A DNA stretch of 64,000 bases from Prosopocoilus inquinatus (lineage: Eukaryota; Arthropoda; Insecta; Coleoptera; Lucanidae). This document shows positions 1-64,000 of this stretch, in pieces. Each line of letters starts with the position of its first letter. Position 1 is the stretch's first letter. The notes below the pieces were generated by a model, which saw nothing but the letters and a program-made list of their open reading frames with translations, did no database searches and had not been told where the DNA came from. The stretch covers positions 34,937,001 to 35,001,000 of the forward strand of contig CM069876.1 in NCBI GenBank assembly GCA_036172665.1, read 5' to 3'. Both the position numbers and the translations under genes were made by a program.

Positions 1-138
1 GACATCGCAGCTACAGCCCGGACGCAAAGTACGTCGCCACCCGATCACGGACGATCAGCACCGCAATCACCAACTTTGGACCAAGAATCCCCCCAACAAT
101 TTAAACATAATATTAATAAAAGGTATCAACTTTTGTAA
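1..138 (+). other. open frame at the window edge, unrecognised
   Basis: Frame 1 is open from base 1 to a TAA at 136-138 (46 codons) and the first 90 bases are GC-richer than the following sequence. The peptide is Ser/Pro/Thr/Gln-rich. It may be the 3' end of a neighbouring gene or of a retroelement, or chance. I cannot identify it. Confidence 0.22.
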
Positions 139-215
139 AACATTTGATTTTAAAGCTCTACCCTCTACCACTCACGTGATCTAGTGAAGGCACTACACTC
201 TTACCGCGACTATCA

Positions 216-462
216 GGGCTATTCTGTAACATTGATATGCATATCAATTGATATGGCCTTCGATAATTGAAAAGAACTTGTTACGATTTCATAACATTTC
301 ACGTCGATTGTCGACCTCATATTGAAGAGAGATGTATATTAACTCTATATCACACTTGAAACGGACTGCAAGTTGTTACGAAACTATTTACAGAATACCA
401 ATTTTGCAAGATCACTTGAAACATAGCAATATCAAGTCCATATCAATGTTAGAGAATAGACA
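216..462. mobile_element. MITE-like inverted-repeat element
   Basis: GGGCTATTCTGTAACATTGA... at the left end is mirrored by a CATATCAATGTTAGAGAATA-type right end; about 24 bases each, 250 bases apart, with no coding potential. Confidence 0.6.
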
Positions 463-3457
463 CCATTATCCAATCGAATTATATAGGGCATAACTAAACT
501 TGCATACTCAAGAAAATTAGATAGTTTTGATAAGTGACATCCGAGGGGCGCGGTGTTTCATGAAATGAAATAGTGACAGCACACGACTATAAGACCTGAA
601 CAGTCGCAGTTTTAGCAGGATGTAGACGCTCAAGTTAAAAAAAAAAACTGCACGCATCTACATTCAAGATGGCTAAGAAGAGCTAGTTTTTACAAGAGTA
701 TCAACTTCGACTTTCAAATTTGTCCTTGAATAGAGCACGCCCACCAGAAATATAGAGAGTGCTATTGAACTTGAGCCATTAGTTTACATACGTGCTTAAG
801 AAAATGAAAGTTTCGTAAGGTAACTTAATATGAAAAGTCGGTGCATTGGTTAATTAAGTGATGATCTTCAACTCATATGATACTAGTTAAAACAGGATAG
901 GAAACTGAATGTTGTCACTGCCATTTTTAATGTGGCAGAAAGATGCATTGTGTGTGCGTGATTAAAAATGACTTGAAATAACTGAAATTTGACTGAAATC
1001 AAATTGATTAGATAAAAACGAGAAGTTCGTGAAATACTATTCCATTGGATTAAGAAGAACTCAAACAACTGAAATAGCAAATTTATCATTTGACATTTCT
1101 GTCACCATCTGACCAATTTAAAATTAAAGCACTGTTTAAAGATAAAATGTGTAACTGGAGAGACATTATCAACAGAAGAAACTATTTGCATTTGAAAATG
1201 AAACAAGTTTAATTGTAGTGAAGAAGTTTAATATGTAAAGTATTTTTAACCTCTAAAATTTGTTAGTAAAACGTCACCAAAATTACTTGGATAACATTGG
1301 GGTTGGCAGGTAGAACAGCTTGCTGCATTTGTCGCAATAAACTGATGCCGATCTCATTGGATCACTCTTGTTAAATATTTTTTCATTTCTTTATATAATT
1401 TTCTCGATGTAACCAATAGTGATTCAATAAACTTATTATTATTAACATGCACTACGCTTAGAGGAAAAGCAGACTTCCAACAGACATTCTAGAATTTTGA
1501 TACTGATAAGTATCAAAGAGAAAAAGAAAAACAAATTTCATGCGCTGTAGGTTATTGCTCGAGAGCGAACAGTTTTAGGTTTCCGGTACGAAAAGTACGC
1601 AATTTATAATAAGTCTTTGAATAAGTCATTTACCAGATGTTGCATAGGTGATTTGATATAATGGTTGTAGTTTGAATGACCTTAGGTAGCTCTCTGAAAT
1701 AAGTAACCTAGACCCAATTATGTTCACAAAGATATCTTATCAGTTACACACATGGATAGGCTAACATTCTTTGTCGCTGATTCTTAGATACAAAACAATA
1801 TCGATTCGCATATTGTGGATGTGGATACAAAATTTATTTCTAAACCATCACATACGATTAAGTTTTTCGTGTTAGTATCGGTATTTATTGTAATTTGGAT
1901 TGTGAATTATAGTGCATCATTAATAAATGACATAAATGACTTAAGTATAATAACACCCTGTATCCTGCAATAACCGAATTTATTTAACATGCGTTAAGAT
2001 TTATGAAATAAACATCAAAGCTACAAATTGTCTTTCGTTCTTGTAACATTAAAGCTAGTTTTCTAAGTCACTGTTTAACTTTAATCTTCAGGAACTTTTT
2101 TTTATAATGTTAGTACGGAAACAAACAGAAGACTAAGGTTAAACTGCAACTGAAAAAACAGGCCTTAGTGTTGAATTCCTGAATTCACAGTTCAAGTATA
2201 GTAAAGCAAAATCGCATCATTTCATAATAAAACATCGGCAGAATTGCGGCAACTGGGGCAAGCGATTACATCAAGTGATACAAAGAACACAGGGCTTTCC
2301 TATACCGTATACAGAAGAAACTGACTTTTCCGAAAAAGATGAAGCCACATCAGTCAGTTTATACGAAAAGAATTTAACAGAGAGAAAAAATAACAATGAA
2401 TAGCTAAAACAGCGACATCCTACGATCGCTTTTTGACCTAACATTGCATAAGGATTGAATAATTGAAGCCAGTTTGCTATACAATAAGTCAAATAGGGCT
2501 GAAACAGCTGTACAGAGGCTGCTCGAGGGATTCACTGCAATCAAAAACGATTTGCAACAAAATTTTGGAAAAAATGACGTAGAAAGGTACCGATTATGAG
2601 ACAAGTTGTGGCAGAAATACCGTCAAGTGATCAAATCTATTTGAGGATGGCGATGAAGACTCATCAGAAGACGAAGATTTTTAACCATTTAGGATTCTCA
2701 ATCATCACCTGTTGGGGGTGTACTTCTTGCTAATGTTTACTTAATGCTAATGTTTTTAAACACCATCACTAGCATGTATATACTTTCTAAAAAAGTTTCA
2801 TTTAAGTGACACCAACGAAGTTACTTCAAAACAACCTGTTTTCACACATTAGCTACAATTACTACGATTACGATATAGTTCCGAACTTTTGACTGTATCA
2901 GTCGTGTCCTTGATGCATTTTTAACTACTACTGTCCACTATGATCGGTTATATACGTGTCAGTACTTTGTCATATTCAATAAAGCAAATCTACAATATAA
3001 ATAAAAGACTCAAGTATAGTAACACCCTGTAAAAAAAAACGATAACTTATGTTTCGTCGATTTTATGTATATTCCGATTAGTTTATGATTAAAATATTTA
3101 GCTCAATGAACCAATGAATTCTTTATAATAATAGCGTACAGCGTGGAGCAAAGTGATACTCATCCAGTTACCTTTGCATTACCCTTGTATGTACAAAGTA
3201 CGGAACGCCATTCTACCAAACTAAGAAAGGCAGTGCTTACTTGCCCCCTATTATCAAAATATATATCAAAATTCGTAAAGTGACTTATAATATGAATCTA
3301 AAGTTGAACTTGACGAAAATAGTTTTGCTCTTCAGTATTGTTAATTAAGATTAAAAATGTATTTTTTTAAGAGCGCTTTTATTAACTTTCTTTACAAAAT
3401 AACTGTGTGTTAGTGTCGCCAATAAATTTAACAAGTACAACAGCGCCGCTAACGTCA
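463..3457. other. non-coding stretch with repeat ends
   Basis: I see no exon with the array's acceptor plus fingers. It contains transposon ends reading ACTCRAGTATAGTAACACCC near 1930-1970 and 3000-3030, and one member of a degraded protein-like repeat (2402-2683). Confidence 0.5.
2402..2683 (+). repeat. dispersed repeat with decayed coding look (copy 1)
   Basis: Contains ACAGCGACATCCTACGATCG, TTTTTGACCTAACATTGCAT, and GATTTGCAACAAAATTTT. Related copies are at 23452-23625 and 50562-50690. One plus frame gives an ETAVQRLLEGFTAIKND segment with later stops, ending in an acidic run (DEDSSEDEDF). This looks like a dead transposon protein of unknown family. Confidence 0.5.
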
Positions 3458-3651
3458 TTAATCAAGTCGTGCTACCGAGTTCTTGTGGATTAAAAACAAA
3501 TGCTGTTGCAAAGTCTGCTTCCTGTAAAACTTCCGTCCACAATGATGGCAATTAAATTGAGGTTCCACTCCACACTCGAACTGCACGTGTCGGACCAGGT
3601 TTCTTTTATGTTTGTAATGTTTGGAGCAGTTCATGCAATGATACCTCATTC
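3458..3651 (-). CDS. lola: lola alternative last exon, C2HC + C2H2 finger pair (most 3' in window)
   Basis: Encodes a 64-residue tail (split residue counted as 1). Finger 1 uses C6, C9, H22, C27; finger 2 uses C35, C38, H51, H56. The linker is CGVEPQF, close to the usual CGKEPQF. The acceptor is TTCTTGCAG and the stop is TAA. AATAAA lies on the minus strand at 3378-3383, 75 bases past the stop. This exon would give a BTB protein its own DNA-binding specificity. It is the last recognised exon, with only repeats and weak frames below it, so it may be the 3' end of the gene. Confidence 0.88.
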
Positions 3652-4127
3652 CTGCAAGAAGAAAATCTGTCAGAATTTGGGTACGTACAAACACTTCTGG
3701 AAAGGAATCTGCAAGTTACTTAATCCAACGCAGAATTAAACATTTGTTCCAAAAATAAATAAAACGAAATTAAATGTAACGGTAAGAAATGTAAAGCTAG
3801 ATAATAAGAGGATTTACTTACCTAACATTTGTTTTGTTTTAAGAACTACTCATCGTTTTATAGATGTACACTTATAATATATGACGTATACAATTCAGAT
3901 ACCATGCCATCATAACTTCTGAATTTTCAGAATCAATAAATGACTCGAGTTTAGTAACACCCTATACACAGGAACCTAATAAGGCATTGAGGATCGTTTC
4001 CGGTTTCTTCTTCATCACACAGTTTCACGAGGGGGATAATTTTAAGAAGAGAAAAAAAAACCATTTTAGAATTTAAATAATTTATTTTGAACTTTTCGCC
4101 CTCTTGGATTCAACGAGACGAGATCCA

Positions 4128-4309
4128 CTATAGCTTGTATTTGTGTTTAATTAAGCAATGGGCCTTTACGGTGCACTTATGAGTGAATCGCTTTCCACAA
4201 ATGGGGCATTCAAACTGAGGCTCCTGTCCACATTCGTACTTTAAATGCCTGCGCAATTCCGACATGCGGCCGTATTGTCTCGAGCACTTATGGCAGGGAT
4301 GCTTTTGAA
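4128..4309 (-). CDS. lola: lola alternative last exon, finger pair
   Basis: Short 60-residue tail with almost nothing before finger 1. Finger 1: C6, C9, H22, C27; finger 2: C35, C38, H51, H56. The linker is CGQEPQFEC. The acceptor is TTTCAGTTTCAG, a doubled motif, so the earlier AG six bases upstream is a possible alternative that would add two codons. AATAAA is at 4081-4086 (minus). There is no usable ATG at its start, so it makes sense only as a spliced exon. Confidence 0.88.
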
Positions 4310-4329
4310 CTGAAACTGAAAGAAGTTAG

Positions 4330-4690
4330 ATCAGTTAAGGGCGGCGCAGTTATGGACGTCATCGATGGCAACAGGGTTGCAAAAAATTCCCCTAAACGTC
4401 TGTGATATTGAGATTGGAGCAGCGGTAATTGACGGTTTACGGCCCCAACGTTAAGGCAGCGTAGATTGGAGGGAGGTCTAGCGGAATTTTTACCGTATTG
4501 ATTGATGAAAAATCCATAAGAAATAACAAAGGGGTCGCAGATTGCAAGTTACGACGAAAAAATTGTTCTGAAATCTAGCAAATAGGATGCAAATTATAGT
4601 TTTCAGATAATTGTGCGCCACTCGCCTATGTAGTTTGCAACCCCCCTCCCCCATGTTATTTCTTATGAAGTTTTGATTCTGAAAGTACGT
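4330..4690. repeat. dispersed repeat, GATTGGAGGGAGGTCTAGCGG family
   Basis: A segment with GCAGCGGTAATTGACGG and TTGGAGGGAGGTCTAGCGG recurs at 18755-18830, 57850-57950 and, more diverged, 60105-60175. Confidence 0.55.
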
Positions 4691-4880
4691 TTCCCTTTTG
4701 GCGTTTCACACAACACAAAAAAAAGAACTGTTGTTTTCATCACGCCTGCATCGAAAAGAAATTTCTCGAAATAAAACAACCACTTACTTATTTTATTTAA
4801 TTTTTGATTCATTCTTTCGCTTATTTTCTATCGAGGGTGGAAATGGTCATGATGAAAAACGGCGCAAAGTTTTATATCGT

Positions 4881-5083
4881 TTATTTCGTTAGTGATTCAA
4901 GGGCGGCTTGGCCATGTTTAATGAAGATGTGCTTCTTCAAGTCGTGCTTCCTTTTGCTTCTGAACAAGCAGTGAGTGCAGGCGAACTTCCTGATTTCCTG
5001 GCCGCAGTCTAGCGCCAGGTGAACTTTCAGGGAATTTCTATTTTTGTATATCTTTTTGCAGTTGGGGCACACCTGTTTCATAT
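4881..5083 (-). CDS. lola: lola alternative last exon, finger pair
   Basis: Encodes 67 residues. Finger 1: C6, C9, H22, C27; finger 2: C36, C39, H52, H57. The linker is one residue longer than usual (CGQEIRKFAC) and finger 2 is very basic (RSKRKHDLKK). The acceptor is CGTTCCAG. The stop codon sits inside the sequence AAATAAA, so a canonical AATAAA hexamer (4880-4885) overlaps the stop. Confidence 0.88.
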
Positions 5084-5508
5084 CTGGAACGAAGCGTGTT
5101 TCAGTGACATGATAATATTACAACGCCTGGTGGATAGGCCACCAGTAAATCAGAGACGAATGACTCTCCGCGCCGGCGCCGTAGTAAACGTCGAACCTCG
5201 TGGTTCTCGAACCGATTAGAGCAAACTTCGCGTGATTCTCGAACCGAAAGTATCCGATTGTAAAAGCAGAAGTGCGCGCGGCTTTTAATTTAATTTAATT
5301 TTCAATTTAATTAATACAACGAACGGAGAGCTTATGAAAAGTTATCCTTTTGAGTTCAAATCGAGATAAAAGCGAATGGCTTTGAAAATAAATCAAATTA
5401 ACATGGATTCATGTTGTCAAAACCGCAAATAAAAGGGTATTATTTATTTTAATAAAATATATAACAATTACACATCTTTTTAGTAATTTCCAAGGCGCTG
5501 ATTCTATC

Positions 5509-5714
5509 TCAAAGAATTTTGTAATCGTCGCAACTGTCTAACATTTTGTGCATGGTCCCGTAGTGCACCTTCAGGTTATATTTTCTGTTCGTTTTGTATC
5601 CGCACAACGTGCACACGCATTTTTTGGGCTTGCCGCAATCGTACTTTAGGTGAGTCCAGAGGGTCTTCTCGTTTTTGTAAAACTTTGCGCATCCGGGACA
5701 AGACAGTTTCATCC
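5509..5714 (-). CDS. lola: lola alternative last exon, finger pair
   Basis: Encodes 68 residues. Finger 1: C6, C9, H22, C27; finger 2: C35, C38, H51, H56. The linker is CGKPKKCVC, with an extra Cys at 33 in place of the usual aromatic. The acceptor is TTAATTTCAG and the stop is TGA. AATAAA is at 5443-5448 (minus). The 190-base gap to the next exon downstream (5905-6104 lies upstream in transcription) is short, so this is part of a compact cluster. Confidence 0.88.
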
Positions 5715-5904
5715 CTGAAATTAAAAGTAGTTACCGAGGGTGGTGGTAGCCTATTGTCATCCATCCAGAGAAGGCCTTACGTGAAGATAACTTATGCATC
5801 TTAAAAATAGTTCAGGGGTACCCTGTATAATACTCAAAACAATTTTTTCGTAATTCAATTTTTATTTCGCAGCACGTAATTCCAGGCAAGAATTTGTTAA
5901 AGAA

Positions 5905-6104
5905 TTAATTAAAGTTTCTTTTGAGGATTTGTTGATGAACCATGGCATAATGTCGTTTTATGTTCGAGTACTGTTTGGACTTGCGATTGCAATCTTCGAC
6001 TGGACACTTGAACATGGGCTGCTTCCCACACTCGTACTTTCTATGCCTCCAGAGGGATCTGCTTCGCTTGTAGGTTTTTCCGCAAAGATTGCAGATGTGA
6101 TCAC
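5905..6104 (-). CDS. lola: lola alternative last exon, finger pair
   Basis: Encodes 66 residues. Finger 1: C5, C8, H21, C26; finger 2 has the longer C-x4-C form with C34, C39, H52, H57. The linker is CGKQPMFKC. The acceptor is GGTAATTGCAG. AATAAA is at 5861-5866 (minus), 39 bases past the stop. It has no internal ATG before the fingers and is hidden behind a long but meaningless plus-strand frame. Finger 2 type (PVEDCNRKSK) groups it with the exons at 7351, 13331 and 20248. Confidence 0.88.
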
Positions 6105-6380
6105 CTGCAATTACCTCACGGTTAAAGTCGTGAATTCGAAATCGATTCGTGAAATTATGGATTCGATTAGGTACGGATCAATCCTCCTCTTATTTAATAT
6201 TCTTTATTACAACAGAATAAATGCAACACATTAACTACCGACTTCAAAAATTATTATTTACAAACTCGCTTCATACAACTTAACAAACTAGTTTTTTTAA
6301 AACTTAAGCTTAACATACATGCACAAGTTAAAATAGCAAACCCAGTTTCCACCCCTAAAGCGACGACATTGGAAGGTCCG

Positions 6381-6637
6381 TCAATAATAATCCTTGAAGT
6401 CCAGCTCCGTGTGGTACCTCACGAAGCAGTTGCCGGGATGTAGCCCGGGCTTCCGCGAGCAAGTCCGGCACTGGTAGACGGTCACGTGCCTCCTGCCCTT
6501 GATGTTGCGATTGCTGCAAACGGCGCAGTCTTTCGCTTTTCCGGACTTCCAGATGCGATGAGGTTTTCCGTTCAGCCTCTCGATTCTCTCCTTTCGCGTG
6601 AACCGCCCGTATCTTTTAAAAGACGCCGCTATCACAT
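6381..6637 (-). CDS. lola: lola alternative last exon encoding a piggyBac-type zinc ribbon
   Basis: Encodes 85 residues: a basic helix-like lead (FTRKERIERLNGKPHRIW) and then a Cys/His domain with C38-x2-C41, C57-x2-C60, C71-x4-H76 and the motifs CAVC, YQCRTC, KPGL, CF and YHT. Order and spacing match the C-terminal zinc ribbon of piggyBac transposases (R-L-x-G lead, C-x2-C, Y-x-C-x2-C, P-G-L, C-F-x2-Y-H-T). It follows a clean acceptor (TTTTTGTTTTTAG) in the same splice phase as the finger exons and has AATAAA at 6203-6208. No transposase DDE core or terminal repeats are seen nearby. I infer an exonised transposase domain used as a Lola tail; a decayed insertion whose frame and phase match by chance is the alternative. 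Confidence 0.72.
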
Positions 6638-6991
6638 CTAAAAACAAAAAGAAAATGAAGGGCGCGCTCTTTTTTTTCTTGGGTTCGGTTTGAGAATTGC
6701 AGGTGAGGTCAAGTAAGTCAAGCGCTCCCAAGTCAAAACCTTTTTTTTGAATTTGATGAAAAAAAAAGAAAGGATAATTTGAATTTACCGCGTAAATTTA
6801 AACGTCAACTAAAAATATGGCGCCAAATTCAAACTATCCTCAATCATTAAAAATCATACTATACATAAAAGAGTGTTTTTTTTTTTACTTTGTCGTGATA
6901 ATTTTAAAGAAAAAGAATCAGGAGTATCATTAACCATCGAAAAGCATTCAATTTTTAGGAGATTCCAATCAGTTTTGGCTTAATGAATTAC

Positions 6992-7149
6992 CTACAAAGG
7001 AAGGATGAAAGTCTGTAACTCAAAAGTGTGGCGTAAGATACGAAGAACATCAGGCGTCTGCCCGAAGATGACTTTTAAGCACAAAACAAGTACGAACTTG
7101 TAAAGATTGGACACTTCTTGACGGTTAACAAGCACCATGGTTCTCTTTT
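6992..7149 (-). CDS. possible non-finger last exon, unrecognised product
   Basis: After the acceptor-like sequence AATGTATTTCAG, the frame in the array's usual phase stays open for 52 residues to a TAG at 6992-6994; the other two frames stop sooner. The product is hydrophobic (LYKFVLVLCLKVIF, then LRILRHTFEL) and has no Cys pairs. I recognise no family. It could be a short tail exon, an extra exon before the piggyBac-ribbon exon, or chance. Confidence 0.22.
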
Positions 7150-7350
7150 CTGAAATACATTAAATATAAAAAAAAAATTTGTTTATGATTTGGTTTACGT
7201 GGCCCAAATTTTGCAGAAGTCAAACCAAAATCACACTTGGTCAAAATAAATTATTAGTATTTTCTAAAATAAAAAAAAAATATCAAATCAATATTTATTC
7301 AAACGCGCCAGATAATTAATCACAATACATATTCGCCAAAAGCGGGGCGA

Positions 7351-7589
7351 TTAAATATTACTAATTGGTTCCCATGGAATGTGATCCTTGTGCTTGTTCG
7401 CTATGTGGTGCTTTATATTGATCTTTATTTTTGATTTCTGATTGCAACCGGGCACCGGACAGGAAAATTGGGGTTCCTTTCCGCACTCGTACCGTTTGTG
7501 ATTATACAGGGACTGCTGGTGTTTGTATCTTTTGTTGCACGTATTGCACGCAAAAGGCTTGCCTTCACTGCCATAGTAACTCGCCCTAC
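7351..7589 (-). CDS. lola: lola alternative last exon, finger pair
   Basis: Encodes 79 residues with a 14-residue lead. Finger 1: C15, C18, H31, C36; finger 2: C44-x4-C49, H62, H67. The linker is the canonical CGKEPQFSC. The acceptor is ATATTTTTCAG and the stop is TAA. AATAAA is at 7294-7299 (minus). Finger 2 resembles those of 5905 and 13331, suggesting old duplications. Confidence 0.9.
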
Positions 7590-9050
7590 CTGAAAAATAT
7601 AAATCGTCAGTCACGAACAAATAAATAATTTTCAGTACCGAAATAAACTGAAAAATAATCATACTTGTACTATACCATATTTTTTTATATGTTACTGTAA
7701 CTAAAGGCTGTTTTGCATTAAGTCTGTCTTACATTATCATATAAAATGATACCAGAAAAAGGTAAAAAAAGGCGTAAAACAATAAAACAAATTATGGTAC
7801 CGTAAAATCGTACAGAAACAGATGTATTTGAGTCCAGTTCATAACATTTCTTTGCTAATATTTTTTTGGTAAGTACTATTTTCTCGTAACAGAAATTAGT
7901 ATAACGTAAAATAGCCTTTACACTAATTTATTAGCTGCGTTCCTTTTGCCACAAATCTTATCTCAAATCACATAAACGTTATTTCCGTTGACATGAATAA
8001 GTAAGTTTGTACTGGGATGGCACTCCCATTAGATTCAAATACATTCAAATTTACTTGTTCGTCCTAACGGGTATGACGTGCATCTGATCTGAAGTGAGAT
8101 TTTTGTTGCAAGAGGAAGACACGTATAGTGTACGAGGAAATAGTATCAATAAATATTACGAAACGAACCAAATACATCTGTTTTTATAATATTTTATGGT
8201 AATGTAATTTGTTTTACTGTTTTAAACTGCCCTACAAATTGATTTACCTTTTATATGATAAGGTACAACGGCGATGCTTTCGGGCGCTTCGAACGAGCTA
8301 ACTCCACTCTTAATTGTATCGGGGAAAACGAAAATTCATTCACAGAGAAACTTGCCGCAAATAAATACTTGTAACGTTTGGGATGGTAAACAGTTCTGCG
8401 CTATCGCCCATCAATGACGTAATATAAGCTTAAAATAAAAAGTAGAGGCTGGCTGACCTCGCATCAAAAACCTTTTTATCTTGTATACATCTTTCCTCCA
8501 TCAATAACTGGAGTTCGTCGCTTTCCAAACTGTTAAATATAACAAGTACGCGTGTTATCTTTAGAGAACGGTGAATAACGTGATACTCTGATTCAATGCA
8601 TAAGACAAAGAGAGACATTTTCTCTGCGTTAGATATGCGTAAGAGAAAGAGGGAGGCAAGCATTCGTCCAACCATAGACAGATTGTATTCCTCTTTTGTA
8701 AAAGAGTCCTCCTGTAAAATAAGTCACTTAAATGTATGTACAGTATGTCTGTTAATGTCCGTACGCCGATTAAGTTGGTATGCATGCAAGTTGATCAACT
8801 TGTAGAGGAAAAACATGCTGCTTGCGTCAATTCTGAGAGGGTTCATTGGCGGTTCGTTAATTTTATTTTCTCGCTGGTCTTGCAGAATATTCATGATATG
8901 TTCATTTTACAATTTTCATCGGACAAGAGTCAACTTTCATATAAATCAACCTTTATATAAATGTATCATTTACTGCGGTTACATCCTTTTATTCAAAATA
9001 TTTTGTTAAAAGTGCCAGGTTGCAGCCAGATACAATGTGACTTGTACTAT

Positions 9051-9606
9051 ATACAGGGTGTTGCGTTTTGAAATGCAACATAGGAAATCCCATGTTAATT
9101 TAAAGGTGTATTGAAATTGAATATTGGCTTCCCGAATTATTTTACAGCAAAATTCCATTTAGATTTCTTAAAAAGTATTCTTTAAGATGAATCTGTCTCT
9201 GAAGAGTGAGAATTCTTCATTCGCTCAGTTTGAAGATGTTTACAAAAGATTAGTGACGAATTTCAATTTATACCAAACTATCAGCACGGCCTTGATCAAT
9301 AAATGTTAAAATAAATGATTGGAAAAGCCCATCAATCTTTTTCAAGAACGAACTAGATTTACTAATTTTCACTATTATTGATCATGGCCGTGCTGATAGT
9401 TCGGTATAAATTGAATTTAGCTACAGAAACCTTTTTAAATATCTTAAAACTCAGCGTACGAAAAATCCTCAAACTTCACAGACAGATTGACCTTAAAGAG
9501 TACTTTAAAAAACCTGAATGGAATTTTTCTGTAAAATAATTAGCGAGCACCTTTAAATTAACATGGGATTTCCTATGTTGCGTTTCAAAACGCAGCACCC
9601 TGTATA
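9051..9606. mobile_element. palindromic MITE, family 1 (copy 1)
   Basis: Begins ATACAGGGTGTTGCGTTTTG and ends CAAAACGCAGCACCCTGTAT. Almost the whole 556 bases is self-complementary, including an inner pair around CTATCAGCACGGCCTTGATC and GATCATGGCCGTGCTGATAG. A second copy lies at 46081-46627. Confidence 0.82.
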
Positions 9607-9852
9607 CTCTTACGGCACAGAGGTGTACTCCATGATAACATCGGTACTTGTTATATCTGATAATCGGAAACGGCAAGTTTTTTTTATACCTATTGTTTAG
9701 AAATCAAACAGTTTTGGTTATTGTAGGGGGAAAGATGTACTCACTGTATAGCTGCGGAGTTATAAAGCAGGACAAGTCTTAAATAGGTTGCATGGCCAAA
9801 CATTAAGAACCATTTTACTTAGTGTGACTGTAATTCTACGTAAAATAACTTA

Positions 9853-10336
9853 CACAGAGTATCTCACAAATAAGGGGCCACACTGCAACAGTAAATATGG
9901 GACCGACCGTATATAAAAACTTTTTTTCCTTGAACAAAATATAAGGTACTTTTCACAAGATATAGTAAAGTTAAGTGATGAGTACGGACCTGCCCTTCTT
10001 GACTTGCAGAATCCAAATGCGTATTGACCCAATTCCGAAAGAGAAAAGAAAATTTTCAATGCAGTTTGACGTTGTGCGGATGAATAAGCACTTATTTCAT
10101 CATAAGTACGTCAGTTTTATTATTGTTTTACAATCAAATAGCAACTGCTCTGCAAAACATCTGCGTGCCAATGACGCATACACTTTAAATGTGCACAGGT
10201 TCGTATTTCGTTTAACATTTTTCCGAAAAAGACCATTTTTAGACAAATAACCCATTTTTATTTATACTCTCGAATTCTACATATAACATTGTGGTAGCCG
10301 TTCGAGTATGGCCCCTTATTTTCGGGACACTCTGTA
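9853..10336. mobile_element. MITE-like element with ACAGAGT ends
   Basis: Left end CACAGAGTATCTCACAAATA plus AGGGGCCACAC pairs with right end TATGGCCCCTTATTTTCGGG plus ACACTCTGTA. About 33-base terminal repeats; non-coding interior. Confidence 0.68.
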
Positions 10337-10898
10337 CGTCACGTTTGAAATATTCTAAATTGGTTTTTTAATTTTGATTTTTTACGAAATTTAATACGGG
10401 TATTTTTGGTTTAATTGACAACATTGTTTAGTTAGCATTTCGCAAGTACGATCATGTAACTCATGCTTATTTGCTGTGAATAGCACGCACCAACGATGCT
10501 GACAATTGAAATACAAAACAATTAACGCACTCACTCATTAATTACGTTTGACGAGATGCTAACGATTTTGATGCATCGATCTTTGGATGAGAACTTTTAG
10601 AAATGAACTTTGTCACGTCATATTCTGACTGAGGCAGTTAGAGTCAGTCAATCAGATTCGTTCAGTTATTCAGTGAGATTAATTCAGTTATTAAGAAAGC
10701 TATCAGCGACTTGTCGAAATGAACTCATTTCATTACGTCGCAATAAGTTAGTGAATCGGTGATTGTTTGGCCTCGGATGAAGCGCCAAAAGAACATTCAT
10801 GGCAATGTAAACTTTAACTGATTTGGTTATTTTCTGTTGATGTAACGTAAAAAAAAACGTAAATTAATTATTTTAGAACTTAAAGTGAAGAACCATTT

Positions 10899-11024
10899 GC
10901 CCGATTTCTTCACCCACGGATAAATTTATCTGCCAGGTAGTATCCTCGGAAACTATTATCGATACAACGGTTTCCAAGGATAATACCCGCCAGATAAATT
11001 TATCAGGAGGTGAAGAAATCGGGC
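10899..11024. mobile_element. small hairpin element (family 2)
   Basis: GCCCGATTTCTTCACC at the left pairs with GGTGAAGAAATCGGGC at the right; inner arms around ATAAATTTATCTG also pair. A diverged relative is at 60190-60300. Confidence 0.65.
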
Positions 11025-11047
11025 ATAAGTTTAAACACAACCTGGGG

Positions 11048-11188
11048 CCATTTGCACCAAACACTTAAGCCGAGGCTAACTTTAAATGCCGCTTAGAATA
11101 TGAGTTGGGCTAATATTATGCAACCTCAAATATCACAATATAAACCGGACTTAAATTTAAGCTCGGCTTAAGTGCTTGGTGCAACTGG
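11048..11188. mobile_element. small hairpin element with TTGCACCAA ends
   Basis: CCATTTGCACCAAACACTTA plus AGCCGAGG pairs with CTCGGCTTAAGTGCTTGGTG plus CAACTGG; 28-base arms, about 140 bases in total, immediately beside the previous hairpin. Confidence 0.65.
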
Positions 11189-12789
11189 TATTACTTTAAT
11201 AAAAACTTTAATTTTATTTTAACTTAACTAATCATTAAATGTAAGTTAGTGTTAAATAAACACTCCCAAAACGAACAAACGTTCTTATTCGAATCAACAT
11301 TAACAGAAAATTAAACTCTTTTTTCTTATTCGTTACAATATGTGTGTATGATAAATATTTTTTAATATAATTTTAATATAAATGATATAATGACCAGACG
11401 GGGGATTCGAAAAAGTTTTCCGCCTGAAACCAGTTTGAGACAGCGACAGTCTGATTCGACACGGAGATCTTAACCGAAGCGTTAAATGTTAGGCTTATAC
11501 GCGATTTTAATCAATCAGTCTGATGTCGTCAGGGCAAAAACACGGATATAATTCCAGAAGATAATAACGGCTCTATCTTGAATTTAGAAACAAAAACAAT
11601 TTAGTTGATTTGAATTAAATAGAAGCACGAACCGCTTCTACAGCAGGGCGCATCGTGTCCGAGCACCGCGACATTACTATGAATCATGCCGTTCTCACGA
11701 ATGCACTATCTCCTTGGCTTGCCAATTGTTCACTATTGTTAGATACGCTGCGCCGGCAAATATTTTGAGTTGTGTACACAATCTATTTATAATAACGCAC
11801 CGCTTCGTTGCAATAGTGAACCGTTAAATTGATTCTAATCCGTTAAGTGATCATGACTCATTATCCACCGTGATGGAACTGGGAAACTTTGTGTATTTGA
11901 TAAATGTTAATTTGCCGTTTTAACTCACTGTATCTAACGGTCAATAGTATCAATATTGACCGTTAAATACATTAGAACTTATCCAATACGCCCAAAATTT
12001 TCAATGTGAAATTGTAAGCGTAATTGGAGTTTCGCGAACGGATAATATTTCAATAAATGTAAAGACTGAGGAATTCCCATGGTTACCGTAATTAAGTAAG
12101 GTTTAAACTAAGTAAAGTTTACTATCCGGCTTTATGATTCCGCAGCTATACACAGTGTCCCAAACCTCTGGAAAAGTCCAAGAAAAGCCCTTTAAATTCA
12201 TTCTATCAAGAAAAGGTCTTATCAAAAGTTGTGTAGGTTTTCATTCCGCATAATTTAAAATTAGTTTCAAATATACAGGTTGTTCATTTAATAACTTATA
12301 AACCTAACTTATCATTTTTTAAATGGAACACTATATATTTCACTGCAGTTTCGGTTAGCCCTTGAAGAGACGATAAAAATGATACAATATTATACTCACT
12401 TAATTTTAGTATTTACCGAGGCATTTTTAATTTTATGCAAAAAATGGGTCCTGTTTGATCGATTTTAATGGTACGATAATCAACCTTGGACCAAAATATT
12501 TCTAGATCTCTCTACTTTCACAATATTCATAATTTTTTAGAACCTAGCGACTATCAACAACACTACGATTTTTTTCAAATGGAACACTCTGTATATTATA
12601 GTATATTTGGATAGTCCTTTCTACGAGCTTTCCAACCATACTATATTTTATGGTGTTAAGATTTATAACTTGTTAAGTTATTATCACTTCTCTATAATCA
12701 ACTTAAGGAACGTACTGTATAATATTTTTATACAATGTTTAAAAAAAACAGGAGTATTCGTTTTTAGTTAAATTAAATTCTAATAGAAT

Positions 12790-13160
12790 AAATTAATCAT
12801 GTAAGATAGGCTTGTGATTCCTGCAAGCAAGCCTTAGTCTACATCGCACTTCGGTTACGTAATAACAGCTGGCAGTAAAATAAAATGAGTTATCAGAAGA
12901 ACCAACGATTCTTACATAAACTGGAAATTAGGTTAATCAGATTCAAATAAATACTTAGCTTTTCTGATGATTAAAAATCAGTTCGACGATACCCTTGTCA
13001 CGGTGCGCAAACTCATGTCGTAAAAAGTGTCTCTTCAGTTTATCATGTAAGTTATATTTTTCAATTCCAATACATGTACCTTATGTATTTTATGTTGTGT
13101 TAAATCTGACTACGCCTCGCAACTCTTGAAGTATACGTTACCTTTTGGTACAAATACGAA
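12790..13160. repeat. dispersed repeat (copy 1)
   Basis: Shares AAAGTGTCTCTTCAGTTT, TATTTTATGTTGTGTTAAAT and AAGTATACGT blocks, in the same order, with 18185-18555. Non-coding; family unknown. Confidence 0.6.
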
Positions 13161-13330
13161 TACCAACAAGTAAACGCTACATCATCGTCCATTCGCCATT
13201 GGCTGTAACGTAATTTGACGTAATTAATCAAATGCAAAGAATGTTGATTTTTTTTTATTAATTCAGAAAATTACATCTGCGTCAAACAAGAAAAAATTTC
13301 GTGCTCTTATATTTTACGACACCCACGTAT

Positions 13331-13545
13331 CTAAAGTTGAACCTTTTTCGTCTTGTGCTTGATTGCGTAATGCATTTTCAAGTTGCCCTTGAGCTTGCTC
13401 TTGAAAGGGCAACCCTCGACGGTGCACTTGTGTTGGGGTTCTTTCCCGCATTCGTATTTTTTATGCGCGGTCAGCGTGCGATTGTGTTTGTAAGACCTTC
13501 CGCAATCTTCGCAGACGTAAGGTTTCGCTCGCTTCGCTCGGTTTC
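13331..13545 (-). CDS. lola: lola alternative last exon, finger pair
   Basis: Encodes 71 residues. A basic lead (NRAKRAK) precedes finger 1 (C12, C15, H28, C33) and finger 2 (C41-x4-C46, H59, H64). The linker is CGKEPQHKC. The acceptor is GTGATTTTTGTAG, the stop is TAG, and AATAAA lies at 13254-13259. It is isolated: the next exons are 5.7 kb and 6.7 kb away, with transposon-rich introns on both sides. Confidence 0.9.
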
Positions 13546-14002
13546 CTACAAAAATCACTTTTGTTAAAAAAAAAATGACAAAAACAGATATTGATTGAGT
13601 AATAGTAAACAGAATACTTATCACTACGTAAGCAAAATAATGAGCGAAGATAATTTGAATTTACCGCCAAACAGTGTGGATAGTTTTTAGCCTTTTCTAG
13701 CATATCCGTTTCTGTGCGTTGCTAAATTTTTGCATATTTTTTTTTGAAATTTGGCTAATCATTTCATTAATTAATTTTTTAGTTAAATTAAAAAAAAATA
13801 GTTAATTCAGTGCCATCTATTATTTAAGAAGTTTCATAATTTCAAATGTTGTGTGGACGCCTCTGCAATTAAATGTCAACGTTTTAGTAAAATATTGTAT
13901 TTAGACAGCGCAGGTTGTTACATTACACTTAATTTTATCTGAGTGCAGAAGAAGTGTACGTATTAATAACAAAAACATCCGAATTATGGCATTGAAATGT
14001 AA

Positions 14003-14230
14003 GGTGCTTTCTTTCGTTCACAAAATCGTGATCCAAACGTGTTTTGATTCAAAAACAGACATTCTCTTCTTTGAACCTCTCTATTTTTAAAACTTGTTTC
14101 AATTGACTTATGGTTCTTTATAAAATAACTGTCAGTCAAAAATTCAAGTCAGGTATTTTGTTGCAACAACTACGAAATTCAGGTCCATACTATTCGAAAC
14201 ATGATTCAAACTTTCAAGCGAAAGAAAGCA
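14003..14230. mobile_element. MITE with TGCTTTCTTTCGC ends (copy 1)
   Basis: Left GTGCTTTCTTTCGTTCACAA and right TCAAGCGAAAGAAAGCA form terminal inverted repeats. Related copies: 56023-56312 and 56476-56626. Confidence 0.65.
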
Positions 14231-16509
14231 TCCATATATTTTTTTATTTTCAATCATATTCTCATGATGATTGGTTAGATGTGACTGTGCAGTTTTTTAT
14301 TTTGATTGATGCACGAACTAACTGCAGTAATTTTTTTCCCATTTGTCACGAACTTTATGAAAGGCACTGCATATTTTCAGATCAGAAATTGCAAAATGTT
14401 GTAATCATAATATTTTCGTTAGAGTCTGAATTAGTGTACGAGTCTGAATTAGTGTAAACCAATAAGGACCGACTTATTGTTCAAGATAAAACAAAATCTG
14501 CCATATTGTACAGTGGATTAAAAGTACAATTTGAGTAATCGGAACCTCTGTCGTCAATTCACGATCTTATTAGGACGGACTTCATTCTCATACTCTCAGC
14601 TGCAAACCTTAAGAAAAAAAAAACTGCTGACACAGCACCTGCACTTGCCTCGCGTAGGCGTACCAATAAAATACGCGAAATAGATAATGAGCTTGTAAAC
14701 TGAATTTCAAAAATAATTTTAAATATAAAAAGGAACAATATTTTGACTGTTTTTCGAATTCAAAGATGCGAAACTTTGAAAAGTTGAGAATGAGAATTTT
14801 TTCTCGATGTAAAAGAACGGTCCAATTTTTTTGCACTTCGGTATTACTAACTTTTCGAAAAAAAAAAATTTTAAAAATGTCGATTAAGCCGATCGCATGC
14901 CCTCCAACGCTGACTGTGTTTCGTTTGGAAGCTCTGTGCGGGATAAGAAATAATTAAAGTTAAGTCTTTTGGGTGAAGCCATTTTTTCCTGTAAGGTTGG
15001 GTTTCATAATCCAAGTATTGGAGGCTTTAAAAGTAAAGTCGCATTCTAATATCTAAATGAATGTGTTTTCATGTTTGCTTTGACATCTGATTGTGACTTT
15101 ATTATTTTTAGAATTAGTTTTAGTTCTGTTATGAAACCTAGAGACGTCAGACAGATTAAATTAAATGCCGTTTTCTCCTTTATCGAATTAATTTTAGTTG
15201 TATTGTTAACATTTTGATTATTGAATTTTGTTAACTCTTCGAATTTTCATACATAATATTGTCTTCAAATATCTTCTTCTTTGCTATATTGAGATAATTC
15301 GGAATCTTATTACGATCTTCGTTTAACATTCTACAACATTTTTATTGATTATATTTTTATGAATGTTTTCCTTTTCATTTCGTTTTATTTAAAAATACTT
15401 TTTTAGAAATTCTAGTATTTTTTTGGCTAGTCAAGAAAGGAAATATAATATACATGCTCAAATAAGCACAGACAAGAAAGAAGAATAAGCGAAAATTTGG
15501 ATATTGTTTAGAAATTGTTTGAAAGTAAAAAATTAAAATAAGAAAATTAAAAATTTAAAAATTCAAAAAAGAATTACAAAAAATTTAAAACTGCCAAAAA
15601 AGTTACGAATTTGAAAAAATCGTTTCAATCTCAACCCAACTCAAATAAATCCAATCTAAGGATGGACTTTTATTCAGAAAAGAAATTGTAAAAAATTAAA
15701 ACAAAAAACGTTAAATCTTTTTTAAAAAGTTACAAAAATTAAAATTAAAAAAAAAACTGTCAGAAAAGTTAAAAATGTGATAAAATGTTTCAAGGTCAAC
15801 CTAATCCAAGGATGGAATTATTAAAAAGAAAGAAATTGTAAAATATTCAATTAAATTAATTTAAAAATTAAGGACAACTCGACCCAACTAAAGTCAGGCC
15901 AACTGAAGCCAACATAAAGAGAGGCAGTTCAATGAAAAGAGGAATAAAAAAAAACTTATGAAAATTAAAACAGAATTGAATTGAATTAAATAAGAAAAAC
16001 TTAGTCTAATGTCAACCCAATTTAACCGAGCCCAACCAAACCGCTGAATAAAACGAAAAGTAAAATTAAAAATCAAAATTTAAATGCTTTAGCCGCAAAC
16101 GTGAGCGGCCTTTAGAGTGCGAAGTGCTTTCTTCAAACACTTAAATTAAATTCAATTAGTTTTCGATTGGGTGTGTGTGTTCTAGTTCGACAAAAAAGAA
16201 ATAAAGAAAGAAATAAAAAACAATTCAATAAAACAAGAGGCGAGAAATTGGATATTAGATGAAAGAACAAAAGGAAAAAGATCCGACCATTTAAATAGTT
16301 ACTATAAAACCATCAGAAAACAAAAACAAAAGAAACAAAAAAATGAAAACCAAGAAAATAAGAGAATAATTGCTATTGACAGAAAACAAAAGAAACTACC
16401 AAAATTTAATAAACAGAAACAAAAAAATTAATTGATCGATGAAAATTGTTTCTCTGTTTGTTCTTTCTGTTTCGTAATTTTTATATTATTTTTTAAAATT
16501 AATGTAAAT

Positions 16510-16795
16510 ACCAAATAGAAAAAATAAAAAGAGAAAAAAAGAAGTAGTCGATCTTCATTTGTTTCTCTTTTTATTCTTTCTATTTCGCATTTTTGTTTCA
16601 TTAATAAAAGAAATAATAATAATTAAATAATAATAAATCATTAATTTTAAATAAAATAACGTAAAAAAATGTGAAATAGAAAGAATAAAAAGAAAAGAAA
16701 ACGAAGATCGACTTTTTTTAAAAAAAATAAGTAGATAATACGAAATAGAAAGAATAAAAAGAGAAACAAATGAAGATCGACGACTTCTTCGACGA
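16510..16795. repeat. low-complexity self-complementary block
   Basis: GAAATAGAAAGAATAAAAAG recurs three times and its complement (CTTTTTATTCTTTCTATTTC) once at about 16567-16590, with GAAGATCGAC or GTCGATCTTC at the edge of each. Confidence 0.6.
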
Positions 16796-17094
16796 AGTTT
16801 TCGATAATCGCAGAAATAAAGCTTCCCCAAGCAAAGAATAAGACGGATGGAAGAAACAAGCAGAAATCCAAAAACTTTTTCTTGCACGGAGTTTTCAAAA
16901 ACTGAAAACAAAACAAGAAAAAATAATTCAATCAGTTCACAGGCGTGGGAAGAAGACGGAGGAAAAGATTTCTGGCCACATAACCTCAAATCGGAAAACC
17001 TAAACAAAGCAACAGCGACTACTGTCTTGCGCGGTTTAAATGAAAGGATATTATGGCAAAAAAAGTGAAACAAAAAATGAGATAAATATATAGA

Positions 17095-17503
17095 TGTGTT
17101 CGTTTTACATTCGACTCAGGCTAGTAAATATCATAAGTGAGATGAGATTTGTTGAGTTTAATAGCGTTTTCGAATGGGGTGCACTGAGTGTATCTTCATC
17201 CCGTTTTATCTTCGTGAAATAAAACGAGATGAAGATACGCTGAGTGCACATAGTGCACCCCAATTGAAAACGCTACTAACGTTCCTAAAAAAAAAACAAG
17301 TTACTTCCATTGACATCGCGCAAATTTCAAATTCAACATTCGGCCATTACATACAGAAGCATTTTAACCTAAATCTCTATTTGATTGATGCGAGGGAAGC
17401 TCACAAAATCTCACCAACGAGCGTGTAAAAAAAAACATACAAATTTCCAAGATTACTGAGTGCCGCTGAGTTACTCTGAGTTTTGCGGTAAAAAGAACAC
17501 ACC
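17095..17503. mobile_element. non-autonomous element with GTGTGTTC ends, interrupted by a nested MITE
   Basis: Begins TGTGTTCGTTTTACATTCG and ends GCGGTAAAAAGAACACACC; short terminal repeats. An uninterrupted copy at 51601-51877 lacks the 114-base palindrome at 17162-17275, which is therefore a later insertion. Confidence 0.72.
17162..17275. mobile_element. palindromic MITE, family 3, nested copy
   Basis: TAGCGTTTTCGAATGGGGTG pairs with CACCCCAATTGAAAACGCTA, and the inner GTGTATCTTCATC arms pair too. Related palindromes are at 26597-26718 and 50030-50145. Confidence 0.75.
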
Positions 17504-17595
17504 TCTTATATTAAATATTTTTTGTGGAATTTTTGAAACTTTTCTTAAACCCATCACAACATCTAAAGGAAAAAGTTGTCCCGACAAGTCATTAT

Positions 17596-18112
17596 CGGGC
17601 CTAGGCGTATTTTAGGCGGAAGGTTTCGTTAAATATACGAAGAACTACTAATATGCTGAAGCGATCATAGTCGGAATCTTTAACGCGTCTGCCCTGTATA
17701 AATAAAACAATAAACCAGTCGAATCCCGAGAAATTTATGCGGCATGCAGTAAGTTCTGGTCGACTGGATATAAAAACTTATTTATATAATCGATTCATTC
17801 CGATATCTTCTCGCATTCTTTTTGTAGTGATGGCGCTATAATTGATATGAATTAAATGTATTATGCCAGTCTTTTTAAAAGTTACATTAAAGAATTATAA
17901 TGTTTTCATAATTATTAACTTGAAAGAAACTATAAAGGCAATTATGTTACACACGTAATTTACATCAAATGGTTGCTTCTGATGCAATGAGCGCGAGGGT
18001 TAAAGTGCTTCGGACATAAAAGCCGTTCAGCGGCGACGTTGAAATCTACGCCGCTGCTTTCTTTATCTTGATACTGGTTTTTACCAGATATCCTAGGAAT
18101 GTCCGATCCTTA
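17596..18112. mobile_element. dispersed element with 8-bp target duplication (copy 1)
   Basis: A 517-base element flanked by GTCATTAT on both sides (17588-17595 and 18113-18120). The copy at 59390-59923 is flanked by GCCATCAC on both sides. The interior has GATATAAAAACTT and a CGACGTTGAAATCTACGCCG block, with no coding frame. Confidence 0.78.
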
Positions 18113-18184
18113 GTCATTATACTTGGATTGACTGTTAATGGGGATACACTTTGATACTGAAGTCATATTGCAACAGAAGAAATA

Positions 18185-18555
18185 ATTATGTAAACTTGGC
18201 TTCTGATTCATCCAAGCAAACCTTGGCATTTCATCGACATAATACATAATCAAAGTCAGCGGGATTTTTCAAGACCAACGCCTAACACAAAGCTTACGTA
18301 AACTGCGTAAATTAATTCAATCAGGCTCATAAAAATACTAAAAAAGATTTTCTAATCATCGTTCAGTTCGGCAATATTTTTGTACGGCGCGCGGACTTAT
18401 GTCGTCTGGTAAAGTGTCTCTTCAGTTTGTCATATAAGTTATATTTTAAATTTCAATAAATATACCTTATGTATGTATTTTATGTTGTGTTAAATCTCAC
18501 TACGCCCCGCAACCGCTAAAGTATACGTCACTTTTTGATACAAACTCGATTACCA
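18185..18555. repeat. dispersed repeat (copy 2)
   Basis: Direct copy of the 12790-13160 repeat, about 70-80% alike by eye. Confidence 0.6.
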
Positions 18556-18754
18556 TTACAATATTATCACAGCACCATCTATTGTCATATACATTGCATT
18601 GATCCTGGTAATACAAAATTATTGCTATGCAGACATTCCTCTGTTTCATAATTTCAATTTCTTTGCTTACTGCTAACGTTTTGATTGATTATAATAATTG
18701 TCCGAATTACGTCACTGCTGTGATACTAAAGAGGCTGAAATACTCACGCTAAAC

Positions 18755-18830
18755 GTCAGTGCAATTGAAACTGACGGTTTAGACTTTGCGCCTGCGTCAG
18801 CGCAGTTTAGATTGGAGGGAGGCGAGGGAG
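18755..18830. repeat. dispersed repeat, GATTGGAGGGAGG family
   Basis: GTCAGTGCAATTGAAACTGA and GCGTCAGCGCAGTTTAGATT, then GGAGGGAGG; partner of 4330-4690 and 57850-57950. Confidence 0.5.
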
Positions 18831-18957
18831 GACGTTTCGCCCCCATGGTTTCGCCTCCGCCGTTTCGCCTCTGGTCCCGATTCGTCCCCGACCTTTTCGC
18901 CCCCAAGTTAACGTATCCTAATTTTAGTAATTAGACAGTCCTCTCCAGCGGAACAGG

Positions 18958-19610
18958 TTTTTTTTTATTTAATATTTTGCACCCTATCTAGAGACTTTAT
19001 TTTAGGAGCTAGAGAAAAACTTTAAATTTAGGAGTTGTAAGATTTTATGCCTGTTATCTTTTATAGTTATTATAAGAAAAAATACAAGTTTTGTTTTTTA
19101 ATAGTAGCAGCCTGTATATTGTTTGCTAAGACGAAAGATCATTTTTTCCTGATTTCAAAAATATATATGTTGAAATATAGTGGGTCCGTTCATGAGATAT
19201 TTGAAGCTAGAATATCAATAGGTAAATTTATATCTACTCTTAAAATGTTTAGGACTGTTTTATTGTTACTTCATTGTGTAAGGTTTCCAAATAATTCGAT
19301 TTCATATTGTCTTGTATTGTATTGATATTTTAAATTTAATTATATCACGAGCGGCTCTTCCAAATTTCAATACATATTTATTTTTTTAAATCAGGAGACG
19401 AAGATCTTTCATCTTAGCAAATAATATACAGACTGTTCTATTAAAAAAATAACAAAAATTGTATTTTTTTTTCTCCAATTTGTAGTGCTTTTGTTTCTTA
19501 TAATAACTCTAAACGATAATAGGCATAAAACGATACAACTTTTGCATTTAAAGTTTTTTCTGGCTCCTAAAATAAAACGTTTATACAGGGTGCAAAATAT
19601 AAAAAACTCT
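18958..19610. mobile_element. long palindromic MITE with AATATTTTGCACCCT ends
   Basis: Left ATTTAATATTTTGCACCCTA pairs with right ACAGGGTGCAAAATATAAAA. Inner arms pair as well (GCTAAGACGAAAGATCATTT with AAGATCTTTCATCTTAGC). About 650 bases; frames inside are incidental. Confidence 0.75.
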
Positions 19611-20247
19611 GTACGATAGTATATACGCGATAATGCTAGAGCAGTATGATAGTATCCGATAATTTTAACAAACATAAAAAAGCGTAACAGTGATGGTTTC
19701 TTGATAATAAATATTGTTAATTATAAATTAAATTAAATTATTTATAAATTTGTTATTTTGTTTTATGTTCATAATTTTTAATGGAAATTTTTTTAATTTT
19801 TTATTTGTTAGGCATTGCCCATAATTTTGAATTCTAAAATATTTTGTAATATGTATTATTTAATAAATATTATTTTCAAAATTCTCTATTATTTTCGGGG
19901 GCGAAACGGAGGGGGCCAAACAGTGGAGGCTAAACGGTGGGGGCGAAACATCACATAACCGAATTTTTACAACCTTGTTAGCATCGCTATTCTACAGTCC
20001 ATTGTTGGAGTCCAAAGTAGTTCTATGACGAACTGTTTGTGAATAAAAGCGAAGCGGATATTAAAAATCGAACTCAGGAAAATTACGGCGCCAAATTCAA
20101 ACTATCTTCGGTCAATAAAATAAAAATCACTGAAAAACTGAACGATTACAAAAATAACAGCGTATTTCAGGATTAATTAAAGCTCAACACTAATTTATTT
20201 ATTTTTCGCTTAAATACAAGTTTATTATTATTATTTTTTTTAGGAAA

Positions 20248-20486
20248 TTAGAACATGTTCTTGGGCACGATCATCTTGTGCACGTTCGATATGTGAATCG
20301 TGAAGTTCCCTTTCTGTTTGGACCTGTAGTTGCAGTTCTGGACAGGACACCGGAAACGAGGTTCTTTTCCGCACTCGTATTTTACATGAGAGCTCAAGTT
20401 TCGTGCGTACTTGTACCTCCTTCCGCACGTGGGGCACACGAAATTTTTTACGTTCGCATCCATGTACGTCACGTACCTCGAAGAGC
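20248..20486 (-). CDS. lola: lola alternative last exon, finger pair
   Basis: Encodes 79 residues with a 17-residue lead. Finger 1: C18, C21, H34, C39; finger 2: C47-x4-C52, H65, H70. The linker is CGKEPRFRC. The acceptor is a T-run ending TAG. AATAAA is at 20221-20226, 22 bases past the stop. It is the 3'-most of a tight trio with 20654 and 21142; only 167 bases separate it from the previous stop. Confidence 0.9.
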
Positions 20487-20653
20487 CTAAAAAACGACCG
20501 ACTTGAATTTCAAAAAGTAAAAACGAAAAGAAGAAAGTATTAAAAGCGAAATTAAATCATCCTTGCCAAGAACATAAAACGCCATTGGGGAAAACTTTTT
20601 ATTGTGTGAAGTAACTATTGTTATAAGTATCAGGGGGGAGGGAGTATGATGCC

Positions 20654-20919
20654 TTAAGAATCTAAGTGTGCAAATGCGTCTTTGTGAATGTACATTAGGT
20701 GCTGCTTGATGTGATGTTTCAATTTTCCTTTGTAGGGGCACGTTTTAAAAGGGCAGCGGAATTTCGCTTCTCTTCCGCAAACGTACTTCACGTGCTGCTG
20801 AAGACTCCTTTTTTGGACGTACTTTTTCCCACAGCTGGGGCAGCAGAATTCGGGCGCATTGTCTTCATCATTTCCCTCCATCCTCGTCGAGTTACAATCA
20901 ACAAATGTTAGGTACAGTT
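20654..20919 (-). CDS. lola: lola alternative last exon, finger pair
   Basis: Encodes 88 residues with a 26-residue acidic lead (EGNDEDNAPE). Finger 1: C27, C30, H43, C48; finger 2: C56-x4-C61, H74, H79. The linker is CGREAKFRC. The acceptor is TTATGTTTTAG, the stop is TAA and AATAAA is at 20598-20603. Middle member of the trio at 20.2-21.4 kb. Confidence 0.9.
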
Positions 20920-21141
20920 CTAAAACATAACAAAAAACAATCTTTGAGTACATTCACATTCAAATTCAAAGACGCAGACGTTTACTACATCTACTGTTCT
21001 CGTCTAATAAACAGCTAAACGAATTCAAAAAACCAAAATGCTCTGTCACTAATGCCTTTATTGGGCGCCCTAACTCACACGAAACTACATTATTTGCCTT
21101 TAAAAAAAAACAAGCACTTTTGTCTACAATGTTGATTAAAT

Positions 21142-21374
21142 TCAAGCGTGATTTATTTCGGGGACCACGGTTATCTCCAGCTGTTCCTCCGACCACTTGT
21201 GGAAGTTCTTCAGGTGGAGCTTGATGGGCTGTTTTACTTTGGCCTTGTATCCACATCCGGAAACCGGGCAGTAAAATCTCGGCTTCTTTCCGCAGAAGTA
21301 TCTCTTATGCACGTATAGGCTTCTTTCTCTTGTATACTCCTTTTTGCAGATATCGCAGTGGTACAGTTCCTGTC
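21142..21374 (-). CDS. lola: lola alternative last exon, finger pair
   Basis: Encodes 77 residues. Finger 1: C7, C10, H23, C28; finger 2: C36-x4-C41, H54, H59. The linker is CGKKPRFYC. After the fingers comes an 18-residue tail (KWSEEQLEITVVPEINHA). The acceptor is a T-run then GTAG; the stop is TGA; AATAAA is at 21057-21062. First-transcribed member of the trio. Confidence 0.9.
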
Positions 21375-22319
21375 CTACAAAAAAAAAGAACAAAATCGAA
21401 AACTCAATTAAACACATCGAGGAATAACGGTAAGTTACCGAAACGTGTAATAACAAAAAGGTGAAGAAAGCGTTTAGACATTGCAAACCTTTTCAGGTCT
21501 TTTTGGGCTTGGATGGAGAGGTCTTTAAATTTAAAATTGTTGCTGGGTGACGTCATCGAAGAAAACAATCTCGTGACGTAGAAGGGTCGATTAACTGAAT
21601 AGACTATATCTAGGCGCACGAGTAACCTCCTGAATTTTTAAATGGCGCCAATCAACCGGTTTTTAATTAAAAACTAAATTATAAAATAGATTTTTACTTA
21701 TTATAATATTAATATAAGCGCAATTTTTTTCATATTTTGACAGCGATTAAATTGTTTCAGGTGACGTCATAAAGGAAGCTGTGACGTAGACGACGCGCCA
21801 ATTAACTGAACATACTGTATTTGAATACACGAATAACCTGCAATTTCATATAGTCTGTTCAGTTGATTGGTTCCTCTTCGTATATGAGTATCTGATTGCA
21901 TTTTCTGTTTGCTTTTATTCTTATAAAACGAATATTGACTTAAGTTTAATTTACGTGATAATAATTTTTTAATCACAGTTATTTTATTATCTGTCCAGAG
22001 TTTTGCCTAAAATTCATAATAATTTTAAATAATATTTTGCAATTTGAAACGTCGACTTTAAATTTAATTTCTCTAAGTGTCTCTGGAGATATAATTACAT
22101 ATTTTTTATAGTAATTTTAATTGGACAAGAAAGTGCTTCGATCACAATTTTTTTATTTACATTCATCAGTCGGTAGAAATTAAATTATCAGAAGAAGTTC
22201 ATGTGTTTTCTATCTTTAAATTATTATTATTATTTGATGGAATGTTTTTTAACAGTTTTTGATACTTGTTTCCGTGTATTTGTTTCATATTTAAATTACA
22301 TTTTAATATTTCTTTATTA

Positions 22320-22968
22320 TACACTGTGTCCACGGATTGGGTTCATAACAGGAAAAAATTTTTTATTTTAGAGTTTTTGAGAAAAAGTCATCCTTTATCA
22401 AAGTTTTTGTTTGTCCTAAAACCCCCATAAACTTCATAGAATGTGGTATATTCTGGTTGATAACCGAGAAAAACTGAAAATTCTTTTTTGATTTCTACAA
22501 AATATGGTTTTTCATAGTAAAATCACATCAGCTGGTGTTGTTTGGGCCACGAATTAAAATGTTTGTTCTGATAAAACCAAAAATGCAAAAATTTTAGTTA
22601 AACAAAAAATCTGTCCTTGTCAATTGCTCGGAGTAAATATTAAAAACGTCGATTTTATATTCTTCAAAATAAATGCCATCTTGGTAAAATAGTAGCCTTA
22701 TCTTCAACATAAACTTTCATCGTTCTCTTTCAACATGGCCTCGTCAATACGGTTTTCATAGTTTTACTTAAAATTTTTGGACTTTGAATTATACTTTCTA
22801 AAAATTGAAGCAAAATATTCAATTTTTCTTAGTTACCAAAAGGAATCCATCGTTTCCTGTAACATTTTTGAGGGGTTTCAGGACAAGCAAAGCCTTTTAT
22901 AAAGAATGACTTTTCCTCGAAAACGTAAAAAAGTGTTTCCTAGTGTGAACCCAATCCGTGGAGTGTAT
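22320..22968. mobile_element. palindromic MITE with CACGGATTGGGTTCA ends
   Basis: TACACTGTGTCCACGGATTG plus GGTTCA pairs with TGAACC plus CAATCCGTGGAGTGTA. Inner arms (GACAAGCAAA / TTTGTTTGTC; CATTCTATG region) also fold. About 650 bases, non-coding. Confidence 0.75.
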
Positions 22969-23451
22969 TTTTTGAGTCTTAATTTTTTTAATTTTCTCTA
23001 ATATCTCTCTTTTTGTTTCTAGCTCGAATCACTTCGTTTTCTTGTGTGAAAAGAAAAATTTTCTTCAACGCTTGTTTATAATTGACATTATGAACTCATA
23101 ATAATGTCAATTTTGAATATATTATGAGGTCTATAAAACATTTATGAACCCATAATTAAACTGTTATTCAAATATGGCATTAATACGACTTCATAATAAA
23201 CAGGTGTCGGATAAAACTATGTATTACACTCGTGCCTTAACAGCAAATAAGTCACTCAAGAAAAATTAGTTCTCGTGGCTAAATATTCCTTTTGTGACTT
23301 ATTTGCCTTATATAATAAATAGCTATAAAATGCAAACTATTATTATCAAAGCCAATAAGTTGATACGATATTATTTTAAAATGTTTGGAAATGAAGCTTT
23401 TTGCCCACAATTATCTGAAATCAGAATTTTACGCTAAAATTAAAGAAAAGT

Positions 23452-23625
23452 TTAAACAGCGACATCCTGCGATCGCTTTTTGACCTGACATTGCATGAGG
23501 ATGAACAAATTGAAGCTAGTTTGCATTGGAGATCTCAAGCTAAGTTTCTGCTGATGAAGCCCCGAACAGGGTTAAAACAGCGAGGATGCTCGAGGAATCC
23601 ACTGCATTCGAAAAAGATTTGAATA
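23452..23625 (+). repeat. dispersed repeat with decayed coding look (copy 2)
   Basis: Shares ACAGCGACATCCTGCGATCG, CTTTTTGACCTGACATTGCA and a GATGCTCGAGGAATCCACTG block with 2402-2683. Confidence 0.55.
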
Positions 23626-26596
23626 TATAATATCTATCTTACTTTCAAGGTTAAACTAATTGGTACTCAGCTTTGACAATAATTCTTTTCCGTTGTGACT
23701 TTAAAGGTGATTCAACAAGAGAATGTTTTTCAAAATCAGTAATGGTGGTTATCTTAAAATGTTTTGAAAAGAAGCTTCTCATTCACAATCAGAATTTTAC
23801 ATTAAATTAAAATTTTAAAGAAAATATCTAAGTAAATTCATTTTAAAATCATACATCTAAAGTACGTTTTTGGCTGTAGCTATAATTAGAAAATTTCAAA
23901 CGAAAAATCAGACTTGATCATGCAATTGTCTTTTTTTTAGTTAATATTTTTATGTAAAACTTATTGGGGCTTTATTTACTGTTTACTGAGGTGTACGTGA
24001 AAATCTTGAATAAACAGTTCGCTTTACGTAAGTTTTCTCGTTAATTTTCCGTTCTATGAGTATTTTTTTGTGCGGGTCTCAAATCTCCTGATTTCATAAT
24101 TCGTGGTACGCTATTGGTGAATTTCAATCTTTTACTGAAAATCTTAGAGAAAAAAAAGAAAAAGCACTTTGGCTTGGCCAGAGTCAAGCGTTTTGGTTCG
24201 ACCATCTTCGACATTCTACTTTCTGTAAGCCTAGCGGGTGTTTTAAAATTTAGCAGGTTTCCAAGATTCTTAACAATCTCTTAATAACGGTGCATAGGAA
24301 ATCTAAAAATTGCTATTATTTTAAAAGAAGAACAAGAAGAAGAAAAAGCGTCAACTGACTTTGAACAAAACCAATGTTCGTGAAAAGTTCTCATGTACAA
24401 GGTGACTACGCGAGAGTTCCTATCCCCTTTAACTCTTTTATTTTTGATTACAGAAAAAAATGTTTAATACAAAACTTAAAGAGACTAATTCAAAGTTTCT
24501 CTGTGTGGTCACAGAAAAAACAATTGATGGTCGGATAAAAGAGATATAAACTAAACTTAGGTTTTTTTTAATGGAACACCTTGTATTTTATTACGTTTTT
24601 CGATTCGAAATGAAATTCTAATGGAACTATATGTATAAAAAAAACTAATAGTGTAGAAGATGTGTATAAAATAATTCCTGCTTAATTTTTTCATTTTTTA
24701 TTTTAGAAAGAAAAAAGGATGAAAAAGTTGTAGAATTTATTTCAGTAGTGCTACAGATACTCACAACAAACAATTGAGCGTCGGATACCCCAGAAAAATA
24801 AACGAAGTTTTGGTTTTAAATAAAATAACACTAAATAAAATTTTAGCTTAACATTAAATCGATTTAGATGTTTTCTAAAAATTAACTTTTTAACTAGAAA
24901 CGAAAAATATTTCGGAAAAATTGAATTTTAAAAAATGATTAAAAATTTAACGTAAAACATATTCAAAGCATCTTCAATTTTTTTTACGCAAAGTGTAAAT
25001 CTTTTTAACATGTTTTGTACTACATCTCTTAGTATAAAAGGGTCAGTATTCAAGTTTTCTATTTCTAAAATTCAAAAATCAAATAAATTAAATAGGAATT
25101 ATTTTATAGACACCTTCTACATTATTGATTTTATTATATACGTAGTCTCAGTAGAATTTCACGTAAAAATAAATAAATAAAGTAAAATGTTTAGAATAAA
25201 TTAAATAATAAGCAAAGTTAATTCGTGATCTTTATTTTTTTTTACGTTTTGCAATTGTTTCAAACATTCGCATAACAATAATACTTGATGGTTCGGACTT
25301 AAGACGGTGAAGCGTAAATTGTGAACAAGAAGAATAGAATAATGTGAAAATTAGAAACTTGGGAAAAATGCAAAGCAAAACGGGAGAATACATTCAAGGG
25401 AATTCCGGTCGGTTCAATTTCTCCGTGCAGTTTCAAGTGAACATTCTGAATGTGTTAGTATGGTTGACTAACTAATTGTTTAGGGAGGTCTCGCTCAATC
25501 GCCCTAACTTGACAGTTAGGCAACCATATCTACACATTTAAAATGCCTATTCATGGAGAAATTGGGCTAGAACCCTTCACGACTATTATTCTAACAAGAA
25601 AAGACACCAAGACCGAAAATAAAAAAAGAAATGAAACTTGTGGGTGTGTAGTCCATCTTAGGGTGAGTGAGAGTATTTTTTTATTGGTCCAAAAGTGTTA
25701 TAAGGGAGTCAAAATTTCTGGGTTGTTCGATTTTTGGCGAATAAGTCTGTTACCTTCCCTTCACGTGGATTGCCATGATTATCAATTTTTTTGCAAATTT
25801 TGTAACATGGAGGCTTGAACAATTTTTCTAATCAATTTATAAGTCCTTTAAGGGGGTGAGAACCCCTCTTGGGATTTTCGACGTTTGACAAATCATTCGC
25901 TAATCAAGAGAGAAAAAAAATGTGTACAAAAGTAGTTGCTTCTGAAACTTCTCTCTAAATATCTAAAAATTATCAACTAATTCAACTTACCCTTTACCCT
26001 CCCTACCTAAATATTCTTGCTACTAAAAAATTGCTTGATTTCAGGTTATTTAATTGTATAAAGTGTGTTGCCTATACGGACATTTCACTCTGTATGTATT
26101 AAGAAATAAATACTCTAACACAAAAATTAAGTTCTTATTTGTGGCAATCAAAACCGAAAATACTAAAAACTTTGACTGCTTTAAAGCGCCTTTGAGCTAA
26201 CAAAACTATTCTATACTCACCCTACGACTACTCATTTACAAAATTATTATTATTATTTTTTAATTACGTATTCGGAGACTTCCCTCGTGAGAATATTTGA
26301 AGGGAAGAGGAGTAAAAGGTGAGAAAAACCTTGTCAAAGAAACCAAGCTAAAGAAAGTTAATAAAGCAACAGAATGAATTGATTCGATCACTTCTGAAGA
26401 GGATGGATAACTCAGAATAATTAAGAGTATGTCAAGGAACAAACAAGTGAAAAGCAGGAATTGAAGAGAATTTATTTAAAAAAAAACGTGGAAGGCGATT
26501 GCAGAGGAATAGAAAAAAAAGTGGTGGTCTTTTAATATTCTAAACGCAGATATCGTTTTTTAATCACGCAAACTCAAAATCGAAAATGAAGGCTCA

Positions 26597-26718
26597 TGGT
26601 GTTTTCCACTGATTGCTTTGAAGACTCTCATGGTATCTCCATCTTGGTTTAATCTCAAGTAAAAACAGAGGATGGAGATACTCTCAGAGTCCTCTAGGGC
26701 AATCATTCGAAAACGCTA
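26597..26718. mobile_element. palindromic MITE, family 3
   Basis: GTGTTTTCCACTGATTGC pairs with GCAATCATTCGAAAACGC; inner GGTATCTCCATCTTGG with GATGGAGATACTCTC. Related to 17162-17275. Confidence 0.62.
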
Positions 26719-26771
26719 CAAGTTTTTTGAATGAAAAAGCAAAGGATTCTCTTCTTCATTCCTGAGTATTT

Positions 26772-26962
26772 TCATAGATCGCTGCTCGCCACTCGAATCT
26801 GGTGCTTATTGAGGATGTGAAATCGCAAGTAGTTTTTCCTGTAGGTCGCAAACGGACAGTAGGGGCATTTCCTCGTGGGGGATTTCCCGCATTCGTGTCG
26901 GACGTGTCGCTGGAGATTGTGCTTGTGACTGTAAACCTTGGAGCATTTGTAGCAAGAGAATC
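26772..26962 (-). CDS. lola: lola alternative last exon, finger pair
   Basis: Encodes 63 residues. Finger 1: C4, C7, H20, C25; finger 2: C33, C36, H49, H54. The linker is CGKSPTRKC, so the usual aromatic before the second finger is missing. The acceptor is TTCATTTTTAG and the stop is TGA. It lies at the 3' end of a dense cluster of four such exons within 1.2 kb. No AATAAA is seen close to the stop. Confidence 0.88.
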
Positions 26963-27152
26963 CTAAAAATGAATCACATCAGTTTCTCGCATTTTTAATA
27001 ACCACTTCTCCTCGCCTTACACTTTCTATTTAATTTCTTAACCGATTACTATTATTAATTATTAAGCAAAGCCGGTTTGGAATAGGTTTTATTTATTTAT
27101 TTATTTTCTAAATCAAACTTGAAACTATATGGTTCACGTTAATGTATTCCGA

Positions 27153-27352
27153 TCAAATGCGATGGCAGTATCTCAAGTGGGCCCTCAAAGTATCTTTGCG
27201 CTTCGCGATGTAATTACAGCCATCGACGATGCAGCTCAGGGTGGCGTTCTTGCCGCACTCGTAATTCTTGTGCTTCCACAAAGACGAATAGTGTTTGTAT
27301 TGCTTGTTACAGACATGGCAGGAGTATGGTCTCTGTCCGATTTCCTCTTTTC
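27153..27352 (-). CDS. lola: lola alternative last exon, finger pair
   Basis: Encodes 66 residues. Finger 1: C12, C15, H28, C33; finger 2: C41-x4-C46, H59, H64, ending two residues after its last His. The linker is CGKNATLSC, atypical. The acceptor is GTGTGTTTCAG, the stop is TGA, and overlapping AATAAA copies lie from 27088. The gap to the preceding exon is 122 bases. Confidence 0.89.
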
Positions 27353-27474
27353 CTGAAACACACCCTGTATATAGACGGATCCTTTCAATTCTATTTATTA
27401 AACGATTTAAAATATTCACAAGTTCAAACAGTAATACTTAATTAAAATAATTTTGTTCAGTTTTCGTGCTATTA

Positions 27475-27662
27475 TTATTTATTTGCATGCACGGTGATTA
27501 TGTGTCTTTTTAAGTTGCTGTTCCTCGTCGACCTGTACTCGCAATCCGGGTAAGTACACCTGAAGGTGGGTTGTATTCCGCAGTCGTATTTCACGTGGAT
27601 GTACAGCGAATGATCCTGCTTGTACCCCTTGCCGCACTTATCGCAGGAATAAGGATACTCTC
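27475..27662 (-). CDS. lola: lola alternative last exon, finger pair
   Basis: Encodes 62 residues. Finger 1: C7, C10, H23, C28; finger 2: C36-x4-C41, H54, H59, followed by ANK and the stop. The linker is CGIQPTFRC. The acceptor is CTTTGTTTCCAG. The last two codons (AAT AAA) themselves form a poly(A) hexamer at 27478-27483. Only 106 bases separate it from the preceding exon. Confidence 0.89.
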
Positions 27663-27768
27663 CTGGAAACAAAGGATGCTAGGATTACCAGAGATACTTA
27701 GAAAAATGCGTGGTTTCAATCTCGTTTTAATGACGCGAATTAAACTGCGCGTTAAATTTAAGTTAAAC

Positions 27769-27953
27769 TTAAATCTTGGAATAGTGCACGGTGTGGTGGT
27801 GCTTCATCATGGTGTGACGAAGTTTGAAACCGCGGTGGCACGTCGGGCACATGAAAGTTGGCTTTTTGTCACACTGGTACTTGAGGTGTCTCCAGAGGGA
27901 TCGTTTGGCTTGGTAACTTCTGCCACATTTGTCGCAGGAGTATGGTCCGTTAC
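27769..27953 (-). CDS. lola: lola alternative last exon, finger pair
   Basis: Encodes 61 residues. Finger 1: C7, C10, H23, C28; finger 2: C36, C39, H52, H57 within a His-rich run (KHHHTVH). The linker is CDKKPTFMC, with Asp where Gly is usual. The acceptor is a T-run then CAG; the stop is TAA. First-transcribed exon of the 26.8-27.95 kb cluster; its DKCGRSY finger resembles DKCGKGY of the exon at 27475, its likely duplicate. Confidence 0.89.
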
Positions 27954-28100
27954 CTGAAAAAAAGCACAGGACGTGTGTCAGTAATTATAAACGTTAGTGA
28001 GATTGAGACTTGACCGAGACATTTAAGGTGACCACGACATAAAATAATTTCTCCCCTAAAACAAAAATAATAATGTTAATTATTAAGAATGACAGAAAAA

Positions 28101-28445
28101 TATAGGGTGATACGAAACTTTTGTCTTTTATAAATACTGATGCGGTCTTCACATCACCATATTCTGTTAGAGGTTCTAGGGTTCGGTTGGATTGATCACA
28201 TATCGTGTTAAGAGCTTCTAGGATTTTTGTATTTGCCGCTTCAGATTAATTGACCTTGAAACATAAACGTCATTTTTTTCCAAGAGGCACAAAATTACAG
28301 TGAACAAATTAAACGCTAAACACCGCATGAATGTTATAGTATAATAATCGTCGTCCTCTCCCAAATGTTACGCCATTATATATGTATTTTCTAGAAGCGA
28401 CGTCCGTCATAAGAAACATACAGGGTGATACTAAACTTTTATCTT
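28101..28445. repeat. two direct copies of an AGGGTGATACNAAACTTTT end
   Basis: ATAGGGTGATACGAAACTTT at about 28103 and ACAGGGTGATACTAAACTTT at about 28420, each followed by TGTCTTTTA or TATCTTTTA. Probably ends of related elements. Confidence 0.45.
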
Positions 28446-28737
28446 TTAATTGATAACCCCATATAAAAGGGGCATATCTGCAAAACTTGATAGGTCATTA
28501 AATAAACGTGTGTTTCGTGTTCTGTATGTCACATGGTCAGTATTATTTAAGCCTTCTGGGCCTCAGTGAATCCAATTTGTGATGTTTTGACTGGTAAAAT
28601 TAATAGAATAATTTTATTTGGAGATGCAGTCAATTGAAGACACTCAAGACACTTAAAATTGGCTGCGGGATAACGCGATATAAATTGCTGTAATATCTTG
28701 ACCGTTTATACTCTCATTTGTACCCAACTGCTGTATT

Positions 28738-28882
28738 ATACGGGGTGTATTGAAAGTGACATTGAAACAGCTTACATTTGTTTCTGACCCAAATGTAACC
28801 TGTAAGTTTAACCCACAGACACAAATGTAAGTTGCTTGCACATCACTTCACTTGGTGTAATACTTTCTACACACCCTGTATA
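28738..28882. mobile_element. small palindromic element, GGGGTGTATTGAAAGT ends
   Basis: TACGGGGTGTATTGAAAGTG loosely pairs with AATACTTTCTACACACCCTG, and CTTACATTTGTTTCTG pairs with CAGACACAAATGTAAG. Confidence 0.55.
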
Positions 28883-29339
28883 CTGCATTATATTACACAC
28901 ACACACGCGCACTTATAATGTCTTCAATTGACTACATCCTCGAATTAAATTAATATTTCTATATCTATCGATTATTTACGGATGGCGTCGTGGACAAGTC
29001 AGCAAAAGGTTCAGAAAAGGTTATACAATATGGTGGCCTAAATGTAACTGTTTTCGAGAAAAGAAATAATGGAGATTTCTGCACCTAAAGTAACGTTCCT
29101 TTGGGAATAAACGATTTACAATGTCATTTTTGCAAAAAAAATTTTTTTTTTCATAACTCAGATTAACTACTATATTTGGGCCATCATGTTTTATAACATT
29201 TCATGCTGATTTAAGCTGTCCCCGTGTGAAATTAATGTACTAATAGACGATAACAAATTTCATATAATTTACGTCACATTTTTGACAAAATGTAAATATA
29301 AACATGTACGTTACATAATATTTTACTCCTATATCTCCT

Positions 29340-29976
29340 ACACAATGCTTTTTTTTAACGTGTTAACTTTTGTTTTACATATTTCTGTTTTTAATAATCG
29401 ATTATACAATTTATTACAAAATACACACTACCAGAATGACAGGTGTGTCATTGATTTAATTATTTACGATTAAAAGTTGAAATTATTAAAGAACAAATCA
29501 ATCGAGTAGGTCAACGTTAAAAATTAATTTATCATTTTGCTCTCCACATTATGACATCAGAAAACAAATGTCTGTTTACACCGTTGAAGAAAGCGTCGAA
29601 ATTGTTTTGTTTCCGTTAATTTCGGAACTATGTAATTTAAATAAACGTCTGATTTTAGTAATTTTAAATGAAATTATTTATCCGTTCCCAAAACTCTCCT
29701 GATGTTTGCAGCTTAGGCAGAGCTGACGTTAATTACATTTTGACTTTGGCCTACTCGGTTAACATTTATTACTCCTATTAATTTGAACTTTTAGTGTTAA
29801 AATATTGAAATTAACAAAGCACAGATTATTCCGTTAATGTGTAGTTTGTAATAAATTGTGTAATCGATTATTAAAAACTGAAATTTGGCTAAAATCTTTG
29901 GCAGAACAAAAGTTAACACGAGGCAAAGTTTTCCCCATGTAAATCCCTATGGCCACAGTTAAAAATAGCACTGTAT
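29340..29976. mobile_element. palindromic element, family 4 (copy 1, 5' arm eroded)
   Basis: Shares TAATCGATTATACAATTTAT and the right end GTAAATCCCTATGGCCACAG plus TTAAAAATAGCACTGTA with the element at 32108-32611. Confidence 0.6.
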
Positions 29977-29980
29977 ATAT

Positions 29981-30585
29981 ACTGGGTGTCTCATAACCTA
30001 CGGAGGAGATTAAAAGGGCAGCTAGGGGAGATCAAATGAAAGAGTTTTTTTAAATAAATGTTTGGTAAAAACGCAATAACTAAAAAGTTACAAGAGTTTA
30101 AAGTGAAATTAATTAACAAGCAAAAGTTTCTCCCTGTAGTAATATTTTACGTTTTAAAATCAAATTTGAGACATTTATGAGTTAATTGAACACTGCTTTA
30201 CAATAAACAACTATTAAAAAAAAATTTAGTCACGTTAAAGTTATGGCTATTTCATTTTTTCTTGTAATGTCCAAAGACGGGTTTTTATGCCGTTGTGCAC
30301 CGCCGACTAATTAAAAACAAAACTAGGAAACAGATTAACATAGACATTTTATGAGTGGTGGTTTTGATAAATTTAGAGTTTATTTAATAATAAAGTTGCA
30401 TTTTGTGAAATAATTTTTATTAATTAAGAAGCTAGTGGTGTAAATTAAAGAAGAAATTAAGATAGTTAAGCTGCTGTAACTTTCTTATTATTGGGTTTTG
30501 GTCAAAAACGAATTAAAAAAAAAGCTTTATTTTGATGTCCTACAGCTGCCCTTTCAATCTCCTCCGTAGGTTGTGAGACACCCAG
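29981..30585. mobile_element. MITE with ACTGGGTGTCTCATAACC ends
   Basis: ACTGGGTGTCTCATAACCTA plus CGGAGGAGATTAAAAGGGCAGC pairs with GCTGCCCTTTCAATCTCCTC plus CGTAGGTTGTGAGACACCCAGT. About 42-base arms, flanked by TATATAT on both sides, directly abutting the previous element. Confidence 0.78.
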
Positions 30586-31204
30586 TATATATATACTTAA
30601 ATTTATGTTTTGTCAAGAATTTGACACAAATTACATGATATTTACGACCGCCTATTGGGGTCTAAAATTAAGAAATACTGGTGGTATTAGATCGTAAAAA
30701 TTAATTATGTAAAGGAAAGAATTATTAAATTTCGTTTCTGTTTTCGGTTCGTTCAGTCGTGATCATACTCCGCGCTTTTAATACATCGAGGTATTTTTGT
30801 TTATGTAAAAAAAGAAAAATCAACACAACCACAAAATGATATTCAGGAATAGTATATGCGAATCATATTTTGATTGATATTTAAACTTCATTTAAATATC
30901 AATTAGAATGAGTTTGACGATTTCTTGACCGTTTACTTTTCATTCAAAAACTGGACGACTTTGAAAAATTAAACAAAATTCGATAAAAAATATAAAAAAT
31001 TGTAACAATACCCGAATTATAGTCATCATACTCAGTAGAGATAGTTATGATGAGAACCATCTGTCGATTTTTCGAGAAACTACAATTACGTATTTTATGA
31101 AAGCGTTTTGTGTTTAAAAAACAGTAGATTTGAAGCTTAAACACGAATTAGAAAAAACTGTTAAAACTATAGGGTTGGCATCAAGATGAAACTGAAAAAA
31201 TATC

Positions 31205-31530
31205 GTTTAATTGCGACTATGGGCAGGCGAGTGGCTCTGCACTTAGCATAGCCGACTTTGAATGTCGTGTCACTTGTCGGTGTGGGTTCGAATCTCACCA
31301 GGTCCATGGATTTTTACTACTTTAAGCGTGTAGCAAGTCAACTATGATTGTAGTGGGGCTCTCTAGCATCCTCTGGATAGCTCTTTCGGCCCTAAATGGA
31401 GCATCATCAGCAGAAGAATAGCTCGAAGAACTCCACCGCAATCCAAATGACTCGCCCGAAATACGAACGGTAAGCCTACAATATGCCGTAGGTCGGTTGA
31501 CGGCGCGTCTCAGGTTATTTTCTTGAACTT
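31205..31530 (+). mobile_element. tRNA-Ser-like SINE
   Basis: The head has a T-arm (GTGGG-TTCGAAT-CTCAC, B box), an anticodon-like arm CGAC-TTTGAAT-GTCG whose loop would read UGA (Ser), a long variable region, and GCGAGTGGCTCTGC in the A-box position. It is not a working tRNA: the acceptor stem does not pair well. A unique GC-rich body follows to about 31530. Confidence 0.6.
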
Positions 31531-32107
31531 ACATAAGATAGAGTCATATTTTAAAACGACTTAATTTAAGCTCTGTTATAATATTGGTGTAAGCGGCCAT
31601 TATAATGATTATACAGGATCTCGCTGTGCTTGACTCACTTACTAATACTACATTATATTACATTATTATTACTATATTTGTGTTAAATGAATATTCGGTC
31701 ATTTCGGTCGCTTTTATGAATCATTCGAACCTATCGATAGCTCAATTCCCTCCTTCTTACACCAGCTACTGTTTTTAGTGTTCTGCATTGTACAGGCGGA
31801 TTAAATGTTAGATTTGTGAACTCGGAGGACTTTATAAACTGTCTATACTTTAAAAAATCGCTCATTGGTATTTGGAATTCCGCGGAAGCCCCTCAGATTT
31901 CTTGGCCTGCACTGTTTGATAGGATTCCCAAAGAGCTGCAAATGTGTATTTTTAAATATAATTTAATAAACATTTATTTTTGCTTACCTTAACATTTGAT
32001 TTATGTATCACCCCCAATAATCAATTGTCAAAAGTTGATAATTATTGATTTACGTGCGGTATAATTTTTTTTATGAACTCTGGGCACCACTCAAGCCTGC
32101 TTCACAC

Positions 32108-32611
32108 TATACAATGCCTTTTTTTAACTGTGGCCATAGGAATTTACGTGCTAAAAATTTTGCCTCATGTTAACATGTTCTGCTCAACATTTTTGGCAAA
32201 TTTTTATTTGTGTTTCTAATAATCAATTACATAATTTATTATAAAATAAACCTTACCAGAATAAGAGGCGCTTTATGAATTTAATTATTTTAATATATAA
32301 ACTTGAAATTATTGACGACCAAATACGAATCGAGTAGGTCAAAATCGAAAATTAATTCGTCAGACAGACATTTAGACGCCAGCGACGAATTTCTCTTTAA
32401 CGTTGACCTACACGATTCATTAAAAATTTCCACTTTTAATATTAAAATAATTAATTTAAAGATGCATCTGTTATTCGGGCAATGTGTAATAATTATGTAA
32501 TTGATTATTAGAAACTGAAATTAGCCTAAAATTTTGAACAGAACATAAGTTAACACGAGGAAAAATTTTTAGCACGTAAATCCCTATGGCCACAGTTAAA
32601 AAAGCACTGTA
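32108..32611. mobile_element. palindromic element, family 4 (copy 2)
   Basis: TATACAATGCCTTTTTTTAA plus CTGTGGCCATAGGAATTTAC pairs with GTAAATCCCTATGGCCACAG plus TTAAAAAAGCACTGTATA. Inner arms include AATCAATTACATAATTTATT. Confidence 0.72.
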
Positions 32612-32879
32612 TAAATAAACACAGTGATTTTGAAATGAAAAATCATTAGCATCATATTTTCGAGCTCCACAGAGTCATTCCCGTGATTACTATGTATATG
32701 TGATTTATTTCCGGTTTGCTTTTGTTTATTCAAAACGTTTGATAGTATTACAGATCACAAATCTGGCATTTTTTTCTTATTTTATGATTATGATTATCAT
32801 ACACACAGTCTAGAAAATGAATGCGTATAGTAATGAGCGTCCGTGATGTATGAAACTTCCCATATCGGATCCATCGCTA

Positions 32880-33285
32880 AGTTTAGATGATGACGAATAT
32901 AGACGAGTGCACAGCGGTGAGCTTTCATGGAGTTGCCATCAGCATCACATCCGGAACGATAGAGCACGCCCCGGATCCTAAAAGCTCTAGAAAACTCCGG
33001 TATCTACAGTTTAAAAGTACGCCTGAGCTCTGCGGGGGCTTCGGAGGAGTTTGTAAAACCAAACGGATAGCAAATCAAGCAAGCAGTCTGGTTCCAGTAT
33101 GTAACCTACGTTAGTCCAATGTATTAATTATTAATATTAAGTCAGTAGGGCTTCGTGTAAGTCTCTACCTCAGTAAGACCATGTAAGTCGCAGCTATTTT
33201 TTCATTCTTTTAATAAATGTAGTCCTTATTTTGACTACGTCCCTCATTACGGCTACCCCTAAATAATAACTGTAACATTTGGTGA
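32880..33285 (+). mobile_element. possible LTR fragment with primer-site-like junction
   Basis: A GC-richer block, an AATAAA at about 33212, and AACTGTAACATTTGGTGAAG near 33265-33285 resemble an LTR end (ACA) followed by a TGG-type primer site. The matching second LTR and any coding sequence were not seen, so this is tentative. Confidence 0.28.
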
Positions 33286-33850
33286 AGCGTCATGGCTTTA
33301 CCGTAATAATATCATTTAGTTTAAGCTTAAAAGTGACAAGATTTGAATGGTCAAGCCAGTCGAATGTGAACCAATAAATAATACAGTTTATACACCTGTC
33401 TTATAATTCCTTAACAATCCGGGTTATATCAATGAAAGTTGTTACTAAACCTCTGTTTTTATCTTTCTTTTCTAGAAAGATAATAGGTTTCGTTTTTTGT
33501 AGGGTAGCTAGTATTAAACGGCGACACACGGATTTTAATACTGGACTGCTTTTAATTCATCTTTATTTAAATTCAACGTCAAGTTTCAAGGTCGATTTTT
33601 TTTTAAATTCGCTTTTAGTTGTAAGTATAGGTTTTCCTTTTGCGCATCATTTTGAGATATCTAATTAACGACTTGAGTTCAGTAAACACTTTAAATAAAT
33701 TGATTGATGTTTTTGATTAAAGGATTTCAGTTCAGTAACACCCTATACAGCCCGCTAAGTGCACTTTATTCTCGTTTTGTAAAATATTTTCGTTTAATTT
33801 CGTCCGTATCACAAAGTTTTATTTACAGTGTTCATAACAACAACATTTTA

Positions 33851-34038
33851 TTAAATTTTCTTGTGAACATGGTTGATGTGCCTGACGACGCTGGGCTTTT
33901 GAGAGAATCCCTTCTTACAAATTGGACAGCAAAACAACTTCTTCTTGTCACATTCGTACAATACATGCCTCCTCAAAGTATTCTTGTGCTGATAACTGCG
34001 CATGCATTTCTCGCATTGGTAGCATCCCTTAGGCGATT
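33851..34038 (-). CDS. lola: lola alternative last exon, finger pair
   Basis: Encodes 62 residues. Finger 1: C9, C12, H25, C30; finger 2: C38, C41, H54, H59. The linker is CDKKKLFCC with an additional Cys at 37. The acceptor is TTAAATTTCAG and the stop is TAA. AATAAA is at 33765-33770 (minus). It lies 186 bases below the exon at 34225. Confidence 0.89.
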
Positions 34039-34224
34039 CTGAAATTTAAGTTTATTAGTGAAATAGGTTCTAATTCGCTGAGAGTTACCTTCTGCAAATT
34101 TGATTGATACTCTACGAACACTCCCAGTAAATTGACGAACGAAGAGGGTTCTTAATTAAATAAGTATTAAAACGAAAGTCAAACATGAAATAGATATAAT
34201 ATACCTAAACAAGCAACATAAATT

Positions 34225-34442
34225 TTACAGCTCGCTGGATTTGGATATGGTAGAAGAGTCAATGTCGCACTTGTGAATGCTGTAGATATGACGCCTCAGG
34301 GCGTTTCGCCTTTTCGATCGGTGCGAGCAATAAGGGCACTGATATAGGGGTTGGCGACGGCACTCATAATTTACGTGTCTTCGCAAATTATAGCGCTGAG
34401 TGTACGATTTTCCGCAAGTTTCACATGCGAACCTTTGCGTAT
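34225..34442 (-). CDS. lola: lola alternative last exon, finger pair
   Basis: Encodes 72 residues. Finger 1: C7, C10, H23, C28; finger 2: C36, C39, H52, H57. The linker is CRRQPLYQC. A 15-residue Ser-rich tail follows (DIDSSTISKSSEL). The acceptor is GTTTTTCTTTTTAG. The exon lies directly between the DUF4806-like module and the exon at 33851. Confidence 0.9.
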
Positions 34443-34604
34443 CTAAAAAGAAAAACACAGAGTAACCATTCCCGAAAAAAACATAAACCAAACATTACAC
34501 CGTAACATGTATGTATATTCACAGGAGCCAATATGATTTTAAAATGATTAAAAAACACAGTGCCACTATATTGCTTTAATAACACGATATAAAAGGAATA
34601 ATAA

Positions 34605-34723
34605 TTATAAATCGGATGCTTCTATTAATCCAGCCGCTATTCTTGTTTTTGCCTTAACCAGCCAATGTTTCATGACACGTTCTATTTCGGATTCTTCTGC
34701 GTTTTGCATTTTCATGACAGCAG
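34605..34723 (-). CDS. DUF4806-like module, exon 4 (C-terminus)
   Basis: Encodes the last 39 residues, including ESEIERVMKHWLVKAKTR, which matches the end of the DUF4806 domain (acidic stretch, E-x-x-I/V, W-L, A-x-x-R). The acceptor is TTGTTTTTCAG. Its phase (two bases to complete a codon) fits only if exon 3 ends after AAAAG at 34775. ATTAAA, a variant poly(A) signal, follows on the minus strand near 34574. The stop is TAA. Confidence 0.72.
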
Positions 34724-34774
34724 CTGAAAAACAAGTAACTTCCAGCAAGTGTTTGGAAGAAGATTGATACTTGC

Positions 34775-34934
34775 CTTTTATAGCCTTCGCCAACAACAGA
34801 CACCCAAACACCTTCTTCCTTTTCCAGCCAATCCAGCTATAACCCTGAGCAAACCTGTTTGTTACCACCTTCTGCATCATCTTCCTAGTGGTGTCCTGGG
34901 CCGTAACCCCACGTATCTGACAAAGTTCCTCCAC
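34775..34934 (-). CDS. DUF4806-like module, exon 3
   Basis: Encodes 53 residues starting VEELCQIRGV and including the region between the LV-x-x-L-x-x-I-x-G motif and G-x-x-x-W-x-G-W-K-x-K-x-F-x-x-L, characteristic of DUF4806. It starts in phase 0 after TGTAG. No GT donor keeps the reading frame, but AAAAG|GCAAGT is a strong GC-type donor that joins perfectly to exon 4. The 51-base intron is a multiple of three without a stop, so retaining it would add 17 residues. Confidence 0.74.
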
Positions 34935-34983
34935 CTACAATTCACATCGGATTTAACGAAACACACCAATCCTCCTCACCTAC

Positions 34984-35195
34984 CAATTTGTTGTAATGCT
35001 CCTCGCGAAATAAATAGTCTTCAAGCTGTTGCAACTCCTCGTCGGAATCCAGCGGAAACTTGAACCTCATGAATATGGCCCTCTGAACGCTGCTGAAATC
35101 CTCCTTGTTTTCCACGAGCAAATTCATGTCGCGCTGCAGGTGGAAAACCCGCGTGTTTAGCAGGTTTAGAAGCCTCAGGGTTTCCGATTCAAACT
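34984..35195 (-). CDS. DUF4806-like module, exon 2 (coiled coil and domain start)
   Basis: 212 bases. Begins in phase 1 and ends in phase 0 at TTG|GTAGGT. The first half (LRLLNLLNTRVFHLQRDMN) has heptad spacing of Leu/Val typical of the coiled coil before DUF4806. The second half (FKFPLDSDEELQQLEDYL) matches the domain's start: F-P-L, E-E-L, L-E-x-x-L. This is the firmest evidence for the family assignment, made by recognition and not by a search. Confidence 0.76.
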
Positions 35196-35255
35196 CTAAA
35201 ACATCAGAGTTTAAACACAGCCATACATTAGCTATTCCTAATGGGTGCTAAATAC

Positions 35256-35354
35256 CTTGACGTGCTTTCGGATTATTTGGTTTCGGGGGGAAACAAAAGG
35301 AGATTTCTTTGAGGAACTTCTCGTGTATCCTAGGCCCGCGAAATCTTGAAGCAC
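35256..35354 (-). CDS. DUF4806-like module, exon 1 of the four seen
   Basis: 99 bases bounded by the acceptor CTCTTGTAG and the donor CAAG|GTATTT. It encodes a basic, Pro-rich segment (KEISFCFPPKPNNPKARQ). It has no initiator and starts in phase 1, exactly like the Lola tail exons, so it must be joined to something upstream. The simplest reading is that the BTB part of lola is spliced here, giving a BTB-coiled coil-DUF4806 isoform. A nested separate gene with a missed first exon is the alternative. Confidence 0.68.
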
Positions 35355-35639
35355 CTACAAGAGATAGTCATCTAAATTTATGATCTAGAGGGTGTGGCAA
35401 GCAAAACTAAAAACAACCGCTTACAATAATGAGAATTACCACCGTAAAGACATTGAGGAATAAGTGGGAAAAACTTGGTTTTTTATTTAAAATGCCAGCG
35501 TGGGGATGAATCGGTAGGTTTCATTAGCTTGCCGAAGTGAAGGACTCGCAGTATCTAAGCCATTTTCATCTCAAGGTCATGCACAAGACATTATGGTGGC
35601 ACCAACACTACTTGCAAAAGTAAAGGGACGAATACGCAA

Positions 35640-35690
35640 CCTGTGTTTCGCCCCTCTTTTGATATCCATCACTCTTTTGATATCCATCAC
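35640..35690. repeat. short tandem duplication
   Basis: CTCTTTTGATATCCATCACT is repeated immediately (TCTTTTGATATCCATCACTG). Confidence 0.7.
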
Positions 35691-35904
35691 TGTGTACGAT
35701 TACCCCACAACTTAATGTAAAGATGGGGGTGATACATTCCACTCCTCTTAAATTCTCGAACAAATTTGGGGAGCATTTCTCACCTATAATGCAACTCAAG
35801 TATGTCGTAGGCGTTTCAGTTCTAAGAGGTTCGATGTCTTCGTGTTCTAGGTGTCCTTGACACTGTACTGGAAAGCCTAAGATCACAGTCATCCGTTTTT
35901 AAGT

Positions 35905-36000
35905 CTTCAATAATACGTCTTGACCAATTACAGCTCGCTTTTATCGACATGCGAATTGACCATGTCGATAAAACTGAGCTTTGATTGGTCAATGTATTAC
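35905..36000. mobile_element. short hairpin element
   Basis: AATACGTCTTGACCAATTAC plus AGCTCGCTTTTATCGACATG pairs with CATGTCGATAAAACTGAGCT plus TTGATTGGTCAATGTATT; about 95 bases. Confidence 0.65.
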
Positions 36001-36599
36001 AGGAAACGTACAAACGGAGAGCTCTGAACTTAGTGGAGTCTGATACAAACGCGTACCCAACGTATTATGATAGAATACTATCGAACATGTAATTTTGACA
36101 TTATACATTTTGACATTTACTCCTACATATCGGAAATAGGTTTTTAAACCAACACGGCTCTCATTAAAACACATCGAGTTCCCTCGACCGTGCCAAAATT
36201 TGTTTACACCACTCTAAGCAGAATCTTGTTTGTGTTACTGCCGACAAGATACATCATTATAGGTCTTGAGCGCAAAGAAGAAGGACCCGGTACATCTTTG
36301 TGATGACCACCAGGTCCCTGGGGGAGGTTTTGCTCCTAACGCCACGCTTCCTCAACAAACCATCACATACTAACGCACCCTAATTACGTTCCAAAATCTT
36401 AGAAGGGTCTTATCTAAAGGGTATGCCAATAACAACTGCATTTTTTTATTTAAAAAATGAACACTCTACAATACAATGTCTACCACGCAGAAGAGAATAT
36501 CTGGCAAGTGGCTTCCATGACTACGCTGGTAGGAGTTCACTCACTTTGTGGCATGAGGTCGGCTACATTTCAGTGATGTGGCGTTGTATTTTATTCTTT

Positions 36600-37560
36600 A
36601 CGTCTGAAATTATTTGGGGATTGATTTTGTACACCTGACTCTTCAAATATCCCCAAAGAAAAATGTCCGAAGGGTTCAAGCCGCACGAACACGGATTTCT
36701 TTTTGTAGACCTGACTCTTTAAAATCTCCAAAGAAAAATGTCCAAAGGAGTCAAGTCGCTCAATCTTGTTGGGTTATTCTTGTAGACCTGACCCAAATAT
36801 CCTCAAAGAAAAAAGTCCATGACTGCACGATCTCGTTGGCCAATTCTGGTCTCCAAACCGAGAATTTATTTGACTCGGAAATTTGCGTACTCTCTCTTGA
36901 CGTATGGCGGATCGCACTATCCTGTTGGAAGTAAACATCTTCCTCGTCAACGTTTTTCCAATTGGTGTCAAAAAACTTGTTTATCATTTTACGATAACGA
37001 ACATCATTAACCGTGATTTTTCTTCACCAGCGTCATTTTGCAAAAAATATGGCTCCATCCCGCCTCGGGATCAAGATCTTCCTCAAACTTACTTTTCGGC
37101 GATACATGGGTAGCTCATGAATGGCATGTGGTTGTTCTTCTTTCCAAATCCGACAATTCTGTTTATTTCCGTAGTCATCCAAGTGGAAGTGACCTTCATG
37201 TTTGACTTCCATTGTCCATTCCAAAAACTGCCTTCGCCCAGCATGAACAATCGGCTTCAAATCTTACATCAATTGAATCTCCTAGGCCTTTAGCTCAAGA
37301 TCTTTATGCAAAACTCGATGAAGGTTTGTTGGTGGGATGGCTAATTGTTAAGAATGATACCACATGGGTCCCTTGACACACTGTCATTAACTCGTGGCTA
37401 CAATTTACGAACGATCAGGACGGCAACGCAGAAGTGGTGTTTTTCCGTCTTCAAGAGAAGATGAACGTTCGAATTTCTTCACCAAAGACACTTGACAGAA
37501 AGACGATCACGTCTACCGTCGAAAAGAGAACGTAATCTACGGTTTGTGATCGTAAAAGTT
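36600..37560 (-). pseudogene. mariner-type transposase remnant
   Basis: Broken frames carry landmarks of mariner-family transposases in the correct order: a helix-turn-helix end (LHRVLHKDLELK-like, 37260-37330), LKPIVHAGRRQFLEW, then HFHLDDYGNKQNCRIW-like sequence at 37130-37200 and FQQDSAIRHTSRES at 36895-36945. Frameshifts and stops break it, and the catalytic-core remnant reads through only in pieces. No clear terminal repeats were found at its ends. Confidence 0.72.
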
Positions 37561-37749
37561 TCTCCATTTTGATAATGCGTTTTAATAATTAATAAATCAC
37601 AGCTCGTCATTTTGTAAATGGCAATGCTTCAATGCTACATGACACTATAAGTATGGCCGCTTGACGTTTACCATACGGCAACCAAAAGGCGCGGCGGGAT
37701 TTTCAAAAAAAGGAAGTTGTTATTGGAAGACAGATGTTGATATAATACG

Positions 37750-38430
37750 TTTGAAACCGATTTCCAGGTTGAGTCCATGGCACCACTTTCCTCCAGCCAC
37801 ATTCTCCACATTCTCTGCCCCCATCTAAGAGGAGTCTTGCATAGGTCATTATCAATGAGAGAGACCGCAAGTTTGGATTCAGGTGGTGCTTACCAAGTCT
37901 CTGTCGAAGTCCTCTCTCCGATGTGTGGGTCTTGGCATTTAGACATCAGTCTTGTGCCTTGCCTTTCAGAATGTTACTGGGGTCTTATTGATTGCCCTCT
38001 AGATGTGTGCATCTATAATCGCTTTGCAAATTAATGCAGGACTGCTTAGGACGCCATGTCTCTTCAAACCATCAAACCAGAATGTCAGTGGGGTCTTATC
38101 TATTCCCCTTCAAATGTAGGCAGGTCTGAAACCGATTTCCAAATTGATGCAAGGCTCCTCAGAGCATGTTCCATGGCGTCACTCCTTCCATCCATACTAA
38201 ACTTTCTCTGTACCGGTCTAAGTGGGATTTTGAGTGGAGAGAGATCGGACGGGTCTTCAGATTTATCTGGATACAAGGCAGGTCTTAGGCGAAATTCCAC
38301 CTTCGATGACTGGCTCTCCGCACTAGATATTATATCTTGTCGAAGAAATGTGAGCGGTGGACGTCCGCTTTCCAACGATGATTGGATACCGTCTGTTTGC
38401 CGGAATATTCTCCACGACGCTGTTTGAAAA
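37750..38430. other. GC-richer block, possibly two diverged units
   Basis: GAAACCGATTTCCA occurs at about 37753 and 38128, each followed by a CCATGGC(A/G)CCACT-like, CTCCTTCC/CCTCCAGCC and CTAAG(A/T)G block, suggesting a duplicated unit of about 375 bases. Plus-strand frames of 85 and 123 codons exist but I recognise no protein. Confidence 0.3.
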
Positions 38431-39045
38431 TCCTATATCTTGTTTCCAATCGTTCGCTTTCATTCTTTCGTTTTATTACAAGGTAAACACATGATTATAA
38501 GTGACTCCATAAACCACAAGGCGACGCAGGGCCTTCCATAATCACACTCGTTGCCACCACGTGGACATCAAAAATGTTTCCATTTTGTGATTCTCCCAAC
38601 CCAAGGGCTGCCGTCATCTCCATGTTGCCTTTAAAAAAACTTTCGCAAAATGGTTTATTAAAATTAGTCGCTGATAGCGGTTCGAGACAACTTTCGGATA
38701 CCATTTTGGTTCAAGCTGCCATAACAATGTGTTGCATCTAGAAACATACGTAATGGTTTCTTTTGTTATATCTTCGTTGCTGAGTCCACTTACGTTTAAG
38801 TATTTACAATATTTTGAATGGTTTAGATATGGCTTGCTTAAAAAAGCACAATGCAGGACCTAGTAGGTGGTCTTGCGGTACATTTGACGTGACGGAGTGG
38901 GATGTAGTCACAATTACGATTTCAAGATGGTGGGTTTCACTGCACTATTTAATATTTAAGTTTTAAATTTAAAGTAATCGTAGAGTATTACATAAAGCCA
39001 CTTTGCACTCACTTCAACTTTCTTAGTTACACATCATACAGTGAT

Positions 39046-39303
39046 ATACAGGGTGATGGAAAAATGACGCATCCGGGCCACACTGCGATAACTGCTTAAA
39101 ATGAAACAAAAAACTGTTTTCAAAATATTAAAAACAATTAATAAAATAATGATTCCAGTCAATGATAATTAACAAAAAAAAATCATACACCAACAGGGTT
39201 GTTAGAACTGTACTGTAATTACATAAGACAGAAGATGATTTTGAAAACAGTTTTTGTGGTTAATTTTAAGTACCAGTGCGCCATTTTCCCATTACTCGGT
39301 GTA
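39046..39303. mobile_element. MITE with ATACAGGGTGATGGAAAAATG ends
   Basis: TACAGGGTGATGGAAAAATG pairs imperfectly with CCATTTTCCCATTACTCGGT; inner AAACTGTTTTCAAAAT pairs with ATTTTGAAAACAGTTT. Confidence 0.62.
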
Positions 39304-40069
39304 AGCGCTATACTGAGTGATCAGCACTCATTGCAACAGCAATGATCACTGCCCACTTCTTGTGTGTGTTCACGTACTTCTAATACCTTCACTGGTTATT
39401 ATTTCATTTTGTAATAATTAAAATACCGTAACTATGTTTAGTTTCAAATAAAATCAAAAGGCCATAAATATTTCGTGCGTATATATTATAGTAAAATAAC
39501 ATAGCAAATGCTTAAAATTAAAATCTATATAATAAATTTGATAATAAAAACTTGAAGACAATCGATAATAAAATATTATACGTTGAGATGAATGATCGTT
39601 CTAACTTTTCGTGTTTATTATTAAAATCATTGCATTAACTGAGTCAGTCCAAGCACTCAAACACAGAACCCTCCAAAGAGGGTTCGGACGTGTTGAATAC
39701 CCATCGGGAAAAGCATTTAATTAAAACTAAGGGTCAGTATTTTCATGTGCGATTAACTTTAACCGACGATTAATTCCTATGGAAACCAACCAGCGATTGA
39801 AGTTATAAGGGCTAGTATGTCAATAGTGTCAATAACTTTGAGCTTAGGCTTGTTCCCACGTGTACAATTTTTGAGACGATTGTTTCTGCGGATAAAATAA
39901 AGTATAAAGTTAATCCGTGACTGAAATACCGGCTCCTAAAGATGATGTACCTAAAGGATCGAATATTCAGTACGTACAAATGTAATGTTTTTATAAAAAT
40001 TAAGTTGCTATTAAATAATATTAGGTTCGAATCATAACGCGTACAAGGAAGATGAATTTCCTACAATTT

Positions 40070-40270
40070 TGCACACGAAGAATAATGAAATCGAAATTAC
40101 GGAAGCTGCAATATTGCACCTAATTCATGCACTCAATTAAGGATATTTTTTGCATAGCAAATGCAACATCCGATATACCCCACCTGCCTAACAATCAGGG
40201 ATGAGGAAAATGCATGTGTCGATCTTCCGGGTCCTTCGAGTGAAGCCTCTTGACTTAACTACGCGTTGAA
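40070..40270. repeat. dispersed repeat (copy 1)
   Basis: Matches 63780-64000 in the same orientation: TGCACTCAATTAAGGATATT, CATCCGATATACCCCACCTG, CCTTCGAGTGAAGCC and CTACGCGTT blocks in order. Confidence 0.65.
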
Positions 40271-40431
40271 ATTATTTTTTTTTTCATTTTCACTTATTTA
40301 ATCAGTGTTTCTCCAGTTTATAATTAATTTCGAGAATGAAGATACAACTCCTCATGGTTACAATGAAAATACCGACCCTAAATTAACTTAAACCTAAATA
40401 AATATAAAACTATAATTGCAATCGAGTCAGC

Positions 40432-40655
40432 TCAATATCTGTTCCTTGCCGAGCTTTTCATTTTCAAGTTGTGCTTCTTCAGGGCGTGAGTTTTCAGTTC
40501 GGACTTGTAGTAAAACTTGCACTGGCACATCGGACAACAGACCAGTTTCTCCTTGCCGCATTCAATCCTCATGTGTCTCGTCAGATTGCACTTCATCGTG
40601 TAACTTTTGCCGCAGTCGTCACACTTGAAAGGCCTTATCAGCCTGCGTATCCTGC
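40432..40655 (-). CDS. lola: lola alternative last exon, finger pair (type A)
   Basis: Encodes 74 residues with a basic lead (RIRRLIRPF). Finger 1: C12, C15, H28, C33; finger 2: C41, C44, H57, H62, followed by a basic tail. The linker is CGKEKLVCC. The acceptor is CCGTATTTCAG. A decayed copy of its 5' half and of about 250 bases of upstream intron lies at 41680-42040, showing that this exon was duplicated with its flank. Confidence 0.9.
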
Positions 40656-41384
40656 CTGAAATACGGGCGCAAATTAAATTTGGTAAAGCACGGAGCGGGT
40701 ATTTGAGAAAGAAACATTACTTGCTGCAATAGTCACTAAACAGACACTAGAAGATACACATAGAAGAAGCACGGAGAAGAATTGTTATTTGCTAATTGTT
40801 TTATGGTACAAAGAATCAGTGGTTGTTTCTGTAATAAGATTTCGATATTAAAAAGAAAAAAAAAACAGATGTAATGTGTGTTGTAATTAATTTTATTTAA
40901 TTCAATTACATTTCAATTTTTTTCTTGATTGCATCCTAATTGAAAACGAACACTTGTTTTACGCCGTACAGAAACGTGAATTACGACGAAATAATAAGTC
41001 TTCTGAACTCACTAACTAGGATTTCCGTCGATAAAGTAAAGTCTGGGGCCGTCTGGTTGCGGAAAATCTAACACAATAGTTACTCTACTAACACACTATT
41101 TTATTATCTCGCGTAAAAACCGTTGAAAGATTTTAACATTGGATAGATAACTTGAACATGAATTAGGAGAAAACAAATCAAGTATTTGTCTTGACGTTAC
41201 ACTAAAAACCTAAAAGTTTATGTTACCAGATAGAAAATTGAATTAAAAAAAAGGCTTTTCTGAATTTTGTAAGGATTTTAACGAACCGAGCATCGCCTAA
41301 TTAAGCGGGTAAAGCAAATCAAGTATTTACTCTGAGGCTGTCCTAAAAAAAAATCTCTTCTATATAAAACTGAAACCATGAGCT

Positions 41385-41584
41385 TCATTGGATTTGTTCC
41401 AAGTGCTTCCGGAAGGTGTGCGAGTACAAATGCTGCTTGAAATAAAACTTCTTTTCGCAGAAACGACATTGAAGCTTCTTCTCTTTACTGCACTGTACTC
41501 GAATGTGCCTCAAAAGATTGTGCTTCATCGTGTAACACCTGTTGCAGGTCTCGCATTGATAGGGGTGAGTTTCGCTGAGCTTTC
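41385..41584 (-). CDS. lola: lola alternative last exon, finger pair (type B, copy 1)
   Basis: Encodes 66 residues. Finger 1: C11, C14, H27, C32; finger 2: C40, C43, H56, H61. The linker is CSKEKKLQC. It is a close paralogue of the exon at 44529, sharing SETHPYQCET, RHIRVQC and EKKFYFKQ. The conserved base-contact region of finger 2 suggests both bind related sites. The acceptor is CTGTTTTTAG. Confidence 0.9.
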
Positions 41585-41679
41585 CTAAAAACAGATTCGA
41601 TTAATTACTGAAGTCAACAGTCAACAATCAAACAATCAATAAGCCAGCAATCCAGTCAACCCAATATTGTTCCTTGATT

Positions 41680-41781
41680 CTTCTGTTTCCTTGCCACAAG
41701 TGTCACATCAGATTGTAACTTTTCCGTAGTTACAGTCACAGTCACAGTACTTGAAAGGCCTTACCAGAATGCGTATTCTGC
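41680..41781 (-). pseudogene. lola: decayed copy of lola type A exon
   Basis: It starts after a TTTTAG acceptor with GCAGAATACGC, nearly identical to the start of the exon at 40655, and keeps GGCCTTTCAAG and a GGCAAGGA segment. Internal deletion and drift remove the first-finger His, and an in-frame TGA ends the tail after about 23 residues. Upstream flank (to about 42040) also matches that of the 40432 exon. Confidence 0.75.
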
Positions 41782-42599
41782 CTAAAATTAAATTTTGTTA
41801 AATACGAAGAGGTAGTATTCGAGAAACCTTACTTCCTGCAATAGTCACTAAAGAGTACATTGGGGTGAATTGTTATTCGCTAATTCGTTTTTTTTATTGT
41901 ACAAAAAATCAAAGAGCAAATAATCTTTTGAGATCGACCAATTGAATCGAGTACTTCGGTCAAGCAGAAAACACCATCAGTAACTAGTTGATCGATTGTA
42001 TACAGTTACCAAATTACAGTTTCGGAAGCATTTCTCACGTTACCAAATATTTTCGATTTAGTTCGTTTACAACACGAGAATATTTTCTTCTCTGGAATTT
42101 GTTAATGTAGTATTTCCAGTTTTGAAGTAACTTCTAAGTTGTGGTTACCTCTGTAATACGCCTTCGATATTAAAAAGAAAAAGAAAACAGAAGTAATGTG
42201 TTTCGTAATCAATTTTATTTATCAATCTAATTTATGCTTGACTGTATTCAAATTATTGAAAGCGAACAATGATTAAAATCGGACAGAAAAATATTTGATT
42301 CAAGGAACATCTGTTTGTGGAAAATCCAATATAATAGTTACCGTGATAACACATTTTATTTTATTTTTCTCGCGTAGAAACCGAACAGCTGTTGACATCA
42401 CTGAACACGTTAATAAAATAATACGAGGTTATTCTGAAATTCAAAATAATTTGCTAATTTAATATTTCCAATTTTGAAATAACTTCTAAGTTGTGGCTGC
42501 CTCTGTAATACGACTTCGATATTAAAAAGAAAAAGAAAACAGAAGTAATGTGTGTTGTAATTAATTTAATTAATTATCAACCTCATTTATGCTTGATTG

Positions 42600-42700
42600 T
42601 TTTCTAAGTACTGAAAACGAACAATTGGTAATGTTGACCAGAAAAGCGAACAATGCATTAAAAAGCGTGTTGTGAACTTAGTACGGTTTCGTTCGATAAT
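42600..42700 (-). pseudogene. scrap resembling type B exon flank
   Basis: Contains AATGTTGACCAGAAAAGCGA followed by a TAAAAAGCGTGTTGTGAACT-like stretch, matching the sequence just beyond the type B remnants at 43411 and 44037. Too short and diverged to encode fingers. Confidence 0.35.
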
Positions 42701-42880
42701 ATAAAGAAAATATTTAATACAAGGAACATCTTGTTGTGGAAAATCTAATATAATAGTTACGCTAATAATACATTCAATTTTTTTTCCGCGTAGACACCGA
42801 ACAGGATAGTCGTCAACTGAATCGTGATAATAAAGTAAAAAAAAACGTTATTCTGAAATTCAAAATAATGTGTCTACTAT

Positions 42881-42883
<3 letters not shown>

Positions 42884-42914
<31 letters not shown>

Positions 42915-42916
42915 GA
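42884..42916. repeat. (AAT)n microsatellite
   Basis: About ten consecutive AAT/TAA triplets interrupting a copy of the intronic repeat. Confidence 0.9.
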
Positions 42917-43404
42917 GTTTTATTAGATCAACAGCGAATAAAGAAATTCAAAAAAATATAATTCATTTGAGGATGATATGGATCTGATCTGGACAAACCG
43001 AACAATTGTTGACACCAAACAGTCTATTAAATCTTAATAGTAAAGTAAAAAGGTTATTCTGAAATTCAAAATGCGTCCAACATTAAAAAGAAAAAAAAAT
43101 TGCATTCGGATGGAGGATGATCTGTACGAGGAAAATCTAATATAACACTTACTCTGACTTGACCCATATCTTTTTTCTGACAGAAACCGAATAGTTCTTA
43201 ACACCGGATGGTCAGCTAAATAATAATGAATAAAAAAATTATTCCGAAATCTAGGGAGATTAACTTTTTTTTTCTTCACAAATACGAACGGTTTTTCTAA
43301 ACTTATCCGGACTGATTATAAGAACAAGTAATTAAAGGAAATCAAATGAAGGTTACACTTAAAAAATCCTCTCGTATAAAAAAAAACTGCTGCTCACAAA
43401 ACTC

Positions 43405-43450
43405 CGTACACTTCATTCGATCTGATCAAAGTGCTTCCGAAATGTTGAGC
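43405..43450 (-). pseudogene. lola: remnant of the 3' end of a type B exon
   Basis: The plus-strand string CTTCATTCGATCTGATCAAA and the following TGCTTCCGAAATGTTGAGCA match the last codons and stop region of the type B exons at 41385 and 44529. Nothing of the fingers survives beyond that. Confidence 0.55.
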
Positions 43451-44033
43451 AGAAAAGTGAATTACAATCAAGTAAAAAGGAATGTAGGGTTTCTTTCGAT
43501 AGTAAAGAATCATTTGATTAGAGAATGATCCAGACGTGGACATTTTTTAATAGTTACTCAAACATTACATTTAAAAAAATTACTCGCATAGAAACCGAAG
43601 AGTTGTCGACGCCAGACAGTCAACTGAATCGTAAAAATAAAGTAAATAAACAGGTCATTCTGAAATCTAAAACGTGTACAACATTTAAAAAAATATTTGA
43701 TTCGAGGATGGTCTGGTTGGGGAAAATCTAATATAATAGTTACTCTATCTACACAAAAAAATTTTTTTTTTCGTATTGAAACCAAACAGTTCTTTACAAC
43801 GGGCAGTCACCTTAATCAAAAAAGTTATTCTAAAATCTAGGGTAACTATTTTTTTTTTTCTTCGTAAGTATGAACGGTTATTCGGAACATTGTACGTTTT
43901 TTTTTGGACTTTAAGAAAATTAAATGATTTTGTGTTAAATGTGATAATTAAGGAAAATAAAACAAAGAATTTATTCTGAGGTTACACATAAAAATATCTC
44001 TTGTATAAAAAATTCTACTGCTCACAAAGCTGC

Positions 44034-44085
44034 ATAAACTTCATTCGTTCTAATCAAAGTGCTTCCGAAATGTTGAGCAGAAAAG
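44034..44085 (-). pseudogene. lola: second remnant of the 3' end of a type B exon
   Basis: Same conserved string as at 43405 (CTTCATTCGTTCTAATCAAA, then TGCTTCCGAAATGTTGAGCA), with the same preceding GAGGTTACACATAAAA flank as the live type B exons. About 630 bases from the other remnant, suggesting an old tandem unit of that size. Confidence 0.55.
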
Positions 44086-44528
44086 TGAATTACAATCAAA
44101 TAAAAAAAAGAGTGTTGCGAACTCAAGAGGGTTTGTTCCAATAAAAAAAATATTTGATTCGAGGATGATCTGGATGTGGATAATCTTATAACAGTTACTT
44201 TAACATTACACTAAAAAAAAAATTCGCGCACAGAAACCGAACAGGTAGTTGTCGAGACCAGACAGACACTGAATCATAATAACAAAGTAAAAAGTTCATT
44301 CTAAAATCTGAAATAATTTGTTCAACATTAAAAAAAAAAGTTTGATTCGAGGGTGATCTGGTTGGGGAAAATCTAATATAACAGTTACTCTGATTACACC
44401 AAAAAAAAATTTTTTTTCGTACAGAAACCGAACAGTTCTTAACACCGAACTGAATAAAACAGGTTATCTAGAGAAATTAAAATCAAGAATTTACTCGGAG
44501 GTTACATTGAAAGAAAACACCCTTGGCT

Positions 44529-44734
44529 TCATTCGATACGATCCACATGTTTCCGAAAGGTGTGCGAGTACAAGTCCTGCTTGAAATAAAACTTCTTTTC
44601 ACAGAAGGGACATTGCAACTTCTTTTCTTTGCCGCATTGCACGCGTATGTGCCTCAAGAGGTTCTGCTTCAACGTGTAACACCTGTAGCACGTCTCACAT
44701 TGATACGGGTGAGTCTCACTGATTGTGTGTTTTC
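44529..44734 (-). CDS. lola: lola alternative last exon, finger pair (type B, copy 2)
   Basis: Encodes 68 residues. Finger 1: C13, C16, H29, C34; finger 2: C42, C45, H58, H63. The linker is CGKEKKLQC. It differs from the 41385 exon mainly in its first residues, in finger 1 helix positions (TLKQNLL versus TMKHNLL) and in the second finger (KQDLYSH versus KQHLYSH). The acceptor is GAATTTGTTTTTAG. Confidence 0.91.
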
Positions 44735-44824
44735 CTAAAAACAAATTCGATGAATTTCAGTCAGCAACACAGTAAAGAATCAGTAGATAGTAGCGCGGGC
44801 GTTCGGAAAGTGCACGCAATTGCC

Positions 44825-44958
44825 AGAAATGTTTTAATGTTATCTCATGCTCTCGCGCAATGATATTTGAACCCCTCTTTCAGCTATCGCCCTCGAAATA
44901 GATCTCGCGCTTTCATGCACACGACCGAGTGTTCTTGTGGCGTCACCTAATTCGCCGT
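44825..44958 (-). repeat. dispersed repeat, inverted partner of 53450-53600
   Basis: Reverse complement of the 53450-53600 sequence: AATGTTATCTCATGC, CGCGCTTTCATGCACACGAC and GTTCTTGTGGCGTCACCTAA each match. Confidence 0.65.
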
Positions 44959-45063
44959 GGCCAGCAAGCAACCATGACGCTTATGACTAAACAGGGGGAG
45001 GAAAAAAGGGGCGCGGATTTAGGTGCATTCATTCGCTTTATTTTAATTTTTGCACACCACACA

Positions 45064-45248
45064 CTACAAAATATGCTTGAAACTGATTTTGTGCCGTGTT
45101 AAGTGCTCCTGTCTTTTGAACATTTTCCCGCAGGAGTTGCACCTGTATTTCCGCCTGATTTGCTCGCAATCGTAATAGTAGTGTTTGTGAAGAGAGTTGA
45201 TTTTGTGGTAGCGTTTTCCGCAGTTCGGACACGCGTGTCTTCCCAAAT
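45064..45248 (-). CDS. lola: lola alternative last exon, finger pair
   Basis: Encodes 61 residues. Finger 1: C7, C10, H23, C28; finger 2: C37, C40, H53, H59, with a five-residue H-H spacing (longer than usual). The linker is CEQIRRKYRC, lacking the Gly-Lys. The acceptor is TTTTGTTTGTAG, the stop is TAG, and AATAAA is at 45037-45042. The protein ends two residues after the last His. Confidence 0.88.
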
Positions 45249-45779
45249 CTACAAACAAAATTCATTTAAATCTCTACTACACCGTACACGACCGGCTAAA
45301 CTTCATTAAGATCGCCGTTTAGTTTCATGCAGTACATTATATACAGGGTGCTATCAAACTTCGATTAAATTCAATCACCTAATACATTATTTCTTCAGAA
45401 TTCCACTGTCGCTCGAAGTATTTTGACATTTGATGTTAAATACAGAGTGTGGCATCTCTTTGGTGGTCTTCTTGTGAAAGTGACGTTCCGCAAAAACATG
45501 TTTTTATATAAAAATGTCTTGAACTCAACGGGTTTCATTCGATGGTAAAAAAAATATGTGATTCAAGGAACATCTGGTTGTGGAAAATCTAACAGGATGT
45601 AATAGTTACTCTGGTATTACACTAAAAAAAATTTCTCAGGTACAAACCGACTGGTTCTTAATGCCGGATAGTTAACTGTACGTATAATAGTAAATAAATA
45701 ACTGAAAAAAAAACTCAAAACTTTATTTTTGACAACAGAAAAAATCCACATTCTATAAAAAAAAAAACGTTCTCGGTAA

Positions 45780-46003
45780 TTAGTCGATGAATATGTGTCC
45801 GAATTTCATGCGATTGTGAACCCTCAGCATGTGGCACTGAAGGTGAGTTTTCTGTCTGAAACCCCTGTTGCAGATTTCGCAGACGAAGAAACGCTTGTCC
45901 TCGCATTCGTACCTCTTATGCCTCATTAGGTTACCCTTGCTCTGGTACCCCTTGTGACACTTGTCGCATCGATAAGCCACCGGTTTGTCCGAAAATTGAT
46001 AAC
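45780..46003 (-). CDS. lola: lola alternative last exon, finger pair
   Basis: Encodes 74 residues. Finger 1: C13, C16, H29, C34; finger 2: C42, C45, H58, H63. The linker is CEDKRFFVC. The acceptor is CTTGCTGTTTTTAG; the stop is TAA; AATAAA is at 45722-45727. A MITE copy begins about 70 bases upstream of its acceptor. Confidence 0.9.
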
Positions 46004-46080
46004 CTAAAAACAGCAAGTGTGAGTTTGGAATGTCGAAAGATCACTTGAGTAACTTACCTCGCCTTGTCAATTTTTTTTTT

Positions 46081-46627
46081 GAAACGCAACATAGGAAACC
46101 TCATGTTAATTTAAAGGTGCTCGAGTATTATCTTCCCTAATTATTTTACAGCAAAATTCCATTTAGATTTTTTAAAATATTCTTCAAGATGAATCTGTCT
46201 GCAAAGTTTAAGAATTTTTCATTCGCTCAGTTTTAAAATATTTAAAAAAGATCAGTAACGAAATTCAATTTATACCAAAAACTATCAGCACGGTCTTGAT
46301 CAGTTAAAATAAATTACTGGAAAAGCTGTTTCTATCAATTTTTTTCAAAAACAAGCTATATTTATTAATTATCTGTTCAGTTTTTACTATCGTAGATCAA
46401 GGCTGTGCCGATAGTTTGGTATAAATTGAATTTAGATTTTTTTTAAATATCTGAAAACTCAGCGTATGAAAAATTTTTAAACTTCAGAGACAGATTCATC
46501 TTGAAGAGTACTTTAAGAAACCTAAATGGAATTTTGCTGTAAAATAATCAGGGAAGCCAATATTTGATCACCTTTAAATTAACATGGGATTTCTTATGTT
46601 GCGTTTCAAAACGCAGCACCCTGTATA
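46081..46627. mobile_element. palindromic MITE, family 1 (copy 2)
   Basis: Begins GAAACGCAACATAGGAAACC behind a T-run that has replaced the outermost left end, and finishes CAAAACGCAGCACCCTGTAT. It lies just upstream of the 45780 exon's acceptor. Confidence 0.8.
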
Positions 46628-47968
46628 CAACTGCGTGTGAAAAATGCAAGATTAAACAGGCTTGTCTCAAACATCTTTATTACTACGCATCGCATGTTAC
46701 ATTACAACATTATATTAAAAAAAGCAGAAAAAAATCCAACATTGTTAACTCAACGTAATTTCCTTTTTGTGATAGTTTAAAAACGATGCCCTAAATTTGT
46801 ACTGTATGTATACATACATCTAAAAAGGAGCAACATTCACGTTCTATATATGTAACTACTATTACTATTATACATATAATAAGCACATCTAAAAAGAGAG
46901 TACAACAATGATCAATGATGAAGGTCAAGAAGCGGCTTTTGATTCGCCGAAAGAAAACATCAATCATTCTTGCTCGCCCTGTATTTTCAAACTAAATGCA
47001 AATAACAAATACTAAGCTCTTATAATATAGATACCGCAAACTAATCTAATCTAAAGGCCGTTTCGACTACCTCTATTTCCCGTGCAAGATTTATTTCCGT
47101 TTCTTCTGCAACTTCATTTATGTAGAAAATAAAACAAATCTGTTTGGTAGAAACTGAATCAAACTTTGTACAAGAAACAGGGTAGTCTAAAAAGGTCTTA
47201 AGACAATGGAATACAAACATTTTGCTATTATTGTATTATAGATACATACAGATAGTTATAAGTATGTTAACTTGCAATATCGAGTGAACTCGTGCAATAC
47301 ATGATTCCTTTATTATACTAATGTAAGTTAATTCATAAAAATAAAACAAACTCCTAAGCTAACAGACAAAACGAGAAACTTCTGCGCTGAGAAGCATAAC
47401 AATAGTTAAGATAAACTCCTAAGACTACAATAGAGAAAAAACCACATGCTAAAAATAGTAAATGAGGGGGGAAGGTATCTCGAAAGTCAGATGTAAGGAA
47501 TATTAATTAAGTCCGAATCTCCGAAATTTACTTTAAAGACAAACAAGTGAGAGTATTGCATGATTGTGTAAACATATCGTAAAAGTGATTAGTGTAATTA
47601 GTGAGACGCTAAGGACTTCCTTTCGCGTTACTACAAACCACCTCGCATGTTCCTAGATATAATGCGTCTAGACACCCTATATAAGAATGCGACCCATTTT
47701 TTAAAATAGTAATTGATTTTCCCCTTTTGTCAATTATGTTTCCTGATTTGGCAAACGACATAGGTAAGTACAGAAACTGGAAAATCATTTCACAAATTGG
47801 GAAACAACATAATTGCCAAAAGAGGAAAAACCAAGAGAAAAAGACCCTAACGTGTCCTGGGTGCAGTGCAAAATTCACTTCTTGCTATTGCAACATCTTG
47901 ACCTAAACCTAAAATCTAACCTAAAAGAAAAGCTAAATTAAAATTCAATAGAAAGTCCGCCCCACCAT
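46628..47968. other. intron, nothing recognised
   Basis: 1.3 kb of AT-rich sequence containing only a short decaying minus-strand frame (47609-47878) with no known motif. Confidence 0.5.
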
Positions 47969-48546
47969 TCAAGTAGCACTGGTCGTGGCGGCGGAACCAG
48001 TTTTCTTCTTGTGCGTAGTCTCGACGTGCACCTCAATCTCGTGGATGTCGGCGTGCTTGAAATTGCAAGAAGCGCATGCGTACTTGTGCTGCTCGGAGAC
48101 CGTCTTCTTGCACTCCTTCAGGTGTTCGTTCCTCTTCACGCGCTCGTAGAGGACCCCGCACGCCGTGCAACGAATGGTGTCCTTCGGCGCCTTCAGCAAC
48201 TTGATGTCTCTTTCGCACGCGTAGGTCTTAGGAGAGGGACGCGGTAGATCCGCCCGGGTCATCCTCAAGAACCTCTTCATTCTCTCCTTTGAGATGTAGT
48301 TGGTCGCCTTGACGGTGGCCTTCGAGGTGGCAGACGCGTCCAATTTCTTGTCGGATGAGGTCGCTTCGGTTTTCGGGTCGCCCTTCTGGATGACCAGCTT
48401 GAACTTGGGCAGCTTCACCAGGGCGATCTTGCCGCGCGATTCAAGGACGGCCTTGCGCTTTTCCATGCGCTTCGAGGCCGCGCCTCGCGGTGCCTGCACC
48501 GTCTCCACCTTCATGATTTTTATCTGCTGGTCCTCATGAGGACTGT
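47969..48546 (-). CDS. lola: lola alternative last exon with long basic lead and finger pair
   Basis: Encodes 192 residues, about three times the usual tail. Residues 2-110 are Lys/Ala/Ser/Thr-rich and disordered-looking; a basic patch (ISKERMKRFLRMTR) follows at 85-98. Finger 1 is compact: C127, C130, H142, C146 (C-x2-C-x11-H-x3-C); finger 2: C158, C161, H174, H179. The acceptor is CTCTTTCTAG. Its coding is markedly GC-rich compared with neighbours and it lacks the KYECGKEP linker, so it is an old, distinct isoform. No close AATAAA is seen. Confidence 0.88.
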
Positions 48547-48929
48547 CTAGAAAGAGAAATAGTTTAGAGCAGCGCCAGTCAAATCGAACTGACTGTTTCA
48601 GGAAGCAAGCAAAAGGGAAGTAAGAGGAAGGTAGAAAAAAATAATACGCAGTATATTTTTTTTATTCAATTAACTTATTTATGTCTTACATTAATGTTAG
48701 AGTACTTTAATGTAGGCCACGCCATGAGAGAGCGTATGTAATATAAAAAATTATTGCGTTAGGGTCATTGTGGCGCAGCTGTTAGTATATAGAAGGACCA
48801 AACCTTTCAAGAGAGCCTGTGGGCTCATTGATCAAATCTTTGCTAATGTGCTAATAATACCTCATGGTTATATAAACTTCATTAAAAGACTTTTTTTTCT
48901 AAATCTCTTTAGTCCACCTCGCAATATCT

Positions 48930-49120
48930 TCAAATATGTTTACAAACAACGTGCCTCTCAAGGTGGTCCTTCCGAAAAGCGGCGTAATTGCAGATTTTGC
49001 ATTTGAACTGTCGCTTTTTGTTGCACTCGTATTTTTCATGGCGCAGGGCGGAGCTGTAGTGTCGGTACGGCTTTAGGCAATCTTTGCAACGGTAAACGGA
49101 ACTTCCCGGAGGCCAAATAC
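48930..49120 (-). CDS. lola: lola alternative last exon, finger pair
   Basis: Encodes 63 residues. Finger 1: C12, C15, H28, C33; finger 2: C41, C44, H57, H62. The linker is CNKKRQFKC. The lead is IWPPGSSV. The acceptor is CGACGTCTTTTAG and the stop is TGA one codon after the last His-Ile. It lies 383 bases below the long GC-rich exon's acceptor in transcription order reversed, that is, upstream of it. Confidence 0.88.
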
Positions 49121-49289
49121 CTAAAAGACGTCGATAAAGTAGTTTTCATCGTGTAAAAGTACCCATTAAGTAGCGCTCTAACTTCATCAATACTACAAAA
49201 CAAGGAAAAGAGACATAACAATAAACGGTGGTTGGAATTCGCAAGACAAGGATGCAAGAACTTTTGAACCTCGTCGCATACATGTAAAG

Positions 49290-49482
49290 TTCGACCGAAG
49301 ATTGGGTTTCGGTTTCAGTTTCGGACACAAATACGTGGTTCAGCCAAAGTTTCAGTTTCGTCCAAAAAAGGCAGCCGAATCTTTGGTTGCATAACCGAAG
49401 GTTCGGTTACAATCGAAGATTCGCCTCTCTTTTTTGGCCGAAACCGAAACTTTGGCTGAACTACGTATTTATGGCCAAAACC
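49290..49482. repeat. hairpin with CGAAACC-rich arms
   Basis: Left arm ACAAATACGTGGTTCAGCCA plus AAGTTTCAGTTTCG pairs with CGAAACCGAAACTTTGGCTG plus AACTACGTATTT. Smaller TTTCGGTTTCAG units repeat inside each arm. Confidence 0.72.
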
Positions 49483-49695
49483 GGGCTCTACATACATATA
49501 ATTCAAACAAAAAATATCACTGTCAAAAGATCACTATTACGCTTCTTTTACAACGGATTACATTGAGCTACATTTCATTACCTGGGTTATATGAAGTTCT
49601 ATTAGCCCTGTCTTCAATTAACGTTCAATTTGAGGATCGAGGAGGATTTGTGAAATAAGTTGTCAACTTAACAAAATGTTTATTGATTGAACACG

Positions 49696-49889
49696 TTAAT
49701 TCTTGTGCATGTAACGCACGTGCGCGTATAAGTTGAACTTCCTGTGGAATTTCTTGCCACAATGCGAGCAGGCAAATTGTTTCTCTTTGCCACAGACGTC
49801 CCTCAAGTGACTGTTTAAGTGCTTCTTGTACTTGTAGCTGCAACCACACTTAAAGCATTCGTATCTCGTTTGAATGTCGGCGGTAGTTC
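49696..49889 (-). CDS. lola: lola alternative last exon, finger pair (type C)
   Basis: Encodes 64 residues. Finger 1: C12, C15, H28, C33; finger 2: C41, C44, H57, H62. The linker is CGKEKQFAC. It belongs to a family with 52687 and 58936 that shares ECxKCxxSYKxKxHLxSHL. The acceptor is CCTTGTTTTAG; AATAAA is at 49679-49684. Confidence 0.91.
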
Positions 49890-50029
49890 CTAAAACAAGG
49901 TTGAATTAGTGATTTATGAGGATTCGTCGCCTTCTCTAACACAGGCCTGTACTTTGGATGGAAAAACGGCAAGGGTTAATGCCATATATTAAAAAAAAAT
50001 ATGTACCTTATAATCCACGTTGACTATAA

Positions 50030-50145
50030 TAGCATTTTCCCTGGCTGGTTGCACCAGTGTCCACTGAGTGTATCTTCATTTCGTTTTATTACATAAAGCT
50101 GAACCGAGATGGAAATGCACTCAGTGCAGCCAGTGGAAAACGCTA
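50030..50145. mobile_element. palindromic MITE, family 3
   Basis: TAGCATTTTCCCTGGCTGGT pairs with ACAGCCAGTGGAAAACGCTA-like right arm; contains CACTGAGTGTATCTTCATTT. Confidence 0.7.
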
Positions 50146-50561
50146 TAAATAGAATGTTGTTTTCGTAGAATAAGTTTTGATTAATATTGACTTGCGGAAT
50201 GTTTACTTTGAGACCACGGGAATGTTTTTTTTTTTATTTAAATGCAAATTTGTGATTGAAAGCACCAGTGCTGGGACTTAATTCAGTTACCTCATCTACA
50301 GATGGATACATTGGATACGACAAATTAGGACTAAAAGAACGCTTTGCGCTCAACTAAAATTCTTTCTGACCTAACCTCAAAGAAGTAGATATTTTAATTA
50401 CGTTCTTAAGATCATCGATCATCTGATTCAACTCCTGCGTTGCACTAAAAACGATAGACATACTAATGTACGTAATTGCGATGAACATAAGGTTCTAAAT
50501 CGACAGACTTCGTGTTCACGTGAACACGTAAGTGTGTTGATTTAGTGACCTTAGAAGAACA

Positions 50562-50690
50562 GATAAAACAGCGACATGATGCCTTAGATGCCTTTTTGAC
50601 CTAACATTGCAGTAGGATAGACAAACAGGGCTGTGCAGAGTCAGCTAGAAGTTTTCACTGCAATCAAAAACGATTTGCAACAAAATTTTT
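50562..50690 (+). repeat. dispersed repeat with decayed coding look (copy 3)
   Basis: Shares AAACAGCGACAT, CTTTTTGACCTAACATTGCA and CACTGCAATCAAAAACGATT with 2402-2683. Confidence 0.55.
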
Positions 50691-51600
50691 AGTACATAAT
50701 TGCCTTTGGTGCAAAAAATGTTGAAAAGCGCAGATAAAATGGTTTGAACGAATGATGAATTTGTGTTACCATCTCATTTAAATCAACTAGAATAAAAGAA
50801 CGATTGTTGATGAATCTGAGTCATCTATCAAACAATAAAAGAATGGGTTTGATAAACAGATAAAACGAATACAACTTTTAGGTACTTACGTTTAGAAAAG
50901 TGAGGTTAGGTTTGAGAATTGAGATTTGAACGAATGATGGATTTGTGATGTCGTCTGATTAAAAACAACTAGTTGGTTGATGAATCTGAGTCATCCATCA
51001 AACAATATTACACGTTCTTGTTTCATTTTGAGCACATTTTCACTCACTTTGTGTTTGTGCTTGACGCCTTTATTAGAAAAGTTCTTAACCTTACAGTAAA
51101 CGTCAAAACTTTTTACGTGTCAATAAGAATAAGTACAATTGTCAATGAGAATAAGTACAGAAAGCATTTTCTTTACCTTACAAATAGTCACGGATCATTC
51201 AGGAAAGAAATTTAGATATTCTTAGTCACTGGACTGCGTAAATTGTTGTTTTGTAATGCAAAATTGGATACCTTAAAAATTTCAATGTTTGTCAACAAAT
51301 ATTGTTGAAAAACTACAGTTGCAAACAAAAGATTGTTGGTTATCAGTGTCATTTTTTGACACAGTGGAAAATGGTTGTCACTAGCAGTTCAATGTCATGT
51401 ATCTGCAACTGAAGAAAACCGTCAGAATTAACAATCGTGACTGAGCAAGACGTCCGCAACATTTTCCGCCGTCCGATTTGCATCCACAGGCATAAAATAA
51501 TAAATAAATCGAGTACGACATCTATCGGTGGATATATTTCGACTAAAAACTTTGCACGGAGATTAAAATCCGTCTCATGTGTGTTGTGTTGTCATATTAG

Positions 51601-51877
51601 GTGTGTTCGTTTTACTTTCGTCTCAGTTCAGTAAATATCAGAAGTGAGGTGAGTTTTGTTGAGTTAAAATGTTTCTAAAAAAACAACTTATTTCTACCTA
51701 CATCGCGCAAATGTCAAATGAGACATTCTGCCATTACGTACACATGCATTCTAACCTAAATCCCTATTTGATTGATTCGGAGGAAGCTCACAAAATCTCA
51801 TCAACGAACGCGTAAAAAACATACAAATTTCCAAGGTTACTGAGTAAATTTGAGTTTTGCGGTAAAAAGAACACACC
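51601..51877. mobile_element. uninterrupted copy of the GTGTGTTC element
   Basis: Begins GTGTGTTCGTTTTACTTTCG and ends GCGGTAAAAAGAACACACC. It gives the empty site for the palindrome nested in 17095-17503. Confidence 0.72.
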
Positions 51878-52395
51878 TATGATTAAAATCTCAACAACTC
51901 AACTACTACTTATTTTTGCGAAATTAATTACAACCAAACACGACATCATGTAATTTTCGACGTCTTCCATCACGTAAGCACATGTGACTTGATTACCTAT
52001 GTACAATGCATTGTTTTTCTTTTGATTCACGTTAAGAATGGATTGAACGAATAATAAAGAAAATCAGTAATACCTTAAACGTCATCATTACCGAGTATAC
52101 TAAGTGGAAATATTTGTGGTGTTAATACGGATTCTTTGCCGGATAACGTGAACGTGTAGGAAGACGTCAACACTAATCGTAATTGTGTGGTTTAGTCTTT
52201 TAAGGACAGGGATTTGAATGTAAAAAAATACGAAATAAAAGCGTTTATCATGATAGATAGTTGAATAAAAATTTTAATTAAATGACAAGGTAACTGTAAG
52301 GCAAATTTATTTATTTATACACATTTTAACTCGGAAGAACCTGGTGTCGTTTTAAGAAGAAAATAGAAAATACGTCGCCAAACTTTTATTAAGTC

Positions 52396-52586
52396 TGTTC
52401 ACATTGATTTTCAAGCGTACACCGCACAAGTTGAACTTCCTGTGAAATCTCTTGATGCAGAAGACGCAGGCAAATTGCTTTTCCTTGCCGCACTCGTGCT
52501 TCAAGTGATTCTCTTGTGCTTGTAACATTTTTTTTCGTGCGTTTGCACTTAAAACATTCATTCTTGCCTCACTCGCAAGTCACTTT
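52396..52586 (-). pseudogene. lola: broken lola type C exon
   Basis: An intact-looking acceptor (CGTTTCAG) precedes sequence that matches the type C exons (ECFKCKR, CGKEKQFAC, KRFHRKFNL), but in the array's phase a TGA stops it after ten residues. A second shift results from an inserted A-rich run (ACGAAAAAAAATG) in finger 1, and the two terminal His of finger 2 are lost. It lies directly downstream of the intact 52687 exon, so it is a failed tandem copy. Confidence 0.82.
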
Positions 52587-52686
52587 CTGAAACGGAATTG
52601 CGAAATTTCATTCAACATTAATTTCACGAATTAATCCCAAATTTAATTTTTTTTTTCTTTTTTGGGAAAAACAAAATGTGTTGGGG

Positions 52687-52889
52687 TTAATAACATTGAT
52701 CCCTGTGTATCAACTGCATGTGCTTTTTGGAGTCGTATCGCCTGTGAAACTTTTTGTCGCAGAAGAAGCAGCCGAATTGCTTTTCCTTGCCGCACTCGTT
52801 CCTCAGGTGACTCGTCAAGTGATTCTTGTGCTTGTAACTGCGTTTGCACTTAAAACACTCAAATCTCCCCTGTATATTGGCGGCGGTTT
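52687..52889 (-). CDS. lola: lola alternative last exon, finger pair (type C)
   Basis: Encodes 67 residues. Finger 1: C12, C15, H28, C33; finger 2: C41, C44, H57, H62. The linker is CGKEKQFGC. Its finger 2 helix region (RRYDSKKH) differs from its sisters (RKFNLYAH at 49696; RNYDLKVH at 58936). The acceptor is GGTTTTGTTTCAG. A possible ATTAAA poly(A) variant is at 52642-52647. Confidence 0.91.
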
Positions 52890-52994
52890 CTGAAACAAAA
52901 CCGAGTTATTTCATTCAAAATCATTCAACGTGTTTGGGTATAAGACATTTCTTTGCCCCTCCGAACGAAAAGTAATTATTTCATTATAAGCCTT

Positions 52995-53035
52995 ACGAGG
53001 GTTGGTTTATAAGTAACGTACCGTCGCCGTCGTTT
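52995..53035. repeat. mariner-like terminal sequence
   Basis: TTACGAGGGTTGGTTTATAA plus GTAACG resembles a mariner inverted terminal repeat; a similar string (TTACGAGGGTCGGTTGGTAA plus GTAATGCG) is at 59226-59255, also just upstream of a type C exon. Another such end (GGCTGTCTGAAAAGTAATGC) is at 54733. Confidence 0.5.
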
Positions 53036-53117
53036 CTAACACGAACCAAAACAACGAACAGGGTAGCGCGGTTAGGTACTTTCATCAAATATAAGCGCGC
53101 TTGTACTGAGTGTCTGT

Positions 53118-53254
53118 TTAGGGCCGGTTTTTCAAACAAAAGTGAACTTTAACCTTAAGTTTATTGCCATGGAAACAATTGTCTTCTCACTTGTTACCAT
53201 GGAAACAATCCGAGAGTTAGGGTTAATCTGTGATTGAAAAACCGGACCTTAAAC
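53118..53254. mobile_element. MITE with GGCCGGTTTTTCA ends
   Basis: TTAGGGCCGGTTTTTCAAAC pairs with GATTGAAAAACCGGACCTTA, with inner GCCATGGAAACAATTG. A related fragment begins at 53346 and at 39728 (GGGTCAGTATTTTCATGTGC). Confidence 0.7.
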
Positions 53255-53449
53255 CCACAATTTATTAACTGCTAGTTAAATATCAAACCACAGTTTTCTT
53301 TCATATTTAAACTGTTTTACATCTTAATCACTGTCTGAACAACTAAGGGCTGGTATTTTCATATCTCATTAACTTTAACCGTTGATTTATTCCCACAGTT
53401 ATAATTATAGAGGCAACTGTTTCTATGTTAAATCACGGTGAACAATATA

Positions 53450-53600
53450 TTAGGTGACGCCACAAGAGCACACGGTCGTGTGTTGATATGTACACGAAAG
53501 CGCGAGATTAATTGCGAGAGCGACAGTTGGAAGAAGGGTTTAGATATCAATGCGCGTGAGAGAACGGTGTTTAATCCTTCAGGATGAGATAACATTAAAA
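53450..53600 (+). repeat. dispersed repeat, inverted partner of 44825-44958
   Basis: TTAGGTGACGCCACAAGAGC, CGGTCGTGTGTTGAT, GAAAGCGCGAGAT and AGATAACATTAAAAT match the other copy in reverse. Confidence 0.65.
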
Positions 53601-53712
53601 TATCTAATTATTCTTTACTGTGGGTTAAATGTAGTTTAAACCTTCAGTGAGCAAGTTAGCTCATGACGCATAAGATTTGCATTTGCTTTTTGGAAAACAG
53701 CCTCAGTTAAGC

Positions 53713-54087
53713 CTCGGTTTCCTAGAATAGCGGTGCCATAAAATAGCGGCCGTAACATGGCGGCGAATACACGTCACATAAAACGTGCTAAGAACATTGA
53801 GTACATTTGGTTTCCTAGAAAACTGCAAACGTCACCGTCATCTAAAAATACGTAAAAGATTTTTTAAACGTTTGGAATCCTCTTTCGGTGAGTCCTCGTT
53901 ACCTAAATATGTTAGTAACGTCAAATCTAGATAGACCATTATGAAATATATAAAATAAATACACATCGTCGCTTTTTCTTGCTTACTCCGTGTCAATGTA
54001 CGTCATGTTTCAACGCTACATGACGTCATTCACCATTATATTAAGGCCGCTATATTACATTGCCGTTATCCTAGGAAGTCGAGGCTT
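53713..54087. mobile_element. palindromic element around AATAGCGGCCGTAACATGG
   Basis: CCTCGGTTTCCTAGAATAGC and AATAGCGGCCGTAACATGG pair with AAGGCCGCTATATTACATTG and TTATCCTAGGAAGTCGAGG; interior includes CATGACGTCATTCACC. Confidence 0.6.
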
Positions 54088-55761
54088 AAGAGACACAAAA
54101 CAAGAAAAATGAAAAATACTTTTTCGTACAACAATATAAACACGGCGTGAAATTATCCAAAAATATAAAACTCAGTCAAAGCCGAAATCCTTAAATAACA
54201 TTTGTTATTGACAGTTGACAGGAAACGCATACTATAATAAAATTGAATTTTACGAAACAAATGAAACTCAAAAATGTGTCGCAGAACGTATGACTTAAAT
54301 TTATTTCTATCGAAAACAAGTGGTGTATTTGTGCCGTTAATATGGATTCTTTGCCGAATAACATGAACACGTAGGAATACTCTACTAAATCGAACGCTAT
54401 CAAACGAACGAAATAATCAATAATTTTACTCATTCAAAACTCAAAAAGAAATGGTGACTCTTAAATCAGATATTATTTATATATTAAATGCATCAAGTGA
54501 TTGTGCAACTGGTTGGGATGGTATTAACCAAAAGCCATTGTTTCGAAAAAGACGAAGAAGAAGAAATCCGCTATTATTGATAAACATTGTGAGGGATGAA
54601 AATAAATGAATCAAACTATCTTCGTATCACTCAAAGATAAAGTTGCCACATCGAGTCGATGCTGACACGAAAAAATATTTCAAATAATTTTCGCGCGAGG
54701 AAAGTCGAGAAGATGAAATGCATTATTATACAGGCTGTCTGAAAAGTAATGCCCTTGCCTTCGAGGCTCGATTCAGGAAGTTGAAACAAATCGAAGTGAA
54801 AGAGTCGTAAAAGCTGCAATTTGCCTTCGTTAAAAAGTTATAAGAAAAAATTAACTTGAGTTTTTGATTTCATAATCATACCTATCATAACGTCAGGTTA
54901 AATAAACAAAAATGGTCAAATAGGCTATGGAAATATTTCCAATTTAGATCTGCACGCACTTTTATCAAAGAAATAATTTTATAGTAACTGTCGATAATAA
55001 ATTACTTTTCTTCAATTCAAACAATTTGTTTTGTTTTTTGATCTTAAAAACATTATTTTTACAAAAAAAAAATGTGACACTACCCACAGGTGGGTGCAAG
55101 AGTCAAACGCGACAAGTTTTGGTAAAAAAGTACTGTTGTAATTGTTTAACAAAAATTAAACAATAAAGGAAAACACTTGAGTACATTTTACACTTCCATC
55201 ATCTCTTCTCTTCTTCTTCTGCTCCTCACTCTCTGGTGAGGTTGTGTAATACCAGTGGCGTCACAAATTATTTAATAATTTAAATGTTTGAAATTTTACC
55301 GCCTTTTTTTAGGTCAAATCTGTCGCATTTAGATCCAATCTACTGCAATTATTATTCGACACCTGGAAACACTGTGTAAGTTATTCTTTTACTTTAATAA
55401 TAACACAGTCTTCTACGATGTTTACCATTTATTATATTAAATGAAATGAAATGTCTTGAGGCAATTCTTACAAAAAAGATTAAATTGCCTGAAGACATTT
55501 GATTTAATTTAACATTTTTTACTATTTCCTCTAGCAATATGTCGCGAAAGTCTTGAAATGAGAATGTGTAAAGTGTGGAAACTAAATTTTGACAACGAAT
55601 GTCATGCCGATTTAGTTTTCAAAATTAAGTACTCCGCCGAATTAGGCGTTCATTACGAAGCGTATTTACATCCAGATTTACATAATTCACAAACATGCTT
55701 AATTTGACTTGAATTGTCACAATTTTAACATGACAGCCAACCTACTAACTTAAAATTATCA

Positions 55762-55891
55762 GTGTGTCTAAACGTCCGCTGGCGGCTTCGAGCGTTCTAT
55801 TGCGAAATTCCGCCGTCCGGCGGATTTAAATAATCTTAACCCATAAGTCCGCCGAAAATTTAATTCCCCGCCGGCGGACGTTTAGACACAG
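55762..55891. mobile_element. compact GC-rich palindromic MITE
   Basis: GTGTGTCTAAACGTCCGCTG plus GCGG pairs with CCGCCGGCGGACGTTTAGAC plus ACA; the inner GTCCGGCGGATTTAAATAA pairs with CCATAAGTCCGCCG only partly. Only about 130 bases. Confidence 0.75.
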
Positions 55892-56022
55892 CCTAAAATT
55901 ATCATGACCTTCTACGATAACGAATGGTAAAGGAATGGTTTATAGTGTCTAGATTTTAATTTAGACACACGTTATAATAGAGAATGGTTTAAAATTAACG
56001 ACATTTAGTTGGTTATAAAAGG

Positions 56023-56312
56023 TGCTTTCTTTCTCTTACAAAAACTTGGTCCAAACGCGTTTAGCTTCAAAGACGGACGTTCTTTTGCAAACGGATTAAA
56101 CCCCACTTTCCTTGAAATTTCAGTCCGAATCGGTAATCCCCTTTCCTCTTCGAATCAAACTATTTTTGTTTTGTTTGGACTGAATTGCGTACATAATTTG
56201 CAGACGAACTGACAATCAATAATTCAAATCTGTTGTATTTTGTTACAACAACTACCGAATCCAGATTCAAACTATTCAAAACCAAATTCAAACTTTTAAG
56301 CGAAAGAAAGCA
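56023..56312. mobile_element. MITE with TGCTTTCTTTCGC ends (copy 2)
   Basis: GTGCTTTCTTTCTCTTACAA at the left; TTAAGCGAAAGAAAGCA at the right. The next copy starts 160 bases further on. Confidence 0.65.
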
Positions 56313-56475
56313 GGTTATGTCTAGCCTTATATGTATAAATTTTTAATTGCCGCTCTATTCTCAATTCCCTTGAACAAGCGATTAAAAATATTTTTAATGA
56401 ATAAGCGAATAAAATGTACATTCTTAAGAGGAAACACACACTCAAACAAAGATTAAGATTTGGACCTTTTATTAG

Positions 56476-56626
56476 GTGTTTCTTTCGCTCACAAAATCGT
56501 GATCCAAAAGTGTTTTGATTCAAAAACAGACATTCTTTTCTTTGAATCTTTGTATTTTTAAAACTTGCTGGATTGAATTATGGTTTCATACGGAACACGA
56601 TTCAAAGTTTTAAGCGAAAGAAAGCA
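56476..56626. mobile_element. MITE with TGCTTTCTTTCGC ends (copy 3, shorter)
   Basis: GTGTTTCTTTCGCTCACAAA to TTTTAAGCGAAAGAAAGC; about 150 bases, much like the left half of the 14003 copy plus its right end. Confidence 0.65.
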
Positions 56627-57849
56627 ACTAATAATAGCCAATTTCAAGATTAAATCAATTTCATAAATTTCAAAAGGGCGGGTGTCACCCTGTATATTAA
56701 TAATGTTTTAACAATATAAAAAACGCCAAGATAGAGTTAGGCAAATGATCTCTCTTCCGTAGAGCGGACAAAGCTATCGGTGAGGTGGAGTAAACTGTGG
56801 CTTACGCTAATTTTTTTTAGTTTTTATTCATCTCAAAGACATGTATAAGATAAGTCATCAGTTATATGTCATATGATGTAAAAGATATATATTAGATGTT
56901 AACATACATACAAAAAAAAACAGCGTAAGTAATACTTACATAAACAATAAAACAGATTAGTGGGTATCTTTCTGTTTGCACAAAAAAGGTACAATTAGTT
57001 GTATTAATTTTTAGATTCGAAATATTCATTAGTTGAATATAAACTTTTATTTATAAGAAATATTTTAAGGGTTGATTTAAATTTTCTAAAAGTTGGAATC
57101 TCTTTGATGTAGTTCGGCATTTTACAAAAAAAAATTAAACCTGTGAAGGTCATAAAGTTATTAGCAATTTCGGTATGTGGTTGAGCTAAATGAAAGTGAT
57201 TATTAGATCTAGTTTTCTAATTGTGCAATAAATTGTTAATTAAAAAATTGCTTTTGTTTTGATAAATAAATGAACATATCTCCAAAATACATAAACCTAT
57301 ACAATTACCTAGTACATAGCATTGGCCGCTGTACAGAATGCAGGGCATTTGCCTAACTATGTCTCGGTGTTGATTATAAATTATAACACTTGTGATAAGA
57401 AACATCAATAAGAAAAAAATATTTTCGAATATAATAAGAAAATCACATAAATTCAAATTTCATATTCAAATTCAATTTCATGAATTAATAATTTAAAAAA
57501 CCAATACTGCGCAACCCTATACAATGACATATTCCAACTCACTTGGAATTATGAATTAGATTACCGGAAAATTCCTGCGACTAAAATCAATGGAAACGGA
57601 TGGAATGCTGCTAAGAACCGTTAAATCGTCATGGCCGAGAAGAAGATTATTTTTAGTATTGAGATCGGTAATAGAATTGGGGCGCCATTTTATGATCCAG
57701 AGAGTAAAAGACATGATTAAGGAAACCAATCCAAGAAAGCCAAAACACATAAAACTTCTGTTGATGTTACTTTTTTTGGAATGCAAAAACATTTTTTTTC
57801 ATGCATCATCCATCGATGTGAACGCGAGGTTGTAAAAATTGTGCTACAC

Positions 57850-57955
57850 GTCAGTGCGACTGAAATTGGAACAGCGGTAATTGACGCTCTACACCCAGCG
57901 CTAGCGTCATCGCAGCTTTGATTGGAGGGAGATCTAGCGGTCCAGTTGCCATCGC
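57850..57955. repeat. dispersed repeat, GATTGGAGGGAGATCTAGCGG family
   Basis: AACAGCGGTAATTGACGCTC and TTGATTGGAGGGAGATCTAG match 4400-4490. Confidence 0.58.
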
Positions 57956-58935
57956 TACCATCATCTCAATGTTGAGAATTGTACGGTGCATTAAAAATCT
58001 GAAATGGCACGTGTGTGTCACAACAGGGTCGACTGGGTGGTCACAACCCCCGATAACGCTCGTTTATACAGAGTATTTTAAAGCAATTAAAAAAAAATAA
58101 ATCTCAACGTACCCGCCATACTTGCCCGAACTCGCATTTTGCAATACCCATTTGTTTCCAAAACTAAATTTTTCATTCATTTGCCACAATTGCAAGAGGA
58201 GTTAAGGAACTTAGGGATAACAGCATAACTTTGTAATCTTTATTACAAATATATAGAATGTTGAATGTAGTTTCCTAAAGATTTTAAGACAGATTGGGTT
58301 GAAACAACCAGTTACTTGCTAGTAAATAAGAGAAATGCGTAATTGTTTATGATGACTTCCTATAAATACATACATCATTTCATGGTCTTATCTAACCATC
58401 ATAAATAATCGTAAATATCTTTACTGGCAGAATTAATATAAATGATTTGATTTGGAAATGTATGCAGTCAATGGAGAAGGGGGGCGCGGAGGTCCATAAA
58501 GAAACTGTTTTCACTGTACGTCAAGCTTTGGGAAATATTTATTCTTTTGATCAGAACAAAATTGTTGAAGTTATGAAATGTTTGTTTGTCTATCAGAGAT
58601 CGTGGCTTCCATTTCAGAACTTCAGCTAGTTTGGTCCTGAAACATTTCCGAAAGGTTGACGTAACTTAAAAGGGGCTTCTTTATCAAACCTCGATTGATT
58701 GCGTCCTCAAACAAATTATTCTAATCCAACCGTCAATCTATCTACTTATACATATAAAATAAGTTGTACTATTTATAATCGTTTTAATTTCTTTTTCCGT
58801 TCTTGGGCAAAACGTGCGTATGCTATACTTATCAACCGACCCCGTATATCTCAATACCAAAAAAAAAACGAGTTACTATCAATAAAATCAATCAACAGGA
58901 ATCAAAAAAATTCTTTATTATTCCGAATAATTTAT

Positions 58936-59147
58936 TTATAGAATTAATTGATGACTTTGAGCCAGGTGCACCAATCGCACGTGCACTTTCAAATCATAAT
59001 TCCTGTGGAACTTCTTGCTGCAGTACGAACATGCAAAGCGTTTCTCCTTGCCGCATTCGTTCTTCAGGTGACTGCTCAGGTGTTTCTTGTGCTTGTAACT
59101 GCGTTGGCACTTAAGACACTCGTACCTCGTTTGCTCGATAGAAGTTC
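58936..59147 (-). CDS. lola: lola alternative last exon, finger pair (type C, most 5' in window)
   Basis: Encodes 70 residues. Finger 1: C11, C14, H27, C32; finger 2: C40, C43, H56, H61, then a short hydrophobic tail (AQSHQLIL). The linker is CGKEKRFAC. The acceptor is GGTTTCGTTTCAG. AATAAA hexamers lie at the stop (58931-58936) and at 58914-58919. It is the first Lola tail reached by the transcript within this window. Confidence 0.91.
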
Positions 59148-59389
59148 CTGAAACGAAACCAAGTTACTTCCTTCAACGCCGAGGTTTTAAAATCAGAAGC
59201 AATTTGTTGCATTTCATCGATGGTTTTACGAGGGTCGGTTGGTAAGTAATGCGTCAGTCGCTCGTAACTTGAAGTTTAAGTACCCCGAGTCATTCTCAAA
59301 ATATTCGCCATGTATTTTTGTTTTATAATCATAAGTTTAAGTGTGGTGGTTCACTTACTAAAGTCAAAGAGACCTTAACGGCCATCACT

Positions 59390-59923
59390 AGACCTAGGCG
59401 CATTTTAGGCGGAAGGTTTCGTTAAATATACGAGGAACTACTAATATGCTGAAGCGATCATAGTCGGAAAAAGTTCTAATCTTTAACGCGTCTGCCCAGT
59501 AAAAACAAAATAATAAACCAGTCGAAGCCCGAGAAGTCTATGCGGCTCGCAGTAACCACTACAGTTCTGGTCGACTGGATATAAAAACTTGTTTACATAA
59601 TCGATTCATTCCGAAATGAACTCGCATTCTTTTTGCAGTGACGGCGCTATAATTGATATGAATTAAATGTATTATGCCAGTCTTTTTAATAGCTACATTA
59701 AAGAATTATAATGTTTTCATAATTATTAATTTGAAATAAATTATAAAGGTTATTATGTTACGCCCGTAATTTATATCAAACGGTTGCTTCTGATGCAATG
59801 AGCGCGAGGGCGAGAGTGCCTCGGGCATATAAGCCGTTCAGCGGCGACGTTGAAATCTACGCCGCTGCTTTGTTTATCTTTATACTGGTTTTTACCAGAT
59901 ATCCTAGAAATGTCCGACCCTTA
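59390..59923. mobile_element. dispersed element with 8-bp target duplication (copy 2)
   Basis: Flanked by GCCATCAC on both sides (59382-59389 and 59924-59931). Same order as the 17596 copy, with an extra block (AAAAAGTTCTAAT) and minor differences. Confidence 0.78.
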
Positions 59924-60189
59924 GCCATCACAGAACGAGGTAAATGGCCGATATGGGGAATTCATCTGTAACAGGCTGTCAGGCTTACATTTTGCATGTG
60001 CAGTTTTAACTTTAGCCCTAGTGAAGGAAATAAAATTCTCCTAAAGCCTGGCAAGGGCAGCGACGTTCTGTGTTTGTAAACATTGTAACAACATCTTTGT
60101 GGTTAAAATTGGAACGGCAGCATTTGACAGACGACGCAACGCCCTAGAATTAACGCAACTTAGATGAGAGGGAGGTTGTTGTATAATTT

Positions 60190-60300
60190 TTATAATCACT
60201 ACCCACTATACAATATTGAAGATAAAATCCTTGGAAATCATTGTCGATGCAATAGTTTCCAAGTATATTATCTAGTAAATAAATTTGTAAATCGGGTTTA
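60190..60300. mobile_element. diverged relative of the 10899 hairpin
   Basis: ATAAAATCCTTGGAAATCAT plus TGTCGATGCAATAGTTTCCA correspond to the core of 10899-11024 (GGAAACTATTATCGATACAA). Confidence 0.45.
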
Positions 60301-60309
60301 AGGGGAAAC

Positions 60310-60385
60310 ACTAACGAAACAATCAAACTCCAATTGTCTGATTTCATGCCAAACCGCTCCGACCATTGAGCTATCACGACACCGA
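60310..60385 (-). repeat. tRNA-like 5' half, probable SINE fragment
   Basis: On the minus strand: TGATAGCTCAATGGTCGGAG plus CGGTTTGGCATGAAATCAGA has an A-box (TAGCTCAATGG), but no B box follows. Confidence 0.4.
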
Positions 60386-62107
60386 GGTTCAAGTAAATTA
60401 ATCTAATAAAAATATTTATTTTTAAAGGCGAGTTCCACTGTAATAGTTCGGATATTCAGTTGCAGATATCAGAGACGCAATGTCTCCATAAAAATAAAGT
60501 TGCCATTAAATAATGTTATAGCCAAACTGCAGAAGTTTAGGCATTTGTCTTTTCTATTTGTTAAACACTACTTTGATAGGACCTAGTAATAAAAACGTTT
60601 CATGTAGTTACTGTTCAAATGGTAAAGTTTTATAATGCCTATTTTTGCCTATTTATGGATAAAAATAGCTATAATATGTCTTTTTCCTAAAAAGTGTTGA
60701 ATAAATTTTTAATTTAAATAATTTAGCATTGAAATGATTAAAAGTTGAATTCAACCGTTATTATTATACATATGTATAAAAGAATGAGACAGCGACAATT
60801 TTTTTAGAATGTTGTAGACTCGCCATCAAATAAATCGAGACCGATTTATAGTTTTGTAATTTTTGCTACCAACGTCAACAAGGACGCGGTTACCTTGCAG
60901 GACACTCGATGGACACCTGTAGTTTTCCTTTTAAAAAATAATAAATCAGATTTGTATCTTAGTAAATGAACCAAATGTATATTTGAAAATAATGTTAAAT
61001 TTCGAGGAACGAAAACCTATATTCAACCTTTGTTTAAGGCATTTTCTTGATGAAATGAATTAAAAGGGACATTTTCGCACTTTTTCAGAAGGTTGCAACA
61101 CCTGTACAATCGAATACACATTCCAGGACAAAATAAGTATGGAAACCGCAATTTTTTCATGCATTGTAATTCGCAAATCGCAAAAAGATTTAAGGGATTT
61201 CAAAATTCACTTACCTCTGCACTTATGCAGTTATTATAATCACCCACTCTGTTTTAATTTACAATTAAGCGAATTTATTATAGATAAATAGAATAAAGCT
61301 TAATAAAATTCATACACTCGCGTATGGTAACTTCTATTCGATTAGCGAATTGTCAGTGCATTAAGCGAAGAGCGCAGGTATCTGAACAAAAGAAAAACGC
61401 CTAAGCGACGCGTGCTTGCTCTGTAAAAAACTGTAAGAATACAGTTTTTACCCTACGGAGAACACGAATTAATTTTAAAACGTTTTTAATATCGCCAGCA
61501 GATAGATCGACGAAAGAATCTTTTTATAAATAATTTCTTACAACGAGCAAAGCAATGAGGACATTGTGTAATTAAAATAACTACCTCTCTTAAAATTTAA
61601 GATTCAATGATTACTTTCAGGAGCAAATAAATTTTATCTTAAAGGTGGTTGCGGACGGAGAACGATAATATAAAATACGCGGAGAGTAACAAAAATAAAG
61701 GCCGCTAATTCTTCTTTGTTGTTACAGTTAAACTAAAACTATTCCACTACTACTTTTTTTTTGTTTTACTGTGGCCACAAATCGTTTTAATAATAAGGTA
61801 ATAGTTACAAATACCTGTTATAACCAGTGGGCACCCCCATCGGCGAATTTAATACTCCTTGACTTTTATTTCTGGGGCAAAGTAAAAAGACAAAACTCAA
61901 TTAATCAATTAATTACAAAATGCAACTAAAATTTTAACAACTGTTATACAGGTGTCTCTAAATTCCGTGGACATGGCTTAACCACAGATTCCCGGCCTCA
62001 AAATAAGATGTTTTAACCAAACTTATCTACAGGATGTTATCGAATAAGATGGCAATAATCATACTACGTATAGGCGTCATCCAAATATTATAATTTAACC
62101 TAATTTA

Positions 62108-62502
62108 TCTGTGTATATACAAAAGTTTTTCGTTTCTGAGGTAAAACCTTCTGAAGGGGTAACTTGGAAAGCATATTTTCTTAAATATCTCTGGAACGGT
62201 TTGAAGTAGAGGGTTGAAATTTGACAGGTAGGACAAGTGAAACCCAAGAATGGACATGTCATACGAGAAACTGAGTATTTGTCACCAGAAGCGTAGATCC
62301 AGGGAAGTAGGTTATCATTTTAGTAAATAATTTTCTTATCGTCACCTTTAAAAAAAGACTAAAACAAAAATTGAAAAGTTCGAATAAAATTGTACCAGAA
62401 ATAAACTAAGCTCCATCTTCGTCAGATTTTTTTCTTAAAACATGCTCTTTTCAAGTTATTTTTGTAGGTTATACCTCAAAAACGAAAAACTTTTGTATAC
62501 AG
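62108..62502. mobile_element. palindromic MITE with ACAAAAGTTTTTCGTTT ends
   Basis: CTGTGTATATACAAAAGTTT plus TTCGTTTCTGAGGTAAAACC pairs with GTTATACCTCAAAAACGAAA plus AACTTTTGTATACAG. Interior non-coding. Confidence 0.68.
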
Positions 62503-63779
62503 TGACCCTCAAAAAGTTCGCACCATATAGGAAAAACTCTTTTTATTATTGATTAAAAAAAAACTTTTTGCTCCAATAGTTTGTGCATGTTCGATAACCA
62601 AATATAAGCAGAGCAGAGCTGGTGAGCAACTTTTAGTGTGGCTCATTTAGCTGCTGCGTTAATTTAATTTAAAATTACAGTCTTACAATCGTTACAAACG
62701 CAACGACGTATTTTTTGAGATTGTCTTGTCACATTTATTGCCCAAGTTATTAAGATTTTTAAGTACTTTTCAGGATCGTTTCCTAACAGCTCCTTTTGTC
62801 AAGCCCCAAAGGCGTCACGTTCTTCAAAAGAAAGCAGCTAAGGTGTGTTTGTTATCCTGCAATAGTGTGCACCATTAGGTTGAACTGTATGTACATCCTC
62901 TATGGATATTTCTTGAAGACAAGAATTGTGGTTTTTTGATTCAAAATGTTCGAACTATCGGACATCAGTACCGTTGTTTCTAGAAATATTTTCACTGATA
63001 TAAATCGAACTTCATGGGGTCCATTTTAATTATTAAAATTAATTAAAAAAAAATTAAAACCTCTCTCTTTCAACCTATTTACAGGAAATTTATCTATATT
63101 ATTTATTTTTAAACGATTCTAAACAGATAACCTCGATTTTTTTTAAAATGTCAGTAGGATGAGCAAATAAGTGCTATAAGTCGAGAAAGAATTAAAAATT
63201 CACCTTGCTTTGCAATTGACGATAAAGTAAAATTTTTCTTACCGTCGATGCTATTAAAAGTTAGCCAATGATAAAAAAACAACATCATGTGCAGCAGTAC
63301 GAGAAAAGAGAATTACATCAATTTAATATTAAAAGAAAGCTGTCATTAGTGCATCAGACATTTTTTACTCAACCTATTTCTGGAAAACAGGATCGGCTCG
63401 GTTCTATGCAGACTTGTGTAAAGTATTTGTACTTCGGAAAACTCGAAAACCAATTTTCAAACAATTTTTAGGAAAATGTTCGGGACAATTAGCTTTTTCT
63501 ATTCGAAAAGGCTATTTCAAATAAATAATAAAAATAATAAAACACGTTTCCAGTTTTCTTGATTTTGTTGCAATTTAAAATACTCCTATTATATAAATAT
63601 TTCGGAGACTATTTATACTTTATTTGTGCCTATTCTGCACGTATATGAGCCTTTTTTAAGCGCCTAAAATCGAATTATTTAGAGCCTAAACTTCAGCAGT
63701 CTAGTTATAACGTATTAAAACACGTACAAGGTCAGGAATAAGTAGCGTTGGCTGAATTTCCAGGAATTGAGGTGCATAC

Positions 63780-64000
63780 GGCACGAAGGGCGACTGAAAA
63801 GTGAATGAGTCGAGCTCGCGACAATTGCAATATTGCTACTCATTATGCACTCGATTAAGGATTTTTTATGCATTGTAAAAGCATCATCCGATATTCCCCA
63901 CTTGCGTAACAATCAAGAGCGATAAAAGTGCTTAAAAACGCCGGGAGCATATCTTCCAGGCCCTTCGAGTGGAGTCGCCTGATCTAATTACGCGTTCCGT
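63780..64000. repeat. dispersed repeat (copy 2), runs off the window
   Basis: TGCACTCGATTAAGGATTTT, TCATCCGATATTCCCCACTT and CCCTTCGAGTGGAGTCGCC match 40070-40270; ends at the window edge. Confidence 0.62.

Follow-up and report, generated by a model that had tools for sequence, protein, structure and literature searches.

A predicted last exon of lola with a piggyBac-type zinc domain, and a diverged second copy, in a large insect tail array

The lola locus and its array of terminal exons

The stretch of DNA analysed here (the window, 64,000 nucleotides) corresponds to C8:34937001-35001000 of a 650-Mb genome and holds 26 tails, that is terminal exons with a pair of C2H2 fingers, together with one further exon, referred to as the ribbon exon. 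The shared part of lola was located with the BTB stretch of Drosophila Lola as genome query. This gave 49 matches, of which the two most similar (88 and 81% identity) adjoin each other at C8:35220573-35219103 and share the chromosome and strand of the array. Other BTB loci score more bits than these pieces, since the whole BTB domain lies in one exon there. Three shared lola exons could be read on the minus strand at C8:35220573-35217925. The last of them ends in phase 1 at C8:35217925 (...AAQEAVGAHRDSQ/G, where the slash marks a codon or splice boundary) and its donor reads ...GACTCTCAAG/GTAGG.

The array is confined to one strand. Across the 167,240 bases read from the region, which within the ≈150 kb at C8:35021000-35171000 include L027 and the unanalysed L069, the finger-pair pattern has 67 matches on the minus strand and none on the plus strand. 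Exon GC content is 0.545 vs. 0.346 for the window. As a whole the array covers C8:34917001-35220573 (≈300 kb). It contains 67 or more C2H2 finger pairs within the 167 kb that were read and is comparable to the expansions reported for Hymenoptera, where Nasonia has ≈180 terminal exons over 350 kb and Apis has 58 (PMC5000498). That paper reports no equally large lola array outside Hymenoptera, a statement that the present array contradicts if the host insect is a beetle. A search for the telomere repeat TCAGG in six tandem copies found no match. In the fly, lola has 20 isoforms, 17 with C2H2 fingers and 3 without (PMC11426971; PMC5127561); paired C2H2 fingers are thus not strictly required of a Lola tail.

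Several other features were seen within the array. Two very similar finger exons (window 41385-41584 and 44529-44734, minus strand) are probably a recent tail duplication and suggest a way in which tails multiply. An unusually long tail candidate (window 47969-48546, minus strand, 578 nt, GC3 0.79) has irregular Cys/His spacing; it matches no Pfam family over the cut-off, and there is no good acceptor close to its Cys motif. At window 34605-35247 (minus strand) two adjoining open frames, lying in different frames, appear to be the remains of a gene or element that has decayed within the array; one has a sub-threshold DUF4806 match (14.5 bits of 25). Finally, between shared lola exons 2 and 3 (L023:7126-7410, minus strand) there is an open frame that encodes an HTH_psq domain (25.3 bits, cut-off 20.4) and whose acceptor fits the phase-1 donor of shared exon 2. 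It is perhaps another non-C2H2 Lola tail of transposase-like ancestry.

Structure of the ribbon exon

The ribbon exon, its signals and its surroundings are as follows (window coordinates unless chromosome C8 is given).

7351..7589, minus strand: neighbouring lola C2H2 tail exon, upstream in transcription, acceptor less certain
6638..6655, minus strand: polypyrimidine tract and AG acceptor (ttttctttttgtttttag) of the ribbon exon, 12.1 bits
6381..6637, minus strand: ribbon tail exon, predicted alternative last exon of lola (junction codon G/AT, 84 codons and TGA)
6411..6560, minus strand: piggyBac-type Cys/His core H26-C37-C40-C56-C59-H66-C70-H75, all eight also in the second copy
6383-6381, minus strand: TGA stop of the ribbon exon
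6203..6208, minus strand: AATAAA poly(A) signal of the ribbon exon, 172 nt past the stop
5905..6104, minus strand: neighbouring lola C2H2 tail exon, downstream in transcription
C8:35065348-35065095, minus strand: second complete ribbon exon, in L027, with a C2H2 tail on either side

The exon is 257 nt long, runs from 6637 to 6381 and is open throughout. A sequence-only reading had described its coordinates, strand, acceptor, splice phase, stop and poly(A) signal, and on re-reading of the sequence all of these were as described. Its acceptor junction is ttttctttttgtttttag/AT, so that the exon opens with two bases followed by whole codons; joined to the single G at the end of the last shared exon, AT completes an Asp codon. 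Although the shared BTB exons are ≈274 kb away, the ribbon exon lies downstream of them on the same strand and, by sequence, in frame.

The acceptor was scored with a matrix built on 21 of the 26 finger exons in the window, five being omitted as the exon or the automatic choice of acceptor was doubtful. Its 12.1 bits compare with an array median of 10.4 (leave-one-out; range -1.4 to 17.1), and just 0.6% of the window's 3245 minus-strand AGs equal or exceed it. When acceptors were scanned with no phase imposed, the highest-scoring one of the ribbon exon was that in the lola phase. The same scan, over 160 nt before the first Cys, placed the best acceptor in the lola phase for 24 of the 26 finger exons and for both ribbons. 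One exception, an irregular finger exon at 48169, lacks a good acceptor in this interval; the other is the neighbour of the ribbon exon at 7548, where the lola-phase acceptors score 6.8 and 6.7 vs. 8.5 in another phase.

The ribbon exon thus has the strand, acceptor, phase, stop, poly(A) signal and array position of a lola alternative terminal exon, and the earlier claim that it fits the array, in strand, phase, acceptor and position between C2H2 exons, holds. What it lacks is the pair of C2H2 fingers usual in lola tails, and its Cys/His layout differs from theirs. The open frame extends back to 6797 (139 codons including the stop) and contains no Met, nor does that of the second ribbon (115 codons including the stop), so an upstream exon is required. 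Transposase-derived host genes exist, and the frame might instead be part of an independent small gene, domesticated within the lola locus, that has a first exon of its own and is unconnected to the Lola tails. Such a gene is highly unlikely here: the frame needs an upstream exon, its phase and acceptor agree with the array, and each of the two copies, which are flanked by C2H2 tails and separated by ≈122 kb, would have to have a private first exon.

A piggyBac-type zinc domain

The sequence-only reading compared the exon with the C-terminal ribbon of piggyBac transposases on the strength of six residues. All six are present, as C37-C40, C56-C59 and C70-H75 in the 84-aa numbering used here; the earlier numbers were one higher, as the junction codon had been counted. 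Two further likely ligands had been overlooked, H26 (in RLNGKPH) and H66 (in GLHPGNCF). The complete set of likely ligands (H26, C37, C40, C56, C59, H66, C70 and H75) is thus one His followed by seven Cys/His, and this order matches, in both copies, the layout given for piggyBat and PiggyMac (PMC8086355). The piggyBat domain also carries the motif LHxGxCFxxYHT, as does the ribbon. In piggyBat and PiggyMac the domain sits in a DDE transposase, whereas the lola ribbon has none.

For a quantitative comparison, 14 distinct C-terminal domains were picked by Cys/His pattern from the piggyBac loci of this genome, and a profile was made from eight of them. The window ribbon scores 38.4 bits against this profile and the second ribbon 44.8 bits, while the best of 2000 shuffles that preserved Cys and His reached 23.8 and 21.4 bits, respectively; full shuffles of the window ribbon gave 13.0 bits at best. 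The second copy also passes the Pfam family zf-Tnp_2 (PF13842) with 30.4 bits (cut-off 24). The search against the transposase ribbon family, which had been proposed as a check, therefore came out differently for the two copies, as a direct Pfam scan of the window copy alone found no zf-Tnp_2 match at E ≤ 1; that copy is called piggyBac-type only via its paralogue and the genome-derived profile. With the profile score well over the shuffle maximum and the second copy over the Pfam cut-off, the claim of a piggyBac-type zinc domain stands. Neither ribbon is among the 45 places listed by the genome-wide zf-Tnp_2 search, in which a first-look subset was scored. Since the second copy passes the direct scan, that list is incomplete.

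Structural databases point in the same direction. In a phmmer search of the PDB with the window copy, piggyBat came first of five matches up to E 1, although weakly (E 0.03), and with a profile of the two copies it was the only match at E ≤ 1 (E 9e-4). A single-sequence AlphaFold2 model of the ribbon had a mean pLDDT of 48.8, too low to inform on a zinc-bound cross-brace fold.

These searches also bear on whether the exon could be a genuine Lola tail whose zinc motif arose independently or came from another family (zf-UBR, C1 or the IS1595 ribbon) and merely resembles piggyBac. The weak Pfam matches of the window copy, all below cut-off, are indeed to Fer4_11, zf-UBR and Zn_ribbon_IS1595, with none to zf-Tnp_2. 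The second copy, however, is below the cut-offs for zf-UBR (16.8/25.2), Zn_ribbon_IS1595 (15.8/25.4) and C1 (13.0/26.5) and above that for zf-Tnp_2, the piggyBac-tail profile scores exceed those of the shuffles, and piggyBat is the only PDB match of the two-copy profile. A source other than piggyBac is scarcely credible on these results.

Two diverged copies under constraint

The second ribbon was located by searching the genome with the first (C8:35065098-35065337, 70% identity). The two exons lie ≈122 kb apart in the same array, on the same strand and in the same phase. The second has the acceptor ...ctcttgttttag/GT (10.8 bits), a TGA stop and an AATAAA downstream, and in each ribbon the distance from the acceptor to the first Cys codon is exactly 110 nt. 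In the proteins 56 of 80 aligned residues are identical. All eight likely ligands are kept, whereas H50, the one remaining His of the window copy, is not.

The differences are concentrated in third codon positions (16, 15 and 41 at positions 1, 2 and 3), with pN 0.171 and pS 0.729; as pS is near saturation, the resulting dN/dS of 0.07 is only rough. When the same 72 changes were placed at random, none of 2000 neutral simulations gave a pN/pS as low as that observed, and at most 47 residues were kept, compared with the 56 observed. The sequence-only reading had taken the undamaged frame as a sign of selection. An intact frame alone is insufficient for this, and it is the paralogous exon that supports selection.

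Between the two loci there is a single strong DNA match, which lies within the exon (E 1e-30), the next having E 0.005. A block duplication together with neighbouring finger exons was not seen: the finger exons flanking ribbon 1 and ribbon 2 are only 37–43% alike, whereas the pair beside ribbon 1 share 57% with each other. A recent insertion of a transposable element is rejected, given that a second copy exists, that the two have diverged mostly at third positions and that no element remnants were found. We read the two ribbons as the probable outcome of a single exonisation event, followed by an ancient duplication and prolonged purifying selection. There could instead have been two captures of sister elements, with the constraint partly older than capture, but the shared acceptor position argues against two separate captures.

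No transposase core found at the locus

The ribbon exon had been described as having no DDE core nearby, and tblastn of window 4000-9000 indeed found none; nor was a piggyBac DDE core found around the second copy in L027. The queries were open frames from the piggyBac loci of the genome, 104 in number and each 120 codons or longer. They gave 77 matches with E ≤ 1 on 4000-9000 and L027. Of these, 60 hit one or other ribbon exon; the remaining 17 lie elsewhere and have E 0.08 at best. The ribbon exon therefore lacks the DDE core beside the zinc domain that marks an autonomous piggyBac, and none of the at least 116 piggyBac core matches listed genome-wide lies in the lola locus.

Searching the genome with the ribbon exon gave 13 places (22 candidates scored): the exon itself, the second ribbon and 11 piggyBac-type tails. 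These 11, all of which are also in the zf-Tnp_2 list, have only 40–43% identity to the ribbon (E ≈0.003), and five of them adjoin a listed DDE core. As far as the genome was searched, then, the exon is not part of a full current piggyBac copy elsewhere. Relatives were found neither in viral contigs (75 pattern matches) nor in phage records.

A piggyBac copy with a 596-codon open frame lies 60 kb below the window start (L025, C8:34876062-34877132). As donor of the ribbon it is ruled out by its other C-terminal Cys layout (CHFC...CVIC...CSDH...CIEC). The distance from the last His to the end of the protein is 9 and 8 residues in the ribbons, 7 in the L039-L041 piggyBac family and 2 in other families, which we infer to be compatible with a native transposase stop in the ribbons.

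Given that the genome has at least 116 matches to the piggyBac core, including one so close to the window, the ribbon could be unused debris, a piggyBac fragment that landed in the array beside a cryptic acceptor and was never joined to lola. This is very improbable, since the two copies agree in acceptor position and phase, the protein is conserved though third positions have strongly diverged, element remnants were found around neither copy, the closest piggyBac tails in the genome are just 40–43% identical, and the nearby L025 element has a different Cys layout.

Proposed origin and comparison with known systems

Taken together, the segment is probably an alternative last exon of lola, as predicted from its sequence, with a C-terminal zinc domain of the piggyBac transposase type that was likely captured once, was likely duplicated within the array and likely gives one Lola isoform a transposase-derived DNA- or chromatin-binding end. 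Under this reading a lola transcript would consist of the BTB exons followed by the long array of terminal exons, and the phase-1 end of the shared exon would join any tail that opens with two bases, presumably by cis or trans splicing. A piggyBac element inserted in sense orientation would have contributed the last ≈75 codons of its transposase, probably with their own stop; an acceptor just upstream would have made the fragment a lola tail, and the catalytic core would have been lost. The exon would then have been copied like other tails and both copies retained under purifying selection.

Large lola arrays, as in Nasonia and Apis, are already known, as are transposase-derived terminal exons, foremost CSB-PGBD3, the closest precedent. 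There, in intron 5 of the human ERCC6/CSB gene, a piggyBac sequence serves as alternative 3′ terminal exon of a host chromatin gene; this exon has its own acceptor and poly(A) signal and is conserved in primates (PMC2268245; PMC3459987). In contrast to the whole transposase and single copy of CSB-PGBD3, the lola ribbon comprises the C-terminal zinc domain alone, in two diverged copies among dozens of alternative tails, and CSB-PGBD3 is known from a transcript while the ribbon is known here from genomic sequence. piggyBac has been described as a natural 3′ "exon trap", its transposase frame being closely preceded by an acceptor and closely followed by a poly(A) signal (PMC2268245), and the lola ribbon resembles a shorter version in which only the C-terminal domain was retained.

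In the lola genes of Nasonia, Apis and Drosophila one hub exon likewise joins many terminal exons. No piggyBac-type tail was seen for them in the excerpted texts of PMC5000498, PMC11426971 and PMC5127561, a comparison outside which the three finger-less fly isoforms stand. Nor was a piggyBac domain in lola seen among the literature matches listed, which were openly licensed papers, and term searches of the main text of two surveys of transposon-derived or transposon-fused proteins (PMC10027918; PMC12062965) found no mention of lola.

A parallel exists in mod(mdg4) of Drosophila, a different gene with a different tail domain. That domain, FLYWCH, is transposase-related. The gene too has a BTB hub, with at least 30 isoforms, most of them FLYWCH, made by trans-splicing (PMC11426971).

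Possible function and implications

The predicted product is a multimer of the BTB/TTK type in which a basic zinc cross-brace would replace the paired C2H2 fingers and recognise a set of sites particular to it. In solution the BTB domain of Lola assembles into hexamers (PMC11426971), and the ribbon isoform would therefore carry several basic zinc domains. What these would contact is less certain, as Cys/His layout does not predict the substrate (PMC8086355). It is a real though tentative possibility that the piggyBac-derived tail now contacts histones or other proteins and binds no DNA, a variant that shares the proposed origin as a Lola tail. Domains of PiggyMac and Tpb2 with the same Cys/His layout contact the H3 tail, that of PiggyMac does not bind DNA in vitro, and contact with H3 is also made by PgmL domains that differ in pI (PMC8086355). 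Against this, the Cys-to-His cores of both ribbons are strongly basic (pI 10.1 and 9.7), above the 8.3–9.3 of the 14 piggyBac tails of this genome, whereas the PiggyMac finger is acidic (5.48) and the DNA-binding domain of piggyBac is positively charged (PMC8086355). DNA binding is thus favoured over histone contact, and from core charge we lean modestly towards a ribbon that binds DNA.

A bolder proposal is that the hub-and-tail array of lola acts as a trap for foreign DNA-binding domains, in which the piggyBac zinc domain was captured and copied, and that the resulting BTB-multimer repressors recognise piggyBac ends or sites spread by them, giving a transposon-built regulatory or silencing network under a core neural transcription factor. 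We regard this full chain as unlikely, if conceivable.

Exon arrays like those of lola and mod(mdg4) exchange one zinc-finger tail for another and so diversify regulators, which raises the question of how new kinds of tail enter them. With a tail that is likely transposon-derived and a diverged second copy in the same array, capture, duplication and constraint can be read from sequence. The ribbon would also allow a minimal, naturally occurring test of the role of a piggyBac zinc domain once freed of its catalytic core, whether it binds transposon ends, chromatin or something new. If the proposed origin is true, a part of a transposon would have been reused to direct a gene regulator to new sites in the genome.
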